A stretch of 64,000 nt of DNA from assembly GCA_026417655.1 (NCBI GenBank), contig JAOACS010000018.1, forward strand, positions 1-64,000, read 5' to 3'. Under the pieces are notes generated by a model. The model saw only the letters and a list, made by a program, of their open reading frames with translations. It was not told the DNA's origin and searched no databases. The stretch comes from Syntrophobacterales bacterium (lineage in GTDB: Bacteria > Desulfobacterota > Syntrophobacteria > Syntrophobacterales > Thermodesulforhabdaceae). A program made the position numbers and the translations under genes. Positions 1-64,000 of this stretch are shown piece by piece (the stretch's first letter is position 1; each line of letters starts with the position of its first letter).

Positions 1-279
1 AGAACCTATCCTGAGATGCCAAAGAACTCTCTTATTTATGATGATCCATCCCATTATGAGCTTGAGAGATTTGCAGAGATTTTAAAGCCAGACCTTATTG
101 GCTCTGGGATAAAAGAAAAATATGTATATCACAAAATGGGATTACCTTTTAGGCAGATGCACTCATGGGATTACTCAGGACCCTATCATGGATTCGATGG
201 TTTTCCTGTCTTTGCCCGAGACATGGATATGGCAGTAAACAATCCTACATGGAAACTTATAAGAAGGAGGAAAAGATGA
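1..279 (+). CDS. nifD: Nitrogenase MoFe protein alpha chain NifD, C-terminal fragment
   Basis: The reading frame is open from the first base, so the 5' part lies outside the window; 92 codons are visible. The segment [16 protein letters not shown] is the hallmark of the NifD C-terminus and contains the histidine that ligates molybdenum of FeMo-co (His442 in Azotobacter numbering, family knowledge). It is followed by the expected FARDMDMA stretch. The protein reduces N2 in a heterotetramer with NifK. The TGA stop overlaps the ATG of nifK (ATGA), indicating translational coupling. Arginine is encoded almost only by AGA/AGG, as throughout the first 10 kb. The MHSW type of C-terminus favours molybdenum nitrogenase over the alternative enzymes. 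Confidence 0.95.
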
Positions 280-1786
280 AGATATTAGATCATGTTGAAC
301 TATACAAAAGAGAAGACTACAGAAGACTCTTTGAGGAAAAAAAAAATTTGAATGCCCTTACTCAGAGGAGGAAATAAAGGCTGTTGAGGAATACACAAGG
401 ACAGAGGAATATAAAGAAAAAAACTTTGCCCGTAAAGCATTGTCAATTAATCCAGCAAAGGCATGCCAGCCACTTGGTGCTGTGCTTTGCGCATTAGGAT
501 TTAGGGATACTCTTCCCTTTGTCCATGGCTCGCAGGGGTGTGTCGCCTATTTTAGAAGTCACCTAAGTAGACATTTCAAAGAGCCTGTTCCTGCTGTTTC
601 AACCTCAATGACGGAGGATGCAGCTGTATTTGGAGGATTAAGCAATATGATTGAGGGGCTTGAGAATGCCTATGCCCTTTATAAGCCTAAGATGTTTGCA
701 ATATCAACAACATGCATGGCTGAGGTAATTGGAGATGACCTTAATGCCTTTATAAAAAAGGCAAAACAGCAGGGTGTAATTCCTGAAGAAATGCTAACTC
801 CCTATGCAAATACTCCGAGTTTTGTCGGTTCACACATTGATGGATATGATGCGATGTTAAAAGGAATCTTAAGCTACATGACTGCAGGGCAAAAATCTAC
901 GAAGAATGACAAAATAAATATAATCATGGGCTTTGATACATACTCAGGAAACTACAGAGAAATAAGAAGAATTTTAAAAATTATGAATATACCCCATATA
1001 TTACTTGCTGATATAAGTGATGTTTTTGATTCCCCTAATGAGGGGGAGTATGAGATGTATCCCGGGGGAACAAGCTTAGGAGAGGTTAAGTACTCAATTA
1101 ATTCAATTGCAACAGTGGCACTCCAGAGATTTTCAACCAAAAAAACAGGTGAATTCATAAGGGATGAATGGAAGCAAACATTTATAAATGTTCCACCTCC
1201 CATAGGCATTAAGAATACAGACTATCTCCTTAATATTTTAAATGACATTACAGGAAAGCCTATTCCTGATGAGCTCCTAGAGGAAAGAGGAAGAGTAATA
1301 GATGCCATGGTTGACTCCTACGCTTACATTCATGGAAAGAGATTTGCTCTTGTAGGTGATCCAGATCTTTTGCTTGGACTTCTAAGCTTTATTCTTGAGC
1401 TTGGTGGAATTCCTGTTCATATAGTATGCACAAATGGAGATGAAGAGTTTGAAAGTAAGGCCTATGAGATTCTTAAAAGTGAACCTCTTTTTGGCTCAGA
1501 GGGAAAGGTCTATATTAAGAAAGATATGTGGCATCTAAGGTCTCTTCTTTTTACAGAACCGGTTGATTTACTTATTGGCAACTCTTACTGTAAGGCCTTA
1601 TGGAGAGATACAGGAACGCCTCTTATTAGGGTCGGTTTTCCTATATTTGATAGACACCACATGCATAGATATCCAATTATAGGTTACCAGGGTGCTCTGA
1701 ATTTACTTACCCTTATGGTTAATATTGTGCTTGATGAGATTGACAGAGAAACCATGGATTCACCAAGCTTTGATGTAATTAGATAG
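276..1786 (+). CDS. nifK: Nitrogenase MoFe protein beta chain NifK, frameshifted at an A10 run
   Basis: The start ATG at 276 overlaps the nifD stop and follows AGGAGG. The first 20 codons ([20 protein letters not shown]) look like a NifK N-terminus, then the frame hits ten adenines at 337-346 and ends at a TAA (375-377). The rest of NifK continues in the -1 frame: [16 protein letters not shown], then the P-cluster cysteine regions [17 protein letters not shown] and [12 protein letters not shown], to the stop at 1784-1786. One extra A, or a -1 slip, restores about 503 residues. No good start or ribosome site lies at the downstream frame's TTG at 440. Either there is a base-calling error in the homopolymer, or the full protein is made by transcriptional slippage or -1 frameshifting. 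NifK holds half of each P-cluster and is essential for nitrogenase. Confidence 0.9.
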
Positions 1787-1798
1787 GGAGACTGAAAA

Positions 1799-4342
1799 AT
1801 GATTGAGTCTACAATAGAAATAAAAAACTATGAAAAAGGGCAAAGGATATGCCGCTCAAGGGGTGGTGAATCCTGTGCCTTTGATGGTGCCTTGATTGTG
1901 CTACAGCCTATTGCAGATGCTGTCCATCTAATACATGGACCCATATCCTGCTCTGCAAACAGTTGGCAGGGAAGGGGCACAATCTCAGAAAGGGGATTAT
2001 TTCACAAAATGGGCTTTACAACAGATCTTTCTGAGATTGATCTCATACTTGGTGCAGACAATAAGCTTATTAAAGCCCTTGAAAGTGTGTCAAAGAGATT
2101 TTCTCCTCAGGCTATTTATGTTTATTCAACCTGTGTAACGGGGTTACTTGGTGAGGACATTGAAAGAGTCTGTGCTTTAGCAAGGGAAAAGCTTGGAATA
2201 GACGTAATTCCTGTTAATGCACCTGGGTTTGTAGGCCCTAAAAACTTAGGTAACCGTATTGCTGGTGAGGTTTTACTTGAGCATGTAATAGGCAAAGAGG
2301 AACCTCCCTTTGTAACGGAAAGGGACATAAATATCATAGGAGAGTATAACATTGCAGGGGATCAGTTTCTAATTGAGCCATTGCTTGAGGAAGCAGGATT
2401 AAGGATCCTTTCAAGGATAACAGGGAATTCCACATACAAAGAGATAAAATGGGCACATAGGGCAAAACTAAACGTGCTCATATGTAGCCGTGCCCTCATA
2501 AATATTGGGATTGAGATGAAGAAGAGATATGGAATTCCCTTTGTTGAGGTATCCTTCTTCGGAAAAACTGAAACCTCTAACGCCTTACGGGAGATTGCCA
2601 GGGCCTTCAATGACCTCTCATTAAAAGACAGAGTTGAGAACTTGATAAAAAGGGAGGAGCTTAATTTAGAGTTAAAACTTAAGGAGTATGAAATCCTTAA
2701 TGGGAAAAGGGCTGTTCTTTACACTGGAGGTGTAAAATCCTGGTCAATGATATCAGCCTTAAAGGACCTTGGAATTGAGGTTGTCGCAGTGGGAACAAAG
2801 AAGAGCACCTATGAAGATGAGGCAAAGATAAGGGAGCTTGTAAGCGATAATTGCTTTCTTTTTGAGGATACCTCCGCAAAAAATATTCTTAGAGTAATAG
2901 AGGAAAAGAATGCTCAGATTTTAATTGCAGGAGGGAGAAACCTTTATCTTGCCATAAAGGAGGGTATTCCCTTTGTTGATGTAAATCAGGAACGTCACAG
3001 AGCCTATGCAGGGTATAGAGGTCTCATAAATCTTGCCGAAGACATAAATAAAGCAATAAGTTTCTATGATAAAAGAAAAACTTCAATTCCTCTTATAAAA
3101 ATACATAAAAAAGAGGTAACCGTTGACCCTCTTAAAAATTCTTCCTTCGTTGGTGCTATTGTAGCTCTTCAGGGGATTGATAAAGCAATGCCAGTACTTC
3201 ATTCTCCACAAGGATGTAATTTTCTTGGAAAAGTCCTTCTAATTAAGCACTTCAGAGAGCCCATAGCTATGATAAGCACAAAACTTTTTACTGAGGAAGT
3301 TGTAATGGGTGGAGAGGAAAAACTAAGAAAAACCCTTGATGAACTTAAGAATGGGAAGGTTAGTTTAGTTGCCTTAGTTACGGGAGCTCTATCACACATG
3401 AGAGGAGAAAGCATAGACCATATATTAGAGCAATACAACGAAGAAGACTTTAGAGTTATTCACATAAAGATTCCTGACTATGAAGGAGGCTTTGAGTGGG
3501 GCTATGAAAGAGCATTAATGGAGATTATTAAGATTATTCCAAATGATAAGATAAACAGAAGAAAGGGTCAGGTAAATATAATTTCGGGAGGACACTTTAC
3601 CCCAGCAGATTTTACTGAGTTAAAAAAAGTTTTTAAACTCTTTGGTCTAGGCTCGATTCTTCTTCCAGATCTTTCATCCCTTGAGGGCGCGAGAAGATTT
3701 TCGGCAATTACAGAAGGAGGAACAAAATTAGAAGATATATTTGAGATGAAAAACTCTGAGTTTACCTTCATATTGGGTAACAGCCTTGAAAGTATTGGTA
3801 AGGAGCTAAAGAGAAGATTTGGTATTGAATACAAAGTATTTGAGAGCCTCTATGGATTAAAAGCCTTTGATGAGTTTTTGGAGACTCTCTCTCTGTTAAG
3901 TGAAAGAGATATTCCCCAGGAGCTTTTAAGGGAAAGAAGAATTCTTATTGATGCAATGAGAGATGTCCAATTCTATGTCTCGGGAAAAAAAATTGCAATC
4001 GCCCTTGAGCCAGACCATGCATTAGGTCTTTCAAAATTGATAGGAGAGATGGATATGTCTTTACAGTTAGCAATAGTTCCAGAAAAGACAGAATATTTAA
4101 ACAAGATAGAGGCAAAGGAGGTGTTAATTGGTGACTTAAGTGCTCTTTCTGGCGAATATAACTTAATAATCTCAAATAGTCATGCAGAGGAAAGGGCAAG
4201 AAAAATGGGGATACCCCTCTATGAGATGGGATTTCCCGTTTACAAAACTATCGGTTATCCACAGAAGGTAACTGTGGGTTACAGAGGTAGTTTAAATATT
4301 TTAAACGATATTGCAAATGTATTCCTTAGGGAGGCGCATTAA
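1799..4342 (+). CDS. nifEN: Fused NifE-NifN, scaffold for FeMo-cofactor assembly
   Basis: A single 847-residue protein. Residues 1 to about 425 are NifE-like: RSRGGESCAFDG, HGPISCSANSW and YVYSTCVTGLLGEDIE carry the cysteines equivalent to the NifD P-cluster ligands. Residues from about 435 are NifN-like, with PVLHSPQGCNFLGKVLLIKH and GFPVYKTIGYPQKVTVGYRG. There is no stop or frameshift at the junction. NifEN is normally an alpha2beta2 tetramer that receives the NifB-cofactor and matures it with Mo and homocitrate; a fusion would enforce 1:1 stoichiometry. The start ATG at 1799 is 12 bases after nifK with a purine-rich site before it. The 3' end overlaps nifX (TAATG). Confidence 0.93.
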   Translation: MIESTIEIKNYEKGQRICRSRGGESCAFDGALIVLQPIADAVHLIHGPISCSANSWQGRGTISERGLFHKMGFTTDLSEIDLILGADNKLIKALESVSKRFSPQAIYVYSTCVTGLLGEDIERVCALAREKLGIDVIPVNAPGFVGPKNLGNRIAGEVLLEHVIGKEEPPFVTERDINIIGEYNIAGDQFLIEPLLEEAGLRILSRITGNSTYKEIKWAHRAKLNVLICSRALINIGIEMKKRYGIPFVEVSFFGKTETSNALREIARAFNDLSLKDRVENLIKREELNLELKLKEYEILNGKRAVLYTGGVKSWSMISALKDLGIEVVAVGTKKSTYEDEAKIRELVSDNCFLFEDTSAKNILRVIEEKNAQILIAGGRNLYLAIKEGIPFVDVNQERHRAYAGYRGLINLAEDINKAISFYDKRKTSIPLIKIHKKEVTVDPLKNSSFVGAIVALQGIDKAMPVLHSPQGCNFLGKVLLIKHFREPIAMISTKLFTEEVVMGGEEKLRKTLDELKNGKVSLVALVTGALSHMRGESIDHILEQYNEEDFRVIHIKIPDYEGGFEWGYERALMEIIKIIPNDKINRRKGQVNIISGGHFTPADFTELKKVFKLFGLGSILLPDLSSLEGARRFSAITEGGTKLEDIFEMKNSEFTFILGNSLESIGKELKRRFGIEYKVFESLYGLKAFDEFLETLSLLSERDIPQELLRERRILIDAMRDVQFYVSGKKIAIALEPDHALGLSKLIGEMDMSLQLAIVPEKTEYLNKIEAKEVLIGDLSALSGEYNLIISNSHAEERARKMGIPLYEMGFPVYKTIGYPQKVTVGYRGSLNILNDIANVFLREAH

Positions 4343-4743
4343 TGAAAGTAGCCTTTGCATCCACAGATGGAGTAACTGTAAACGAGCATTTTGGAAGGTG
4401 TGGAAAGTTTTTTGTCTATGAGATTGATGAAGAAGGATACAGATTTCTCGAAGTAAGAAATTTCTCTGAGGGAAGAGACAGTAAAATCGAGGAAAGCAGA
4501 GATAATCCAGAGCTTCACAATGACCTTGTATGGGATAAAGTAAAGGCACTATCTGACTGTAAAATCATATACATGACTGAGATAGGACCACCTTCTGCAG
4601 CAAGGCTTTCTCAGAGGGGAATGATGCCACTTAAAGTAAAGGAAGGTGAGATGATTGAGGAATGTCTTGAAAGACTTCACCATACAGTAAAGACTTCGCC
4701 ACCACCGTGGCTCAAGAAAATATTAAATAAGAAGGAGGAATAG
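4342..4743 (+). CDS. nifX: NifX-family FeMo-cofactor carrier protein
   Basis: A 133-residue protein of the dinitrogenase iron-molybdenum cofactor-binding family (NifX, NafY and the NifB C-terminal domain). The N-terminus MKVAFASTDGVTVNEHFGRCGKFFVYEI contains the typical HFGRC motif, and DCKIIYMTEIGPPSAARL fits the central strand-helix. It probably shuttles NifB-cofactor or the VK-cluster between NifB, NifEN and apo-NifDK. The start overlaps the nifEN stop. The nifB product here lacks its own NifX domain, so this gene supplies that function separately. NifX and NafY-like members cannot be told apart by sight, but position directly after nifEN favours NifX. Confidence 0.87.
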   Translation: MKVAFASTDGVTVNEHFGRCGKFFVYEIDEEGYRFLEVRNFSEGRDSKIEESRDNPELHNDLVWDKVKALSDCKIIYMTEIGPPSAARLSQRGMMPLKVKEGEMIEECLERLHHTVKTSPPPWLKKILNKKEE

Positions 4744-4745
4744 CT

Positions 4746-5063
4746 ATGAAAATGATTAGAGCCTTCATAAGACCAGAAAAGGAGCAAGAAGTAGTGCTTG
4801 CCCTTGAGGGAGCAGGATATCCCTCTTTAACAAAGATGCCAGTTTTTGGAAGGGGTAAGCAAAAGGGACTTCAGGTAGGGCCTGTTCATTATGATGAGCT
4901 TCCAAAGACACTAATTATGATGGTTGTGGAGGATGAGGATGTGGAAAGGGTTATTGATATAATTCAAAACAAAGCACGCACAGGATTTATTGGTGATGGA
5001 AAGATATTTATTAGTTCTGTTGAAAGGGCATTTACGATAAGAACAGGGGAGGAGGTTTTATGA
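4746..5063 (+). CDS. nifI1: Nitrogen regulatory PII-like protein NifI1
   Basis: A 105-residue PII-family protein. It shows the PII fold landmarks: MKMIRAFIRPEKEQEVVLALEGAGYPSLTKM at the start, GRGKQKGL before a short T-loop, and GDGKIFISSVERAFTIRTGEE at the end (the C-loop region binding ATP and 2-oxoglutarate). The sequence GRGKQKG rather than [12 protein letters not shown] marks the NifI group. NifI1 and NifI2 form a complex that inhibits NifDK when 2-oxoglutarate is low (known from Methanococcus). A clear site, AAGGAGG, precedes the ATG. It is unusual that the pair lies downstream of nifX; the common place is between nifH and nifD. Its stop overlaps the nifI2 ATG. Confidence 0.93.
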   Translation: MKMIRAFIRPEKEQEVVLALEGAGYPSLTKMPVFGRGKQKGLQVGPVHYDELPKTLIMMVVEDEDVERVIDIIQNKARTGFIGDGKIFISSVERAFTIRTGEEVL

Positions 5064-5479
5064 AAGAAATTATTGCAATAATAAGAAGAGATAAAACACC
5101 AGAGACTAAAAGGGCTCTTGAAGAACTTGGTTTCCCATCAATGACACTTCAGGGAGTTGAAGGAAGGGGAAAACAAAGGGGTGATACCTGCACCGATGAG
5201 CTTGACTCAGATTTACCGAAAAGCTACTGCACGGCAGTAAAGCTAAAACCTACACCTTCAACCTATGCACTTGAGCATACTTTGCCAAAAGTCGCCATTT
5301 TTGTGCCAAAAAGGATGATTACAATGATTGTTCCAGATGAAATGGTAGATCCCATTGTAAATAGAATAATGGAGGTAAACAGAACAGGAAGGCACGGTGA
5401 TGGAAAGATATTTGTATGTCCAATAGAGAAGGCAATAAGAATAAGAACAGGAGAGGAGGATGAAAGAGCAATTTCATAG
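5060..5479 (+). CDS. nifI2: Nitrogen regulatory PII-like protein NifI2
   Basis: The 139-residue partner of NifI1. It is longer because of the larger T-loop insert (roughly residues 40-85: KQRGDTCTDELDSDLPKSY and a stretch with KPTPSTYALEHTLPK), which is the usual NifI2 feature and contacts the nitrogenase. The C-terminal GRHGDGKIFVCPIEKAIRIRTGEED is the standard PII nucleotide-binding end. The start ATG overlaps the nifI1 stop by four bases (ATGA). The last 20 bases overlap the start of nifB, whose ribosome site sits inside this gene, so the three genes are translationally linked. Confidence 0.93.
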   Translation: MKEIIAIIRRDKTPETKRALEELGFPSMTLQGVEGRGKQRGDTCTDELDSDLPKSYCTAVKLKPTPSTYALEHTLPKVAIFVPKRMITMIVPDEMVDPIVNRIMEVNRTGRHGDGKIFVCPIEKAIRIRTGEEDERAIS

Positions 5480-6341
5480 AAGGGATGCCATAAAAAGGCA
5501 TCCCTGTTTTTCTGAAGATGCCCATGGAAAATATGGAAGAATCCACCTTCCTGTAGCTCCTATTTGTAATATTAGTTGCAACTACTGTGACAGAAGGTTT
5601 GACTGTGTTAATGAATCGAGACCGGGAGTTTCAAGTAGGATATTAACGCCAAAGGAAGCTTTGGAGAGAACACTAATTGCTGTGGAAAGGCAGAATATCT
5701 CTGTTGTGGGAGTTGCAGGTCCGGGAGATCCCCTTGCCAATGAGACAACATATGAGTTTTTTAGTCTTGTAAGAAAAAATTTACCTAAAATAAACTTATG
5801 TCTTTCAACAAACGGACTTTATCTACCCGAGAAGTTGAAAATTCTTGAGGAATTGGGGGTTTGGACAGTTACAATTACAGTAAATGCCATTAGTGTTTCT
5901 GTTGCAGAGAAGATCTATTCATGGATTATATATGATGGAAGACTAATTAAAGGAAAAGAGGCAGTAGAGGTTTTACTTAGAAATCAATGGAAAGGAATTG
6001 AGGAGCTTAAAAAAAGAGGGTTTTATATAAAGATAAACTCTGTTCTTATTTCGGGAGTAAATGAGATTGAGTTGGAGTTAATTGCCCAAAGAGCTAAAAG
6101 GCTTAGAGTTGAGGCAATGAATATAATTCCTCTCATTCCAAATGGAAGGATGAGATACCTAAAAAAGCCTTCTTATGAACAGATTGATGAGATAAGACAG
6201 GGTTGTGGAAAATATATCCCTCAGATAAGGCACTGCAGACAGTGCCGTGCCGATGCTTTCGGAAGTCTTGAGGAAGACAGAGATATTGAGCTTGAATTAA
6301 TAAATAGTGCCTTAGCTATTGATTACTGTGAAATAGTTTAA
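5460..6341 (+). CDS. nifB: NifB, radical SAM enzyme making the NifB-cofactor
   Basis: A 293-residue radical SAM protein. CNISCNYC (Cys36, Cys40, Cys43) binds the SAM-cleaving 4Fe-4S cluster. The additional NifB cysteines are present: HPCF near residue 16, DCVNESRPG near 50 and CRQCRADAFG near the C-terminus. VAGPGDPLAN corresponds to the GxGEPLAN region of the family. NifB fuses two 4Fe-4S clusters with an interstitial carbide to give the 8Fe-9S-C precursor of FeMo-co. This is the short form without a NifX domain, as in many anaerobes and archaea. The ATG is preceded by GAGAGGAGG, inside the end of nifI2. It is the last gene of the nif operon. Confidence 0.95.
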   Translation: MKEQFHRRDAIKRHPCFSEDAHGKYGRIHLPVAPICNISCNYCDRRFDCVNESRPGVSSRILTPKEALERTLIAVERQNISVVGVAGPGDPLANETTYEFFSLVRKNLPKINLCLSTNGLYLPEKLKILEELGVWTVTITVNAISVSVAEKIYSWIIYDGRLIKGKEAVEVLLRNQWKGIEELKKRGFYIKINSVLISGVNEIELELIAQRAKRLRVEAMNIIPLIPNGRMRYLKKPSYEQIDEIRQGCGKYIPQIRHCRQCRADAFGSLEEDRDIELELINSALAIDYCEIV

Positions 6342-6348
6342 TTTTTGT

Positions 6349-6409
6349 CAGGCATGATAAGGACAATCAAAAGGATCATTCCCTTAATCTCTTTGTCCTT
6401 AAATGCCTG
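6349..6409 (+). terminator. Long stem-loop after nifB, probable end of the nif operon
   Basis: Seven bases after the nifB stop, CAGGCAT and AAGGACAA pair with TTGTCCTT and ATGCCTG, giving 15 base pairs interrupted by a small internal loop, with a 26-base apical loop. The sequence after it is T-rich (CTTCTTGTTTTAC) but is not a clean U-tract. It could terminate nif transcription or protect the 3' end of the mRNA. Confidence 0.5.
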
Positions 6410-6656
6410 GCTTCTTGTTTTACAAGAATGTAAATTTTATAAACTTGTTGTTACTACTTTTTATCTTGAGGCTATTTAAATAATTTTATCTATTCCTAAG
6501 GTGAAATGACAACTTTCAAAAAACTGTTTTTTTAATGGTGGCCATAGAAAATATTTACAAAATTGTAAAACTTTACATAATTGTCATCTCCTTACTTTTA
6601 AGAGATCTTCAGATTTCAAAGAGTTTTAATCTAGCATAGATTTTGCTAGCTATATG
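6410..6656. other. Non-coding stretch with tandem palindromic motif
   Basis: No open frame of note. It contains TTTACAAAATTGTAAA at 6554-6569, a perfect palindrome with 7-base arms, followed directly by a degenerate copy TTTACATAATTGTCAT. These may be operator sites for a gene now lost or for the remnants that follow. No clear sigma-54 (-24/-12) site was seen. Confidence 0.3.
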
Positions 6657-6820
6657 TTATGAGAGGGTTTGAAGTGCCAATCACTGTTGCTCTTGTTAGT
6701 GGAACATACACTATAGGTTGTAACATAGAAAAACCCACTGTTATTGGACTTGCATAAGGAGTGGCTGTGGAGTTTATTATCATAACTCAAAAAGCAGGTT
6801 TTGTAAAAATTTACTAGCAC
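6657..6820 (+). pseudogene. Possible AmtB (ammonium transporter) C-terminal remnant
   Basis: Broken frames read MRGFEVPITVALVSGTYT followed by GVAVEFIITQKAGFVKIY, with stops between and after. The hydrophobic character and the GVAV segment are reminiscent of the last helices of AmtB, and the position just upstream of a glnK remnant matches the usual amtB-glnK order. The match is weak and rests largely on context. Confidence 0.25.
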
Positions 6821-6824
6821 TTAG

Positions 6825-7016
6825 TGCCTTAGAACGACAAAAGTAAAAGGAAGTAAGTATGAATTTAAAGAAGTAAAAGAAGGGCCTGTCCTTGCTGGCA
6901 TTCATGGAATTAAGGGTTTTGGTAGACATAAAGGTCATGGAGAGGGAGAGGTCTACAGGGAATCTGAATTTAAGTTGCTATTTATCACAAAAATAAGGGT
7001 TGAGGTTTTTGGATAG
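6825..7016 (+). pseudogene. GlnK/GlnB (PII) remnant
   Basis: An open frame without a start codon reads EFKEVKEG, LAGIHGIKGFGRHKGHGEG, EVYRESEFKLLFITKIRVEV and stops at 7014. This is the first half of an ordinary PII protein: the conserved block [25 protein letters not shown] followed by FLPKVKIEVV is plainly recognisable. The ATG, the first beta strand and the whole C-terminal half (nucleotide-binding loop) are missing, and a stop precedes it at 6822. It is a decayed glnK that once lay between nifB and nifA, distinct from the nifI genes. Confidence 0.7.
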
Positions 7017-7038
7017 TCTCGTTGAAGTTGTTTAAACC

Positions 7039-8574
7039 ATGGATAAATATGAAAACATAGAATTAAAGGCACTTTTTGAGGTAAGTAAAGTTTTAACCTC
7101 TTCCTTTGACCTTGGAAAAAATCTTTATTCTGTCCTTGAAATCCTCTCAAAAGCCCTTGACATGAGGAGGGGTAGTATTTTTGTATTTGACAAGAAAACA
7201 GAAGAAATCAGTATTGTTGCTGCCTATGGGCTTACTGAAGAGGAGATGAAAAGAGGAAGATACAGAATTGGTGAAGGAATCGTTGGTACAGTTATAGAGA
7301 CAGGAATTCCGATGTTTATTCCAGATATAGAAAAGGAGCCCCAGTTTCTTAATAAAACAGGAAGTCGGCCAAACAAAAAGGGTATTTCCTTTCTGTGCGT
7401 CCCCATAAAAATAGAAGAAGAGATTCTTGGAGTTGTCTCTGTAGATAGAATTTATGCCGATGAAAAGACTGAGGTGGATGATGATCTAAGGGTGCTCTCA
7501 ATCGTTGCCTCTTTAATAGGTCAGTTTTTAAAACTTTGGGAAACTTACAAAATAATGGAAGATGAGAACATAACTCTAAGAGCCCAACTAAAGGAAAGAT
7601 ATAATTTTCCTAATTTGATAGGGCAATCCCATTCTTTTCAAGCTGTATTAAAAACAGTAATGAAGGTAGCAGGCACAGATGCAACAGTGCTACTCTTTGG
7701 AGAGTCTGGCACAGGGAAAGAATTAATCGCAAAAACCATACACTTTCAAAGCAAAAGGGCAAAGGGACCCTTTGTGGCAATAAACTGTGCAGCCATTCCT
7801 GAGAATCTTCTTGAGGCAGAGCTATTTGGTTCTGAAAAGGGAGCTTTCACGGGTGCAGTAAAGAGGATTGGCGAATTTGAGCAGGCCCAAGGAGGAACTA
7901 TATTTCTTGATGAGGTAGGAGAATTACCCCTTTCTCTTCAGCCAAAACTTCTAAGGGTTCTTCAGGAAAGAACGGTTGAACCCCTTGGATCATCAAAGAC
8001 TATTCGGGTAGATGTAAGGCTTATATCAGCCACAAATAAAGACCTTGCAGAGGAAATAAGAAAGGGAAACTTTAGAGAGGACTTATTTTGGAGGCTTAAT
8101 GTTATACCAATTTATATTCCGCCTCTTAGAGAAAGAAAGGAGGATATTCCCTTACTGGTTGAGTATTACCTAAAAAGCTTCTGTAATATTTATAAAAAAT
8201 CTGTCACTATTGATGATGAAGTATTGAAGGTGTTTATGTCTTACGATTGGCCTGGCAATGTAAGAGAGCTTGCAAACACCATTGAAAGGCTTGTTGTAAT
8301 GACTGAAATCAACAAAATAAAACTCTATGACCTTCCAGATACTGTAAAAGGGGTACTTCCCTTAAAACCCTCTTTTTCAGGCGAACTAAAACTTCCCAGG
8401 GAGGTTGAGGAACTTGAAAGAATTAGAATAATGGATGCTCTTCCAAAATACAATTTTAACATAAGGAAAACTGCACAGGCTTTAGGTTTAACAGAGAGAC
8501 AGCTTAACTACAGAATAAAAAAATATGGAATAACAATAAGAAAAGGAATTAATCTTTATGATAGCGATAACTAA
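7039..8574 (+). CDS. nifA: NifA-like sigma-54-dependent transcriptional activator
   Basis: A 511-residue activator in the three-part NifA layout. Residues about 15-165 form a GAF domain ([21 protein letters not shown] begins it). Residues about 185-420 form the AAA+ domain with Walker A GESGTGKE, the sigma-54-contacting loop GAFTGA, Walker [12 protein letters not shown] and the arginine finger region [10 protein letters not shown] to [10 protein letters not shown]. The C-terminus ([22 protein letters not shown]) is a Fis-type helix-turn-helix. It would activate nif promoters in response to nitrogen or redox state. The ATG at 7039 has only a weak ribosome site. No interdomain CxxxxC oxygen-sensing motif is evident. 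The gene follows the nif operon in the same orientation, after the decayed glnK. Confidence 0.88.
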
Positions 8575-9262
8575 AAATGTAAAGACAGAAGGACCTGGAA
8601 GTATAGAACACTATTTTATTGAACAATCAATTCCCTATGAGATCTTTTAAGGAGAAGAAGGATAGATGCCATCATCTCTTGAAAATTACAAAAGCTTGAT
8701 AGTTATGGGAGGACCTATGGGGGTTTATGAAATGGAAGATTATTCCCATTTAAAAGTAGTCTCAAGGCTCATAAGAGAAGCAATAAATAGAAACCTACGA
8801 GTGCTCGGCATGTGTTTAGGAGCCCAGTTAATTGACTATACGTTTGGAGCAAGAGTTTACAAGGGACATGGAGAAGAGGTTGGTTGGTTTGATAAAGTTC
8901 CCGGTGAGTTAAGAATTCCTTCCGAGGAAGTTTTTAAAACCACTGTGAAAAAAGGGATAAGAGAAGGAATGTCTGGATTAGGAAGGGTTGAAGAGGGTAA
9001 ACCAAGTTGTATCTATTTCAAAAAGGAATGTGGAGTTAACTTAAGTGGAAATGAAATATTAATAAAGAAAGAGTTATGTGAAGAAAGAGAGCCAAAGGAT
9101 ATTGATATAAAACATGATAAGATAAAACCTTCATCTGTAATTGAAGCCTTTGGCGGAACGATTTCGAAGGAGGAGTCTGAAAACAAAATAAAAGAATCCT
9201 TTCGCCAATCTGAAATAGTTGTGGAGAGAGAAATTAAAATAAAATGGAGTCATAGATTTTAA
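8558..9262 (+). pseudogene. Interrupted class I glutamine amidotransferase remnant
   Basis: The frame starts at ATG 8558 inside the end of nifA ([14 protein letters not shown]) and is interrupted by in-frame TAA at 8648 and TAG at 8663. It continues from ATG 8666 with SLENYKSLIVMGGPMGVYE and the nucleophile motif GMCLGAQ, typical of GMP-synthase-like amidotransferases. After GWFDKVPGEL the similarity stops. The remaining 120 or so residues (charged, no recognised motif, ending KIKWSHRF) do not contain the C-terminal catalytic His-Glu pair. The gene therefore looks inactive: two stops near the N-terminus and a C-terminal part replaced by unrelated sequence. A shorter protein from 8666 could still be made, but it would lack catalytic residues. 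Confidence 0.6.
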
Positions 9263-9405
9263 AGTAGGTACGGTGATGATCAAATCTACCACCTCTTCTG
9301 CGTCAAGTAGGCGCTTGCCCACTAAAATAAATATCTTTCCTTTTCACTTTAGAGTAACTGCTAAGGAGTATAATCACTAATAGAATTTTTAGAGGGAGAG
9401 AGTTT

Positions 9406-9948
9406 CTGAGTAATATAGAGGATTTTCATATTAACATTTTTATCTTTCGATTAATTAACGGTTACAGAAATCCTATCTTTGATGTTTTTTTTCAACACTT
9501 TTATATCTTAGGCAAAGGTTGGATTGTGATCCTAATTGGTATGATATTGTTAAAGCTTAAAAAGCAGTATTTTTGGCGGTTACTTACGGCAGTAACTATT
9601 GAGACTTGTCTAGTTCATATTTTGAAGTTTGCTATTAAAGCTCCAAGACCTGCTAGTATGCTAGAGGATGTGCATCTTATTGAAGGTCTTTATCATGGTT
9701 CCTTTCCTTCAGGAGATACAGCTCTTACCTTTGTAGTAGCAACTTGCTTTTATTATGGTTCTACAAATTATATTAAAATTCTACTTTTTGTTTACGCTCT
9801 TTTGGTTGCTTATGGAAGAATGTATCTTGGAGTACATTTTCCTCTTGATATATTTGTTGGCGGCTGTATAGGTATATCTTCTGGCATGGTGGCTAATTTA
9901 CTCGTGAAATTATATAAAAGTAAGAACAAAAAGTGGCAAAATTCATAA
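9406..9948 (+). CDS. PAP2-family membrane phosphatase
   Basis: The PAP2 phosphatase motifs are present in order: KFAIKAPRP (KX6RP), FPSGDTALTF (the PSGH motif with D in place of H) and GRMYLGVHFPLD (SRX5HX3D). Several hydrophobic helices fit an inner-membrane lipid phosphatase of the PgpB/UppP/LpxE type. The likely substrate is undecaprenyl pyrophosphate or another phospholipid phosphate; sequence alone cannot say. No ATG exists in the right place. The family-like N-terminus (NIEDFHINIFIFRLINGYRNPIFD) begins well before the first internal GTG (9526), so CTG at 9406 after GGGAGAG is the best guess. Base use matches the nif region. Confidence 0.72.
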   Translation: MSNIEDFHINIFIFRLINGYRNPIFDVFFQHFYILGKGWIVILIGMILLKLKKQYFWRLLTAVTIETCLVHILKFAIKAPRPASMLEDVHLIEGLYHGSFPSGDTALTFVVATCFYYGSTNYIKILLFVYALLVAYGRMYLGVHFPLDIFVGGCIGISSGMVANLLVKLYKSKNKKWQNS

Positions 9949-10496
9949 TACTTTCTATTTCGTTTATATTCAGGAACTGGCTATTAAGCCTTACTTCCAA
10001 GATGAGGGAGAAAATATGACTGCTATCTTTAGTATATTGAAAACTGGTGATTATGTATTACCTGTGTATAACTACCATTCCCCAATCTAAAAAAACTTCT
10101 ATGCTTTTATTAGCTAATAACTTTAGATCTATCCCTATTGGGCTTAATGAGTTTTTTGCAAGAATTATTTCGATGAATTCTGTTATTAAGAATTTTTTAG
10201 AAGACACAACAAAAAAGGGTTTTCTAATATTTGTCATTTTTACTCATCCTTTGGATTAAATCAAGAACAGTTGTGTTTGATAAGGGGTTTTTTATAAAAG
10301 ACGCCTTCTTAACAATTTATTCAGAGAAACTAAGATGTGGGGATAGTTAGTAATGGAGAACCTAAAGGCAGGCTCGATCTCAGATAAGATGAATACTGAA
10401 GCCACCAAGTTGATTTTTCTTTAGGATATTGGTTATCTAAGAGCTCAAATACATGAAAAACATACACTATCCCCACTCGATTTTTATATTTTTTAT
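9949..10496. other. Decayed or non-coding DNA at the compositional boundary
   Basis: Only short broken frames, for instance LCITTIPQSKKTSMLLLANN on the plus strand from about 10059, with no recognisable family. The base composition changes from AT-rich with AGA/AGG codons on the left to more mixed usage on the right. An 11-bp inverted repeat lies inside. No terminator was seen for either flanking gene. Confidence 0.4.
10337..10476. repeat. Segment bounded by an exact 11-bp inverted repeat
   Basis: GTGGGGATAGT at 10337-10347 is matched by its exact reverse complement ACTATCCCCAC at 10466-10476. The 140-bp unit encodes nothing recognisable. It could be a small non-autonomous element, an IS scar or a long-range hairpin. 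No flanking direct repeat was seen. Confidence 0.4.
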
Positions 10497-11699
10497 TTAA
10501 TCCCGAGCAAGAATTGTTGCCATCCCCATACCACCTCCGACACATAGCGTCGCAAGACCGACTTCGAGATCTCTACGGCGCATTTCGTAAAGAAGCGATA
10601 TAATAATTCTTAGTCCTGTGCATCCCACTGGATGACCCAGGCTTATACCACTCCCATTGACGTTTGTTATTGAGCGGTCGAGTCCTAACCCTCTTTCGCA
10701 GGCGATATACTGAGCCGCAAAGGCCTCATTGAGCTCCACTAATTGGATGTCCTTTAGAGACATTTCGGCCTTTTTAAGAGCCTTTTCAGTAGCTGGCACA
10801 GGGCCATATCCCATAAGATGGGGTTCAACTCCAGCTACTGCTGTTGTTACAATCCGACCCATAGGTTCAAGACCAAGTTCTCGAGCTCTTTTTCTGGTCA
10901 TAAGAAGTGCAGCTGCCGCTCCATCGTTGATTCCGGAAGAATTTCCAGCGGTGACGGTTCCATTTTTCTTGAAAACCGGTGGAAGCTTTGCAAGATCCTC
11001 CATCTTAAGCCCGAATCGAGGATGCTCATCCTGCTCGAAAATGACCTTTTCACCCTTTTTTTGTCCCGCCACTTCTATGGGAACTATTTCTTCTTTGAAA
11101 CGGCCAGATTTTATAGCCGCTTCGGCCTTATGATGGCTCTCCAGGGCTACCTGATCCTGTTCCTCCCTAGAGATGCCATATTTTTCGGCAAGGTTTTCAG
11201 CCGTTTCTCCCATAATCATAGGAGTTCCAAGAAGGCGACTTCCAGAATGAAGAGCTTCCCATAGGGAGTCGGTTATTTCCTGATGCATAAGTCGAAGTCC
11301 CCATCTGGCTTTAGCTATGTAATAGGGGGCGGAACTCATAGATTCTACACCAACCACCATTATAACTTGAGCATCTCCTGCTCGAATAGCCTGGGCCGCT
11401 GAAGCGAGAGCCTGCATTGAAGAAGAACACTGACGTTGAATAGTATAAGCAGGCACATGAACAGGAAAACCTGCCATAAGAGCCGCGGTTCTTGCTGTAT
11501 TTGCTTCGTCTGCACATTGAATACAATCTCCAGCTATAATGTCATCGAGAATGGCGGGATCGATCCCCGTTCGTTCTACCACAGCTTTCATAACATGAGC
11601 AGCAAGCTGAGACGCTCTTAGATCCTTAAGGGTTCCTCCAAATTTACCTATCGCCGTTCTCACTCCCCCAACGATCACTACATCTTGATCCTTTCCCAT
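10497..11699 (-). CDS. Acetyl-CoA acetyltransferase (thiolase)
   Basis: A 400-residue thiolase. The catalytic residues are visible: Cys91 in IQRQCSSSMQA (acyl acceptor), His356 in GHPVGCTG and Cys386 in CVGGGMG, plus the NEAFA motif. It cleaves 3-ketoacyl-CoA to acetyl-CoA or condenses two acetyl-CoA. ATG at 11699 was chosen over an upstream in-frame ATG because AAGGAGGA lies just before it and the protein then begins at the usual place (DVVIVGGVRTAIG). It is downstream of the acyl-CoA and hydroxyacyl-CoA dehydrogenase genes, separated from them by 125 bases with a stem-loop. Together they make a beta-oxidation or short-chain acyl-CoA module lacking enoyl-CoA hydratase and ETF in this window. 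Confidence 0.95.
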   Translation of the reverse strand: MGKDQDVVIVGGVRTAIGKFGGTLKDLRASQLAAHVMKAVVERTGIDPAILDDIIAGDCIQCADEANTARTAALMAGFPVHVPAYTIQRQCSSSMQALASAAQAIRAGDAQVIMVVGVESMSSAPYYIAKARWGLRLMHQEITDSLWEALHSGSRLLGTPMIMGETAENLAEKYGISREEQDQVALESHHKAEAAIKSGRFKEEIVPIEVAGQKKGEKVIFEQDEHPRFGLKMEDLAKLPPVFKKNGTVTAGNSSGINDGAAAALLMTRKRARELGLEPMGRIVTTAVAGVEPHLMGYGPVPATEKALKKAEMSLKDIQLVELNEAFAAQYIACERGLGLDRSITNVNGSGISLGHPVGCTGLRIIISLLYEMRRRDLEVGLATLCVGGGMGMATILARD

Positions 11700-11745
11700 A
11701 AAATCTTCCTCCTTCGTAGGAAAGTTTAGAAAAAACAAAAATTAT

Positions 11746-11782
11746 GGCGGTGGCAACCCCTCCATGTTTCCACCGCCTTTTT
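11746..11782 (-). terminator. Stem-loop between acyl-CoA dehydrogenase and thiolase
   Basis: GGCGGTGG (11746-11753) and CCACCGCC (11770-11777) form a perfect 8-bp GC-rich stem. Reading on the minus strand it is followed after four bases by TTTTTGTTTTTTC. It may be an intrinsic terminator that ends or attenuates the upstream operon before the thiolase gene. On the plus strand five T also follow it. Confidence 0.55.
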
Positions 11783-11824
11783 ATCTCAAAAGCCCCCCCT
11801 GACCCTTTAGGCCCTATAGGGCTA

Positions 11825-12991
11825 TTAAATGCATCGCGAAATTACGAGTCGTAGAATTTCATTAGTGCCCTCGTAAATTTGGGTAATCTTGGCATCTCGC
11901 ATCATTCTTTCTACTGGATACTCTTTTATGTATCCATATCCGCCCAGCACTTGGACCGCCTCTGTTGTAACCCACATAGCTACATCGCCACAGAAGCACT
12001 TCGCCATAGCGCTCATTTTGATAAGTTCAGGACTGAGTCGACTCATGTCTTTGGGGAGATGGTCGTAGAGAGCACAGGCTTTGTAAAGAAGTTGGCGAGC
12101 TGCCTCAATCTTCATTGCCATGTCGGCAAGTTTGAAACCGATCCCCTCATGTTGAATAATTGGTTTTCCAAAGGCTATTCTTTCCTTCGCATAGGCTGTT
12201 GCGTATTCAAAGGCTCCCGTTGCTATGCCTAGGGCTTGAGCAGCCACACCAAGCCTCGAGAAATCAAGAGTCTTCATCATGATATGGAATCCATCTTCTC
12301 CATTTCCAAGTAGATTTTCAGCAGGAATGCGACAGTCTTCGAAGATAAGCTCCACAGTATCTGACCACCTGATGCCCATCTTATTCTCTTTCTTTCCAAC
12401 GGAGAATCCTGGAGTTCCCTTCTCAACAATGAAAACTCCAGCATTTTTGTGGGAAGGTTTTTGAGGATCGGTTATGGCATAGACCGTGACTACATCAGCA
12501 ACGCTGCCGTTTGTGATAAAGATTTTTGTCCCATTCAGAATGTAATGATCCCCATCCTTTACGGCGCGACACCTTAGAGATGCTACATCAGATCCGGCTG
12601 CTGGTTCGGTCAAGGCAAAGGCTGCAAGCCACTCACCCGTTGCCAATTTGGGAAGGTATTTTTTTCTCTGTTCCTCATTTGCTGCAAGGAGAATTGGAAG
12701 AGAGCCCAGCTCGTGATCGGCTATGAGTAGTCCACAGGCGGCATCAACCTTTGAAAGCTCTTCAACCGCTATGGCCATAGCAAGAACACCTGCCCCAGAG
12801 CCTCCATACTCTACAGGAAAATCGATCCCATAGAGGCCATTTTCCCTCAAAAGATTTACCATGTTCCAGTCAAATTCCCCAGTTTCGTCTCTGTGAGCGG
12901 CCCCCGGGGCGACCTGCTCCCTAGCAAGTCTTCTTACCATATCCCGGAGCATTTTGTGTTCTTCTGTAAGTTCATACAAATGGTGTGACAT
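11825..12991 (-). CDS. Acyl-CoA dehydrogenase
   Basis: A 388-residue FAD flavoprotein of the acyl-CoA dehydrogenase family. It shows the FAD/substrate signature ALTEPAAGSDVASL, the second signature QVLGGYGYIKEYPVERMMRDAKI, and Glu374 in QIYEGTNEI, the position of the catalytic base of short- and medium-chain enzymes. It introduces the alpha-beta double bond into acyl-CoA and passes electrons to ETF. The start follows AAGGAGGG. It lies 21 bases after the 3-hydroxyacyl-CoA dehydrogenase gene in the same operon. Chain-length preference cannot be read from the sequence; a butyryl-CoA-like enzyme fits the neighbours. Confidence 0.95.
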   Translation of the reverse strand: MSHHLYELTEEHKMLRDMVRRLAREQVAPGAAHRDETGEFDWNMVNLLRENGLYGIDFPVEYGGSGAGVLAMAIAVEELSKVDAACGLLIADHELGSLPILLAANEEQRKKYLPKLATGEWLAAFALTEPAAGSDVASLRCRAVKDGDHYILNGTKIFITNGSVADVVTVYAITDPQKPSHKNAGVFIVEKGTPGFSVGKKENKMGIRWSDTVELIFEDCRIPAENLLGNGEDGFHIMMKTLDFSRLGVAAQALGIATGAFEYATAYAKERIAFGKPIIQHEGIGFKLADMAMKIEAARQLLYKACALYDHLPKDMSRLSPELIKMSAMAKCFCGDVAMWVTTEAVQVLGGYGYIKEYPVERMMRDAKITQIYEGTNEILRLVISRCI

Positions 12992-13012
12992 AGATGGTTC
13001 CCTCCTTAAGTT

Positions 13013-13870
13013 TTATTTAGTGTAGTTATAAAATCCTTTGCCCGTCTTTCGCCCCAGGTATCCTGCTCTTACCATCTTCCTGAGAAGAGGTGCAGGACGA
13101 TACTTGTCTTCCCCAAGTTCTTTATGGAGCCCTTCCAAGACGTGAAGAAGCGTATCAAGTCCGACCATATCGGCTAGAGCGAGAGGACCTATAGGATGAT
13201 TTGCACCAAGCATCATAGCCTTGTCAATGTCTTCCGCTGAAGCCAATCCCTCCGAATAAACAAAGATGGCTTCATTGATCATGGGGCAAAGAATTCTATT
13301 AACAACAAAACCAGGTGCTTCCTTAACTTCTACCGGAGTTTTACCGATTTTCTCGACCAGGGTCTTTACGATAGCAAAGGTTTCATCGGAGGTAGCAAAC
13401 CCGCGAATGAGTTCTACAAGTTTCATCACTGGAACTGGGTTGAAGAAATGCATACCAATGAAGCGATCCGGTCGCTTCGTAACAGAAGCCATTTCGGTTA
13501 TAGAAAGTCCCGAGGTGTTGGAGGCAAATATTGTAGTTTCAGGGCAGATTGAATCGAGTTCTTTAAAGACCTGTTTTTTTACATCCATTATTTCCACGAC
13601 CGCTTCTACTACAAGTTGAGCATCCTGAGCAGCCTCTTTTATATCAAGGGTTCCCTTTATGCGTTTCATAATAGCTTCCGCTTCAGAGGCCTCCTTTTTT
13701 CCCTTTGAGACAGCTCGATCGAGATTTGCTTTAATCGTAGCAATGCCCTTTTCAACAAAGCTGGTTTCTATATCTCTCATTACCACTTCATAACCCGCTT
13801 CCGCTATAACCTGGGCAATACCGGAACCCATTATTCCGGCTCCCAACACACAAACTTTTTTGATTTCCAT
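13013..13870 (-). CDS. 3-hydroxybutyryl-CoA dehydrogenase
   Basis: A 285-residue monofunctional enzyme. The NAD-binding Rossmann motif [14 protein letters not shown] is at residues 10-23, and the active-site region with the catalytic histidine is [14 protein letters not shown]. The C-terminal domain contains [19 protein letters not shown] and ends [14 protein letters not shown], as in Hbd and PaaH proteins. It oxidises (S)-3-hydroxyacyl-CoA. It is the second gene of the TetR-led minus-strand unit, 39 bases from tetR and 21 from the dehydrogenase gene, with GGAGGAAAC before the ATG. Confidence 0.95.
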
Positions 13871-13909
13871 GTTTCCTCCTTTGATTTCCTTTGCTTAGGG
13901 TTGAAAATC

Positions 13910-14485
13910 TCACCAGGCTTCCAGCATAGATTCAAAACCTTCGGCTAGGGTTCTTATATTAAATTCCCTCTCCCTCATTATGGCCTGAATAGCTATACCC
14001 TGAACGGCTCCTATAAAAGCAATAGCGGCAGCGCGGGGATTCTTAACTTTAGGGTTAGTTGCCAGTATGGGAGTAAGAGCCTTAACAAAAACCTCATAGA
14101 CTGAGCGGATTTGCTCTTCCATAGGGTGATGGGAACCAGAAAATTCCGTGGCAAGCATCGCCAAACATATGGTGGCCTCGGGATACTTTTCGTAGTGGCT
14201 ACACATGAGTCGAATCATGTCGGATATGGTTGAAAAGGATGGATTTGTCTCCTTCTTTAGATGTTCACTGTAGGCGTGAATACCCCTTGCAAGCCATTCA
14301 ACGACTGAGCTAAGAAGATCCTCTTTAGAATCAAAGTGGTGAAAGAGAGCCCCTGTTGTGACACCGGCTACCTGAGCTATTTCAGACACAGTGGTTTTGT
14401 GATAACCGAATCTAGCGAAGAGTCCCACTGCACTTTTTATTATACGCTGCCGCGTTTCGCTTGCCTGAAGTTCCCTTTTGTTCAT
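13910..14485 (-). CDS. TetR-family regulator of the acyl-CoA genes
   Basis: A 191-residue TetR-type repressor. The N-terminal helix-turn-helix is typical (TTVSEIAQVAGVTTGALFHHFDSKEDLL). The C-terminal ligand domain is variable, as expected. It heads the operon with the hydroxyacyl-CoA dehydrogenase and acyl-CoA dehydrogenase, so an acyl-CoA-responsive, FadR-like function is the obvious inference. A 29-bp palindrome sits 21 bp upstream of its ATG, so it probably represses itself and the operon. The divergent gene cobL starts 48 bp beyond the palindrome and might be affected too. Confidence 0.88.
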   Translation of the reverse strand: MNKRELQASETRQRIIKSAVGLFARFGYHKTTVSEIAQVAGVTTGALFHHFDSKEDLLSSVVEWLARGIHAYSEHLKKETNPSFSTISDMIRLMCSHYEKYPEATICLAMLATEFSGSHHPMEEQIRSVYEVFVKALTPILATNPKVKNPRAAAIAFIGAVQGIAIQAIMREREFNIRTLAEGFESMLEAW

Positions 14486-14505
14486 AAAATTACTCTTCTT
14501 ATGGT

Positions 14506-14534
14506 TTACGTATTACATAGTATGCAATATGTAA
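14506..14534. promoter_or_regulatory. Palindromic operator, probable TetR-family binding site
   Basis: TTACGTATTACATA, a central G, then TATGCAATATGTAA. The two 14-base arms match as inverted repeats at 12 of 14 positions. It is the only such element in the tetR-cobL intergenic region, and its size suits a TetR dimer or pair of dimers. Confidence 0.75.
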
Positions 14535-14581
14535 CAGGGTAAGGTCTCCGAGTCAAGAAGTTTTTTAAAGGTGGAAAAAAT

Positions 14582-15829
14582 ATGGTTCATTCATGGAATC
14601 CCCCTACTGTCATTTTAATTGGAATAGGAATGGCTGAGGAGCTTAGTTGGATCTCCACCGAGATTAAAAATCTCGTAAGCCAGGCGGAACTAATTGTGTG
14701 TGCTGAGACCCTAATTTCAGCTCTTAACCATATTACGGAGGCTGAAAAGCTAACCATAAAGTCTCCACTAGCCCCTATTATCGAAAGAGTGGAAAGGGAA
14801 TCTAAATATAAAAAGGTAATGGTTATCGCCTCAGGGGATCCTCTCTTTTATGGTATAGGACGACAGCTAGGGGATCTATTGGGGAGGGATCGTTTAATCG
14901 TATTTCCTAACATCACATCGGTTCAGTATCTATTCTCTAAACTGGCTATGCCATGGGATGATGTTATGTGCTTTAGCTTGCATTCGGAGGAGAGACGGGA
15001 TTTTTTCTATTGGCTAAGACATGGTCGTAAAATCGCTATTCTAACGGGGCCTTCCTTTCCCCCTTCCTTTATTGCAGAGCTTATAGAGGACCACAACATG
15101 GGTGATATGGTGGATATGGTTATTGGGGAAAAGCTTGGAACAAAGGAAGAGAAAATTTCTAAGCTTACTCCCGCAAAGATTAGAAAAGAACAATGGAAAA
15201 ATCCAAATATAGTGGCTTTATTTCCAAAGTATTCTGTAAAATTAACCGGTGGCTTTTTCCCAGAGGAGATGTTTTTACACGATAGGGGTATGATTACTAA
15301 GCTCGAAGTTAGAACTCTTGCTGTGTCAGCTCTACGGCTTAAGGTTGGAGATATTTTGTGGGACCTTGGGGCAGGGAGTGGCTCTATTTCTATCGAGGCC
15401 TCCTATCGGGTTCCCCTAAGGTCGGTGCATGCAGTTGAAAGGGATCCAAAACGTTATGAACAGCTTCTAACAAACGTTAAACGCTTCCACTGTGGGGAAA
15501 TAATCTGCTACCTAGAAGATGCTACCAATCTGGTATCACGTCTTCCAAGGCCAGATAGTATCTTCATAGGTGGAGGAGGAAAAGAACTTGGCCTTATACT
15601 AAAGACCATTATTGACCGCTTCGGGAAAGATCATATGCCATCCATAGTAGTTTCTGCTGTGCTTTGGGATTCAGTAAACGAGGTTATTAGAACAGCAAGA
15701 AGCTGTGACCTTTCTTTTTCTGTAACCCATTTTCAAGTATCCAGAAGCGTTCCTCTTATTGATTCCTTTCGTTTCGAACCTCTAGCCCCTGTTTTTCTAG
15801 TAAGCTTTAACCAAAGAGTTAAACTTTAA
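14582..15829 (+). CDS. cobL: Precorrin-6Y C5,15-methyltransferase, CbiE-CbiT fusion
   Basis: A 415-residue fusion. Residues 1-210 are the CbiE tetrapyrrole methylase (VILIGIGMAEELSW at the start, ASGDPLFYGIGRQLG in the SAM site). Residues about 235-415 are CbiT (RTLAVSALRLKVGDILWDLG, then AGSGSISIEA, the class I SAM-binding glycine motif). The enzyme methylates C5 and C15 of the corrin ring and decarboxylates the C12 acetate. AGGTGG before ATG 14582 sets the start. It is isolated from the other corrin genes at 31.6-36.4 kb. Its last 11 bases overlap the 3' end of the convergent PilZ gene. Confidence 0.93.
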   Translation: MVHSWNPPTVILIGIGMAEELSWISTEIKNLVSQAELIVCAETLISALNHITEAEKLTIKSPLAPIIERVERESKYKKVMVIASGDPLFYGIGRQLGDLLGRDRLIVFPNITSVQYLFSKLAMPWDDVMCFSLHSEERRDFFYWLRHGRKIAILTGPSFPPSFIAELIEDHNMGDMVDMVIGEKLGTKEEKISKLTPAKIRKEQWKNPNIVALFPKYSVKLTGGFFPEEMFLHDRGMITKLEVRTLAVSALRLKVGDILWDLGAGSGSISIEASYRVPLRSVHAVERDPKRYEQLLTNVKRFHCGEIICYLEDATNLVSRLPRPDSIFIGGGGKELGLILKTIIDRFGKDHMPSIVVSAVLWDSVNEVIRTARSCDLSFSVTHFQVSRSVPLIDSFRFEPLAPVFLVSFNQRVKL

Positions 15830-16445
15830 AATATTGACAAAACTGGCAAAAGGAAGAGATTTTAGAAAGCTCCGATTCGGGACCCTTAAACTGGATGCCC
15901 ATTTCTGTTTTCATTCTAAGTCGGTCGTATAAAACGTTTCGGACGATACCCTCAATATCTCTGACGATGCGGTTATCTGGTAGCATAAAGGAGAGCACAA
16001 TACGTTGGTTTCGAGAAACAATGGTAATTGAGTCTACTACAAGTTTACAGCCGCTTTCGCTTATGTCTGAGATAGTTCCACGAAAGATTTGTTCCCTAAA
16101 TCCTATTTTGAATTCCGTTTCAAGATTCACCTGAATTCTTATATGCCTTCTTAGAGATTCCACTTGGAAGTCAAGAGGGTATTCTAGAATGCAGAGCCTT
16201 TCTTCTAAGGATTTCCTTATTATACTTTCAAATCTGTAAACGTTTCCCTCATGTAAAAACCAGCATAAAACAGCTTCACCTACAGGAATAATAAGCCGAT
16301 TACTAATTTTTATTGCGGGTTCGTCTATGATAATAAACTCTCCATGTCTTGCCCCTACAATCTGGGTCTTTGCTTTGTGAGGCATGTTTTCCCCAAGGGG
16401 TCTAATGAAAAGTTCTTGGCCGATTTCCAAAGGAAGTTTTTTCAT
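15819..16445 (-). CDS. PilZ-domain c-di-GMP-binding protein, YcgR-like
   Basis: A 208-residue protein. The C-terminal half is a PilZ domain: RRHIRI supplies the RxxxR motif, and DISESGCKL is the (D/N)xSxxG motif that contacts c-di-GMP. The N-terminal 95 residues resemble the YcgR-type N-terminal barrel (KLPLEIGQELFIRPLGE). It is transcribed 15 bases after murJ, so a role coupling c-di-GMP to cell envelope or motility is possible but not shown. It overlaps the end of cobL by 11 bp. Confidence 0.85.
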   Translation of the reverse strand: MKKLPLEIGQELFIRPLGENMPHKAKTQIVGARHGEFIIIDEPAIKISNRLIIPVGEAVLCWFLHEGNVYRFESIIRKSLEERLCILEYPLDFQVESLRRHIRIQVNLETEFKIGFREQIFRGTISDISESGCKLVVDSITIVSRNQRIVLSFMLPDNRIVRDIEGIVRNVLYDRLRMKTEMGIQFKGPESELSKISSFCQFCQYFKV

Positions 16446-16460
16446 AAGGGCTGTCCCTCG

Positions 16461-18032
16461 TTAGAGATTCTTTTTTTTAATTAACCTCTTGGTAATCTCC
16501 ACCATATCTTTTCTGAACAAAAGGCTGGCAAAACCAAGCCATACTATAAAGAAGAGGGTACCGGACATTAGTCCAAACCATAGGTAGCTCTCAAGGGAAT
16601 GTTCGTTATAGGTGAAAAGCTTAGAGAGTAGTTTCCAATGGAGGAGATCGGTAGAAAACACAGAGAAAACTCCTCCCAAAACATAAAAGGAGATGCTTCG
16701 AAATAGCCCTTTAAAGGCTTGCTTCCCATCTAAGCGTTTTATCCACCATAGAGACATGGCCACGGAGTAGATCAAAAAACCAATAACACTTGCCCCCACA
16801 ACTCCGACCGATCCTAGGTTTATAGCACCTAGCCAAAATATGGGCAACATAACAAATGTCACTACCGAGCCTACAATTACGGGCGACAGGGTATCACCTG
16901 TAGCGTAGAAACCTCTCCCCAGAATTTGCTGAAATGCCCACAGGGGAGCTGCTATAAGATATATCCTAAGTAATTTGGCTGTTTCCAGAGTATCAGAGGG
17001 TTCGAAGCGTCCCTGCTGAAAGATAAGCCCAACAATGGGTTCAGAGGCCGCGGCTATGGCACAAGAAATAAAAATTATAAGAAACATAGAATGCTTGATG
17101 GCGCTCTTTATGGTATTGAAAAATTCCTCCATCCTACGGCTTGAGAAAAGCTCTGACATAAAGGGGTAGGAAGCCACAGCCGCAGCTTGCCCTACAATGC
17201 CAACTGGAACCATCATAAGCCGTCTTGCATAGTTAATATGGCTAACTGCCCCTGTCCCAGCAAGGGATCCGAATATGCGAACCAACTGTTCGTCAAGAAC
17301 AACTATAGATTGGCCAACCATAAGTGGAAGTGCTGTAGTGATGAAGCGTTTCATTTCGCTGTGCCAAAGTCGGAACTTCAAGGCCATACCACCACCATAT
17401 TGAACAGCAAGAAGGGGTAACAAAAAATTTCCTATGAAGGATCCAACAAGGACCCCCCAGCAAAACCCTTCAATCCCCCGTCCCTTAAGGGCTAAACCCA
17501 CAAGGATTATTCCGCCATTATAAATAATGGGAGATAGAGAGGGCACGATAAACTGCCTTCTCAAGTAGAGTATGGCAGAAAAACATGAACCTGTGAGGAA
17601 GAATACCTGAGCGGGCAATATAATACGAACAAATGATGTAAGTTTTTCAAGGGCCTCCAATGAAATACCGGGAGCTATGTAGGGAACTATCTCTTCTGTA
17701 AAGACTTCTCCACAGAGAGTAAGTAAAGAGATAGCGAAAAAGATCCATAATAGGGCTGTTGAAAAAAAGTTCCAGCCTTCATCTTCATTTCTCTGGAAGA
17801 GTTGGCCAAGAATGGGAATTAGGGTTATGGAAAAATATGCTCCTGCTAAGAGATAGTTGATAAAATCTGGAATTACAAAGGCGGCAAAGTAAAGATCTGA
17901 CTCAAGTGAAGCACCAAACCAGTAGGAAATTGCTTTGTCTCGAATGAGTCCCATGAAGCGAGAAAGGAGTACGCTTAATCCCACAATTATCGCGGCAATG
18001 CCCATAGTTTGGCTTCTCTTCCAAAAATTCAC
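16461..18032 (-). CDS. murJ: Lipid II flippase MurJ
   Basis: A 523-residue polytopic membrane protein of the MviN/MurJ branch of the MOP superfamily, with about 14 hydrophobic helices. The N-terminal MGIAAIIVGLSVLLSRFMGL followed by RDKAISYWFGASLESDLY is a hallmark, and the motif AYFSITLIPILGQ follows. It moves lipid II across the inner membrane for peptidoglycan synthesis. The start is a GTG with GGGGAG eight bases before it. Length is normal. It is followed closely by the PilZ gene on the same strand. Confidence 0.93.
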   Translation of the reverse strand: MNFWKRSQTMGIAAIIVGLSVLLSRFMGLIRDKAISYWFGASLESDLYFAAFVIPDFINYLLAGAYFSITLIPILGQLFQRNEDEGWNFFSTALLWIFFAISLLTLCGEVFTEEIVPYIAPGISLEALEKLTSFVRIILPAQVFFLTGSCFSAILYLRRQFIVPSLSPIIYNGGIILVGLALKGRGIEGFCWGVLVGSFIGNFLLPLLAVQYGGGMALKFRLWHSEMKRFITTALPLMVGQSIVVLDEQLVRIFGSLAGTGAVSHINYARRLMMVPVGIVGQAAAVASYPFMSELFSSRRMEEFFNTIKSAIKHSMFLIIFISCAIAAASEPIVGLIFQQGRFEPSDTLETAKLLRIYLIAAPLWAFQQILGRGFYATGDTLSPVIVGSVVTFVMLPIFWLGAINLGSVGVVGASVIGFLIYSVAMSLWWIKRLDGKQAFKGLFRSISFYVLGGVFSVFSTDLLHWKLLSKLFTYNEHSLESYLWFGLMSGTLFFIVWLGFASLLFRKDMVEITKRLIKKKNL

Positions 18033-18161
18033 TCCTTTATCTCCCCTTCTTAAATATAGAGTCTCTAAAATCTAATAAATTTGCCACAAGGAAGGTAATA
18101 AAGCAATTGGGGATTTTACAAATTTCAGGTTGAGTATTTTTGTTTATCCCTCACAAAAGGA

Positions 18162-18190
18162 TTGACAGGATATGGTTTTATGGTTTTATC
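18162..18190 (+). promoter_or_regulatory. Sigma-70-type promoter for the tRNA
   Basis: TTGACA (18162-18167), a 17-base spacer, then TTTATC, ending 25 bases before the tRNA. The -35 box is perfect and the -10 box is weak. Confidence 0.6.
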
Positions 18191-18215
18191 TAGTAACGTC
18201 TTCTCAGGTAGAATT

Positions 18216-18291
18216 GGGCCCATAGCTCAGTTGGTAGAGCCACCGGCTCATAACCGGTAGGTCCCTGGTTCGAGGCCAGGTGGGCCCACCA
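18216..18291 (+). tRNA. tRNA with CAU anticodon, probably elongator tRNA-Met
   Basis: A complete cloverleaf of 76 bases including an encoded CCA. The acceptor stem GGGCCCA pairs fully with TGGGCCC, which rules out initiator tRNA. The D-arm begins TAGCTCAGTTGGTAGAGC. The anticodon stem-loop is ACCGGCTCATAACCGGT with anticodon CAT, and the T-arm contains GGTTCGAGGCC. A lysidine-modified tRNA-Ile2 would have the same anticodon and cannot be fully excluded. Confidence 0.93.
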
Positions 18292-18381
18292 GCTATAATC
18301 TCTTTGAAAGCTTTTCATGATGGAGGTCTTAAAAGTTAATGCCCATTCTATGTGGCATGAAATCCATATTTATCCTTAGCA

Positions 18382-18416
18382 AAAGGGGTATTCGTAGGAA
18401 TACCCCTTTATTTTTT
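18382..18416 (+). terminator. Intrinsic terminator after the tRNA
   Basis: AAAGGGGTATTC and GAATACCCCTTT form a 12-bp stem with a 4-base loop, followed by ATTTTTT. It lies immediately before the Nif3-like gene, so it ends tRNA transcription. Confidence 0.85.
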
Positions 18417-18429
18417 GGTTAAGTAGTCC

Positions 18430-19230
18430 ATGCGAGTAAAAGATCTTCTTTCATGGATAGATGCTATTGCACCCTTTGAATATGCTGAACCCTGGGATAA
18501 TGTAGGACTTCAAGTGGGAGATCCTGAAGCTCCCGTCAGTCGGGTGCTTTGTGCCCTTGAACCTTCAACCTCTTCCATAGATGAAGCGAGAAGGCTTGGC
18601 TGTGAGTGTTTGATAGTTCATCATCCACTATTTCTTGAGGGTCTTCGGTCACTGAGAGTGGGTGAATATCCTCAAAACCATATCTTCGAGCTATTCCGGC
18701 GTGATATAAATCTAATTGTGGCCCATACTAATCTAGACGTTTCCAAAAATGGTGGCAATAAACACATTGCCGATCTACTTACTCTTCAGAATGTTGAACC
18801 TATTGAGTCTAACCAAAGGTTTTCCATGAGAGAAACTTATGTGGGTATGGGGCTCCTAGGAAGACTGAGGAGCTCCTGCTCTTTGATGGAACTTTCGGAA
18901 AGAATTGTAAGTTACTTAAGAGCCGAAGGGGCCAATTTAATAGGCGATCCCTATAAACCGATTCAGACTGTTGCTATATGCACCGGAAGTGGAAGCTCTC
19001 TTATCAAGAAGGTTATTTCTAAGGGGATTGATTGCTTCATAACTGGGGAGATAAAGTATCACGATGCTGTATGGGCAAAGGAGGCAAGGCTTTCTTTAAT
19101 TCTTCTCGGGCATTTTACTTCAGAAAAGTTCATGATGGCCGAATTCTCTAAGAGGCTTAAGGCCTTGTCATCGGGAACATCTCTAGAGGTTTTATGGTTT
19201 GAGCAGGAAAGAGATCCCTCTTTATTTTAG
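18430..19230 (+). CDS. Nif3-like dinuclear metal centre protein
   Basis: A 266-residue member of the NIF3/YbgI/YqfO family (annotated as GTP cyclohydrolase 1 type 2 homologue, function uncertain). The start MRVKDLLSWIDAIAPFEYAEPWDNVGLQVGD is diagnostic. Metal-binding residues are in VHHPLF, AHTNLD and GHFTSE. It has the short form without the inserted PII-like domain. It is followed 26 bases later by a zinc-ribbon coiled-coil gene, a pairing common in Desulfobacterota and relatives. Confidence 0.9.
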   Translation: MRVKDLLSWIDAIAPFEYAEPWDNVGLQVGDPEAPVSRVLCALEPSTSSIDEARRLGCECLIVHHPLFLEGLRSLRVGEYPQNHIFELFRRDINLIVAHTNLDVSKNGGNKHIADLLTLQNVEPIESNQRFSMRETYVGMGLLGRLRSSCSLMELSERIVSYLRAEGANLIGDPYKPIQTVAICTGSGSSLIKKVISKGIDCFITGEIKYHDAVWAKEARLSLILLGHFTSEKFMMAEFSKRLKALSSGTSLEVLWFEQERDPSLF

Positions 19231-19256
19231 GGGATGCAAAATCTTGGAAGGAGGAA

Positions 19257-20021
19257 GTGAAGTTGAACGATCAACTTAAGTATCTTATTCAGTTCCAGGC
19301 ACTTGAAAACAAAAGAAAGGCCTTTCATGCTGAACTTGAAGATATTCCTAAGCGTAAAGCAAAACTTGAGAAGGAATTTAACGAATTTGAAAGTCAGTAC
19401 CTTATGAAGAGGACTGAGCTGGATCATTTGCGGAAGTTGTATAGAGATCTTGAAAAACAGGTAGCCATGCTAGAGGAGCGGTTGAGGCGAGCTAGACAAA
19501 AGGAGAGCGAAGTCAAGACAAACAAGGAATATCGAGCTCTCCTTGCAGAGCAGGAAGAGATCAAAAGAGAGATTGCGGAAAAGGAAGATCAGATGCTTGA
19601 ATGTATGGAGAAGACAGAACACCTTCAGAAGGAAGTTCGAGTCCTTGAAGGTCAAGTTGCCGAGAAGCGGGAAAAACTCCAAAAGGAGCTTTCAGAGCTC
19701 GATATATATCGGGAAGAAATAGGTAGGAAACTACTTCAACTTGATAAGATTCAGGAGGAACTAAAAAACAAGCTTGATGAACAGCTTAAGAGAAAGTGTG
19801 AATTCCTTATGGTAAAGAAGGGGGGAGTTGCTGTTGCCCCTGTTGAAAAGGGGGTATGTCGAGTGTGTCATGTTAGCCTTCCACCCCAAAAATTTATTGA
19901 ACTCCAAAAAGACGAGTCTTTAATGCATTGTCCTCATTGTCAGCGATTCATTTATTGGCCTCAGCATGAAAGGTATGCGTCAGCAGAGAAAGAGATTTTG
20001 ACGTTTATCTCTACTAGTTAG
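19257..20021 (+). CDS. Coiled-coil protein with C4 zinc ribbon (DUF164/CdsZ type)
   Basis: About 254 residues. Residues 1-180 are an almost continuous charged coiled coil rich in E, K and L. The C-terminus has a zinc ribbon with CRVCHVSLPP and HCPHC, four cysteines in CxxC pairs, as in the family once called DUF164. Proposed roles include ribosome or nucleic acid association; none is proven. GTG at 19257 lies only 3 bases after GGAGG, whereas TTG at 19263 has better spacing and gives MNDQLKYLIQ, so the true start may be two codons downstream. Confidence 0.88.
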   Translation: MKLNDQLKYLIQFQALENKRKAFHAELEDIPKRKAKLEKEFNEFESQYLMKRTELDHLRKLYRDLEKQVAMLEERLRRARQKESEVKTNKEYRALLAEQEEIKREIAEKEDQMLECMEKTEHLQKEVRVLEGQVAEKREKLQKELSELDIYREEIGRKLLQLDKIQEELKNKLDEQLKRKCEFLMVKKGGVAVAPVEKGVCRVCHVSLPPQKFIELQKDESLMHCPHCQRFIYWPQHERYASAEKEILTFISTS

Positions 20022-20043
20022 TTTTTTAGAGGAGGTATCATCT

Positions 20044-21708
20044 ATTAAGAAGGTTTACGGCAATACAGCAGGCCTTAAGAGTTCTATTTTAAGGAAGATT
20101 CAGAACCTATATAGACGTAAGATCCCCTCTGAACATATCATTTCTCCTGAGACTGCTCGAGATATGGCAAGGTGGAGCTTTGAAACGGGTCGCCAGATTG
20201 GTCTTCTTATCTCTCGTGATGGTTCCATAGAAATGGTTATCGTGGGAGATGCGAAATCTCTTTACATCCCCGAGCTTCCCAAGAGTAGGGAAGGCAGAAA
20301 GAGGCTTAGGGGCTTACGACTTGTTCACACTCACCTTAAGGGCGAGCCTATTTCTCAAGATGATCTCATGGATCTTGCCTTTTTACGACTTGACTGTGTT
20401 GCTGCTGTGGGGGTTGATCGCCATGGGGGAGCGGAACGTCTATTTGTGGCTTACATTTTTCCAGGTGAAGTAAATTCCGAAGAGTCTTCTAAAGGATGGA
20501 TAGTGCTACCTCCTACCCATTATTCTTCCTCGGATATAAATTTTCTAGAGCTAGTTAAATCACTTGAAGAAGAGCTAGAACGTCATCGGAGTTCTTCCCT
20601 TTCCTCGATAAGGAGTGAAGACCAGGCGATTCTTGTGGTAGTTTCGGACGGCGCGTCTGCTGATGTTAAGGAAACCATAGAGGAGATGAAGGAGCTTGCA
20701 AGGGCTAGCAGTATAGCGGTGGTTGATACGGTAGTTCAGAGGGTAAAAGAAATAAATCCCAAGTATTTTATAGGTAAAGGTAAACTCACCGAGATAATGC
20801 TTGCCGCCTTGAGACATGGGGTTGATCTTTTGATCTTTGATCGAGAACTCAACCCATCCCAGGTGAGAGCTCTTACCGATGCTACGGAATTGAGGGTTAT
20901 AGACCGAACCCAACTTATCCTGGATATCTTTGCGAGGCGGGCTCAAAGTCGGGAAGGTAAAATACAGGTTGAAATGGCTCAATTGAGATACCTCATGCCT
21001 CGCCTTAACGTAAAGGACGATGCCCTTTCTAGACTTGCTGGTGGTATAGGCACTAGAGGACCTGGTGAAACCAAGCTGGAGATTGACAAGCGTCGTATTA
21101 AAAAGCGGCTTGACCATTTGGAACAGGAACTTTCTGAAATCAGAAAGAGCCGAGCGGAAAGGCGAAGAAAGCGAAAGGAGTTTGATTTTCCGGTAATTTC
21201 CCTTATAGGATACACTAATGCTGGCAAATCCACCCTTCTTAATGCTCTTACTAAAAGCGACGCTGTGGTAATGGATCAGTTCTTTGCGACGCTAGATCCC
21301 TTGAGCCGTAGATTACGGTTTCCTAGGGATTTTGAAGTCATCGTTACGGACACGGTAGGATTTATAAGTAATCTTCCAGATGAGCTTTTAGATGCCTTCG
21401 CTGCCACTTTAGAAGAATTAAACGACGCTGACATCCTTGTCCATGTGGTGGATGTAAGTAATCCTCGTTTCGAGGCTCATATGGCTTCCGTTGAAGAGAT
21501 ACTTAAAAAGCTTCAGATCGACAAAAAACCTCGACTCCTTGTGTTTAATAAGATAGACAAACTCCCATCCCATAAGGCTATAATGCTTTCTGAGCGATAC
21601 GGAGCGATACCCATATCAGCTATTGAAAGATCAACCCTTTATCCCCTCATTGGGGCTCTCGAGAATTACGTAGAGGAGCTTCTGGTAAGACAGGAGACTG
21701 GAACTTGA
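20044..21708 (+). CDS. hflX: Ribosome-associated GTPase HflX, probable ATT start
   Basis: The reading frame carries HflX similarity upstream of its first ATG (20164): VYGNTAGLKSSILRKIQNLY followed by RRKIPSEHIISPETAR is the conserved HflX N-terminus. The only plausible initiator there is ATT at 20044, seven bases after GGAGGT; no ATG, GTG or TTG is available nearby. The 554-residue protein has the glycine-rich HflX domain (MPRLNVKDDALSRLAGGIGT to RGPGETKLE), G1 GYTNAGKS near residue 389, G3 DTVGF and G4 NKID. HflX splits stalled or hibernating ribosomes under stress. The gene follows the zinc-ribbon gene by 22 bases. Confidence 0.92.
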   Translation: MKKVYGNTAGLKSSILRKIQNLYRRKIPSEHIISPETARDMARWSFETGRQIGLLISRDGSIEMVIVGDAKSLYIPELPKSREGRKRLRGLRLVHTHLKGEPISQDDLMDLAFLRLDCVAAVGVDRHGGAERLFVAYIFPGEVNSEESSKGWIVLPPTHYSSSDINFLELVKSLEEELERHRSSSLSSIRSEDQAILVVVSDGASADVKETIEEMKELARASSIAVVDTVVQRVKEINPKYFIGKGKLTEIMLAALRHGVDLLIFDRELNPSQVRALTDATELRVIDRTQLILDIFARRAQSREGKIQVEMAQLRYLMPRLNVKDDALSRLAGGIGTRGPGETKLEIDKRRIKKRLDHLEQELSEIRKSRAERRRKRKEFDFPVISLIGYTNAGKSTLLNALTKSDAVVMDQFFATLDPLSRRLRFPRDFEVIVTDTVGFISNLPDELLDAFAATLEELNDADILVHVVDVSNPRFEAHMASVEEILKKLQIDKKPRLLVFNKIDKLPSHKAIMLSERYGAIPISAIERSTLYPLIGALENYVEELLVRQETGT

Positions 21709-21720
21709 TTATTGTTGAGT

Positions 21721-21745
21721 GCTCCTCGGGAAGTTCCCGAGGAGC
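21721..21745. terminator. Perfect 10-bp stem-loop between convergent genes
   Basis: GCTCCTCGGG and CCCGAGGAGC with a 5-base loop lie 12 bases after hflX and 11 bases beyond the stop of the convergent BACON-like gene. No U-tract is seen on either side, so it may act as a transcript end-stabiliser or a Rho-assisted terminator for both genes. Confidence 0.55.
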
Positions 21746-21756
21746 GGTAGATGCCT

Positions 21757-24612
21757 CTAATTAAGACCTCCTAGGCCTAAGTTACCACTAGTTCTTACTG
21801 CTGAGAATGACTCCCAGGAGGAGCTATTGCCCCTGTAGGAAAATCTCCATTTTCCCTTCATCTCCGAGGCCTTTAGAGAAGTTACTACATATTCGTAGGT
21901 TATGCCCTTTTCTACGAACTCAATCTTGTAAAGAGAGCTCTTCCCATCAGCTATGGAGGCCGTCACAGGAGTTACTCCCCAGGTTCCAGAATAGCTGAAG
22001 CCGTCGGGATTTGGTGTGAGTTTAAGCAATCTGTCAGAGCCATAGGTGTAACTTTTCCCTTTGTAATTTTCCGAGACGATCCATGTGCCTTCAAGGGTAT
22101 TTATGTTGACCTGAATCTCCTGAATTTCTCTTGTGGAATTAAGATCTCTTCCTGCTCTTATGCTAATAAACATCTGTCCCTTTAGACCAGAGAGTGCCAT
22201 AGGACCGAAACTCGCCTCAGGAATGGGCCCTACGCTAAAGGCAGGATCTGTACTGTCGTTGACCCTTAAACCATTTTGGTAAACCAAGATGAATCTTTCA
22301 GTAACCATTGGAGTGTAGGCATACACCTTATTTGGCTGTTTCTGTGGCGCAGTAAGGAGCACATAGACCTTTTCACTCTCACTGCAATAGGGAAGCCCTG
22401 TCACTCCCGAATAGGCCTGGCCTCTAAATGGATCAAGCCATATGCCACCAACAGCGGAACAAGCTTCGGGATTAGAATATACCGCGAGATTATCATCGAC
22501 GTGTAGGAGCATGTGGAGGGAATGGGCATCGGTTGCATCTACCGTGATAAAACCAGGAGCCATCTGGGAAAACACTGGTTGGCTTACGGGAAGGGAAATG
22601 GGGTCTCCCGGTTTCCTAATTTCCACAATTACAGGCACTTCACGGTAGAAAGCACTACCTCGGTCTACAATGGTTATTACCCCTTCATGGCGACCAATTC
22701 CGTAGGATTTTAAGATGCTTGCTTGGGGAGTAACTCTGAAAATACCCTCTGCTTGAATTGTAGCAAGAGAGTTGCCGTTTTCCCCAGTAGCCGGGTTTAG
22801 AAATTCGATCTCAATCCATGACACATTGTAATTTAGCGAAAATCCATAACCACCGGCGTAGACATGAAGTATTTGGGGAGTAAGATCTGAGATTGTTCCA
22901 TCTTCTGCTTGTTCTACACTCCAGAATAGATAGGATGGGAAAGCGGTAAGTTCGTTAACCTGGGAAACCCTAACAGTAATAGTAAGAGTTGCTTCCGCAT
23001 CTTCTGGCCTTTGAGTTGGGAGATTGCTTCTGAACTTAACAGTTCCTGTATATTGAGTCCCCCCTATCAATAAAGCTGGATCAATTATTATCTGAATATT
23101 TGTTGATCCCTCCCCACTTGTTGGAGATATGCGTATCCACGGATCAACAACTTCCGCACTCCATCTGAAGTTGTTTCTCGTATAATTGGCATTTTTAATC
23201 TCCACCGTTCGCGTGATCTTCGAGAGATTTGCCCTGGTTATTGAGAATGTGAAGGCATTAGGGGTGACGACTAGTTTATCTGGGATCGCATGGATAATTT
23301 TTATTGAAACGGTTGCTCGGGCTGTGTTCCCTAGGCTATTTAGAACGATTATATGGCCTTCATAGGTGCCTTCCTCTGGAAAGAGGGCGAAGGAAAGCTG
23401 AATTTGGGCAGTAAGAATTCCTGGAACCGTTCCGGTGCCTCCCTGTTGAATCTGAAGCCATGGCGCATCAGAGGTAGCAGTATATTGAGATCTTGAGCCG
23501 GTAATACTGAATGTAAGAACATTGGACTGAGTTGATCCAGGCTGCATGTAGAGTGTAAGTGATACGGAGGATGGGGATATCACGAGAGCTTCTTCTCCTT
23601 CGTCTCTTCCAACAATTACCTGCACACTTACAGTCGCTTGGTTACCTACACTGTCTCTAACAGTGATTAACCCGTTGTAAGTTCCAGCTCCTGTAAAGAA
23701 TTGGGTAGAAACGCTAATTGTAGCTGTGATCTTTCCCGGGATTTGTCCCGAAGTGGGGACTGAGATCCAGGGCTGATTGGAGTAGGCGATAAAGGTATTC
23801 CCGCTGCCACCAGAAACAGTAATATCGTAGGTGTATGATACTGGATTCTCATCAAGGGAATAGACCCTTACGGTTATATTTGAGGGGCTAACGGTGAAAT
23901 CGAAAGAAGAAATAACCAGGTTTACATCAACCTCGTCGGTATTTCCCAAATTATTCCTCACCATTACCTTTCCTGTGTAAGTTCCTGGTCCGGAAAAGAA
24001 CTGGGCTGAGACGGTAACGGTAATCGTAAGTTGCCCTGGGATGGCTCCGGAGACTGTATTTACCGAAATCCAAGGCTGGTTTGACGATGCGGTAAAAGTA
24101 GTGCCTGGTCCGGTAACGCTTATGGTGTAGCTATATTGCTTTTCGTCTATGGCAAAGGCTTTTACTTGAATAGAGGAGGGACTTGCTTGGAAACTCTGGG
24201 ATGATCTCAAAAGGGTTAGAGTCACGGTAATAACTTGCTCCCCCATTCCATTCCTTTCACAAACCCTAACTTCTCCAGTAAAGGTACCTTGCATTTCAGG
24301 AAAAAATCTCTTTGAAACTTTAACTATTACCTTGAAGGTTCCTGCAGAATCTACTGTGGAAACCTGTTCCTTTGGTGATACTTCGATCCATGCCCTATTA
24401 GTTGATGAAATGTAACCGTTGCCACCGCCTGTAGCACCCCAATAGCTAATTGCATATTCATACTGCTGTTCCGACCCGTCCTCTGGGACCGACGCCGTAA
24501 AACTTATAGAATTAGTGGATACGCTAAGAGCAAAAGCCTTTCCTCCCCACCATAATGTTACTAGAAATATTAGTCCTGTAAGGCCTATTCGGAGATATCT
24601 ATGGTTTTTCAT
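21757..24612 (-). CDS. Large secreted protein with six BACON/Ig-like repeats
   Basis: A 951-residue protein with a signal peptide (basic start, GLIFLVTLWWGGKAFA). Residues about 30-665 comprise six tandem domains of about 90-110 residues resembling BACON/Ig-like modules. Each has a start of the type FTVSPSNITVRVYS, then SNQPWISV or a variant (NRAWIEV, SDAPWLQI, VDPWIRI, NVSWIEI) and an ending such as GTYNGLITVRDSVGN. The C-terminal 285 residues are different and contain two cysteines (NPEACSAVGGIW, TGLPYCSES) and a beta-rich end. It is probably a cell-surface or secreted adhesion or carbohydrate-binding protein. The start has GGGAGG before it. No anchoring signal was seen. Confidence 0.82.
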   Translation of the reverse strand: MKNHRYLRIGLTGLIFLVTLWWGGKAFALSVSTNSISFTASVPEDGSEQQYEYAISYWGATGGGNGYISSTNRAWIEVSPKEQVSTVDSAGTFKVIVKVSKRFFPEMQGTFTGEVRVCERNGMGEQVITVTLTLLRSSQSFQASPSSIQVKAFAIDEKQYSYTISVTGPGTTFTASSNQPWISVNTVSGAIPGQLTITVTVSAQFFSGPGTYTGKVMVRNNLGNTDEVDVNLVISSFDFTVSPSNITVRVYSLDENPVSYTYDITVSGGSGNTFIAYSNQPWISVPTSGQIPGKITATISVSTQFFTGAGTYNGLITVRDSVGNQATVSVQVIVGRDEGEEALVISPSSVSLTLYMQPGSTQSNVLTFSITGSRSQYTATSDAPWLQIQQGGTGTVPGILTAQIQLSFALFPEEGTYEGHIIVLNSLGNTARATVSIKIIHAIPDKLVVTPNAFTFSITRANLSKITRTVEIKNANYTRNNFRWSAEVVDPWIRISPTSGEGSTNIQIIIDPALLIGGTQYTGTVKFRSNLPTQRPEDAEATLTITVRVSQVNELTAFPSYLFWSVEQAEDGTISDLTPQILHVYAGGYGFSLNYNVSWIEIEFLNPATGENGNSLATIQAEGIFRVTPQASILKSYGIGRHEGVITIVDRGSAFYREVPVIVEIRKPGDPISLPVSQPVFSQMAPGFITVDATDAHSLHMLLHVDDNLAVYSNPEACSAVGGIWLDPFRGQAYSGVTGLPYCSESEKVYVLLTAPQKQPNKVYAYTPMVTERFILVYQNGLRVNDSTDPAFSVGPIPEASFGPMALSGLKGQMFISIRAGRDLNSTREIQEIQVNINTLEGTWIVSENYKGKSYTYGSDRLLKLTPNPDGFSYSGTWGVTPVTASIADGKSSLYKIEFVEKGITYEYVVTSLKASEMKGKWRFSYRGNSSSWESFSAVRTSGNLGLGGLN

Positions 24613-24708
24613 TATATCCTCCCTGCTTTACAGAAAGAGACCTTAAATCTTGCCCCTTAACAGGCTATAGAAGTTTCTACTCAAAATGTAGTCTTTTGTA
24701 AAATAATT

Positions 24709-26097
24709 TCACGTACTACCTTCCTCCGTTAACATAGGGTTACCTATCAGCCACTTTGCCATTATTGAGCGGGGGTTAAGTTTTAACGCCATAAGTAGGT
24801 GACGGGTTCTTTCTTCATTGTCTTTGCTACATTCCGACAAATAGAGCCAGGGAAGATAATTTGAAGTGTCAATTTTAGAAGCCTCTATAAGGAACCTTTT
24901 TGCTTCCTCCTTTTTTCCTTCAGAAAGGGCTCTTAGGCCATTACGTAAAAGCCATTCAAAACCAGTAGGACGAAGCATTATATAGTCTCCGTGAATAGTA
25001 GCGTCTTCAAGGTTCTCTAGGTTTCTAAAAACCTTATAACTTTCACTTCCTATCGGGTCTTTTTTGAGAAGTTCCAGGTAGAATTTCTCCCGCTCCTTTA
25101 CGTGTTGGAAAATCATTCTTTCGCGGAGAACATAACTTTGAGCTTCACGGGAGATTAGTCTTCTCCTTTCGGGCTGTTCTATTAGGGAGCGGAGGATTGA
25201 TATACATTCTGTATCGTCAGAGAAGAGAAGACCTGTTTTTCCATGGATTACAACATCGGTGTACGGTTTAGTCTTTTGGAGCACCGGAACAACTCCGTGA
25301 ATCGCATACTCTAAAAATTTAACATCCGATCTAGATCTATTAAAGGGTGTATCAGCTAGAGGGGCAAGACCTATATGGAGATTTCTAAGAAAGCGATAAT
25401 ATTCGAAAATAGATCCGGTGGGAAAACTTTTCACCCGATCAGATGGCGCAGAAGAAAATAGCTTCACTATGGGTTCGGCTGCCATAATGTTCAACCTAGC
25501 CCTTTTTTCTGAAGAAAGCCATAGAGAGAGTGTTTTAGCAATAGATGCGACATCGTATAGATGGCCTGCCGATCCTCCATAGCCTATTTCCACCACGTCA
25601 CACCCTTGGTGAAGGAGAGGTTGGTTAGATAAGGGCAAAAGATGGTTGACAAAAACTACTCGCCTTTTGTTTAACCATCCGTAGGTTTTTTCTAGCACAG
25701 TAGAGCTGAACTGCACAGCATCGGAGAGCTTCGCAAGCCGTTCCATTGTTCGCCTGACACGGGGTTGAGAAAAGAAACGATACTGGGGATTCCATGGTGG
25801 AATGTTGTAAACATCGTCATTCCATTCATAGACCGTAATTAGTCCCTTTTTTCGACGTTCTTCCACAAAGGGAACTAAATCTACGTCAGCAACAAGACTT
25901 AGTATAACAATATCGGCGACCTTAAGGAGATCAAACTTAAGCCTATGTTCATTAGTAAGACTTACAGTATGGAAGTAGGCCGACCGATTACCCAGAGCAA
26001 AAAGAGGTACATATGTGCGGTAATAGTGATCTCCCGAAAATTCCTTCGTAGGAGGATCGATTTGGACTAGAAGAAAGGGTTTTCCTCCAGAAGCCAT
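24709..26097 (-). CDS. Glycosyltransferase, family 1/4-like, with a C-terminal repeat region
   Basis: A 462-residue cytoplasmic protein. The C-terminal lobe of a GT-B fold is suggested by KFLEYAIHGVVPVLQKTKPY and GKTGLLFSDDTECISILRSL, the usual nucleotide-sugar binding pattern of GT4 proteins. The N-terminus (LLVQIDPPTKEFSGDHYYRTYVPLFAL) resembles the acceptor lobe. Residues about 385-455 (EGKKEEAKRFLIEASKIDTS and following) look like TPR-type helical repeats. The acceptor is unknown. It is 96 bp upstream of the BACON-like protein gene's start and in the same direction, so it may glycosylate that protein or a surface polysaccharide. Confidence 0.7.
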   Translation of the reverse strand: MASGGKPFLLVQIDPPTKEFSGDHYYRTYVPLFALGNRSAYFHTVSLTNEHRLKFDLLKVADIVILSLVADVDLVPFVEERRKKGLITVYEWNDDVYNIPPWNPQYRFFSQPRVRRTMERLAKLSDAVQFSSTVLEKTYGWLNKRRVVFVNHLLPLSNQPLLHQGCDVVEIGYGGSAGHLYDVASIAKTLSLWLSSEKRARLNIMAAEPIVKLFSSAPSDRVKSFPTGSIFEYYRFLRNLHIGLAPLADTPFNRSRSDVKFLEYAIHGVVPVLQKTKPYTDVVIHGKTGLLFSDDTECISILRSLIEQPERRRLISREAQSYVLRERMIFQHVKEREKFYLELLKKDPIGSESYKVFRNLENLEDATIHGDYIMLRPTGFEWLLRNGLRALSEGKKEEAKRFLIEASKIDTSNYLPWLYLSECSKDNEERTRHLLMALKLNPRSIMAKWLIGNPMLTEEGST

Positions 26098-26211
26098 TTG
26101 ATAAAACCGTCCCTTTTGGGGTTATCGGACTACATTTATAAATGTTTATTCCCCATGTTTCAAATAATCAACCCCTAATTAGGAAGGGATTCCTAGATAG
26201 AACGAATTTTT

Positions 26212-26239
26212 TTGAAAAGGTTCTTTGCCATGCTAGAAT
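26212..26239 (+). promoter_or_regulatory. Sigma-70-type promoter of the ABC exporter operon
   Basis: TTGAAA (26212-26217), a 16-base spacer and TAGAAT (26234-26239), about 48 bases before the membrane fusion protein gene. Confidence 0.6.
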
Positions 26240-26287
26240 CTACTTTGTTCTAAGCCCAAAAATATTTCTGCATGAGGAGAAATATGA

Positions 26288-27403
26288 ATGAAAGAGATAG
26301 CCTATAGGGGTTCCAAGTTGATACTCCTTAGTGGAGTCGTTCTTATTGTCTTGGTTATCTTATTGGGAGTTAACCTTTTTAGAAAACCTTCTCTTCCCGA
26401 AGGCCTTATTCAGGCAAATGGTCGTATTGAGGGGGATCGTTTCACAATATCGAGTAAAGTTCCGGGGAAGGTAGTTAGACTTTATGTTAGAGAGGGTGAT
26501 GGGGTAGGGGAAGGTCAAGTTGTTGCTAAATTGGATGACGCTCAGATATCGGCGAAGGTTGATCAGGCTCGAGAGGCCGTATCTACCCTTGAGGCCCAAT
26601 TTAGAGCTGCCAAGTTGAGTTTAGAGGTTCTAAAAAGGGATGTTCCTCTTACTGTTGAAACTGCTCGATCTACCCTTGCCCAGGCACGATCTCACTGGGC
26701 TTCTGCCCAAGTTAAGGCGAAGCAAGCGGAAAGGGATGCTTTACGTTTCCAGCATCTCTTTGGGGCTGGAGCCATTGACAAACACCGCTTTGAACAGATT
26801 GATCTTGCTCGTCAGGTGGCATTTTATCAACTTCGTGCTGCGGAGGAATCCATAAGGACAGCGGAGAAACAGCTTGCCCAGACTCTCCTTGGTTATGATC
26901 GCATTAAAGTGAAGGAGGCCGAAGTGGAAGCTTTATCAGCTCAACTTGCTCAAGCAAAGGCTACCTTAAGGGAGGCAGAATCTACTCTGGATGATCTTAT
27001 AATAAAAGCTCCTACTTCAGGGATTATAACTAGCCGTATGGTAGACATTGGAGAGGTAATAACGGCGGGTGCACCGATTATGGACGTAGTCAATCTTGAT
27101 CGGCTTTATTTGCAAGTCTACATTCCCGAGAAGGAGATTGGCAAGATTCGCCTTGGTCTCCCAGCTCGCATATATGTTGATGCCTTACCCGAAATATTTC
27201 TTACAGCAACTGTTCGTTATATCGCCTCTAGAGCTCAGTTTACTCCCAAAGAGGTCCAGACACCCGATGAGCGCGTAAAACTTGTTTTCGCCGTTCGACT
27301 CTACCTTGACGAAAATCCCGATCATCGCCTTACGCCAGGACTCCCAGCCGATGCGGTGATCAAATGGAAAGAAGAAGTGCCATGGACAAAACCTCGATGG
27401 TAA
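26288..27403 (+). CDS. HlyD/EmrA-type membrane fusion protein of an ABC exporter
   Basis: 371 residues with one N-terminal transmembrane anchor (LILLSGVVLIVLVILLGVNL, about residues 11-30). A lipoyl/barrel half-motif follows (GRIEGDRFTISSKVPGKVVR, then LYVREGDGVGEGQVVAKLDD). A long coiled-coil hairpin spans about residues 90-230, and the closing half is IIKAPTSGIITSRMVDIGEV. It links an inner-membrane ABC pump to an outer-membrane channel. The gene starts an operon with a double ATPase and two ABC-2 permeases in the order of E. coli ybhG-ybhF-ybhS-ybhR. ATG 26288 is preceded by GAGGAG; an out-of-frame ATG at 26284 is ignored. Its 3' end overlaps the next gene. Confidence 0.9.
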   Translation: MKEIAYRGSKLILLSGVVLIVLVILLGVNLFRKPSLPEGLIQANGRIEGDRFTISSKVPGKVVRLYVREGDGVGEGQVVAKLDDAQISAKVDQAREAVSTLEAQFRAAKLSLEVLKRDVPLTVETARSTLAQARSHWASAQVKAKQAERDALRFQHLFGAGAIDKHRFEQIDLARQVAFYQLRAAEESIRTAEKQLAQTLLGYDRIKVKEAEVEALSAQLAQAKATLREAESTLDDLIIKAPTSGIITSRMVDIGEVITAGAPIMDVVNLDRLYLQVYIPEKEIGKIRLGLPARIYVDALPEIFLTATVRYIASRAQFTPKEVQTPDERVKLVFAVRLYLDENPDHRLTPGLPADAVIKWKEEVPWTKPRW

Positions 27404-29379
27404 GTGCCTCATCTATTGTAGTAAAAGTATGGCAGCTTAGCAAAGCGTATCGAAATCACAGGGCAATAGAGAACGTAAGTCTTGAGATACGAAGGGGGGA
27501 AATCTTTGGTCTAATTGGTCCTGACGGGGCAGGAAAAAGCACCCTCATGAAAATCGTAGCGGGGGTGTTATCCTTCGATAAAGGCACTGTTAGGGTTTTC
27601 GATATAGACCTTAATTCAGAAACGTCGGCAGAACGTATAAAACAGCGCATCGGTTTCATGCCCCAGGGATTAGGGCTTAATCTCTATGCAGATTTATCTG
27701 TGGAGGAGAACATAGATTTTTTCGCAAGACTACGGGATGTTAGAGGAGGAGAACTGAAAAGGCGAAAGGAAAAACTCTTAGCTATGACTCGTCTTGATCG
27801 TTTCACCGATAGGCCTATGAAACATCTTTCAGGGGGGATGAAGCAAAAACTTGGTTTGATATGTACCCTTATACATGAACCGGAACTTATAATCCTGGAC
27901 GAACCTACAACTGGCGTTGATCCTGTATCGAGGCGGGATTTTTGGGAAATTCTCACGGAACTTATCCATTATCAGAACATAACGGCGATTGTGTCGACGG
28001 CTTATTTAGACGAAGCCGAAAGATTTCACCGTTTGGCCTTTATGTATGGTGGGAAGGTTATAGGGGACGGAGATCCCGAAACTCTTAGGGCAAGTTTTCC
28101 AAAAGTGGTAATAGAGGTGGCGACCCAGGATCAGGTGGAAGTGTTAGAGAGATTACGCTCCGTATTTCCCCAGGTAAATGGCCTAGGAGGCCGAATCCGA
28201 GTCTTTGCAGACCGAACTATATCTAAGGGCTCCCTAGATCGGATTTTTGGAGAGATTGGGATTAATCATTTTGAGGAGGTTGAGCCATCCTTAGAAGATG
28301 TTTTTGCTATGCTAATAGAACCTGGGAGCTCGAACCCTCAATTAGATAGGACGAGGGGCAAGGTTGTAGCTCCTAGGCTAAACGAGGATTTACCATCGAA
28401 GGGTAAACATACCTTCAAAGAATCTATCCCTAATTGCCATGGAGAAACTGTAATTGAGGCCTATAATTTAACTCGAGACTTTGGTTCCTTCAGAGCGGTT
28501 GATAATGTAAGCTTTGAAGTAAGACGTGGAGAAATCTTTGGACTTCTGGGAGCCAACGGAGCTGGGAAAACTACTTTAATAAAAATGCTTACTGGCATTC
28601 TTTCTCCCACGAGTGGAGAAGGGAAAGTGGCTGGATCCGACATAAGACGTGCAGGAAGGGAAGTTAGGGAACGTATAGGATATGTGTCCCAGTCCTTTTC
28701 CCTCTATCAAGACCTTACTGTGGTGGAAAATATGAGACTTTTTGCTGGAATATACGGTATTAGCGGGAAGAGGGCTTCAGTCCGGATTGAGGAAGTTTCC
28801 GAAATGACCGGGCTAGGGGGTTACGAAAAGGAGCTTGCTAAGAGATTGCCTATGGGTATTCGACAGCGTCTTGCCCTCGCTTGTGCTATAATACATTTTC
28901 CCGAGATACTTTTTCTCGACGAACCCACTTCAGGAGTTGACCCTCTTGGAAGGCGACGCTTTTGGAGCATACTTTCAAATCTTGTTGGAAATGAAAAAGT
29001 GGCGATTCTCATTACAACTCATTACATGAGCGAGGCGGAACACTGCGATCGATTGGCTTTGATGCATGGAGGTCGCATTGTTGCAAACGATTCTCCCGTA
29101 GCTCTCAAGGCCCAACTCAGAGCCGATATTGGGGAACTTCTTGTTGTTAAGGCTAGAAATCTACAAAAGGTTCTTGGTCCTCTTCGTTCCATTTTCCCTA
29201 ATGCATCATTTTTTGGAAACAAAGTCCATGTCTTCGCTTCGGATCCAGAGCGAGCAAAGGATAAAATACTGGAGACTGTGGGAAGGGATGAAATTGTTGA
29301 AATTACCTCTCAGGATCCTACCTTAGAAGATGTTTTTGTCTTCCGTATTACGCAACTTGAACGTATGGAGAGAACTTAA
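27382..29379 (+). CDS. Double ABC ATPase of an ABC-2 exporter (YbhF-like)
   Basis: Two nucleotide-binding domains in one chain of about 665 residues. Domain 1 has Walker A GPDGAGKST, signature LSGGMKQKL and Walker B LIILDEPTTGVD. Domain 2 (from about residue 355) has Walker A GANGAGKTT, a degenerate signature LPMGIRQRL and Walker B ILFLDEPTSGVD. This matches YbhF-type transporters that work with two ABC-2 permeases. The ATG at 27382 is preferred (purine-rich AAAGAAGAAG just before); ATG at 27364 is also in frame. Either way it overlaps the fusion protein gene. The stop overlaps the next ATG (TAATG). Confidence 0.9.
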   Translation: MDKTSMVSASSIVVKVWQLSKAYRNHRAIENVSLEIRRGEIFGLIGPDGAGKSTLMKIVAGVLSFDKGTVRVFDIDLNSETSAERIKQRIGFMPQGLGLNLYADLSVEENIDFFARLRDVRGGELKRRKEKLLAMTRLDRFTDRPMKHLSGGMKQKLGLICTLIHEPELIILDEPTTGVDPVSRRDFWEILTELIHYQNITAIVSTAYLDEAERFHRLAFMYGGKVIGDGDPETLRASFPKVVIEVATQDQVEVLERLRSVFPQVNGLGGRIRVFADRTISKGSLDRIFGEIGINHFEEVEPSLEDVFAMLIEPGSSNPQLDRTRGKVVAPRLNEDLPSKGKHTFKESIPNCHGETVIEAYNLTRDFGSFRAVDNVSFEVRRGEIFGLLGANGAGKTTLIKMLTGILSPTSGEGKVAGSDIRRAGREVRERIGYVSQSFSLYQDLTVVENMRLFAGIYGISGKRASVRIEEVSEMTGLGGYEKELAKRLPMGIRQRLALACAIIHFPEILFLDEPTSGVDPLGRRRFWSILSNLVGNEKVAILITTHYMSEAEHCDRLALMHGGRIVANDSPVALKAQLRADIGELLVVKARNLQKVLGPLRSIFPNASFFGNKVHVFASDPERAKDKILETVGRDEIVEITSQDPTLEDVFVFRITQLERMERT

Positions 29380-30533
29380 TGAACATAAAACGGATAATAG
29401 CTATTTCCCATAAGGAATGGCGAGAAATTGTCCGAGATAGGTTTTTTCTTGCCCTGGCCTTTGTGGTTCCATCAACAATGCTTCTTGTTTTTGGATATGG
29501 TCTTATTCTAGATGTAGAAAATATTCCCTTCTGTGTTGTAGACTACGACAAGACTCCCACTAGTCGAGATTATATTTATCGTTTCATTGGCTCAAGATAT
29601 TTTAATTTTAGAGGCACGGTAGAGCATGAAGAGCTCCTCCGACCTCTCTTCGAGGCAAGTAAGATACGGTTTGCTTTGATTATACCGGAACATTTTGAAA
29701 GGGATCTAAGGGCTGGACGATCGGTCACGGTCCAAAGTTTAATCGATGGTGTTTTCCCCTTTAGAGCAGCTACCAGTAAGGGTTATGTGTTGGCTATGAA
29801 TAGGGACTTTAATGGGGAAATACTTGCCGACTATTTTTCAAAAAAATTCGGCATTCCCTTGGATAGGGCCTTTGAACTAGCCCAACCTGTGCGTATACAG
29901 CTCAGATATCTCTACAATCAAGAGCTTAGGAGTACTTGGTCCATAGCGTCGGCGATGATAATGTTTGTTCTCATGGTTTCTCCTCCCTTTCTAACGGCCA
30001 TGGGGGTAGTAAGGGAGAAGGAAAGTGGTTCTATATATAATATCTACTGTTCCACGGTAACCCGAGGAGAATTCATAGTGGGGAAGCTTGTTCCCTATGT
30101 TTTCATTTCAGTTTTGAATAGTCTCATTTTATGGGCCTGGACGAAGTTTTTGTTTGGTGCTCCCTTCAAGGGAGATCCAGTATTTTTCTTTTTTGCCTCT
30201 GTTGTATATGTTATTTGCACTACAGGTATTGGGCTTCTAGTTTCCCTTATGGTAAGAACCCAGGTCGCAGCCATGATGGTAACGATTGTTCTTACTGTCG
30301 TTCCCTCCGTGCTTTATTCTGGTCTCTTCATCCCCATATCATCTATGGAGCCCATAGGCCAATTTCAATCGCATCTATTTCCTGCGATGTATTTTACCGA
30401 TATTGTTCTTGGAAGTTTTTTGAAGGGTGTGGGAATAAAACACCTTTGGGATAGAGTGGTTGCTCTTGCTTTGTATGCTGGTCTATTGTGGGTGATAAGC
30501 TTTATGTTGTTTTCCAAAAGACCGAGATCGTAG
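29379..30533 (+). CDS. ABC-2 type permease 1 (YbhS-like)
   Basis: 384 residues with the layout of ABC-2 exporters of the YhhJ/YbhS kind. There is one N-terminal membrane helix (FFLALAFVVPSTMLLVFGYG), a periplasmic domain of about 130 residues, then five helices starting near residue 190. VREKESGSIYNIYCSTVTRG is the conserved cytoplasmic motif before the third helix. The start overlaps the ATPase stop, so translation is coupled. It probably exports a hydrophobic compound or drug; the substrate is unknown. Confidence 0.88.
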   Translation: MNIKRIIAISHKEWREIVRDRFFLALAFVVPSTMLLVFGYGLILDVENIPFCVVDYDKTPTSRDYIYRFIGSRYFNFRGTVEHEELLRPLFEASKIRFALIIPEHFERDLRAGRSVTVQSLIDGVFPFRAATSKGYVLAMNRDFNGEILADYFSKKFGIPLDRAFELAQPVRIQLRYLYNQELRSTWSIASAMIMFVLMVSPPFLTAMGVVREKESGSIYNIYCSTVTRGEFIVGKLVPYVFISVLNSLILWAWTKFLFGAPFKGDPVFFFFASVVYVICTTGIGLLVSLMVRTQVAAMMVTIVLTVVPSVLYSGLFIPISSMEPIGQFQSHLFPAMYFTDIVLGSFLKGVGIKHLWDRVVALALYAGLLWVISFMLFSKRPRS

Positions 30534-30546
30534 GGGCTAGGATATT

Positions 30547-31689
30547 ATGGGGTTTACTCTATGGTGGATAAGGCTGTGGTCGCTTACGGTAAAGGAACTT
30601 CTCCAGTTTTCTAGAGATGGTTTTCTAATTATTGCTATTACCTATATGTTCACACTCGATATATGGCTTAGTGGAAACATTCATATTGAGCTCCACAGGG
30701 CTTCCATGATTTTTAAAGATGCGGATCAGAGCGAGTTTTCCAGAGAACTTATCTCACGCTTCCGTTCACCCTATTTTCGTATGGAGGGAGAGGTCTTTAG
30801 TGAAAATGAAGCGGTATCTCTTCTTGATAGAGGCGAGGCTATTTTGCTTATTGATATACCAGAACATTTCCAGCAGGATTTATTATCTAGACGATCCGTT
30901 GACGTTCAGCTAATGATAGACGGTAGCAATACGATAATAGGCACTTTGACCTCAACCTACGGGAGTCAGATCATCGGGGAATATAGTCTGGATATAGGAT
31001 TAGACCTTTTAAGGTTTCATCTAGATAGACTTGAGGCCATACCTAGGGTGGAGCTACGCCCAAGAGTCTGGTATAATCCGAATCAGGAAGATGAAAGGTT
31101 TCTACCAATTTCGGAGCTTCTTACTGTTATAACGATTTGTGGACTCATGCTTCCAGCCGCTGCGGCGGTGAGAGAAAAGGAAAGGGGGACGATTGAACAA
31201 CTTCTGGTTTCTCCCCTTACTCCCGCTCAGATTATGATACCTAAGGTCTTCTCAATGACTCTAGTTGTGCTAATAGGGACTATGGTTTCAGTGTTTGGTG
31301 TAATAAAGGGCATCTTTGTTATTCCAATAAAGGGAAGCCTTATCTTTTTCTTTTCAACGGTGGTTCTCTACACTATAGCTGTCTCTGGCATGGGGCTTTT
31401 TATTTCAACATTTACGAAAAATCTTGCTCAAGTAGCTATGCTTGTTCTAGTTGTGGCAATGCCGGTAGTGTTACTTTCCGGTGCCTGGACCCCCCCTGAA
31501 GCTATGCCCCTTTGGCTCCGACGGGCTATTCATCTTTCCCCGCTATACTATTTCATTGAAATGAGCTATGGGATTTTACTTAGGGGCGCAGGCTTTGAGG
31601 TGCTTTGGCTCCATTTTCTAGGGCTTTTCCTCTTGGGATCCGGAGCGTTCATCTTCGGAGCCTACAGATTCAGACGCCAGTTTGGATAA
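30547..31689 (+). CDS. ABC-2 type permease 2 (YbhR-like)
   Basis: 380 residues, a paralogue of the preceding permease. There is an N-terminal helix (GFLIIAITYMFTLDIWL), a periplasmic domain, then five helices. VREKERGTIEQLLVSPLTPAQ is the family motif, and LSGAWTPPEAMPLWLRR precedes the last helices. It would heterodimerise with permease 1. It begins 13 bases after it. Its last 72 bases overlap the 3' end of the convergent cbiH gene, so the two transcripts are antisense to each other over that stretch. Confidence 0.88.
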   Translation: MGFTLWWIRLWSLTVKELLQFSRDGFLIIAITYMFTLDIWLSGNIHIELHRASMIFKDADQSEFSRELISRFRSPYFRMEGEVFSENEAVSLLDRGEAILLIDIPEHFQQDLLSRRSVDVQLMIDGSNTIIGTLTSTYGSQIIGEYSLDIGLDLLRFHLDRLEAIPRVELRPRVWYNPNQEDERFLPISELLTVITICGLMLPAAAAVREKERGTIEQLLVSPLTPAQIMIPKVFSMTLVVLIGTMVSVFGVIKGIFVIPIKGSLIFFFSTVVLYTIAVSGMGLFISTFTKNLAQVAMLVLVVAMPVVLLSGAWTPPEAMPLWLRRAIHLSPLYYFIEMSYGILLRGAGFEVLWLHFLGLFLLGSGAFIFGAYRFRRQFG

Positions 31690-32553
31690 CTTTTCCAAAG
31701 GGTAGCCTCTGGGAGTAACCATTAGATTGTTCCAGACATAGGTTTGGCTATTCCCCACAATGATTACTGAATGCATGTCAACCTCTTCTATAGGAATTGA
31801 GGCTAGGGAGCAAACAAGAGACCTTTGTCCTTCTCTCGCTGCCCGCCATACGATCCCAACCGGAGTATCGGAAGATCTATGTTCTTTGATAATGGTTATA
31901 GCTTTTTCAAGAAGATGGGGCCTCGTAGCGCTTCTAGGATTGTAGAGGATAATAACAAAATCGCCCTGTGAAGCTAGATGGAGTCTTTTTGTTATAAGCT
32001 CCCAGGGAGTTAGGTGATCGCTTAAGCTCACAACAGCGAAGTCGTGCATTATGGGAGCCCCAAGAATGGATGCTGCTATGTTAAGGGCAGATACCCCTGG
32101 AATGATTCGAAGAGCGATGGAGTTTTCAACTTCAGATGTTTCGGTATCCTTAAACCTAACAGAAATGTCGGCTTGTTTACAAAGCTCTAGAGCAAGTCCC
32201 GCCATTCCATAGATGCCCGCATCTCCACTGGAGATCAAGGCAACGGTCTTTCCACTCAGGGCATGTTCTATCGCTATACGGCATCTTTCCGTCTCTTGGC
32301 GCATCCCTTTACTGACGAAGGTCTTCGATGGAAAGAGGTCCTTTATAAGATAGATGTAAGTCCTATACCCCACTATGATTTCCGCCTTCTGAAGAGCCTC
32401 AAATGCTTCAGGAATCATATAACGTGGAGAACCGGGTCCTATACTTACAATCGAAAGGGAACCCGAGCTACCGCTATGGTGGCATTTTGAGATTTGTTCT
32501 TCGGGATTATCAACCGAGCTAATGGATTCAGTGCTATTGGTGCTGCTTCGCAT
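31618..32553 (-). CDS. cbiH: Precorrin-3B C17-methyltransferase CbiH (CobJ)
   Basis: A SAM-dependent tetrapyrrole methylase of up to 311 residues. The core begins at residue 33 with SIVSIGPGSPRYMIPEAFEA. GYRTYIYLIKD and ISSGDAGIYGMAGLALEL (SAM site) follow, then IIPGVSALNIAASILGAP, typical of CbiH/CobJ, which methylates C17 and contracts the ring. The ATG at 32553 gives a 32-residue polar leader that overlaps cbiG by 109 bases; no better start codon exists before the core. Thus the leader is real or a non-standard start is used. It is the last gene of the cbiF-cbiG-cbiH operon. Its 3' end overlaps the convergent permease gene. Confidence 0.9.
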   Translation of the reverse strand: MRSSTNSTESISSVDNPEEQISKCHHSGSSGSLSIVSIGPGSPRYMIPEAFEALQKAEIIVGYRTYIYLIKDLFPSKTFVSKGMRQETERCRIAIEHALSGKTVALISSGDAGIYGMAGLALELCKQADISVRFKDTETSEVENSIALRIIPGVSALNIAASILGAPIMHDFAVVSLSDHLTPWELITKRLHLASQGDFVIILYNPRSATRPHLLEKAITIIKEHRSSDTPVGIVWRAAREGQRSLVCSLASIPIEEVDMHSVIIVGNSQTYVWNNLMVTPRGYPLEKLSKLASESVGSEDERSGSQEEKP

Positions 32554-33533
32554 ACTCCCTTTACTCCTATGTGTTTTTGGACGGTTAAGGATGGGTTTGG
32601 AACCGATATGGCATTAAGGCTATCACGGGAGACGAACAAAAGAGGCACACCAAGTCTTTCGGCAGCCTGCCTTAAGCCATCTTCTTCTCGCTTAATTTCG
32701 ATAGAGACGAGAGCCTGAATAGAACCTAAGAATAATCTTTCTCTTTGAAAGACCCATTCTATAAGGAAAAGTATTTCCTCCTCCGGTGTTCCTCGGTTGC
32801 ACCCAACTCCTACAAGAAGGTTTTTTGGGTGTAACCTAAGGCAATTGAGGTCTTCAGGAGGGAGGGTCTCCGAAACCCATATGCCCTGTAACTCAGCGTA
32901 ACACTCATCGATGTCCCTAATAGTCACAAGAGAGGGATAGTCCCTTCTTAGTTCTGGGGCAATGAGTTCTTCGGGATCGAAGATCCACATGGGTTCGCCA
33001 TCAAGAAGCCGCCTCATCGTTACTGCAAGGCTTGAGGAGGCATTATCAGAGGGCTCAACAACAAGTCCTCTATCTCTGGCCATAATATCTAGGGCGATTT
33101 TACCTCTTAGATCCGAAGCGGTTGTAATAACGGGTGTTGCTCCTAAAAGCTCTGCTATCCGTTTGGTCCAGTAATTAGCTCCCCCAATATGGCCGGAGAG
33201 GAGGCTTATTACGAATTGGCCCTTCTCGTCCAGGACAATAACGGCGGGATCGGTATGTTTTTTTCCGATAAGAGGGGCTATGGTTCTTACAACAATTCCT
33301 GTAGCCATTATACAGACTATGACATCACAGCTTTGCCAAAGGCTGGAAAGCAATGGAGCGAGTCTGTGAAAGGGGTGTGACTTAGTGGTTCTATGGGAGA
33401 GGTGGCTATAGGCGCTCCGTGATAGGTAGACCTTAGAGTTATCGAGAGTTTTTTCAAGTTGAACGGCCAACTTCCCAGCTTCCTTCGTAATCGCAACAAT
33501 GGCTATATTACTTCCTAACCTTTCTGAAGCCAT
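32445..33533 (-). CDS. cbiG: Cobalt-precorrin-5A hydrolase CbiG
   Basis: 362 residues from the ATG at 33533 (MASERLGSNIAIVAITKEAG); an earlier in-frame ATG at 33602 would run deeper into cbiF. Typical CbiG blocks are seen: CIMATGIVVRTIAPLIGKK, VVILDE-type VIVLDEKGQFVISLLSGHIGG and the C-terminal LVGVGCNRGTPEEEI. CbiG opens the delta-lactone and releases acetaldehyde in the anaerobic (cobalt-early) pathway, so its presence points to anaerobic B12 synthesis. It overlaps cbiF by 26 bases and cbiH by 109. Confidence 0.93.
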   Translation of the reverse strand: MASERLGSNIAIVAITKEAGKLAVQLEKTLDNSKVYLSRSAYSHLSHRTTKSHPFHRLAPLLSSLWQSCDVIVCIMATGIVVRTIAPLIGKKHTDPAVIVLDEKGQFVISLLSGHIGGANYWTKRIAELLGATPVITTASDLRGKIALDIMARDRGLVVEPSDNASSSLAVTMRRLLDGEPMWIFDPEELIAPELRRDYPSLVTIRDIDECYAELQGIWVSETLPPEDLNCLRLHPKNLLVGVGCNRGTPEEEILFLIEWVFQRERLFLGSIQALVSIEIKREEDGLRQAAERLGVPLLFVSRDSLNAISVPNPSLTVQKHIGVKGVCEAAPIALNPLARLIIPKNKSQNATIAVARVPFRL

Positions 33534-34275
33534 GGGAGAAATTACCATCGTAGAGTAAAGATCGCTTAGTTTCGTCCCGATCACCAAAGACCTTTCCAAC
33601 AAGTATAAGGGCCTGCCTGTTGATACCTGCTTGTTTCACCTTTTCTCCTATATCCTCTATAGTCCCGTGAAGGAAGGTCTCATCGGGCCATCCGATCCGG
33701 TATGCGACAACCACAGGGGTATCAGAAGGATAGCTCTCGACAAGTTCTCTGGTAAGCCGTTCAATATGTTGAACACTTAAGTAAATTACGAGAGTGGTTC
33801 TATGGGCCGCAAGAGATCTTAGCGATTCATCATCTGGTACCGGTGTTCTTCCTGCAAATCTAGTTAAAATAAGGGTCTGGGATATACCGGGAACGGTCAG
33901 CTCTCGCTTAAGGCGAGCTGCTGCAGCAAAGACTGCTGAAATTCCAGGGACGACTTCGTAAGGTATTTTATCACGATCTAGTAGGACCATCTGTTCGTGT
34001 GTAGCCCCATATAGTGAGGGGTCCCCTGAATGGAGACGAACGATCAGTTCGCCGTTATGGTATCCTTCAACAATTATGGCATGGGTTTCTTCCAAAGTAA
34101 GGGATGAACTGTCAATAAGTTTTGCACTTGGCTTTGAAACCTTAAGAAGCTCCTCCGGAACAAGGGATCCGGCATAAATTATTCGGTCTGCCTCTTCTAA
34201 TAATTTTTTCCCTTTTACAGTTATAAGTTCTGGATCCCCGGGACCTGCTCCCACAAAATATACGGGAAATGGCAT
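33508..34275 (-). CDS. cbiF: Cobalt-precorrin-4 C11-methyltransferase CbiF (CobM)
   Basis: 255 residues. The N-terminus PVYFVGAGPGDPELITVKGK is the SAM-binding start of the precorrin methylases. YAGSLVPEELL and RLHSGDPSLYGATHEQMV distinguish the C11-methyltransferase. TRFAGRTPVPDDESLRSLAA and VVAYRIGWPDE are also as in CbiF/CobM. The ATG follows AAAGGAG. It lies 103 bases after the BtuF-CbiZ gene in the same direction and is coupled to cbiG by overlap. Confidence 0.94.
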   Translation of the reverse strand: MPFPVYFVGAGPGDPELITVKGKKLLEEADRIIYAGSLVPEELLKVSKPSAKLIDSSSLTLEETHAIIVEGYHNGELIVRLHSGDPSLYGATHEQMVLLDRDKIPYEVVPGISAVFAAAARLKRELTVPGISQTLILTRFAGRTPVPDDESLRSLAAHRTTLVIYLSVQHIERLTRELVESYPSDTPVVVAYRIGWPDETFLHGTIEDIGEKVKQAGINRQALILVGKVFGDRDETKRSLLYDGNFSHGFRKVRK

Positions 34276-34378
34276 CCTATTTACTCCTTTATTGCAAAAG
34301 TGTTTTAAAGAGTCACTCGACTGAAAACACCCAATCCCCTAAGCCATATTATCTATGGGTTTGAAAAATTACAAGCGA

Positions 34379-36361
34379 TTATGGATAAATTCCATTAAGC
34401 ATAGCATTTAGGGCTATTATGATAGGTTCTGGTACATAATTGCCTCTAGTAACTGCTATATCTTTCCACCTAAAAGAGGTCCTTGCATGGCCATATTTCC
34501 TAGCGATCTCCTTTGCTACTAAACGGGCAAGGTCTCGAAAGGCGCTTAAATTCCCTATGTTTTTACTTTCCATAGCGTCGGAAAGTAAGAGAGCTGTTTC
34601 CATAAAGGCTTTATATCGAGGTTCAAGAAGAAGTTTTTCTATCTTAGGAAGAGCTTCGGATCTAAGATTTTTAGGAATTAGTGAGTAGAGCTCAATTCGA
34701 CGTTCTTGAAGCCGCCTGAAAATAGATCTTGTTTCGTAAAAGCCGTTTTGTTTTTGTAAAGCTTCCTTTACTCCGTCGTAAACCGCCTTTGCTATGACTT
34801 CTCCAAGGCGGGAATGGCCCCCTGTATTGTCCGAGGCTTTTCCCTTCCCACTTACAACTATGATTTCGTCGGTTCCAGTTCCTGTCGCCTGCCATCTAGG
34901 GCCGTTATAGGAGCTTCTAATGTCAAGATCTTGTAAGGCTGCTGTTTTGGCTTCTGTGGCGGTAATTATAGCTCTTGTCATGGCACGATGAGAAAGCTGA
35001 CGGTTTGTCATAAGGATTATATTGATAGTGCCACTCTCTTCCCAAGAGCCCTCATCCTTGGATGTACGGAGAGCGTTAGATTCGGCCCCAGCCGTAATAA
35101 GAGCGTAAACCACTAAATCGCCATGGATTTTCACCTGAACCGAAAGATTATCCATATCTGCACCGGTAAAAAGAAGAGTTGTTTCCGATGGTATTAAACC
35201 TAGGGTTTCCTTAACGAGTTGTCGCCAGCTACTTAAACTTAATTGGTGGCCTATATTCCATAGGGGAGGTGGTGAAGAGTGATTTCCAATTGTTGTCTGT
35301 TTAGACCTTGGTCCGTCCAATGTGGACAAAACATCTAGCGGTTCATTAAAGCGGATAAGAAGTGTTTTATTCTGAAAATCCATCATAGTACTCTTTACTA
35401 ACTCGGCGGATGCTACGTAGTTAAGATATATTGGAATAGGTTTTCTTTCTTTGATGCCTGAGCTTAAAACCCAATTTGACTTATCGCCGAAATATTGGCC
35501 GTAGAGTGTAGAGGCGAGCCATTGAATAAATTTTCCAGTATAGGGAGATATACGGCATGTAAGATCACAGGGGAAGAAAGCTATACGTCCCTCTCTTACA
35601 GCTGTTACTTCCTTCCAACCAGGAAGAGAAAAGAATTTTTCAGCGATCTGGCGGTCCTCTCCACAGCCATATATGAATTCTGGATCGAAGGTTTTCCACT
35701 CCTCCAAGGAGATGGACACCACTTCACCCTTTTTCCCTAAAAGGGATGGCATTCCACCTGAAAGCCTTATGATTTCGTTCTGGAAGGAATTGTCTCCTGG
35801 CACCATGATTGTTTCCGAATCGTAACGACCCATAAAACGCATTACTCTTAAGGGACGTAGGTTGGGAATCTTAGAAAGTTTTTCCTTAATAAGCTCAATT
35901 TCGAAATAAATTTTGGCGATAAGATCCTCTGCTTCCCTTTGTCTATTGAAAATATAGCCCAGAGTCCTAATGTTTTGAAAGAGCCTCTCGATAGAATCCA
36001 TTTCCACCGTAATGGTGCGAATGTGAGGGAGATAGTTTTTAATCTCCCTTTGATGGACTGGGGCGATGATAATGGTATCAGGATTTAAGGATTTAATCAC
36101 TGTTAGGATTGGACGGAAGAAACTACCTACAATTTTTCGATCCTCTGTCGTCGGTAACCGATCGTGAAGAGTAATCCCCACGATTTTTTCATCTTCTTTA
36201 AGGTGCTTAAGAATCTCTGTTGCTGAGGGGACGAGAGAGACAACACGGCAAGGTGTTGACTCTTTAGCATACACGGGTAGAGAACCACCTATAGCAAGGT
36301 GAGCCAGAAGAACCAAAATTAAGATATTAAGGCATCCAATAGGGTTCGACCTAGAATTCAT
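34379..36361 (-). CDS. Secreted BtuF-like binding protein fused to CbiZ amidohydrolase
   Basis: 660 residues. A signal peptide covers residues 1-32 (CLNILILVLLAHLAIGGSL, cleavage probably after VYA). Residues about 37-300 form a BtuF/FhuD-type metal-corrinoid binding domain (RVVSLVPSATEILKHL, GRYDSETIMVPGDNSFQNEI). Residues about 325-535 are a CbiZ adenosylcobinamide amidohydrolase domain (NKTLLIRFNEPLDVLSTLDG, TAGAESNALR, GTGTDEIIVVSG, GGHSRLGEVIAKAV). Residues 540-660 are helical and unrecognised. CbiZ cleaves the nucleotide loop to give cobyric acid and is normally cytoplasmic. Here the signal sequence implies binding and cleavage in the periplasm, before import. It is upstream of cbiF-cbiG-cbiH. 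No riboswitch was seen before it. Confidence 0.85.
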   Translation of the reverse strand: MNSRSNPIGCLNILILVLLAHLAIGGSLPVYAKESTPCRVVSLVPSATEILKHLKEDEKIVGITLHDRLPTTEDRKIVGSFFRPILTVIKSLNPDTIIIAPVHQREIKNYLPHIRTITVEMDSIERLFQNIRTLGYIFNRQREAEDLIAKIYFEIELIKEKLSKIPNLRPLRVMRFMGRYDSETIMVPGDNSFQNEIIRLSGGMPSLLGKKGEVVSISLEEWKTFDPEFIYGCGEDRQIAEKFFSLPGWKEVTAVREGRIAFFPCDLTCRISPYTGKFIQWLASTLYGQYFGDKSNWVLSSGIKERKPIPIYLNYVASAELVKSTMMDFQNKTLLIRFNEPLDVLSTLDGPRSKQTTIGNHSSPPPLWNIGHQLSLSSWRQLVKETLGLIPSETTLLFTGADMDNLSVQVKIHGDLVVYALITAGAESNALRTSKDEGSWEESGTINIILMTNRQLSHRAMTRAIITATEAKTAALQDLDIRSSYNGPRWQATGTGTDEIIVVSGKGKASDNTGGHSRLGEVIAKAVYDGVKEALQKQNGFYETRSIFRRLQERRIELYSLIPKNLRSEALPKIEKLLLEPRYKAFMETALLLSDAMESKNIGNLSAFRDLARLVAKEIARKYGHARTSFRWKDIAVTRGNYVPEPIIIALNAMLNGIYP

Positions 36362-36585
36362 CTCTTTACCTCCCCTTAAAAAAATACAACCTACTTTTTT
36401 CTTGAAAGGTTTCTAAATTTGCAACCCTTTTCTTGACCTTGGGATCTCGAATCCTGTAAAAGGACTGAAGTTAGGGTAGCTACTAATGGGAATAGTGGGT
36501 AGTAACTGTTGGTTTGTGTATTGGTGGGCTTGAATAAAAGGAGATTTGGTGAGCGGGGTTTTGGATATACTTTAAGGAGGAAAGG

Positions 36586-37572
36586 GTGGGGGATTCAATA
36601 ATCCTAGAACATACCGTAGGTCGAAAGGTGGTTTATGAGGGAATTGGCTTACATACGGGAAGAAATATTTGTATTACTATCCATCCGGCCCCTCCTCTGA
36701 CAGGGATTGTCTTCAAGAGATCGAGAAGGTTTATTAAAGAGTCGGTGAAAGCATCCTATGAGAATATTTCTCAGTCAGTTTTAGCTACGACGATAGGTTT
36801 TAACGGAACGGGGGTATCAACGGTTGAACACTTGCTTGCCGCTTTTATGGGATGCGGTATCGATAATGCTATTGTAGAAGTGAATGGTCCCGAGATACCT
36901 ATAGCCGATGGGAGTGCTATTTCTTACGTTAAGCTAATTCTTGATGCTGGTATTGTCCCCCAGAGGAGCAGCAGGCGTTTTTTGGTGATCCACTCGACTG
37001 TAGAGGTTCGCGAAGGAGATGCCTATCTTGTGGCTAAGCCCTCCCCCGATAGGTCTCTCACTATAGATTACTCCATCGAATTTGACCATCCTCTTATAGG
37101 CTTTCAGAGCATTAGCTGGAGTTTTGATTCAAAGCGATTCGTGAGAGAGATAGCTCCTGCAAGAACCTTCGGTTTTTTGAAGGATGCGTCGATTCTTAGG
37201 ACAAAAGGACTTGCTCTCGGTGGTTCCCTTGATAATGTCCTTGTTTTTGATAATCACTCTCTTCTTAATCCGGAGGGTTTTCGTTTTACCGATGAATGTG
37301 TCCGGCATAAGGTCTTAGATCTCATAGGCGATATCATGCTTCTTGGTAAGCCAGTTATTGGGCATTTCATTATTCACAAGGGAGGCCATAGGTTACATCA
37401 TAAGTTACTTAGAAAGATCCTTACAGTTTTAGAGGAGGTCTATTGGGAAGATGTAAAGGATGTGGTGTGTAATTTTGCCCCTCCTTCGAATAGGGATTTG
37501 TTTGAGACAGGAGTCTCAGGTTATAGTAGCAGTTTAGAGTTTCCTGATTCGAATGGGTCGCTTCTCAAGTGA
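36586..37572 (+). CDS. lpxC: UDP-3-O-acyl-N-acetylglucosamine deacetylase LpxC
   Basis: 328 residues, the first committed enzyme of lipid A synthesis, proving a Gram-negative outer membrane. Zinc ligands are His82 in TVEHLLAA and HKVLDLIGD (His241, Asp245). The catalytic histidine is in IIHKGGHRLHHKL. The start is GTG at 36586 with AAGGAGG a few bases before. Length is normal. It is flanked by divergent btuF-cbiZ and by a convergent small gene with which it shares its last 39 bases. Confidence 0.94.
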   Translation: MGDSIILEHTVGRKVVYEGIGLHTGRNICITIHPAPPLTGIVFKRSRRFIKESVKASYENISQSVLATTIGFNGTGVSTVEHLLAAFMGCGIDNAIVEVNGPEIPIADGSAISYVKLILDAGIVPQRSSRRFLVIHSTVEVREGDAYLVAKPSPDRSLTIDYSIEFDHPLIGFQSISWSFDSKRFVREIAPARTFGFLKDASILRTKGLALGGSLDNVLVFDNHSLLNPEGFRFTDECVRHKVLDLIGDIMLLGKPVIGHFIIHKGGHRLHHKLLRKILTVLEEVYWEDVKDVVCNFAPPSNRDLFETGVSGYSSSLEFPDSNGSLLK

Positions 37573-37848
37573 ACCTTTTAATTTTCCTGAAAGAAGAGAT
37601 TTAATGCTCGCCTTTGCAAGTCTTGCGTCCTCTTCTGAGTCATAATAGGGTTTAAGCCCTTCAAGTTGTGGATAAACTTTATCTATCCGTTCCCAGAGAT
37701 TGGGAGCAATTTTTGCCTCAATTACGTAGAGTTTTTCAGCTTTTTCCACTGCAAGAAGGCAAAACCTATTCCCTAGTTTTTCTTCAAGACGCTGAATCGC
37801 TTCGATCTCTTCGGGCTTTAGTTTTGCAATTCTTGGTGGATTTCTCAA
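37534..37848 (-). CDS. Conserved small protein of unknown function, end of the recR operon
   Basis: 104 residues, charged, no cysteine cluster or membrane segment. The TTG start at 37848 is supported by AGGAGGTG nine bases upstream; the gene follows recR by 14 bases. The C-terminus is strongly basic (KRPIRIRKL). The middle reads GNRFCLLAVEKAEKLYVIEA, resembling small acidic/basic helix-strand proteins without assigned role. The position after recR suggests co-expression with DNA repair genes. It overlaps the end of lpxC by 39 bases. Confidence 0.65.
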   Translation of the reverse strand: MRNPPRIAKLKPEEIEAIQRLEEKLGNRFCLLAVEKAEKLYVIEAKIAPNLWERIDKVYPQLEGLKPYYDSEEDARLAKASIKSLLSGKLKGSLEKRPIRIRKL

Positions 37849-37862
37849 CTTTTCTCCACCTC

Positions 37863-38465
37863 CTACTCAAAGGGGCGTCTCCCCAATATCGCCTGGGAAA
37901 TTGTCATCTTATCAACATATTTTATATCGCCCCCCATCGGGATACCGAAACCGATTCTTGTGACTTTTACCTTTTCATTCTGGAGTAATTTCAGGATATA
38001 ATGGGCCGTCACCTCGCCTTGGGCAGAAGGGTTTGTTGCTATTATTACCTCCCTTACCGGTTCCCTGTGAACACGTTCAACGAGTTCCCTAAGATGGATT
38101 TCGTCGGGGCCCACATTCTCAATAGGGTTAAGTGCTCCGTGAAGCACGTGGTAGAGCCCTTTGAAGATACCAGTCTGTTCAATAGCTATAAGGTCCGAAA
38201 CGGTTTCTACAACACAGATCTCCTCTTTATTCCTCGATGGATCGGAGCAAATGGTGCATAAGTCCCCTTCAGCCAGGTGGAAACATCTTTGACATAGAGT
38301 AAGTTCACGTTTCACCTTTATAATGGCTTCGGCAAGAGATTCCGCCTCATAGGCTGGAGCGTTTATAAGGTAGAGCGTGAGTCTTTCAGCACTTTTCCCC
38401 CCAAGTCCAGGGAGTCGCTTTATTTTTTCGATGAGGTCCTTTACAATTGTGGGATAGGCTTTCAT
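37863..38465 (-). CDS. recR: Recombination mediator RecR
   Basis: 200 residues with the RecR order: helix-hairpin-helix LPGLGGKSAERLTLYL, zinc finger CQRCFHLAEGDLCTIC, Toprim domain ICVVETVSDLIAIEQTG, and a C-terminal Walker-like end (TRIGFGIPMGGDIKYVD). It works with RecO/RecF to load RecA at gaps. It lies 20 bases after the ybaB homologue in the classic dnaX-ybaB-recR operon. Confidence 0.95.
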   Translation of the reverse strand: MKAYPTIVKDLIEKIKRLPGLGGKSAERLTLYLINAPAYEAESLAEAIIKVKRELTLCQRCFHLAEGDLCTICSDPSRNKEEICVVETVSDLIAIEQTGIFKGLYHVLHGALNPIENVGPDEIHLRELVERVHREPVREVIIATNPSAQGEVTAHYILKLLQNEKVKVTRIGFGIPMGGDIKYVDKMTISQAILGRRPFE

Positions 38466-38485
38466 TGGGTCGGCTCCAAAAATAC

Positions 38486-38812
38486 CTATAAAAGGCCGGG
38501 TACATTGAGCCCTGGTATATTAATCCCACCAGCAAGTTTTGAAATCTCCCTAGCCATAAGCTCTTGAGCACGCTTTAATCCATCATTTACTGCGGCAATA
38601 ATGAGGTCCTCCAGCATATCCAAGTCCTGGGGATTTACAACCTGAGGGTCTATCGTTATATCCACAAGTTCGAGTTTTCCATTAATTACAACCGTCACCA
38701 TGCCACCACCCGACGAGGCCTCGACAGTCTTTTGCTCCAGTTCTTCTTGAACCCTCTCCATTTTTTCCTGAAAAGCCTTTATGGGACCGATAAGATCTAA
38801 ACCCTTTATCAT
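38486..38812 (-). CDS. YbaB/EbfC nucleoid-associated protein
   Basis: 108 residues, the standard YbaB size. The sequence GGGMVTVVINGKLELVDITI and NPQDLDMLEDLIIAAVNDGL are the family core, with an N-terminal coiled coil (IKAFQEKMERVQEELEQKT). It binds DNA as a dimer with tweezer-like arms. It is 13 bases after dnaX and 20 before recR. Confidence 0.93.
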   Translation of the reverse strand: MIKGLDLIGPIKAFQEKMERVQEELEQKTVEASSGGGMVTVVINGKLELVDITIDPQVVNPQDLDMLEDLIIAAVNDGLKRAQELMAREISKLAGGINIPGLNVPGLL

Positions 38813-38825
38813 AATGTCACCTCTT

Positions 38826-40505
38826 TTACATGTCTGAATCTAATTCGTCACTATTTTGTAAATAAGCACTCGGGCGAACATCTACAATAGATCCATTGAA
38901 CAGCTCAAGAATTTCTCTCACTAAAGGATGGCTCAATGCCTCCTGTTTAATTCGATTGAGGTCATGAGAGTTTTGGTTCTTCTTTATACGTTTAGCTAAT
39001 TCTTCATCATCTTCAATAGTCACGATGAGATCCTTTATTCCGAAAAAGCTCTTCAAGGTCAATACCAGACGATCGTGAGAAGGACCTTTTCTGAGATTTT
39101 CCCCATAGATAGGTATTACCGAAAGTATTAGTTCATTAGTCTTAGGGCCTACCCTGACGGTGCTCTTAGATATTTGGGTGTATAGCACGGGATCGTGAGA
39201 GGATACCCATTTTAGGAAGCCATCCCAATTGGTGACAATATCTTCAACTGTATTGGGGATCACCATATCGGAGGAAGTATTTTGGCCTTCGGAAACTTGA
39301 TATTTTACAGGATCGTAGGGTGTCGTAACCTCTCTCGATACCAATTTTGATTTACCGATCAGCTCCTTTGTCTCTCTCAGCAGATCGGGCATATAAAACA
39401 CATTTGGAGCATTAGCCATTTTCAGAAGGCTCATTTCAAGGACAAAGTGAGGTTGGGAAGAACGTTTTGCAAGTTCTATGGCCCTAAGTAGAATTTGGTA
39501 ATAGATTTCTAATGTCTCCGTGGAAATTTTATTGGCAAGCTTTTCTAAAAAGGAACGTTCGTAGTCTGATACTCTTAGCTTTTCTCGAAGGGCAAGCAAG
39601 GAACTACCATCCATCATTTTTACAATGAGCAGCTTATGAATAAGATCTAGTAGCCTATGAAGGAACTTAACCTCATCACATCCACCTTCGTAAATCTCCT
39701 GAGCAAGCTTTATGCAACTTCTTCTGTCACCCTTTACTACTGCCTCAAGGACGTTGAAGAGGCTTGTGCGGTCAACCATTCCTAGGAGCCTCAACAACTC
39801 ATCTTCTGCTATCTTTTCTCCCTGGAAGGCGATTACCTGTTCAAGAAGAGTCTGGGCATCTCTAAGGCTTCCTTCGGCTTCAATAGCTATGGCATCAAGA
39901 AGGGGAGAGGAAATAGAAACCTTTTCGGCCGAAACAATTCGTTCCAGGTGAGATGCGATCTCCTGAGTAGAAATACGCCGAAAGTCGAAGCGCTGGCAGC
40001 GACTAACAACGGTGCTAGGAACTCGATGAACCTCTGTTGTAGCAAAGATGAATCGGACATGTGATGGGGGCTCCTCTAGTGTCTTAAGGAGGGCATTGAA
40101 GGCTTCTGTGGTTAGCATATGGACCTCGTCTATGATGTAGACTTTGAACTGCCCCTTTATAGGTTTGTAACCTATCGATTCTTGAAGAGATCGAATACTG
40201 TCGATGCCTCGATGGGATGCTCCATCTATTTCCAACACGTCGGAGGACTTCCCTAGGGCTATCTCTACACATCTTAAACAGGTTCCGCATGGATTAGGAG
40301 TAGGTCCCTTTTCACAGTTTAGGGCCTTAGCCAGGATACGAGCGACAGAGGTCTTACCTACTCCACGAGGCCCACTGAAGAGGTAGGCATGGGCTATGCG
40401 CCCAAGTCTAATAGCATTTTGGAGGACTCGGGTTACGTGAACCTGTCCAACGACCTCTTCGAAGCTCTGAGGACGCCACTTTCTTGCAAGGACAAGGTAT
40501 GACAT
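38826..40505 (-). CDS. dnaX: DNA polymerase III subunits gamma/tau (DnaX)
   Basis: 559 residues. MSYLVLARKWRPQSFEEVVG is the invariant start. Walker A is GPRGVGKTS, the zinc-binding cysteines are in CEKGPTPNPCGTCLRC, and the sensor is FIFATTEVHRVP, followed by QTLLEQVIAF. The C-terminal 190 residues are divergent. I saw no A-rich slippery heptamer that would make a short gamma form. DnaX loads the sliding clamp. The gene starts 22 bases downstream of the tRNA-Ser(GGA) and is probably co-transcribed with both tRNA genes. Confidence 0.95.
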   Translation of the reverse strand: MSYLVLARKWRPQSFEEVVGQVHVTRVLQNAIRLGRIAHAYLFSGPRGVGKTSVARILAKALNCEKGPTPNPCGTCLRCVEIALGKSSDVLEIDGASHRGIDSIRSLQESIGYKPIKGQFKVYIIDEVHMLTTEAFNALLKTLEEPPSHVRFIFATTEVHRVPSTVVSRCQRFDFRRISTQEIASHLERIVSAEKVSISSPLLDAIAIEAEGSLRDAQTLLEQVIAFQGEKIAEDELLRLLGMVDRTSLFNVLEAVVKGDRRSCIKLAQEIYEGGCDEVKFLHRLLDLIHKLLIVKMMDGSSLLALREKLRVSDYERSFLEKLANKISTETLEIYYQILLRAIELAKRSSQPHFVLEMSLLKMANAPNVFYMPDLLRETKELIGKSKLVSREVTTPYDPVKYQVSEGQNTSSDMVIPNTVEDIVTNWDGFLKWVSSHDPVLYTQISKSTVRVGPKTNELILSVIPIYGENLRKGPSHDRLVLTLKSFFGIKDLIVTIEDDEELAKRIKKNQNSHDLNRIKQEALSHPLVREILELFNGSIVDVRPSAYLQNSDELDSDM

Positions 40506-40527
40506 ATATAAGCTCTAAAGAAAAATG

Positions 40528-40620
40528 TGGCGGAGAGAGTGGGATTCGAACCCACGGTCCCGTTTTTAGCGGGACACACGATTTCCAGTCGTGCCCCTTC
40601 GGCCTCTCGGGCATCTCTCC
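40528..40620 (-). tRNA. tRNA-Ser (GGA)
   Basis: A 93-base class II tRNA with encoded CCA. The acceptor GGAGAGA pairs with TCTCTCC and the discriminator is G. The anticodon loop is CTGGAAA (anticodon GGA). The long variable arm contains the pair TCCCG/CGGGA, and the T-arm is GTGGGTTCGAATCCCAC. Confidence 0.95.
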
Positions 40621-40674
40621 GCGAAAATATGGGTTTTCTTAAAAGAAACTTTGCAAAAAAGCAACATTTTATTT

Positions 40675-40770
40675 TGGCGGAGAGGGTGGGATTCGAACCC
40701 ACGTGCCCGGCTCTTCACCGGACAAGTCGATTTCGAGTCGACCCCGTTACGGCCACTTCGGTACCTCTCC
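40675..40770 (-). tRNA. tRNA-Ser (CGA)
   Basis: A 96-base class II tRNA with encoded CCA, 54 bases upstream of tRNA-Ser(GGA). The acceptor is GGAGAGG with CCTCTCC, the anticodon loop is CTCGAAA (anticodon CGA), the variable arm is long, and the T-arm is identical to that of its neighbour. Confidence 0.95.
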
Positions 40771-40784
40771 CTAAAACAATTGTT

Positions 40785-40813
40785 TTTATACAGAAAAATT
40801 CGCCTAGAATCAA
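40785..40813 (-). promoter_or_regulatory. Promoter of the tRNA-Ser / dnaX transcript
   Basis: On the minus strand TTGATT (40813-40808), a 17-base spacer, and TATAAA (40790-40785), 14 bases before the first tRNA base. Confidence 0.65.
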
Positions 40814-40886
40814 CATCCATCATGAGATGCCTGTGAACTTTCTCGGTAGGACAGATGACGTCAAAAATCTTTCTTACTTAATGAGC

Positions 40887-40914
40887 TTGACAAAGGCCTC
40901 GCAAACTCTGTAAA
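40887..40914 (+). promoter_or_regulatory. Promoter of rpsT
   Basis: TTGACA (40887-40892), a 16-base spacer and TGTAAA (40909-40914), about 58 bases before the rpsT start. Confidence 0.5.
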
Positions 40915-40971
40915 AGGCTAAGGTTGAGTTTAGAGGGAATTTAATTTTATGGGAAAAAGGAGGTTAAACTC

Positions 40972-41247
40972 TTGTTACGTCATAAATCTGCTATAAAACG
41001 AGCGAGACAGAGCGAAAAGAGGCGACTTCGAAATCGCGCTAGAAAAACTAGGATGAAAACTGCCATTAAGGCTGTAGAAACTGCAATGTTTTCAAAAGAT
41101 CCAGAGCTTGTTATGGAAAGGCTTAGGGAGGCTATGTCTATCATCGATAAAACGGCCTCTAAAGGAACGATTCATAAGAACAAAGCCGCTAGGAAGATTT
41201 CACGCCTACACAGAAAGGTTAATAAGTTCCTAGCATCTATAGCCTAA
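40972..41247 (+). CDS. rpsT: Ribosomal protein S20
   Basis: 91 residues, highly basic, with the S20 pattern [20 protein letters not shown] and [20 protein letters not shown]. It binds 16S rRNA in the small subunit. The start is TTG at 40972 with AAGGAGG eight bases before; a TTG start is often seen for rpsT and fits autoregulation at translation (family knowledge). It is monocistronic, with its own promoter and terminator. Confidence 0.96.
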
Positions 41248-41264
41248 TCAGCTTAAAATATATG

Positions 41265-41288
41265 GGCGCCTCAGGGAAGGCGCCTTTT
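41265..41288 (+). terminator. Intrinsic terminator of rpsT
   Basis: GGCGCC, an 8-base loop, GGCGCC, then TTTT, 17 bases after the rpsT stop. Confidence 0.8.
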
Positions 41289-41321
41289 CTGTTAAAAACC
41301 TTTAGAGGCCATTAATAGATC

Positions 41322-42353
41322 TTAAGCCGGTTTGATAACTCTAATATCTTCTACCACATCTATAAAGGGTTGCTTTCTTATCCGATGGGGAAGAACTAGT
41401 TCTGCAGCTTCTTCTATATCCTTCGGGAGGACCTCCATTCTACCTTCAAAGGCTGCAATAGTTTTAGCCGTCTTTAGCATGATAATGTCGGCCCGATGGC
41501 CGTCTACCCCCACATCTAAGCAGAAAGAGGCAATATCAAACAAAAGGTTTCTTGGGACGATCACTTCGGGATAAAGTTTCCTTGCTCTTTCTATCCGTTC
41601 CACTAAGGCCTTAGATTCCTCTTCCCAGGCTTTACAAAAACTTTCAGGATCCTCATCAAAGGCGATACGGCGCTCCATTACGGTGACGCGACTTTCTGCC
41701 TCTTTCAATCCTTCAACGTGAACACAGAGCCCAAAACGATCGAGAAGTTGGGGTCTAAGCTCTCCTTCTTCAGGGTTCATTGTGCCAACAAGAGTAAATC
41801 GGGCGGGGTGAGAGAAGCTTATTCCTTCCCGTTCGATGGTATTTACTCCCATAGCAGCCGAATCGAGTAACACATCTACTACGTGATCATCTAATAGGTT
41901 TACCTCATCAACATAAAGAATGCCTCTATGGGCAGAGGCAAGAAGACCAGGTTCAATGCGTTTTTCGCCCTTCTTTAGGGCATACTCCAGGTCAAGGGTC
42001 CCTACTACTCGATCTTCTGTTGCTCCCACAGGAAGCTCCACAACTCTAATTTCACGCCATACCTTCTCGGGTTTTATTCCGCCCATAACTTCTCTACTAC
42101 ACTCTGTTCGGGGACAGTCGGCACATACTCCTTGGGGATCACCATCGGGAAGATTGAAGGGACAGTCCTTTACTACCTCAATTTTTGGAAGAATATGAGC
42201 AAGAGCCCTCACCGCCGTCGATTTTCCCGTGCCCTTTTCACCACGTATAAGAACTCCCGAAAGGGTCGGGTTTATGATATTAAAGATGAGCGCTCGCTTC
42301 ATCTTCTCCTGGCCAACTATCGCTACAAAGGGATATAGGCTTTCACAACTCAT
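41322..42353 (-). CDS. ChlI/BchI-like AAA+ chelatase subunit
   Basis: 343 residues. It has Walker [10 protein letters not shown] (residues 38-46), Walker [21 protein letters not shown] and the sensor [18 protein letters not shown], as in the I subunit of magnesium chelatase. An insert after Walker A carries four cysteines (Cys64, Cys77, Cys80, Cys85; [11 protein letters not shown]). In this context it probably powers cobalt insertion by CobN rather than chlorophyll synthesis, replacing CobS. It is the last gene of the riboswitch operon. Its ATG overlaps the stop of the ChlD-like gene. Confidence 0.88.
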
Positions 42354-44395
42354 TGGGATGCCTCCTTTATAATTTTAACCAGGTTCTCGGCCCTGAGATC
42401 CTCAATGCGAAAGTAAGGAGCCTCCATAACCTCTGCCAGCTTACGGGCAAGCCCAAATTGAACAATACCTCTCTTTTCCGTATCAACAACTATTGGATAG
42501 ATTCTTTCATCCAAGGTAAACCTTCGAGCAATAAAGATCGCTTCTTCTACCGGTTTTTTCGATCTATCAATAGAAACATTCGCCTTCCCGTCGGTGATAA
42601 CAATAACAATAGGTTTTGAAGAGGGATCCTTTAAGAGGACGGTCCTTACAACTTCATAGGCCCTCATAAGACCTGCGGAGAGTGGGGTGCGACCTCCAAT
42701 CGGAAGCTCTCGAAGTAGTCTTGCCGCAAGCTCCACAGAGGAAGTGGGAGGAAGCCTCACTTCTGCTTCATTTCGCCTAAAGGATACCATAGCCACACGA
42801 TCTCTCTTTTGATACGCATCCAAAAGCAGGGACATAATCGCACCTTTTGCCGCAGCCATCCTTCCCTCAGCGCCCATTGAGCCACTGGCATCAACTACAA
42901 AAAGGAGAAAATTCCCTACCCGCTTTTCTCGAATCTTATGCCTAATGTCCTGAGATGTGAGATGGACCGCTAAAGTAGCTTCACCTCGACGCCTAATCTG
43001 ATAGGGAGCAGCAGCTCGCAATGTCGCATCAATGGCTATATCGGATCCATCACCTTTTAGACTACTTCGGACATATCTTCCCTGCTTTTGAGCGGTTCTT
43101 GTTCGACTTCTCCTTCCCGAGCCTCGTCTGATAACTCTATCCTTAGGAGCGGATATTTTCCTTACCTTGAAGGTTTCCCCAATTTCGAATACTCGTTCAA
43201 GAACCTGTTCATAGGTGATTCTCTCCTGTTCGCTACCGGTTTCGTTATTTTCTGGTTCAGGCTGAGCTTCAGGTTTAGTGGAGGCCGTTTCGGGCTGATT
43301 ATTAGGAGGTTGAAAGGGTTTTTCTTCATTTTCTCGCTGTAATTCGGGGGAAGATGGTTTTTCATTTCTATCATCTTCTGATGGACGAGGTGGGGGAGGT
43401 GATGGCGGGGCAGCTTCCCTTCTCCTATGTTTTAAAACCATTGGTGCTACTTCTCTAATATCCTCAATCGTTACATGAGAACGCCTGTTTAAGGCAGCAA
43501 GGGCTTTTGCCGCTTGCTCCATTACTATGTCGGCTCTATGGCCAGCTACATTGTTTTCAAGACACAGGTCAGCTATGAATTTTCTGATATAGTCAGCCAC
43601 CTTTACTCGAGGGAGAAATTCTCTTGCAGCAAGTATACTCCATGCAAGAGATCGGCTCTCCTCTTCAAATCGCTTAAGAAAACCCTCTGGATCACTATCA
43701 AACTCTTCTCGAAGATTCATAAGTTCAACGCGTCGTTCTAAGTCTCTTTCTCCAGCTACCTCTACACATAGCCCAAATCTATCAAGAAGTTGAGGGCGAA
43801 TATCGCCTTCTTCAGGGTTCATTGTTCCCACAAGAATAAATCTTGATGGATGAGAAAAAGAGATACCCTCCCGCTCCACTCTGTTTATACCCGATGCGGC
43901 AACATCCAAGATTAGGTCGGCAATATAATCGTCCAGGAGATTAACCTCATCTATGTAAAGTATTCCCCTGTGAGCCTTTGCCAATACCCCAGGATAAAAG
44001 AGACGTTCTCCCCTTTGAATAGCCTTCTCAAAATCGATACTTCCTACTACTCGGTCCTCCGTAGCATTTAATGGAAGGGTTACGACGGGGATGCGTTTAA
44101 AAACGACGGGTAGAGGCTGCCTTAGCGATCGACATCGACTACACCATTCTAAAGGATTCTGGGGATCGCAGGAAAAGGAACACCCCATCACTGAGGGGAT
44201 TTCCGGGAGAAGCCCTGCAAGAGATCTCACCGCGGTCGATTTTGCTGTTCCCTTTTCGCCTCTTATAAGAACTCCGCCAATTGCTGGATTTATGACGTTA
44301 AGGATTAGCGCCTTCTTAAGCTTTTCCTGACCAACAATGGCTGAAAAGGGATAGATCTTTTGGAAAATCTGCATATTACACCTTCGCCCTTTCAA
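42350..44395 (-). CDS. ChlD/BchD-like chelatase subunit, AAA+ plus VWA
   Basis: 681 residues. An N-terminal AAA+ domain (Walker [10 protein letters not shown], residues 46-54; [16 protein letters not shown]) with a Cys insert (Cys72, Cys76, Cys85, Cys88) is followed by a proline/glutamate-rich linker (about 330-400). A C-terminal VWA domain has the MIDAS motif VDASGSMG near residue 500 and TDGKAN. This is the D subunit of class I chelatases, taking the role of CobT. It sits between the Gate-domain protein and the ChlI-like gene, with 4-base overlaps at both ends, so all three are made together. Confidence 0.88.
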
Positions 44396-45339
44396 AGATT
44401 CATAAAAACTAAAAGCATTGTAGTCCTAACCATCATGACAAGTCCTACACTAATTAACCCCCGAATAAGCCCAAGTTTAAGTCCGAAAACGGAAACCCAT
44501 TGGGGAAAGTAAAAGCGCATATAAAGAAGGGGTAACATAAAGATGCTTCCGAAAAGAAGTGCCCTGATGGCTTGATTATCATTTACGACATGGTCTCTCC
44601 GTAGGGAGCCCATCATGGAAATACCAATAATAGGAGAGGCTATATAAGTAGCGATTGCAGGAAGCACCACTCCAGGAAGCCTTATCTTCTCCGAAAGTGG
44701 CATAATGGAGTACTCAATCTTTGTCATAAGACCCGTCTCCATCAGAGTAAAAACGACAAGAGTTACCAATAAAAAGGTTCCACCAATTCTAGCAAAACGT
44801 TTTGTAAAGCGAAAAAGTGCTGATCTAAAGGATCGGGAGGTCTTATGAGGCACATTGTTTACCCTAACACCATGCCACTCGACCTTACGATCTCTTAACA
44901 AAATACGGCTAGCCACCATAACGAAGAAGAGAAGAGAGAAACTTCCAAGCCATAATGTGGCTATATAAATCGTTCCGGTATAAAGCCCTAAAGCTGGGAG
45001 AATAACTGGAAGGTGGTAAGTGAAGGTCTCCTTTACTGGAGCAACCACACCTGTAAGAAGTGATGCCAAAAGGGTTTCTCGATCTGTCAACACCTTGTTT
45101 TCTCTCATGCTTTGAAGCATAGTATTTGCGGCAAGAAACGATAGCATCGCTGTGGCAATTGCCACTCCACAAACCTCTGGAAGATTGGCAAAACGGCTAA
45201 GAGGACGGCCTAGCTTGCTTATCTTATAAAGTATTCCCGTTTCCATAAGGATTTCTGCAACAGCTAACCCTACGGCCATAATCAGAAGGGTAGGGACTGT
45301 AAAACTTAGAACCTTATTTAGAAGGATCAGAATGTCCAT
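44392..45339 (-). CDS. Gate-domain (nucleoside recognition-like) membrane protein
   Basis: 315 residues with about eight hydrophobic helices, two Gate-type repeats (first about residues 10-150, second about 185-310), as in spore maturation protein A/B and the core of FeoB. Typical pieces are [20 protein letters not shown] and [20 protein letters not shown]. The gene lies 7 bases after cobN and overlaps the ChlD-like gene, inside a cobalamin riboswitch operon. A role in cobalt or corrinoid-precursor transport is an inference from this context; the family has no fixed substrate. Confidence 0.75.
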
Positions 45340-45346
45340 CTTTCTT

Positions 45347-48300
45347 TTACGTTCCTAAAACTTCCTGCATTTTCTTTTTCCAGAGTTCAACTTCGTCTTT
45401 TGTTACAACATCGATTGAACCACCCTGAAATTCACCTTGAACATCTCCCATTCTATCTTCAAGCCATCCTTCAATCTCCAGGTAAATCTCTTTAAGTACT
45501 TCCTTGACATCATCTGCAGGCTGCCATAGCCCTCGTTCCCAGGCTTCAATGAGACGTCGCCCGATCTCTTCTAGTGCCCATGGGTTATGTTCCTCAAAGA
45601 ATTTCCTGTTTTCTTCATCTATAAGAAAGGTTCTTGCAATATCGTCAAAGATCCAGTCGTCAACTTCCTGAGTTGTGGCTTCCCAACCGTAAACTCTTCC
45701 AACTCTTTTTGAGATATCGCCTGCACCCTTATAACCGTGTCGCTTCATACCCTCAATCCATCGAGGATTAAAAAGTTTAGTTCTTACAACACGGCGTATT
45801 TCATCGGCAAGATCCCGCACCTCCACATGTTCGCCTTCTCTTGTATCACCGTAGTAGGTTTTTACCTCCTTTCCTGAAAGATAGCGAGCAGTAGCGGTCA
45901 TGCCTCCATGAGTACCGAAGTAGCAACAGCATCCAAACAGATCGTATTCGTCGCTCACCACCTTGTTATAGGTCACATCAACGCTTCTTAAAACGTGGCT
46001 GAACTGCCTGTGCCTTTCTTTCCCCCATACTCCTTTGCCGTAGGCGTATCCGTTCCAGTATAAAAAGATTTCTGCGAGATCTTTCTCGTCCTTCCATGCG
46101 GAAGCGTAAACAGCAAGTTGAGTTCCAGCCTGATATGTGCCAGGCATGGAACAGAAGATCCGAAGGGTAGCATCCCTATAACTAGTTCCCTCCTGTCGCA
46201 TCTGCTCGAGGGTATGCTTCCTTACAAAATTCATCTCTAGCGGTTCCTCTAGCGATGCGACGGTCTGCAATGCTTCATCTACAAGCTCTATAAGGTTTGG
46301 GAAGTTGTCTCGAGTGATGCCGGACACTCGAATTGTTACATCAATCCGAGGACGTTTCAACTCTTCCAGGGGGATTACCTCGAAGCCTTTAATTCTTCCG
46401 TTCGAAAGCCAAAGAGGTCTTACTCCGATAAGAGACATAATCTGAGCCATACCTTCACCATCTGCCCACATGATATCGCTGGACATCCAAAAGATGGCAA
46501 CATTTTCTGGGTATCTCCCTTCGTCTCTTAAATGCTTATCAACAAGGGCATTAGCAAGTTTTTTTCCAATCTCCCAAGCCGGTTTTGTTGGAATGCGATA
46601 TGGATCGAGGGAGTAAAAGTTCCTTCCTGTAGGCAAAATATCCTCTCGGCCTCTAGTTATAAGACCTGATGGTCCCGCTGGAATATACCCACCGGAAAAA
46701 CCATAAAGAAGAGACTCTATCTCTTTGCTTTCCTCAATTCGACGGTTTATATCAAGAATTCGCTCCCTTATTTTCATAAACAGTGGTTCGTGCCATGGGA
46801 TTTCGATGGTCTTGGTTCCTACAAGAACATTCCTAATCGCCTCTTTGGATGCCCTATCTACTTCTTCCATAATGGCACCATAAGATTTCAGGCTTTTTTC
46901 ATCAATGAGGGATGGATCCTTTAAAAGTTCAGAAAGATCATATCCCTTGAGTTTTGCGACCTCCCGCCTTAGAGACTTTTCTTCCCCAAGATCGTAGCGC
47001 ATTATTGAATGGATGAACTCAATTCGCCTTTCCCCTTCTGGAATTGATCCAAATATGTGCATGCCGTCTTGTATTTGGGTATTGCGAATCGAGGAGAGCT
47101 TTCCGTGTATCTCTTTTGCAATCTTGTCGAAGGGTATAGAATGAAGTTCTTCATGGGAAAGTTCTGAGAGCTTTTTCTTATCTTTTCCGAACCTAATAGT
47201 AATTTCTTCATCGAGCTTAGATTTCTTTAACTCCTGGAGTATAATATGAACTAGGGCGTGGGCACGGCCTCGATCCTTTATCTTTGTCTCTTCATATTCG
47301 GTCAAAAGTCTATCGAGTTCAGCAAGTTCTCCATAAAGCCCACTTTCTGTCATTACTGTCTGCATATGGTCAATAAGCACGGCGTAAGACCGACGTTTAG
47401 CGATAGTTCCTTCCGGCGGATTGTCGGCATTGTAGATGTAGAGATGAGGCAGGGTATCTATACTAATGTCGGGGAAGCAAGCACCGGAAAGTCCTACGCC
47501 TTTACCTGGAAGGAATTCCAGATTTCCGTGGGTTCCGACATGCACTAGAGCGTGGGCACCAAATTCTCTAGAAAGCCATTTATAGGTGGCAACATACTGA
47601 TGAGGAGGTGGTACATCGGGATCATGGAGGATTTTACAGACCTGCCCATCGCAACGAGCTCCAGCGCAACCTCTTTTAGGTTGAACTAACACGATGGCGT
47701 TTCCGTAATTGAGGCCAGTTATGACAATTTGTCCTTTGTAGACCATCGCAGGAGGAACACCCTCCTTCCACTCACCTGGAGGATTTCCCCAGGTTTCTAT
47801 CATTCTTAACCTCGTTTTTTCAGGAAGTTCTTTAAACCATTCTTCATATTTTTCTTTCTCTAGCAACCTAAGGGTGCCGCCTTTGGCTACAATTTCTTCA
47901 ACCGTGGTCCATCGAAATTCCGAGATGGCCTTCTTCGACATAATTTCGTCTATTAAAGCCCTTCCATCTTCAGGTGGAGATACCGAATACCCCACCCCCC
48001 TCATGCGCTTCATTATCTCTACAATACTTTGGAGAGTATCAAGATGGGCACCAGCTCCTACCGTTGCTTCAACTGAGGCGCAGGGATTATTGTGTAGAAC
48101 AAAGGCGATCTTACGGTTAGGGGGTGGCACTTTTCTAAGAGCTATCCATCTATCAATCCTTTCCACAAGTTTTTCTACTCGATCCTCGATGGGCACTCTA
48201 TTTCTAGAATCTCCCTCCCCTTCTTTTTGCGCTCCGACTATGATTGGTTCGATAACCCCTTCAAATTCCGGAAGAGCAATGGCCCAACCTATGTCAAGAT

Positions 48301-49213
48301 TTAGCTCTTCCCGTTCCCATTCCTCCACCGTCTTGTAATAGGAGCTTACAGGGGCAAAGCATGGCACACCAAGTTTTTTCAGGATTTCAACACCCTCTGA
48401 GGCTATCTCCGTGTTGGTAATATCTCCACGCCTTCTCCCCAACCCGAGAAAGAATGAAATAAGTTTTACCATGGCGTCGAGGCGTGAATTTCCATTCTGA
48501 TCTACAAACCATTCTAAGATAACCTCCCCCGTACCCTTTGTGCCCAGCGAATCATCCTTTATTGAATAGGCGAAGGCAGGGATCACTTTGAAACCGGATT
48601 TTTCAAGATGGGCAATAAGGGTATTTTCTAGGTCCAGGTTTCCATTTATCCAATAATGGCGTGAAAAAAGTATACCAACCGTGCCCTTTGATAATCTATC
48701 GCCCCAGTAAGTTTCATACCAATCTAGAAAATCATCTACTTCGGAAAAGATTCCTTGAGCCCTGGGATGGTAAAGCCCCTCCCAGGGAATTTCCTTTGGT
48801 GGATCGTAAGCTACCGATATGCCAAGTTCCTCTACGGCGAGAAACTTCAACATATTGGTCATATTGTCTTCACCGTTAATGACGAGATATGAATAGGCTT
48901 GACTTACAATCTCTGGCCGCACAGTAGAGAGAGCCCAATAGGCTGGGTCGTGACTAAGACATATGACCTTTGTTCCGATTTTTCCTTCCTTAAGGAGTCT
49001 TTCTATTCTGTCCCAAATAGGTTCTACAGAACGGTAAAAGAAGACGAGATCAGCTAGGGAAAGTTTCTCGATAACCTTTTCAAATCTATCTGGATCATTA
49101 TCTAAGACTCTCGAAGAGTGAACCTCTATATCTAAAAGATGCTTGAGATTTTTGGATGCTTTGTAAAACATATTGTAATAAGATTGCCAAACAATGGTTA
49201 TAAGCTTTTTCAT
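45347..49213 (-). CDS. cobN: CobN/ChlH-type chelatase large subunit (copy 1)
   Basis: 1288 residues, the full CobN length. The conserved core HVGTHGNLEFLPGKGVGLS is near residue 556, with NPPEGTIAKRRSYAVLIDH, GPSGLITRGREDILPTGRNF and the C-terminal CCCYFGTHGGMTATARYL and MKRHGYKGAGDISKRV blocks. It binds hydrogenobyrinate or a related tetrapyrrole and, with the I and D subunits, inserts the metal using ATP. GTHGNLEF differs from the GKHGSLEW of the second copy at 58-62 kb. The gene is 15 bases after the ATPase gene and drives the island's link between uptake and chelation. Confidence 0.9.
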   Translation of the reverse strand: MKKLITIVWQSYYNMFYKASKNLKHLLDIEVHSSRVLDNDPDRFEKVIEKLSLADLVFFYRSVEPIWDRIERLLKEGKIGTKVICLSHDPAYWALSTVRPEIVSQAYSYLVINGEDNMTNMLKFLAVEELGISVAYDPPKEIPWEGLYHPRAQGIFSEVDDFLDWYETYWGDRLSKGTVGILFSRHYWINGNLDLENTLIAHLEKSGFKVIPAFAYSIKDDSLGTKGTGEVILEWFVDQNGNSRLDAMVKLISFFLGLGRRRGDITNTEIASEGVEILKKLGVPCFAPVSSYYKTVEEWEREELNLDIGWAIALPEFEGVIEPIIVGAQKEGEGDSRNRVPIEDRVEKLVERIDRWIALRKVPPPNRKIAFVLHNNPCASVEATVGAGAHLDTLQSIVEIMKRMRGVGYSVSPPEDGRALIDEIMSKKAISEFRWTTVEEIVAKGGTLRLLEKEKYEEWFKELPEKTRLRMIETWGNPPGEWKEGVPPAMVYKGQIVITGLNYGNAIVLVQPKRGCAGARCDGQVCKILHDPDVPPPHQYVATYKWLSREFGAHALVHVGTHGNLEFLPGKGVGLSGACFPDISIDTLPHLYIYNADNPPEGTIAKRRSYAVLIDHMQTVMTESGLYGELAELDRLLTEYEETKIKDRGRAHALVHIILQELKKSKLDEEITIRFGKDKKKLSELSHEELHSIPFDKIAKEIHGKLSSIRNTQIQDGMHIFGSIPEGERRIEFIHSIMRYDLGEEKSLRREVAKLKGYDLSELLKDPSLIDEKSLKSYGAIMEEVDRASKEAIRNVLVGTKTIEIPWHEPLFMKIRERILDINRRIEESKEIESLLYGFSGGYIPAGPSGLITRGREDILPTGRNFYSLDPYRIPTKPAWEIGKKLANALVDKHLRDEGRYPENVAIFWMSSDIMWADGEGMAQIMSLIGVRPLWLSNGRIKGFEVIPLEELKRPRIDVTIRVSGITRDNFPNLIELVDEALQTVASLEEPLEMNFVRKHTLEQMRQEGTSYRDATLRIFCSMPGTYQAGTQLAVYASAWKDEKDLAEIFLYWNGYAYGKGVWGKERHRQFSHVLRSVDVTYNKVVSDEYDLFGCCCYFGTHGGMTATARYLSGKEVKTYYGDTREGEHVEVRDLADEIRRVVRTKLFNPRWIEGMKRHGYKGAGDISKRVGRVYGWEATTQEVDDWIFDDIARTFLIDEENRKFFEEHNPWALEEIGRRLIEAWERGLWQPADDVKEVLKEIYLEIEGWLEDRMGDVQGEFQGGSIDVVTKDEVELWKKKMQEVLGT

Positions 49214-49228
49214 GATCGCCCCCTTTTT

Positions 49229-50011
49229 TTATTTAGCGCTAAGAATAGGGCAGACAAGTTTTGCCCCATTCCAAGCAAGAATTTTAGTTTCTACGCCATA
49301 GACTCTCTTTATTAGTTCTTCTGTAACTATTTGGTGGGGAGGTCCCGTAGCTATGACGGAACCATCATTTATAATTACTGCATAGTCCGCAAAGAGCATT
49401 GATAGATTTGGGTCATGAAACGTTACAAGCACAGTTATTTGGCGTTCCTTGGATATGGAGCGGATTGTTGTTAGGACCTTCAATTGATTCCTAAAATCTA
49501 AATGAGAGGTTGGTTCATCCAGAATAATAACAGGGGAAGCCTGGGCTAAGGCTCTAGCGATTAGAACAAGTTGTCTTTCACCTCCACTTATTTTTGTGTA
49601 AGGTTTATTCCTTATGTGATTGATGCCCACAAGGGAGATGGCCTCCTCCGTAGCCTCGTAATCTTTCTTTTTTGGAGAAGAGAACATCCCCACGTAAGAA
49701 GCTCTTCCCATAAGCACAACATCGAAGACTTTGTATGGGAATGGTGGATGGTGGTCCTGAGGCACCATAGCAAAAAGCTGTGCCCGTTCTCTAAAGGATA
49801 ATTCACGAGTGTTCTTCCTTCCTACGAAGACTTCACCTCTAGATGGGCGCCAGAGCCCCACAATACATCGAAATAGGGTGGATTTGCCCGAACCGTTAGG
49901 GCCAAGCACTGCTGTAATTGATCCTTGGGGCGCACAGAAATTAATATCTTTGAGAATTTCTCTGCTACCTTCGTTATGTCGAAAATAAATAGATTTGACT
50001 TCAACCATCAT
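49229..50011 (-). CDS. btuD: BtuD/FecE-type ABC transporter ATPase
   Basis: About 260 residues. Walker A GPNGSGKST, signature ISGGERQLVLIARAL and Walker B VIILDEPTSHLD are in the order of the iron-siderophore/B12 importer ATPases. Three ATGs are close (50020, 50011, 50008). The one at 50011 overlaps the permease stop as ATGA and has GGGGAG upstream, so it is preferred. With the adjacent permease it forms the only BtuCD-type pump in the window, serving up to three binding proteins. Riboswitch control favours corrinoids over iron chelates. Confidence 0.88.
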   Translation of the reverse strand: MMVEVKSIYFRHNEGSREILKDINFCAPQGSITAVLGPNGSGKSTLFRCIVGLWRPSRGEVFVGRKNTRELSFRERAQLFAMVPQDHHPPFPYKVFDVVLMGRASYVGMFSSPKKKDYEATEEAISLVGINHIRNKPYTKISGGERQLVLIARALAQASPVIILDEPTSHLDFRNQLKVLTTIRSISKERQITVLVTFHDPNLSMLFADYAVIINDGSVIATGPPHQIVTEELIKRVYGVETKILAWNGAKLVCPILSAK

Positions 50012-51021
50012 ACTCCCCATGCCTCCTTTCCGCCTCTTTTCATGAGATAGATAAAAAAGGGTGCGCCAGTAAGAGCTGTAATAATACCCACTGGAATATC
50101 GAAGGTAGTTATAGTGCGTGAAATGGTATCGGCAACAATCATAAAGGAAGCTCCACCTGCAAGGCTTAAGGGAAAAAGGATTCTATGATCGGGCCCTACC
50201 ATCATTCTAACGAGATGGGGCACCATAAGACCTACCCATCCGATTATGCCACAGACAGATACGGCAGTTGCTACGGCAAGGGTTGAACAGGCGATAAATA
50301 TAATGCGATCCCTCTTTACATTAACTCCAAGGGATTTAGCCTCTTCTTCGCCCATGCTTATAACATTTAAACGCCACCTCATAAGAAAAGGTGGCATAAG
50401 ACCAAGAAATATCCCCCCGAATGCAAGTTTTACTAATCGCCAATCCGATAAGGAAAAACTTCCCATAAGCCAATAGACGATACTTTGAAGTTTATGGGGA
50501 TCTACGAGAAATTTTACGATAGACACGAGAGCGGTAAAGAAAGCAGAAACTATAACACCCGAAAGGATAAGAGGGAGACGAGAAATTTCCCCTTGAGTTC
50601 TTGCTGTAACATAGGCGAGCACTACAGCTACAATTGCCCATAAGAAAGCCATGGGCTGGACAGGAAGGAATGCAAGAAATCCTACACTTATAGCGCATCC
50701 AAAGGCAGCCCCTGCTGAGATACCGAGAATGAAGGGATCTACAAGAGGATTTCTAAAGATCGCTTGAAGAACCACTCCAGATCCCCCAAGGGATGCACCA
50801 ACGATACCCGCAAGAATTATACGGGGAAGGCGAATGTCCATTATAATAGCCCTTTCTGGAATGTCGCCAGGTTGAAAAGAGGAAAAGACATCGGAAAAGA
50901 GGATCTTAAAAACCACTGTAGGCGTAATGCCATAGACACCAATGAAAATAGCTAACCATCCCACTAGAATAGGTGAAATAGATATGAAGATGATTTTTGT
51001 AGACCTTACCGTATCGTCCAT
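50008..51021 (-). CDS. btuC: BtuC/FecCD-type ABC transporter permease
   Basis: 337 residues from ATG 51021 with AAGGAGG eight bases before; an earlier in-frame ATG at 51093 lies inside the terminator hairpin and is rejected. Many hydrophobic helices, with GVVLQAIFRNPLVDPFILGI and GAAFGCA at the usual place, and the ATPase-contact region LGVNVKRDR. GIIGWVGLMVPHLVRMMVGPDHR is the family signature. It is the first gene downstream of the cobalamin riboswitch and its terminator, thus directly repressed by adenosylcobalamin. Confidence 0.9.
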   Translation of the reverse strand: MDDTVRSTKIIFISISPILVGWLAIFIGVYGITPTVVFKILFSDVFSSFQPGDIPERAIIMDIRLPRIILAGIVGASLGGSGVVLQAIFRNPLVDPFILGISAGAAFGCAISVGFLAFLPVQPMAFLWAIVAVVLAYVTARTQGEISRLPLILSGVIVSAFFTALVSIVKFLVDPHKLQSIVYWLMGSFSLSDWRLVKLAFGGIFLGLMPPFLMRWRLNVISMGEEEAKSLGVNVKRDRIIFIACSTLAVATAVSVCGIIGWVGLMVPHLVRMMVGPDHRILFPLSLAGGASFMIVADTISRTITTFDIPVGIITALTGAPFFIYLMKRGGKEAWGV

Positions 51022-51040
51022 AGAAGCTAGCCTCCTTAGG

Positions 51041-51081
51041 AAAATAAAAAGCCACAGAAAGGTTTCATACCCTTCTGTGGC
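51041..51081 (-). terminator. Intrinsic terminator, expression platform of riboswitch 1
   Basis: On the minus strand GCCACAGAAGG, a short loop and CCTTTCTGTGGC, followed by TTTTTATTTT, ending about 20 bases before the btuC ATG. A transcription-attenuation off state is expected when B12 is bound. Confidence 0.85.
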
Positions 51082-51249
51082 CTTCGTGACCACACTTTAC
51101 ATTTAAGTAATGACACAGGGGAGCCAAAATGGCAATACACTTCATACAATTATCCTTCGATAGCCTTAACTTTGTCTAAGTTAAGAACTTTTGGTAACTA
51201 AAGGTCGCCCCATCATTGGTAAGAATCGACCTAGCCCACGTGCAAAAAG

Positions 51250-51447
51250 CCTCGACCGATCAGGCAGGTCTTCTGACTTCCCTTCGTGGATGCTACCTTC
51301 CCATCACCGGAGGTAAAAGTGGCAAATCACCCATCCCCGCTCCGTCCCTTTCTAAGTTTAGGATGGCAAGGGTCACAGCGGTGGGACCGTCCCCGATTTT
51401 CACGGAATTTCCTTTTAAGCCCTAGAAGGGCACCTGATCACAGGTTG
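51250..51447 (-). promoter_or_regulatory. Cobalamin riboswitch 1
   Basis: Minus-strand blocks in canonical order: GGTGC near 51432, GGAAATTCCGTGAAAATCGG, GACGGTCCCACCGCTGTGAC (the CCCGCNACUGU core), the B12 box GCCACTTTTACCTCCGG, GGGAAGGTAG, and the closing CAGAAGACCTGCCTG. The P1 stem is TGATCAGG with CCTGATC (51440-51433 and 51264-51258). It controls the operon btuC-btuD-cobN1-Gate-chlD-chlI. Confidence 0.93.
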
Positions 51448-51504
51448 TTATTTGTCGGCTAAAGAATGCTATTGTTAATACCAGTTAGGAGAGATTAAAA
51501 AATC

Positions 51505-51533
51505 TTGACCTTATGGGCTTCCTACATTAAAAA
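51505..51533 (+). promoter_or_regulatory. Probable promoter of the first TonB receptor
   Basis: TTGACC (51505-51510), a 17-base spacer and TAAAAA (51528-51533), about 100 bases before the gene. No plus-strand riboswitch is visible, so this receptor appears to be regulated separately. Confidence 0.45.
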
Positions 51534-51631
51534 TGATTCAACCTCTCTAGCAGGAGCTAGACCACTAACCAGCCAAGAAGGCACCAAGATTATATAACTA
51601 TGTGGAGTATGTAGAGATAGAGGAGGAAACG

Positions 51632-53647
51632 ATGAGGATTATTGTAAGCTTTTTTGCTGTCCTAATAGGACTCTTGTCCTATAAACCTTTGTTTTCTTCT
51701 GTTAGCGAAACCTATACGACTACAGAGGAGGTTGTTGTCACAGCATCCAAACTTCCACAACCTCAGGAAAGTATTACCCAAAAGATAGATCTTATAGATC
51801 GGGAAAGGATTGAGTTAACTCCGTTTATTCAAAGAAACATTGCAGAAATTTTTCGCTATCAGCCAGGGACCTTCGTTAACCCTCTATCTAGAAATGATGC
51901 AAACTGGGGATCTTATGGGGGGCTTGGCCCTAAATATAACGTTTTTCTTTTAGAGGGGCTTCCTATTGATTCCTTCGCTGATTTGATGAGCTTAGATCCC
52001 CTAATATTGGAAAGAGCGGAAGTCCACAGAGGTCCCGCATCTATTATGTATCCCACATATCTTTCTATGGATTTTGCTGGCAATCAGTCGCCTCTTGCAG
52101 GTATTACTAATCTCGTTTTAAAGGAGAAAATCTCTAAACCAGAAACAATTATTGGGGTAGGTTATGGATCGTGGAACACCTTTAACACAGGGGCCTATCA
52201 CCAGGGAAGGGGTGGCGATATTCACTACTTTTTCGGTGGAAGCTATGAAAGGTCAGATTATACGGACTACGGCACAAAAGACTCCTGGTTACACATTTTA
52301 AATAATCCAGACTACTACAAGGCTAAGTTTTTTGCGAAGGCTACCTATTTTATAGATGGAAGTGATGCCCATAAGGTATCCCTCTTTGCTCACCATACAG
52401 AGCATCATGGTGACGTGGGGCGACCAAACAGAAATTATGATCATAGCTATACCACGGTAAACCTTTCCTACTCGAATCTAATCACAGACAGCTTCGACGT
52501 CCAAGTAAAGACGGGCTACCGAGGCTATGATAGAAACTGGGATGAAGACAATTATCCTAGTCTTTCTCTCCGATCTCGAGATGGTGTAAGGCAGGATATA
52601 GTTCCTGTGGATGTAACGGCCCACTTTAAACATGGAAACGGCCTATTCACAATTGGAAGCGATGCCCAGTGGGCAACTTACGAAACAACTTCTGAATCTA
52701 GAGGTATTGAAAGCAAGGGAAACGATATGGAAGCCTGGGCAATGGGAGTTTATGCTGAAGAGACTTATAAAATTGATAAGCTGATCCTTAGATTGGGAGC
52801 AAGATACAGCAGGGTGGAGCATTCCTACGATCTTCTCGGAGGGGCAAAACCAGAGGTAGATGATGCATCCTGGGATAAACTTTTATGGAGTACGGGCATC
52901 CGTTACAACCTCTCAGAGGACCTATCACTTTTTGCTAATGCAGGCTCAAGCTTCGTGGCACCATCAGGAAAATCTGTAGGTGGCACTCTATCTCTTTCGG
53001 ATCGGGGAGTTTCTGGTAAACATGGACAACTTCCGAATCCTGACCTTAAACCGGAGAAGGGTATAGGAATAGATGGAGGGGTAGAATTACGTCCTTTGAA
53101 GGGACTCTCTCTAGGTCTTAGGGGATTCCTAACGATGGTCGATGATGCGATCGTTGAAAATGTTATAAGTCGCGATCCATCACAAAGCCAATCCGTAAAT
53201 GCAGGAGAAAGCCGTTCTGTTGGGCTTGAGATTGAAGGTCGCTATGCTATCTCGAGTTCTGTTGAGATCTTTGCGAACTATACTTTCATAGATACTAAGG
53301 TAGAAAACGATCTTGATCCAGCTCAGGATAACTCGGATATTCCTTTTGTGCCATCCCATACGGGTAACATTGGTATCATAGCTAGACTCCCATGGGAGAT
53401 CACCTTTGTGCCTTATGTTCACGTCTTCGGGAAATATTACGACAGTACAGACAAAACCTACCGTAAATCCTTTGGTCCTGATGAACTCATAAACATTCAT
53501 ATTGAAAAGGGATTGGTCAATTTAGAATCATGGAAGGCAAAACTTTCTCTCGATCTCAACAACATTACCAACAATTCTTACGAGATGCCATGGCAGTTCC
53601 GAGATCCCGGATTCAATGTTATGGCTAAGGTTGATATCATTTTTTAA
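51632..53647 (+). CDS. TonB-dependent outer-membrane receptor 1 (BtuB-like)
   Basis: 671 residues from ATG 51632 (GAGGAGG upstream; an earlier GTG at 51602 lacks a site). A signal peptide MRIIVSFFAVLIGLLSYKPL is followed by the TonB box EEVVVTASK, a plug domain with PGTFVNPLSRNDANWGSYGG and VHRGPASIMYP, and a 22-strand-type beta-barrel ending in VDIIF (terminal aromatic). The gene is followed after 8-14 bases by a BtuF-like gene, and the neighbours suggest a corrinoid or metal chelate as ligand. It is divergent from the riboswitch operon. Confidence 0.9.
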   Translation: MRIIVSFFAVLIGLLSYKPLFSSVSETYTTTEEVVVTASKLPQPQESITQKIDLIDRERIELTPFIQRNIAEIFRYQPGTFVNPLSRNDANWGSYGGLGPKYNVFLLEGLPIDSFADLMSLDPLILERAEVHRGPASIMYPTYLSMDFAGNQSPLAGITNLVLKEKISKPETIIGVGYGSWNTFNTGAYHQGRGGDIHYFFGGSYERSDYTDYGTKDSWLHILNNPDYYKAKFFAKATYFIDGSDAHKVSLFAHHTEHHGDVGRPNRNYDHSYTTVNLSYSNLITDSFDVQVKTGYRGYDRNWDEDNYPSLSLRSRDGVRQDIVPVDVTAHFKHGNGLFTIGSDAQWATYETTSESRGIESKGNDMEAWAMGVYAEETYKIDKLILRLGARYSRVEHSYDLLGGAKPEVDDASWDKLLWSTGIRYNLSEDLSLFANAGSSFVAPSGKSVGGTLSLSDRGVSGKHGQLPNPDLKPEKGIGIDGGVELRPLKGLSLGLRGFLTMVDDAIVENVISRDPSQSQSVNAGESRSVGLEIEGRYAISSSVEIFANYTFIDTKVENDLDPAQDNSDIPFVPSHTGNIGIIARLPWEITFVPYVHVFGKYYDSTDKTYRKSFGPDELINIHIEKGLVNLESWKAKLSLDLNNITNNSYEMPWQFRDPGFNVMAKVDIIF

Positions 53648-53661
53648 TTACCACCTTGGCC

Positions 53662-54660
53662 ATGAGAAAAACCTCGCTATTGACCTATATCATATGTTTC
53701 CTTTTGGTGTTGTGGTTTCCCGAAGGTCTCTTTCCATTATCCCTAGAGGTTAGAGACTTTCGGGGTAAAGAAATAAGGCTTCTAAAACCTGCCCAGCGAG
53801 TAGTGTGTCTGATTGAAAGTGCTCTTACCGGAATCTACATGCTTAATCGAGGTGATCGGGTTGTTGGAATACCTAGAAACGTCTATGATCCGCCTACGTT
53901 TCGGTTTTATAGATTACTCGATGAACGTATAGAATCACAAAAACTTCCCGCCCCGGGTAATTGGGAGGCGGTAAGTATAGAAAATATATTAGCCCTTAGA
54001 CCAGATCTGGTTATTATTTGGTCACACCAGACCAGTGCTATAGCAGCTATTGAAAGGTTTGGAATCCCTGTCTTCGGAGTTTTCATAACCAAAGAGGAAG
54101 AAATTTATGAGGAAATATTGGCTCTTGGGAAACTTATGGAAAATGAGGAGCGAGCCAAGGAGCTTGTAGATTTTACAAAGAAGGAGAGGGAATATATTCT
54201 ATCGAAAACCACTAAAATTCCAGAATTGGAGCGACCTAAAGTGTTTTTCATGTGGGCTCAAGGTATTACAGAAACATCTTGTGGCGGCAGTATGGTGAAT
54301 GATCTTATTACCTTGGCGGGAGGCAAAAATATCTGTGGACACATTAATCAAGAGCATGGGACCCTTCAAATAGAGGATCTTGTGAGAGGAGATCCCGATG
54401 TTATCGTTATGTGGTATAATGAAAGAATGAATCCAGAGGATCTACTTAAAGATTCTAGATTGCGCAATATAAAAGCTATTCAAAATAGGCGGGTTTATGA
54501 ACTTTCTGATATCTTTACTAACGATTTATGGACTCTAAAGTTCATTATCGCCGTTCATCGTCTGGCTAGGTGGCTTCATCCAAGTATTTTTAGTGAAGCT
54601 AGCTTGGAAAACGATGAAAAAAAGATTTTAAACTTCTTCTATGGCTATCAGTTTAAGTGA
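53662..54660 (+). CDS. Periplasmic BtuF-like substrate-binding protein 1
   Basis: 332 residues with an N-terminal signal sequence (LLTYIICFLLVLWFPEGLFP). The two lobes of the class III metal/corrinoid binding family (FepB, FhuD, BtuF) are recognisable: LLKPAQRVVCLIESALTGIY, SIENILALRPDLVIIWSH and the helix-linked second lobe GSMVNDLITLAGGKNICG. ATG 53662 and an upstream TTG 53656 are both possible. It is coupled to the TonB receptor gene before it. It would hand ligand to the BtuCD pump encoded across the intergenic region. There is no lipobox, so it is soluble or anchored by an uncleaved signal. Confidence 0.87.
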   Translation: MRKTSLLTYIICFLLVLWFPEGLFPLSLEVRDFRGKEIRLLKPAQRVVCLIESALTGIYMLNRGDRVVGIPRNVYDPPTFRFYRLLDERIESQKLPAPGNWEAVSIENILALRPDLVIIWSHQTSAIAAIERFGIPVFGVFITKEEEIYEEILALGKLMENEERAKELVDFTKKEREYILSKTTKIPELERPKVFFMWAQGITETSCGGSMVNDLITLAGGKNICGHINQEHGTLQIEDLVRGDPDVIVMWYNERMNPEDLLKDSRLRNIKAIQNRRVYELSDIFTNDLWTLKFIIAVHRLARWLHPSIFSEASLENDEKKILNFFYGYQFK

Positions 54661-54925
54661 AAACGATGGCACCCTTAAATGGTGGGTATGGCTTTGAAGT
54701 TACCAGTTCTCCAAAGGCCTTAGTTTTGGTAATGACCCCTTTAGATTTTTATTTCGAATCGCGACTCTTAACGACTCTTCGAGGAGTATTTGTAGATTAT
54801 TAGCCCTATTTTTTCCGTATAAAACTTCTAAAGTTCATTCTCAGTAACTTTTTTGTTGACGCTTTTTGGAAATTATGGATAGTTTCTTACTGACATATAA
54901 ATAAAAACAAGGCGAACCATGAAGG
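54661..54925 (+). other. Intergenic stretch with a weak promoter
   Basis: No gene found. TTGACG (54856-54861) with GATAGT 16 bases later is a possible promoter for the second receptor operon. No riboswitch motif was found on either strand here. Confidence 0.35.
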
Positions 54926-54964
54926 CGCCATGAAAGGAGTGGGATCCTTTCCATGGCGTTTTTT
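54926..54964 (+). terminator. Strong stem-loop with U-tract before TonB receptor 2
   Basis: CGCCATG plus AAAGGA pair with TCCTTT plus CATGGCG (13 bp with one bulged base), followed by TTTTTT. It either ends the first receptor operon, or, if the promoter at 54856 is used, acts as a leader attenuator of the second. Confidence 0.8.
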
Positions 54965-54997
54965 ATTTTCAGGAAAAATTAGTTGGAAGGGGGTGTC

Positions 54998-57238
54998 ATG
55001 ATGAATTATTTACTATCTAGCTTCATTATAATGGCTTTATTTGTCCTTCCTTCATTTGCATGGGAAAAGGCTAAAGAGGAAGTTTTAGAAGAGATTGTTG
55101 TTACGGCTACTAGAACCAAAAAGGAAGTTACCTTGTCTCCTGCATCCACCGCCGTTGTTACTCGCCAAGAAATGGAGATGAAGGATGTGAAAACAATCGA
55201 TCAGGCCGTAAGTGATATTTCGGGCATCATGGTAAGAAGAGGTAAGGGGCTTATGGATACATTATCTTCCATAGCCCTTCGTGGTATTCCAGAGCAAAAA
55301 AGGACTCTTATTCTAATGGATGGCATGACCTTTAATAATCCCTATACAGGTGGTGTTAAGTTCGGAGGTTTCTACCCTGAGGATTTAGAGCGCGTTGAGG
55401 TAGTAAAGGGTCCCTTTTCTAGTCTGTATGGTGGGTATGCGATGGGAGGAGTCGTTAACTTCATAACAAGGATGCCCGAGAAGAGAGAGATCATCCTGAA
55501 GGCTGGCTACGGTTCCGGATTTGAGCGCGGAGATGCGATGGATGATCTTACCAGGATTTATTTCTCTTATGGAGACAAGATCGGTGATAACTTAAGTTTC
55601 CTGGTAAGTTATGGGAGACAAAGTACAGAGGGATACCCAACCGATCTCAATGTGACTTCTAGGGTTCCACCATCTGGTATTACAGGTTGGAAGGAGACTA
55701 AAGATCGGTATGGAAAGACTGCTTACCTTGTGGGGGACAAGGGAGATAATACCTGGTGGGATGATGGAATTACGATAAGGACTCAATATCGTTTTTCTAG
55801 TGACACAAAACTTGGTTTCACCTTTATGAGAAATCGATATGGGTACGACTACGATGAGCCCCACACATATTTAGTCGATTCTTCGGGAAGGCCTGTTTAT
55901 TCCTATTCTGGTCTTTCGGAAAGTAGCTTCCTTCCTGGAGGTGGAGCTCGTAGTCAAAACTCCTACGGAATGAACTTAGAAACAGTTCTTTTTCATGATG
56001 TGGCTACAAAGCTAAATATCACCTATCTGGATACAGAAAAGGATTGGTATGTTCAGACCCTTTCAGGTGCTACCTGGTCCAGGGGTGGGCCAGGTTACGT
56101 TAGTTCGACCCCTCAGGAGGCTGTAAATAGTGAGCTTCAGTTTAGCCTCCCTTTAGGTCAATTTTTTACTGATCTCCCTATATTAAGTGGACAGATTCTC
56201 ACCTTTGGGGGATCTTTTCGATGGGGAAGTGCGAGCACTGAAGAGAAAACTTTAAATGACTGGCGGGATGAGGATTCAACCACGAATCTCCGTTATAATT
56301 CGAAGGGAAGATCTAAAATGTGGGCGGTCTTTGTTCAGGATGAGATTCCCATTATGAAAAATCTTATTGCCTATGTAGGGTTTCGCTACGATTGGTGGGA
56401 AACCTATGATGGCTATGTCCTAGATATAGACACTACAAAGTGGCAACCAAAACCTGGATATCCTAAGGAGTATAATTCCAAGTCTGATTCCGCCATAAGT
56501 CCTAAATTTGCCCTAGTCTATAAGCCCTTTGAGACAACAACTCTAAGGGGTTCGGTTGGTAAAGCTTTTAGAGCACCAACAGTCTACGAGCTGTATAGGA
56601 CCTGGACATCGGCTTCTGGGATTACCTACGCGGGAAATCCCGATCTTGCACCGGAAATTACAGTTTCTTGGGATATTGGAATTGAACAAAAACTTTGGGA
56701 AGGGGCAAAGGTTTCCTTGACCTATTTTGAGAATCACATGGAAGATCTTATCTATAGACAGACGGTTACTCCTACTTATCAGAGACTTTCAAATGTTGGT
56801 AAAGCAGAATCCCGAGGAATAGAATGTGAAGTTGAACAGAGGATCAATAAATGGCTCAAGTTTTATGGTAACTTTACCTACGTCGACTCAGAAGTTAAAG
56901 AAAATCTTGCAAAACCAGAAACCGAAGGAAAACGCCTTACTTACGTGCCTCGCTGGATGGGAAACATTGGGGTCCAATTCGAAAGGGCTCCCTTTAAAGC
57001 TTCAATTGTGGGTCGTTATGTGGGTAAGTGGCATACTGATGATACCAATGCGGATAAATACAGTGGAGTCTATGGTTCTTATGATTCCCATTGGGTTACG
57101 GATTTAAAGATCTCCTATGATATTACCAAATGGTCCACCTTATCTTTTGTTATAGATAACCTATTCGATGAAGACTATTACCAGTATTACAAGGCACCAG
57201 GAAGATCTTGGTTTGCTGAGGTGTCGATAAAATTCTAA
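54998..57238 (+). CDS. TonB-dependent outer-membrane receptor 2
   Basis: 746 residues from ATG 54998, which follows GGAAGGGGG. Signal peptide MMNYLLSSFIIMALFVLPSF, TonB box LEEIVVTATR, plug domain (IALRGIPEQKRTLILMDGM, VEVVKGPFSSLYGGYAMGG) and a beta-barrel with the C-terminal signature VIDNLFDEDYYQYYKAPGRS ending in VSIKF. It is closer to the BtuB/CirA style (LRGIP, LYGG) than receptor 1, and the two are clearly different proteins, suggesting different ligands. It is followed by a second BtuF-like gene 22 bases on. Confidence 0.92.
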   Translation: MMNYLLSSFIIMALFVLPSFAWEKAKEEVLEEIVVTATRTKKEVTLSPASTAVVTRQEMEMKDVKTIDQAVSDISGIMVRRGKGLMDTLSSIALRGIPEQKRTLILMDGMTFNNPYTGGVKFGGFYPEDLERVEVVKGPFSSLYGGYAMGGVVNFITRMPEKREIILKAGYGSGFERGDAMDDLTRIYFSYGDKIGDNLSFLVSYGRQSTEGYPTDLNVTSRVPPSGITGWKETKDRYGKTAYLVGDKGDNTWWDDGITIRTQYRFSSDTKLGFTFMRNRYGYDYDEPHTYLVDSSGRPVYSYSGLSESSFLPGGGARSQNSYGMNLETVLFHDVATKLNITYLDTEKDWYVQTLSGATWSRGGPGYVSSTPQEAVNSELQFSLPLGQFFTDLPILSGQILTFGGSFRWGSASTEEKTLNDWRDEDSTTNLRYNSKGRSKMWAVFVQDEIPIMKNLIAYVGFRYDWWETYDGYVLDIDTTKWQPKPGYPKEYNSKSDSAISPKFALVYKPFETTTLRGSVGKAFRAPTVYELYRTWTSASGITYAGNPDLAPEITVSWDIGIEQKLWEGAKVSLTYFENHMEDLIYRQTVTPTYQRLSNVGKAESRGIECEVEQRINKWLKFYGNFTYVDSEVKENLAKPETEGKRLTYVPRWMGNIGVQFERAPFKASIVGRYVGKWHTDDTNADKYSGVYGSYDSHWVTDLKISYDITKWSTLSFVIDNLFDEDYYQYYKAPGRSWFAEVSIKF

Positions 57239-57260
57239 GCAAAATATGGAGTGAGAAGAG

Positions 57261-58277
57261 ATGCTCCTAAATCCACCGGCTGACTTTTTGAGAAGATTTG
57301 GTTTGGTGGCTTGCTTGGCTTTAGTCATAATGTCTTTATGGGTAGAAGTTTCTGGGGGAGCCTCTTCTCTTACTCTTACCGATAAACTTGGTAGGACTAT
57401 CACCGTTCAGGTCCCAATAAAAAGAGCTGTGGTTGTCATCACCTATGAACTGATACCGGCCCTTGGCATCTGGGATCAGGTGGCAGGAGTATCCAGGTGG
57501 GCTGAGAAGGAATGTGACATATACAAGGCTATTATTGAAAGGTGGCCCCACCTAAAAAAGCCCCATGTTGGTACTGGAACCGACGTTAATATTGAGTCCG
57601 TAATGGTTCTAAACCCTGATCTTGTTATCACCTGGAGTTATAATTCCAGTGTGATTAATTTTATGGAAAATAAGGGGATAAAGGTCTATTCCCTATATCC
57701 TGAAAATCTCAAAGAACTCTATGATGTAATCCGGGTCCATGGAGTCCTTTTTGGAAAGGTAGATAGAGCTGAAGAAATAGTTACCGAAGTAGAGAAAATC
57801 CTAAAGCTTATCAAGGGGCGTGTCGATGAGATCCAACCAGAGAAAAGACTTAAGGTGGTGCACCTTTTAAGTAAGCCTACGACAGTTTCTGGAGCTATTG
57901 GGATCACAAACGATCTTATTGAGGTGATCGGTGCGGTAAATATTGGGGGTGAGATGAGGGAAAGGAATGCTGATGTGTCCGTTGAGAGAATAGTTAAATG
58001 GAACCCTGACGTGATTTTTATTTGGGGGAATGCAGGGTATGGCCCTGAGAGGATTTTAAACAATTCACAGTGGCAATCTATAAGGGCTGTTCAGAATGGA
58101 TACGTTTACAAGCTTCCAAAATGGTCAACCTGGTCACCGAGGATTGCCATTGTAGCCCTATGGATGGCCATGAAGGTTTATCCCGAAAGATTTTATGATG
58201 TCTACTTCCAAGAAGTGGCCGAGAGTTTCTATACCAAAATTTTTGGGATCTCCTATTCTCAAGTAGTAAATAAGTAG
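57261..58277 (+). CDS. Periplasmic BtuF-like substrate-binding protein 2
   Basis: 338 residues. N-terminal signal segment FGLVACLALVIMSLWVEVSG after an RR pair. Lobe 1 begins LTDKLGRTITVQVPIKRAVV and continues SVMVLNPDLVITWSYNSSVI; lobe 2 contains GITNDLIEVIGAVNIGGEM and SVERIVKWNPDVIFIWGN. This is the ABC-type metal-chelate/B12 binding family. It is partner to receptor 2 and ends 9 bases before the convergent cobN2. No dedicated permease is adjacent; it probably shares the BtuCD genes at 49-51 kb. Confidence 0.87.
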   Translation: MLLNPPADFLRRFGLVACLALVIMSLWVEVSGGASSLTLTDKLGRTITVQVPIKRAVVVITYELIPALGIWDQVAGVSRWAEKECDIYKAIIERWPHLKKPHVGTGTDVNIESVMVLNPDLVITWSYNSSVINFMENKGIKVYSLYPENLKELYDVIRVHGVLFGKVDRAEEIVTEVEKILKLIKGRVDEIQPEKRLKVVHLLSKPTTVSGAIGITNDLIEVIGAVNIGGEMRERNADVSVERIVKWNPDVIFIWGNAGYGPERILNNSQWQSIRAVQNGYVYKLPKWSTWSPRIAIVALWMAMKVYPERFYDVYFQEVAESFYTKIFGISYSQVVNK

Positions 58278-58286
58278 GCCATGTAT

Positions 58287-61200
58287 CTATTCCATGTCCG
58301 TCCACTCCTCAATTTCTCCTTCCATCTCAAGAAGGAGATGCCTCAATTCTTCCTCCATTTCTTCTGCGGCTTTCCACATACCTCTGGCGATCGCTTCAAG
58401 GAGTTTATCGAGAATGTTATGTAAGGCATAGGGATTGACCTTTTTCATCCATTCTCTCATATTCGGATTAAGAGCATAGGACTTGGCTATTTCTTCATAC
58501 ATCCAGTCCTCCATAACCTCCGCCGTTGCATCCCACCCAAAGACTATGTCGACCACGTGGGAGATATCACCTGCCCCTTTAAATCCGTGTTGTTTCATAC
58601 CCTCAATCCATTTGGGGTTTATAAGCCTAGATCTTAACACATGTTTCGCCTCTTCCTCGGTGGTTCTTATTTTGACTCTTTTCGGATCCGCACTATCCCC
58701 CATTGTGGCAAAAGGTAGAAAACCTCTTACCGTTTTAACCGCTACAATGAGGCCCCCGTAATAGTTATAGTAATCGGTACATGACATCATGTCATATTCT
58801 CGGGAATCCTCATTTTTCACAGTCGCATCGACTCGAGATAGAATTTTACGAAGAGTTTGCGGTTTCTCTTTGCCGTAAACTTCCCGGCCATAAGCATGGG
58901 ATGAATATCGAATGTATATGTTTCCAAGCTCCTCTTGGTTTTTCCAATTCTTAGATTCTATAAGCTCTGCCACACCTGCTCCGTATGTTCCAGGAGGGCA
59001 TCCAAACACTCTAAGGGTTGCCTCTCTAAAGGCTTCTTCTCGACTCATCCCTTGGACCATGTATTCTACAAGGTCTGATTCGACGTGTTTCAGGATGAAG
59101 TTAGAATCAGGTGTTTCTTTTAGGGTGGCTACCATCTGAACGGCTTCATCAATTCTTTGAACTAAGTTAGGGAAGGTATCTCTAAAGAGTCCACTAATTC
59201 TTGGCACTACATCAATTCTTGGACGTTTTAGCTCCTCAAGGGGTATTATCTCAAGGCCTATAACGTTCCCGCTCCCCTTCTGCCATATGGGTTTTAAACC
59301 CATAAGGTAAAAGATCTCAGCTACATCGTCCCCTCTAGTTCTCATGGTGGAAGTAGCGAAAAGCAGGAGGGCAACACTTTCAGGGAAAGATCCCTTTTCT
59401 TTGAGATAACGCTCAAGAAGTGCATCCCCTAACCTTACCCCTACTTCCCAAGCGGCTGGTGTGGGAATCTTGTTGGGGTCTACCGAATAAAAATTTTTCC
59501 CTGTTGGCAATATATTTGCCTGACCCCTGGTTGGGGCTCCTGAAGGACCCGGAGGAACAAAACCTCCATTGAAGGCGTGAAGAGACCAGTCGATCTCCTT
59601 TCGACATTCTTGAAGTTTCCCCATGAGGGTTTCACAGATGTAGAGTAGCACAGATTCTATTTCAGGGGATCTCCCCCCTAGGGCCTTCGTAAGGACTTCT
59701 GAAATTGTGTCTACAGAAAAGTCTTTTTCCTGAAGAGATCGCACTAAATCTAAAGCCTTTTCATGGGCCAGTCGGATTATGTCGCTTCCAGTCTTTCCTC
59801 CGAATCTTTCCATGCGCTGACCAAGATGGTTCATCACATCGTCATAATCAAAGCCTAGCCAAGAGATTATGGCTTCTCTAAGAGATGGCACATCACCATT
59901 GGGAAGACGTGTCAGTTGAACAATGAACTCGGCAAGCCGCTCTCCTTCTGGAAGGAGGCCCATGGTGTGGAGTCCGTCATTTATCATCGTATCGCCAAGT
60001 TCCCCTAAATAGGCGTGAACTTTTTCGAGAAACACTTCGAAATTTTCAAGAGCTTCGTCTTTAGTGAGGCTAAGATCTTTGTCAAGGTGAGCCTTTTCTA
60101 CAGCTTCCCATATCATGGATTTAATAATGTCCTCTTTTGTCGGATCTTCTGCTTTTGCGAGCTGATAATCTGCTATGAGTTCCTGAATCTTTGCTAGATC
60201 ATCGTATAGATCCGCATTGGTCATAGCGGGTGTTAAATGGTTTATGATACAAGCGTAGGATCGACGTTTTGCCTGAGTTCCCTCTCCGGGATCGTTTATA
60301 ATATAGGGGTATATGTTCGGAAGCTCCATAATGGCAAGATCGGGATAGCACTTTTCAGAGAGCCCTACAGCCTTTCCGGGAAGCCATTCAAGGGAGCCGT
60401 GTTTTCCAACATGGACAATGGCATGAGCTTTGAAAACGTCGCGAATCCACCGGTATTGAGCTAAATAATTGTAAGGTGGGGAAAGATGAGGATCATGATA
60501 TATTTTTTCAGTTTGTTCTAGAAAGCCTCTAGGGGGTTGAAGGGTTATGAGAACGTTTCCGTTTATGAGGCCGGGAAAAAACATCTTGTCTTGGTGGACA
60601 AAAAGAGGTCCTGGGGGATCCCCCCAATCGGTTTTCATCTTTTCTCTAACCGTTTGGGGAACCTCGGAAAACCACTTTTTCACTTCATCTTGATCGCAGA
60701 AAGTTTTCGCCCTCTTTGCCATTTCCTCCATGGGGAGCCATCGCCGATCACAGGTCATTTTGGAGATCATTTCGTGGGCAAGTTCTGTCCCATCTTTGTA
60801 TGTTTGCTCTATCTTGTATCCCCTGTCTTTCATGTAATCCAGGAGATGCTTTACACTTGAAAAGCTGTCAAGTCCCGCAGCACAGCCTATTCTATCGACC
60901 CTTGGGGGGTAGTTATGAAACACGATGGCGATTTTGCGATCTTTCGGTGGGGTCTTACGGAGGCGTGCCCAATTAAGGGCTAAACGCACAACCTTATCTA
61001 CTCTTTCAGCAATGGGTTTAAGTTTTACGATAGATGCGCCGGTTATGGGATCAATGGTCTCTTCCTCGCGAGTAGCCACTGGAACAGCAATTATGGCGCC
61101 GTCGAACTCAGGTTGGGCGACGGAGTAGGCTACATCCATGACGGAGAGTCCCTTATAGGAATTCTTCCAAAAAGAAAATGGAGACATAGATGTTATAGCC

Positions 61201-62081
61201 TGTATGCAGGGAACATTAAGGCGCGGCAAGATGTCGGCGTAATCGGGTGAAGCAAGGGTTAGAGAAAACAAAAGTGGATTTATGAGCGCGTCAATTCTGG
61301 AGCGATCACCGTCCATAAAGAACATATTAGCTACTTCAGAAGCTCCCTTATTCCCCCGTTCCTTGTCTTTATACCGTAGATGAAAAACGGGTATCACAGC
61401 AGCACCGTGGGCTTCTATAGATCCTATTATGGCGTCGATGAATTCAAGATTACCATTAAGCCAATAGCTCTGATAAAACCACAATCCGATTGTAAACTCG
61501 GGAGGAGAAACAAAGCGTCCCTTGAGGATCTCCAGATAATCTTTTAGAGAAAGAACTTCTGGAAAATGGGGATGATAAATCCCTTCTTCAGGAGGACGTA
61601 TAGGTAGAGAGTAGGGAATGTTTGATTCGAAGAGTCGATTAGTGAGGAATTTAAGAAGTTCTTGGATATTTTTTGATCCACCGTAATTTATGTAGAGGTT
61701 TATCCTATCCCAAGTTAAGGATCCAAACTCGGTTGAAAACACTCTCGAGGCTTCTAGTGCTTCTTCATCCATACCTCCAACGCTTTGAAGATGAAGATAG
61801 GGAAGGGACTTCTTTTTCTCGCGAACTTCATCGATGGCTTTGATAAATAGATCAAAGGCGGGAAAAGATGATGTGCCTCCATGGAATGTAATAATTACTA
61901 CGTCTGAATTCAAGGCAGCCTGGACGAAGCTTTCTTTTTCTCTCTGGGTAAGTAATTGTCCTTGAGTTCTTGCCAAGATGTGGATTTTACCACCTTCTGC
62001 TTTAAATCTCCTTACACCTTCGCTAAGAGATGGCACATCGGTGGATGTTGCGGAAAAGTAGCAAAGTTTTAAAGGTTTCAT
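58287..62081 (-). CDS. cobN: CobN-type cobalt chelatase large subunit (copy 2)
   Basis: 1264 residues from ATG 62081 (AAGGAGAG just before; the in-frame ATG at 62102 lies at the terminator U-tract). The core HVGKHGSLEWLPGKAVGLS is near residue 556, and NDPGEGTQAKRRSYACIINH, GPSGAPTRGQANILPTGKNF and MKQHGFKGAGDISHVVDIV follow. HVGKHGSLEW is the form I associate with classical CobN of aerobic-type pathways. It is directly under its own cobalamin riboswitch. No ChlI/ChlD genes are beside it, so it must share those at 41-44 kb or use others. Confidence 0.91.
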   Translation of the reverse strand: MKPLKLCYFSATSTDVPSLSEGVRRFKAEGGKIHILARTQGQLLTQREKESFVQAALNSDVVIITFHGGTSSFPAFDLFIKAIDEVREKKKSLPYLHLQSVGGMDEEALEASRVFSTEFGSLTWDRINLYINYGGSKNIQELLKFLTNRLFESNIPYSLPIRPPEEGIYHPHFPEVLSLKDYLEILKGRFVSPPEFTIGLWFYQSYWLNGNLEFIDAIIGSIEAHGAAVIPVFHLRYKDKERGNKGASEVANMFFMDGDRSRIDALINPLLFSLTLASPDYADILPRLNVPCIQAITSMSPFSFWKNSYKGLSVMDVAYSVAQPEFDGAIIAVPVATREEETIDPITGASIVKLKPIAERVDKVVRLALNWARLRKTPPKDRKIAIVFHNYPPRVDRIGCAAGLDSFSSVKHLLDYMKDRGYKIEQTYKDGTELAHEMISKMTCDRRWLPMEEMAKRAKTFCDQDEVKKWFSEVPQTVREKMKTDWGDPPGPLFVHQDKMFFPGLINGNVLITLQPPRGFLEQTEKIYHDPHLSPPYNYLAQYRWIRDVFKAHAIVHVGKHGSLEWLPGKAVGLSEKCYPDLAIMELPNIYPYIINDPGEGTQAKRRSYACIINHLTPAMTNADLYDDLAKIQELIADYQLAKAEDPTKEDIIKSMIWEAVEKAHLDKDLSLTKDEALENFEVFLEKVHAYLGELGDTMINDGLHTMGLLPEGERLAEFIVQLTRLPNGDVPSLREAIISWLGFDYDDVMNHLGQRMERFGGKTGSDIIRLAHEKALDLVRSLQEKDFSVDTISEVLTKALGGRSPEIESVLLYICETLMGKLQECRKEIDWSLHAFNGGFVPPGPSGAPTRGQANILPTGKNFYSVDPNKIPTPAAWEVGVRLGDALLERYLKEKGSFPESVALLLFATSTMRTRGDDVAEIFYLMGLKPIWQKGSGNVIGLEIIPLEELKRPRIDVVPRISGLFRDTFPNLVQRIDEAVQMVATLKETPDSNFILKHVESDLVEYMVQGMSREEAFREATLRVFGCPPGTYGAGVAELIESKNWKNQEELGNIYIRYSSHAYGREVYGKEKPQTLRKILSRVDATVKNEDSREYDMMSCTDYYNYYGGLIVAVKTVRGFLPFATMGDSADPKRVKIRTTEEEAKHVLRSRLINPKWIEGMKQHGFKGAGDISHVVDIVFGWDATAEVMEDWMYEEIAKSYALNPNMREWMKKVNPYALHNILDKLLEAIARGMWKAAEEMEEELRHLLLEMEGEIEEWTDME

Positions 62082-62100
62082 GGGCCTCTCCTTTTTCGAC

Positions 62101-62140
62101 AAAAAAACAAAAATCCCGGATCAAAGAGATGATCCGGGAT
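62101..62140 (-). terminator. Intrinsic terminator, expression platform of riboswitch 2
   Basis: On the minus strand ATCCCGGATCA, a 6-base loop and TGATCCGGGAT form a perfect 11-bp stem, followed by TTTTTGTTTTTTT, about 20 bases before the cobN2 start. Confidence 0.9.
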
Positions 62141-62204
62141 TTCCCGTTTTATCCTCGGATTGACTATTTCCGGTGAGGTTTCTAGCCCTAAGAAACCACC
62201 ACCC

Positions 62205-62395
62205 AACCCTACTCAGGCAGGTCTTCTGGCTTTCGGATCATCCTCCGGCTGCGCCTTCCCATTCCTATAACGGAAAAGTGGCTTTATGCAGCCTTTGTCC
62301 CCGATTACAGCGGTGGGCCCGCCCTCGATTTCCACGAGGTTCCCTATTATGCCCCTTCATGGAGCACCTGAGTAAGTAGAGTAGGATAAAACTTC
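62205..62395 (-). promoter_or_regulatory. Cobalamin riboswitch 2
   Basis: Minus-strand motifs in order: CTCAGGTGCTCC, AGGGAACCTCGTGGAAATCG, GGCGGGCCCACCGCTGTAAT, the B12 box GCCACTTTTCCG, GGGAAGGCGCAGCC, and GCCAGAAGACCTGCCTGAGT. The P1 stem is ACTCAGG with CCTGAGT. It controls cobN2. The arrangement of aptamer then terminator is the same as in riboswitch 1. Confidence 0.94.
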
Positions 62396-62417
62396 TAACA
62401 GACAGGATAGTTTTCAG

Positions 62418-63437
62418 TCAAGAGGACGTTACCTCCATCGCCTCCCATATAGCTTGATACATGATACAGGCGAGATTCGAGAGTTCTTCGTTGTAAAATG
62501 TTCGGCTAGGGCAGTCGCCAGGACAAAAGTTTTGAATAGCGCAGTTCTTACAGCCTTCTTCCGACGGAGTGAATTGTTTAAGTATATCGAGTTTTGACTC
62601 ATCAAGGTTCCATACATTTCCTACGAAAAATCTTCTATCTCCTGCCGTTTGGCCGCAGGGAAAAACTTCCCCATCTGGCATAACTGCTATGCTTTCTCCT
62701 TGAAGGGCATGGCAAAAAAACTTTGACCTTCCCTTACTTAGGCCCTCTTTAAGTCTTTCCTGTTCTCTAAGGAGAATGGGTGTTGAACGCATTTTGTTAA
62801 TAGCCTTACAGGTCCTTACAAAGGATCTTATGCCCTCTTTTAGTTTCTCTGGGAGAGGTGGAGCTATTAGGTTATCCGAGAGAGCCCGACCCTTCCTAAC
62901 AAGGATATCTAACCCTATTCCTCTTATTTCTCTAAAGTTTGAAAGCATGTATAAAAGCCTGTCCATAGAGCCAACATTTTGAGATGTTACAACTGTTGTG
63001 ACTCTAAAGGGAATCCGAAAATATTCAAGTATCTTTATGCCTTTCAATGTAAGGGCGATTTTTCCTCTCAGTTTTTCATGAACGGTAGGGGGTCCATCTA
63101 GACTAATGCCTACTTGAACATTAAAGTGCCTGAGTTTTTCTACAAGGTCAACACTTAAGTTGGTCCCATTTGTTTGAAGCCCTATAGTATAGGGACGCCT
63201 TATAGTATTCCTAGCCCTCTTCAAAATCCTCTCAACGAGATGGGGTACTAATGTGGGTTCACCCCCAGTTATCTGAAGGTGGAGAGGAACTTCACCTCTA
63301 GCCGCAATTTCTAGTGATCTTTCTATTACCTCATCTGTCATGTCCCTATGGGATAAGACCTCCCCACTGTAGCAATAGCAGCAGGAAAGATTACACCTAG
63401 TTGTGACAATTAAAACGATATAACGGATGGGTTTCAT
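62418..63437 (-). CDS. Radical SAM enzyme with SPASM domain
   Basis: 339 residues. CNLSCCYC (Cys15, Cys19, Cys22) binds the SAM cluster and QITGGEPT is the SAM-contact GGE motif. The C-terminus has a SPASM domain: PCGQTAGDRRFFVG, then CKNCAIQNFCPGDC (CX2CX5CX3C) and a final Cys in NLACIMYQ, ligating two auxiliary 4Fe-4S clusters. Such enzymes modify peptides or proteins (for example PqqE-like and sulfatase-maturase types) or tetrapyrroles (AhbC/NirJ). The substrate is unknown. The gene is upstream of riboswitch 2 on the same strand but is not controlled by it. It is divergent from a small basic protein gene. Confidence 0.87.
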   Translation of the reverse strand: MKPIRYIVLIVTTRCNLSCCYCYSGEVLSHRDMTDEVIERSLEIAARGEVPLHLQITGGEPTLVPHLVERILKRARNTIRRPYTIGLQTNGTNLSVDLVEKLRHFNVQVGISLDGPPTVHEKLRGKIALTLKGIKILEYFRIPFRVTTVVTSQNVGSMDRLLYMLSNFREIRGIGLDILVRKGRALSDNLIAPPLPEKLKEGIRSFVRTCKAINKMRSTPILLREQERLKEGLSKGRSKFFCHALQGESIAVMPDGEVFPCGQTAGDRRFFVGNVWNLDESKLDILKQFTPSEEGCKNCAIQNFCPGDCPSRTFYNEELSNLACIMYQAIWEAMEVTSS

Positions 63438-63567
63438 TTGCTTATCTCCTCCTCCAAGTGGAATTATTCGATTTTTTTTGACATTAGACCCTTTAGTGAC
63501 TAATATTCTAAACGGGTTCTGGTTATATAATAGTCCATAAAATCAAGAATGAGGTTGTTCATTGCTT

Positions 63568-63768
63568 ATGTCCCTTTATATCAAAACGGAAGATTACAAA
63601 AAATACGGAATAACAAAAACTTCTGATCTTGGAACTATTCAGTCTATCGTTCAGCGCGAATTTAATATTTCCCCTCTTTATGTTTCATTTGTTAATGGGA
63701 GGGAGTTTATTCGCGTGGACTTTTTAAAACCACGCCGTCGAAAAAAATATTCACGTAGAAGAAGATAA
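63568..63768 (+). CDS. Small basic protein of unknown function
   Basis: A frame of 66 residues starting MSLYIKTEDYKKYGITKTSD (an in-frame TTG lies two codons earlier), ending in a strongly basic tail (PRRRKKYSRRRR). There is no signal peptide, cysteine or membrane helix. The ribosome site is weak (GAGG about 13 bases off). It is divergent from the SPASM enzyme, 130 bases away. It may be nucleic acid binding, or a substrate of the enzyme; neither is shown. Confidence 0.45.
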   Translation: MSLYIKTEDYKKYGITKTSDLGTIQSIVQREFNISPLYVSFVNGREFIRVDFLKPRRRKKYSRRRR

Positions 63769-63818
63769 AGTTTTCCTCTAAAAGCTTAAGAATTTCCTAA
63801 TCGTGGGAGAAGGGGTAT

Positions 63819-64000
63819 TTGCGTTCCATCAAAGAGCCCTCCAGTAGAGCCAGTGATCTTTGTCTGATCAGTGAGTTCTATAGTGATCTTTATGCTGGAA
63901 GAATAGGACCTTCAGTTGATATTGGGAGGGGATTTCGGTATCTTGTAGAACTTGGATATGATGAGGAGGTGCTAACATCCTTTTGGAATTTCCCTTGGGA
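63819..64000 (+). CDS. Truncated gene of unknown function at the window edge
   Basis: An open frame from TTG 63819, which follows AGAAGGGG, to the end of the window, 60 codons. It contains SEFYSDLYAGRIGPSVDIGR and FRYLVELGYDEEVLTSFWN. I do not recognise a family. It follows the small basic protein gene by 50 bases and may be in the same transcript. Confidence 0.4.
   Translation, partial: MRSIKEPSSRASDLCLISEFYSDLYAGRIGPSVDIGRGFRYLVELGYDEEVLTSFWNFPW

Follow-up and report, generated by a model that had tools for sequence, protein, structure and literature searches.

A secreted BtuF-like/CbiZ fusion protein as a likely periplasmic corrinoid amidohydrolase in the corrinoid uptake of Desulfobacterota

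In the window analysed here, a stretch of 64,000 nucleotides from a Syntrophobacterales genome, one gene encodes a protein of 660 residues in which a BtuF-like binding domain, a CbiZ domain and a helical C-terminal domain follow a signal peptide. We consider it likely that this protein acts as a secreted, periplasmic corrinoid amidohydrolase within a B12-repressible corrinoid uptake system. Cobamide remodelling is held to be cytoplasmic, taking place after uptake; here, the trimming of vitamin B12 relatives would probably precede uptake and take place outside the inner membrane. An extracytoplasmic and B12-repressed corrinoid amidohydrolase, with predicted activity and substrate, is well supported by what can be read in the DNA, namely the domain architecture, the secretion signals, the conserved CbiZ residues, the riboswitch and uptake context in relatives, and the host genes for CbiB, CobT, CobS and the importer. 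The gene and its parts are as follows.

34379-36361, minus strand: secreted BtuF-like/CbiZ/CobZ-like fusion protein, 660 aa (open reading frame, Pfam, AlphaFold2)
36370-36377, minus strand: Shine-Dalgarno-like AAGGGGAG, 8 nt upstream of the ATG of the fusion
36266-36361, minus strand: signal peptide, residues 1-32, predicted cleavage after VYA (sequence, family controls, AlphaFold2 helix at 7-24)
35489-36244, minus strand: BtuF-like periplasmic binding domain, residues 40-291 (Pfam, fold match)
34742-35458, minus strand: CbiZ amidohydrolase domain, residues 302-540, Pfam 337-531 (Pfam, AlphaFold2, conserved residues)
34382-34741, minus strand: helical C-terminal domain, residues 541-660, probably a degenerate CobZ (alpha-ribazole phosphatase) domain (profile comparison)

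The open reading frame starts with ATG, and the position of AAGGGGAG supports a start that takes in the signal peptide. In Pfam, Peripla_BP_2 covers residues 40-263 (E 6.7e-23, above the gathering score), while CbiZ (PF01955) covers residues 337-531 over its full profile, 1-191, with E 9.2e-50 and a score of 169.7 bits against a cut-off of 27. The AlphaFold2 model, built from 41 family members, has a mean pLDDT of 87.7 and a pTM of 0.84; in it, the last 120 residues are helical. The earlier note on this DNA had proposed that a binding domain and CbiZ are joined behind a secretion signal, and the reading frame, the Pfam matches and the N-terminus bear this out. A sequence search of the PDB with the fusion returned, among the matches listed, only binding proteins and no solved relative of CbiZ.

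The N-terminus, MNSRSNPIGCLNILILVLLAHLAIGGSLPVYA followed by KE, shows a charged n-region, a hydrophobic core and the VYA site; in the AlphaFold2 model, the helix at 7-24 is followed by a low-confidence stretch. Secretion across the family was assessed with a simple script that looks for an uncharged hydrophobic N-terminal segment, applied together with control proteins. Such a segment was found in 110 of 118 fusion sequences, a set that includes some contigs present twice, once per collection; the negative ones are truncated or mis-started reading frames or have the segment interrupted by charge. The same script gave 38/40 for separate BtuFs, 0/15 for cytosolic CbiZ of the same phylum and 0/19 for the CbiP/CobD/CobT controls. 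Four fusions carry a clear lipobox (L035, L038, L040 and L053). The predicted secretion signal thus holds family-wide, as signal peptide or lipobox, and is absent from the 15 cytosolic CbiZ proteins. We rejected the alternative of a cytoplasmic fusion made from a start further downstream, since the ribosome-binding sequence suits the upstream ATG and secretion signals are retained throughout the family.

Secreted CbiZ proteins of about 275 aa without a binding domain also occur (L025, L057, L058, L059 and L061). The four secreted stand-alone CbiZ genes with long flanks all adjoin TonB receptors, and three of them also a separate BtuF. Secreted stand-alone CbiZ beside a separate TonB receptor and BtuF or BtuFCD indicates that a split counterpart of the fusion exists. 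Two shortened fusions (L049:6627-8180 and L052:1491-3050) keep their signal peptides and have a partial binding domain before CbiZ. At three loci, a CbiK (sirohydrochlorin cobaltochelatase) with a signal peptide adjoins secreted CbiZ or stands near the fusion (L058:8377-9348, L059:6475-7359 and L084:508-1404).

Missing catalytic residues would have spoken against an enzyme, and an alignment of the fusions with 20 non-fused CbiZ proteins (cytosolic and secreted ones, CbiS, and that of D. mccartyi, taken from a plasmid) showed the domain to be intact, in the sense of conserved residues rather than residues mapped as catalytic. The positions invariant in the 20 non-fused proteins are retained in the window fusion and in nearly all of the 118 fusions; in the window fusion they are S346, N360, T399, T423, G425, N429, E442, T445, N447, E470, K472, H516 and G520. 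To the same set belong A492 and G494-D498 of the ATGTGTD motif. The exception is S434, which is G in non-fused CbiZ and S in most fusions, while position 400 is G in the fusions, in D. mccartyi and in CbiS, and A in most other non-fused CbiZ. In a tree of the CbiZ domain, one group holds the cytosolic 390-aa enzymes and another the fusions together with the two shortened versions; the short secreted CbiZ branch beside the fusions, a placement that is weakly supported. The substrates of known CbiZ enzymes are adenosylated corrinoids; such forms may be in short supply in the periplasm, which would count against CbiZ activity there.

The C-terminus had been described earlier as 120 helical residues of a type that could not be named. 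The helical part of this description stands, and the type can be replaced by a resemblance to CobZ. These 120 residues are conserved across the fusion family and match nothing in Pfam; their sole NCBIfam match is CobZ TIGR03161, with an hmmscan E of 0.1 and a score of 12.9 bits, below the cut-off of 152.5. The whole fusion matches CbiS NF038002 into the C-terminal region, again below the cut-off (84.7 against 250 bits). A profile of 38 fusion C-termini and the CobZ domain of L043, a CbiS-like protein from the same phylum as the fusion host, align along their full length, with a probability of 90 and a score of 41.3, compared with best scores of 18.2 for 250 random fragments and 18.7 for 100 shuffles. 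The motifs of the L043 CobZ domain are mostly missing from the fusion C-termini. A Foldseek search of the domain against the PDB gave no match, so the CobZ link rests on the profile comparison, and we regard the C-terminus as probably a degenerate CobZ domain, which may serve the fusion as a non-catalytic support. The C-termini of the 390-aa cytosolic CbiZ proteins are unrelated to it, apart from a weak match in L039. A weak CobZ-family match in G013 was set aside as a repeat-type protein (HEAT-like by eye).

A search for the architecture in other genomes showed that the fusion is a family and not a one-off. CbiZ occurs in 58 of 297 sampled Desulfobacterota genomes, most of them with the fusion architecture, and 38 extracted sequences, the one from the window among them, combine a signal, the binding domain and CbiZ with this same C-terminus. 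Both Pfam domains scored above the curated cut-offs in all 22 family members scanned. A scan of public genomes found 356 stretches encoding relatives of the fusion; the best 80 of the 356 are, judging by record titles, nearly all from Desulfobacterota and include Desulfonema magnum, Desulfosarcina widdelii, Desulfogranum marinum, Desulfospira joergensenii, Desulforhopalus singaporensis and strain NaphS2. Among plasmids, tblastn with the fusion gave single-domain matches only, and a short CbiZ peptide query gave none.

In the relatives, gene context supports the role in corrinoid uptake that had been suggested for the fusion. Of 27 loci, 23 have a same-strand cobalamin riboswitch at the head of the fusion gene or of the gene run that includes it, and the other four have lost the upstream part at a contig end. 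In L101, L123, L132, L143 and L160, at most 200 bases, free of any reading frame, separate the riboswitch from the fusion gene, and the same-family relatives L044 and L079 also have one. Frequent neighbours are a TonB receptor, BtuF, BtuC, BtuD and ExbB/ExbD/TonB. With such control, the fusion in relatives is expected to be made on B12 shortage, like an uptake gene. The neighbourhood in the window is as follows.

33508-34275, minus strand: cbiF, precorrin-4 C11-methyltransferase, next gene after the fusion
32445-33602, minus strand: cbiG, cobalt-precorrin-5A hydrolase
31618-32553, minus strand: cbiH, precorrin-3B C17-methyltransferase
49229-51093, minus strand: btuD and btuC, corrinoid-type ABC importer, behind a cobalamin riboswitch
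51246-51452, minus strand: cobalamin riboswitch, upstream of btuC
53656-54660, plus strand: separate BtuF-like binding protein, downstream of a TonB-dependent receptor
57261-58277, plus strand: second separate BtuF-like binding protein, downstream of a TonB-dependent receptor

The fusion and cbiF are separated by 103 bp with no terminator-like site between them. The earlier note had placed the fusion at the head of a cbiFGH operon; the three genes do follow it on the same strand, but the linkage is local, since a same-genus relative (L080) has the fusion after a riboswitch and a TonB receptor instead. No riboswitch or other RNA family was found near the window's fusion gene, and the riboswitches in the window precede btuCD and one cobN. 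Regulation of this fusion, which has no riboswitch of its own and sits with cbiFGH, may therefore differ from that in relatives. Positions 41322-62386 of the window form a large corrinoid/cobalt island, which contains two cobN, two ChlI/D-like genes, btuCD, two cobalamin riboswitches and a pair of TonB receptors, each accompanied by a BtuF-like gene. At 440-4342, two adjacent nitrogenase-like reading frames (NifD/K/E/N type) were seen by eye. The host genome (2.3 Mb, 96% complete) contains no CbiZ other than the fusion, and it encodes CbiB, CobS, CobT and three FecCD-type permeases.

Combined, these features suggest the following route. A TonB-dependent receptor would admit cobamides or cobinamide to the periplasm, where the BtuF-like domain would keep the corrinoid beside the CbiZ domain. 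The latter would hydrolyse the amide bond to the aminopropanol arm, so that the nucleotide loop comes off and cobyric acid is left, a product proposed by analogy with known CbiZ enzymes. A separate BtuF with docking glutamates would carry the product to BtuCD, and inside the cell CbiB, CobT and CobS would complete the cofactor again, now with the lower ligand that the cell itself uses. Catalysis, substrate, product and ferrying by a second BtuF are the parts of this explanation that we infer.

How the product reaches the importer and whether the CbiZ domain works at all bear on two other readings. In one, the fusion itself is the binding protein of BtuCD, which captures and cuts the corrinoid, docks and hands the product straight over, as the earlier note had it. 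Type II binding proteins such as BtuF dock on the permease via one glutamate per lobe. The binding domain of the fusion resembles BtuF in its secretion signal and its two-lobed fold with a helical backbone, and a fold search of the PDB matched it to BtuF and to haem- and siderophore-binding proteins; that it binds a corrinoid is suggested by its context. In 3 of 80 named loci (L096, L111 and L123), moreover, btuC directly follows the fusion and no separate btuF is called. The pair of docking glutamates, however, is not conserved: by alignment, Glu occupies these positions in 41/42 and 40/42 separate BtuFs of fusion loci, compared with 29/118 (position 87) and 68/118 (position 220) of the fusions, the window fusion having T87 and E220. 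Separate BtuF genes are also present in many of the same operons, and in the window btuCD lies more than 12 kb away and two separate BtuFs are present. We therefore judge direct hand-over unlikely; the loss of the glutamates in the fusions and their retention in the separate BtuFs indicate that a second BtuF probably ferries the product. C233, C265 and C269, within the motifs YGCG.D and FPC.LTCR, are near-invariant in the binding domain of the fusions, where they might form a disulfide or act as cobalt ligands, and C233 and C265 are atypical of separate BtuFs. In the other reading, the CbiZ domain is catalytically dead and serves as a second corrinoid-binding or sensing module. The neighbouring C-terminal domain, which looks like a decayed CobZ-like enzyme, shows that decay is conceivable here, but near-complete invariance of the CbiZ-wide residues in 118 fusions is unexpected for a domain that only binds, and this reading is highly improbable. 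The conservation pattern points to a capture-and-cut protein, with delivery probably left to a separate BtuF.

A third reading comes from the operons of many relatives, in which the order is TonB receptor, DUF2162, MotA/ExbB, DUF2149, fusion and CobN under a cobalamin riboswitch (L151:4262-13978, for example; also L162, L136, L044 and L079). We liken this operon to the Hmu set, in which HmuT and HmuV are assigned to such DUF families. Its CobN carries a signal peptide, and the one tested has HmuS dechelatase as its best PDB match (508 bits, against 445 for CobN). The parts of the Hmu system and the dechelatase function of HmuS are described for the Bacteroides hmu operon (PMC12583661). In common with this haem system, the relatives place the fusion among a TonB receptor, DUF2162, MotA/ExbB, DUF2149 and a secreted HmuS-like chelatase; they differ in having a cobalamin riboswitch, and BtuF-CbiZ where Hmu has a haemophore. 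CbiZ might then trim corrinoids to give the secreted HmuS/CobN-like protein access to the cobalt, and so open a broader periplasmic processing of tetrapyrroles. The Hmu-like set, however, is absent from the host genome: with regard to the HmuR/T/U/V/S genes, no DUF2162 was found there, both of its two CobN lack a signal peptide, and the one window CobN tested has CobN as its best match. A CobN-type gene is present in only 25 of 79 named fusion loci, some of which are incomplete, and we know of no precedent for cobalt release from a corrinoid by an HmuS/CobN-like protein. Dismantling to obtain metal or ring, as the purpose of the fusion, is thus quite improbable. A wider periplasmic route in Desulfobacterota, in which BtuF-CbiZ opens the corrinoid before import and, in many members, a secreted HmuS-like chelatase linked to a proton channel goes on to remove or exchange the metal of the trimmed corrinoid, all under cobalamin riboswitches, is conceivable but doubtful.

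The preferred reading, trimming within uptake, sets the fusion apart from its known counterparts. The CbiZ enzymes of archaea, Rhodobacter sphaeroides and Dehalococcoides share with it a complete domain, the conserved residues and the expected reaction; they are salvage or remodelling enzymes described without secretion (PMC7733943, PMC3541065), whereas the window CbiZ is predicted to be secreted and is fused to a binding domain. BtuF of BtuCD shares the signal peptide and fold and, in relatives, the operon context and cobalamin riboswitch, while the fusion has three family-specific cysteines, an enzyme and no conserved docking glutamates. CbiS has CbiZ and then a CobZ-like domain in the same order but is bifunctional as an enzyme and lacks a binding domain, and the fusion has lost most CobZ motifs. 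CbiR of Akkermansia likewise opens the nucleotide loop and enables remodelling, with a fold other than that of CbiZ and a cut at another bond (PMC7733943). Coupling of CbiZ and CbiR to uptake was suggested earlier (PMC7733943). Our literature search found no description of a secreted or BtuF-fused CbiZ, although the original CbiZ papers may mention fusions.

The fusion proteins are soluble, and cultured species have them, which makes the idea testable now. If it holds for sulfate reducers across the phylum, their uptake specificity could rest on the cobyric acid core and not on the lower ligand. The cobamides of neighbours could then become usable via one importer, and cobyric acid would enter a periplasmic, perhaps shared extracellular, pool.
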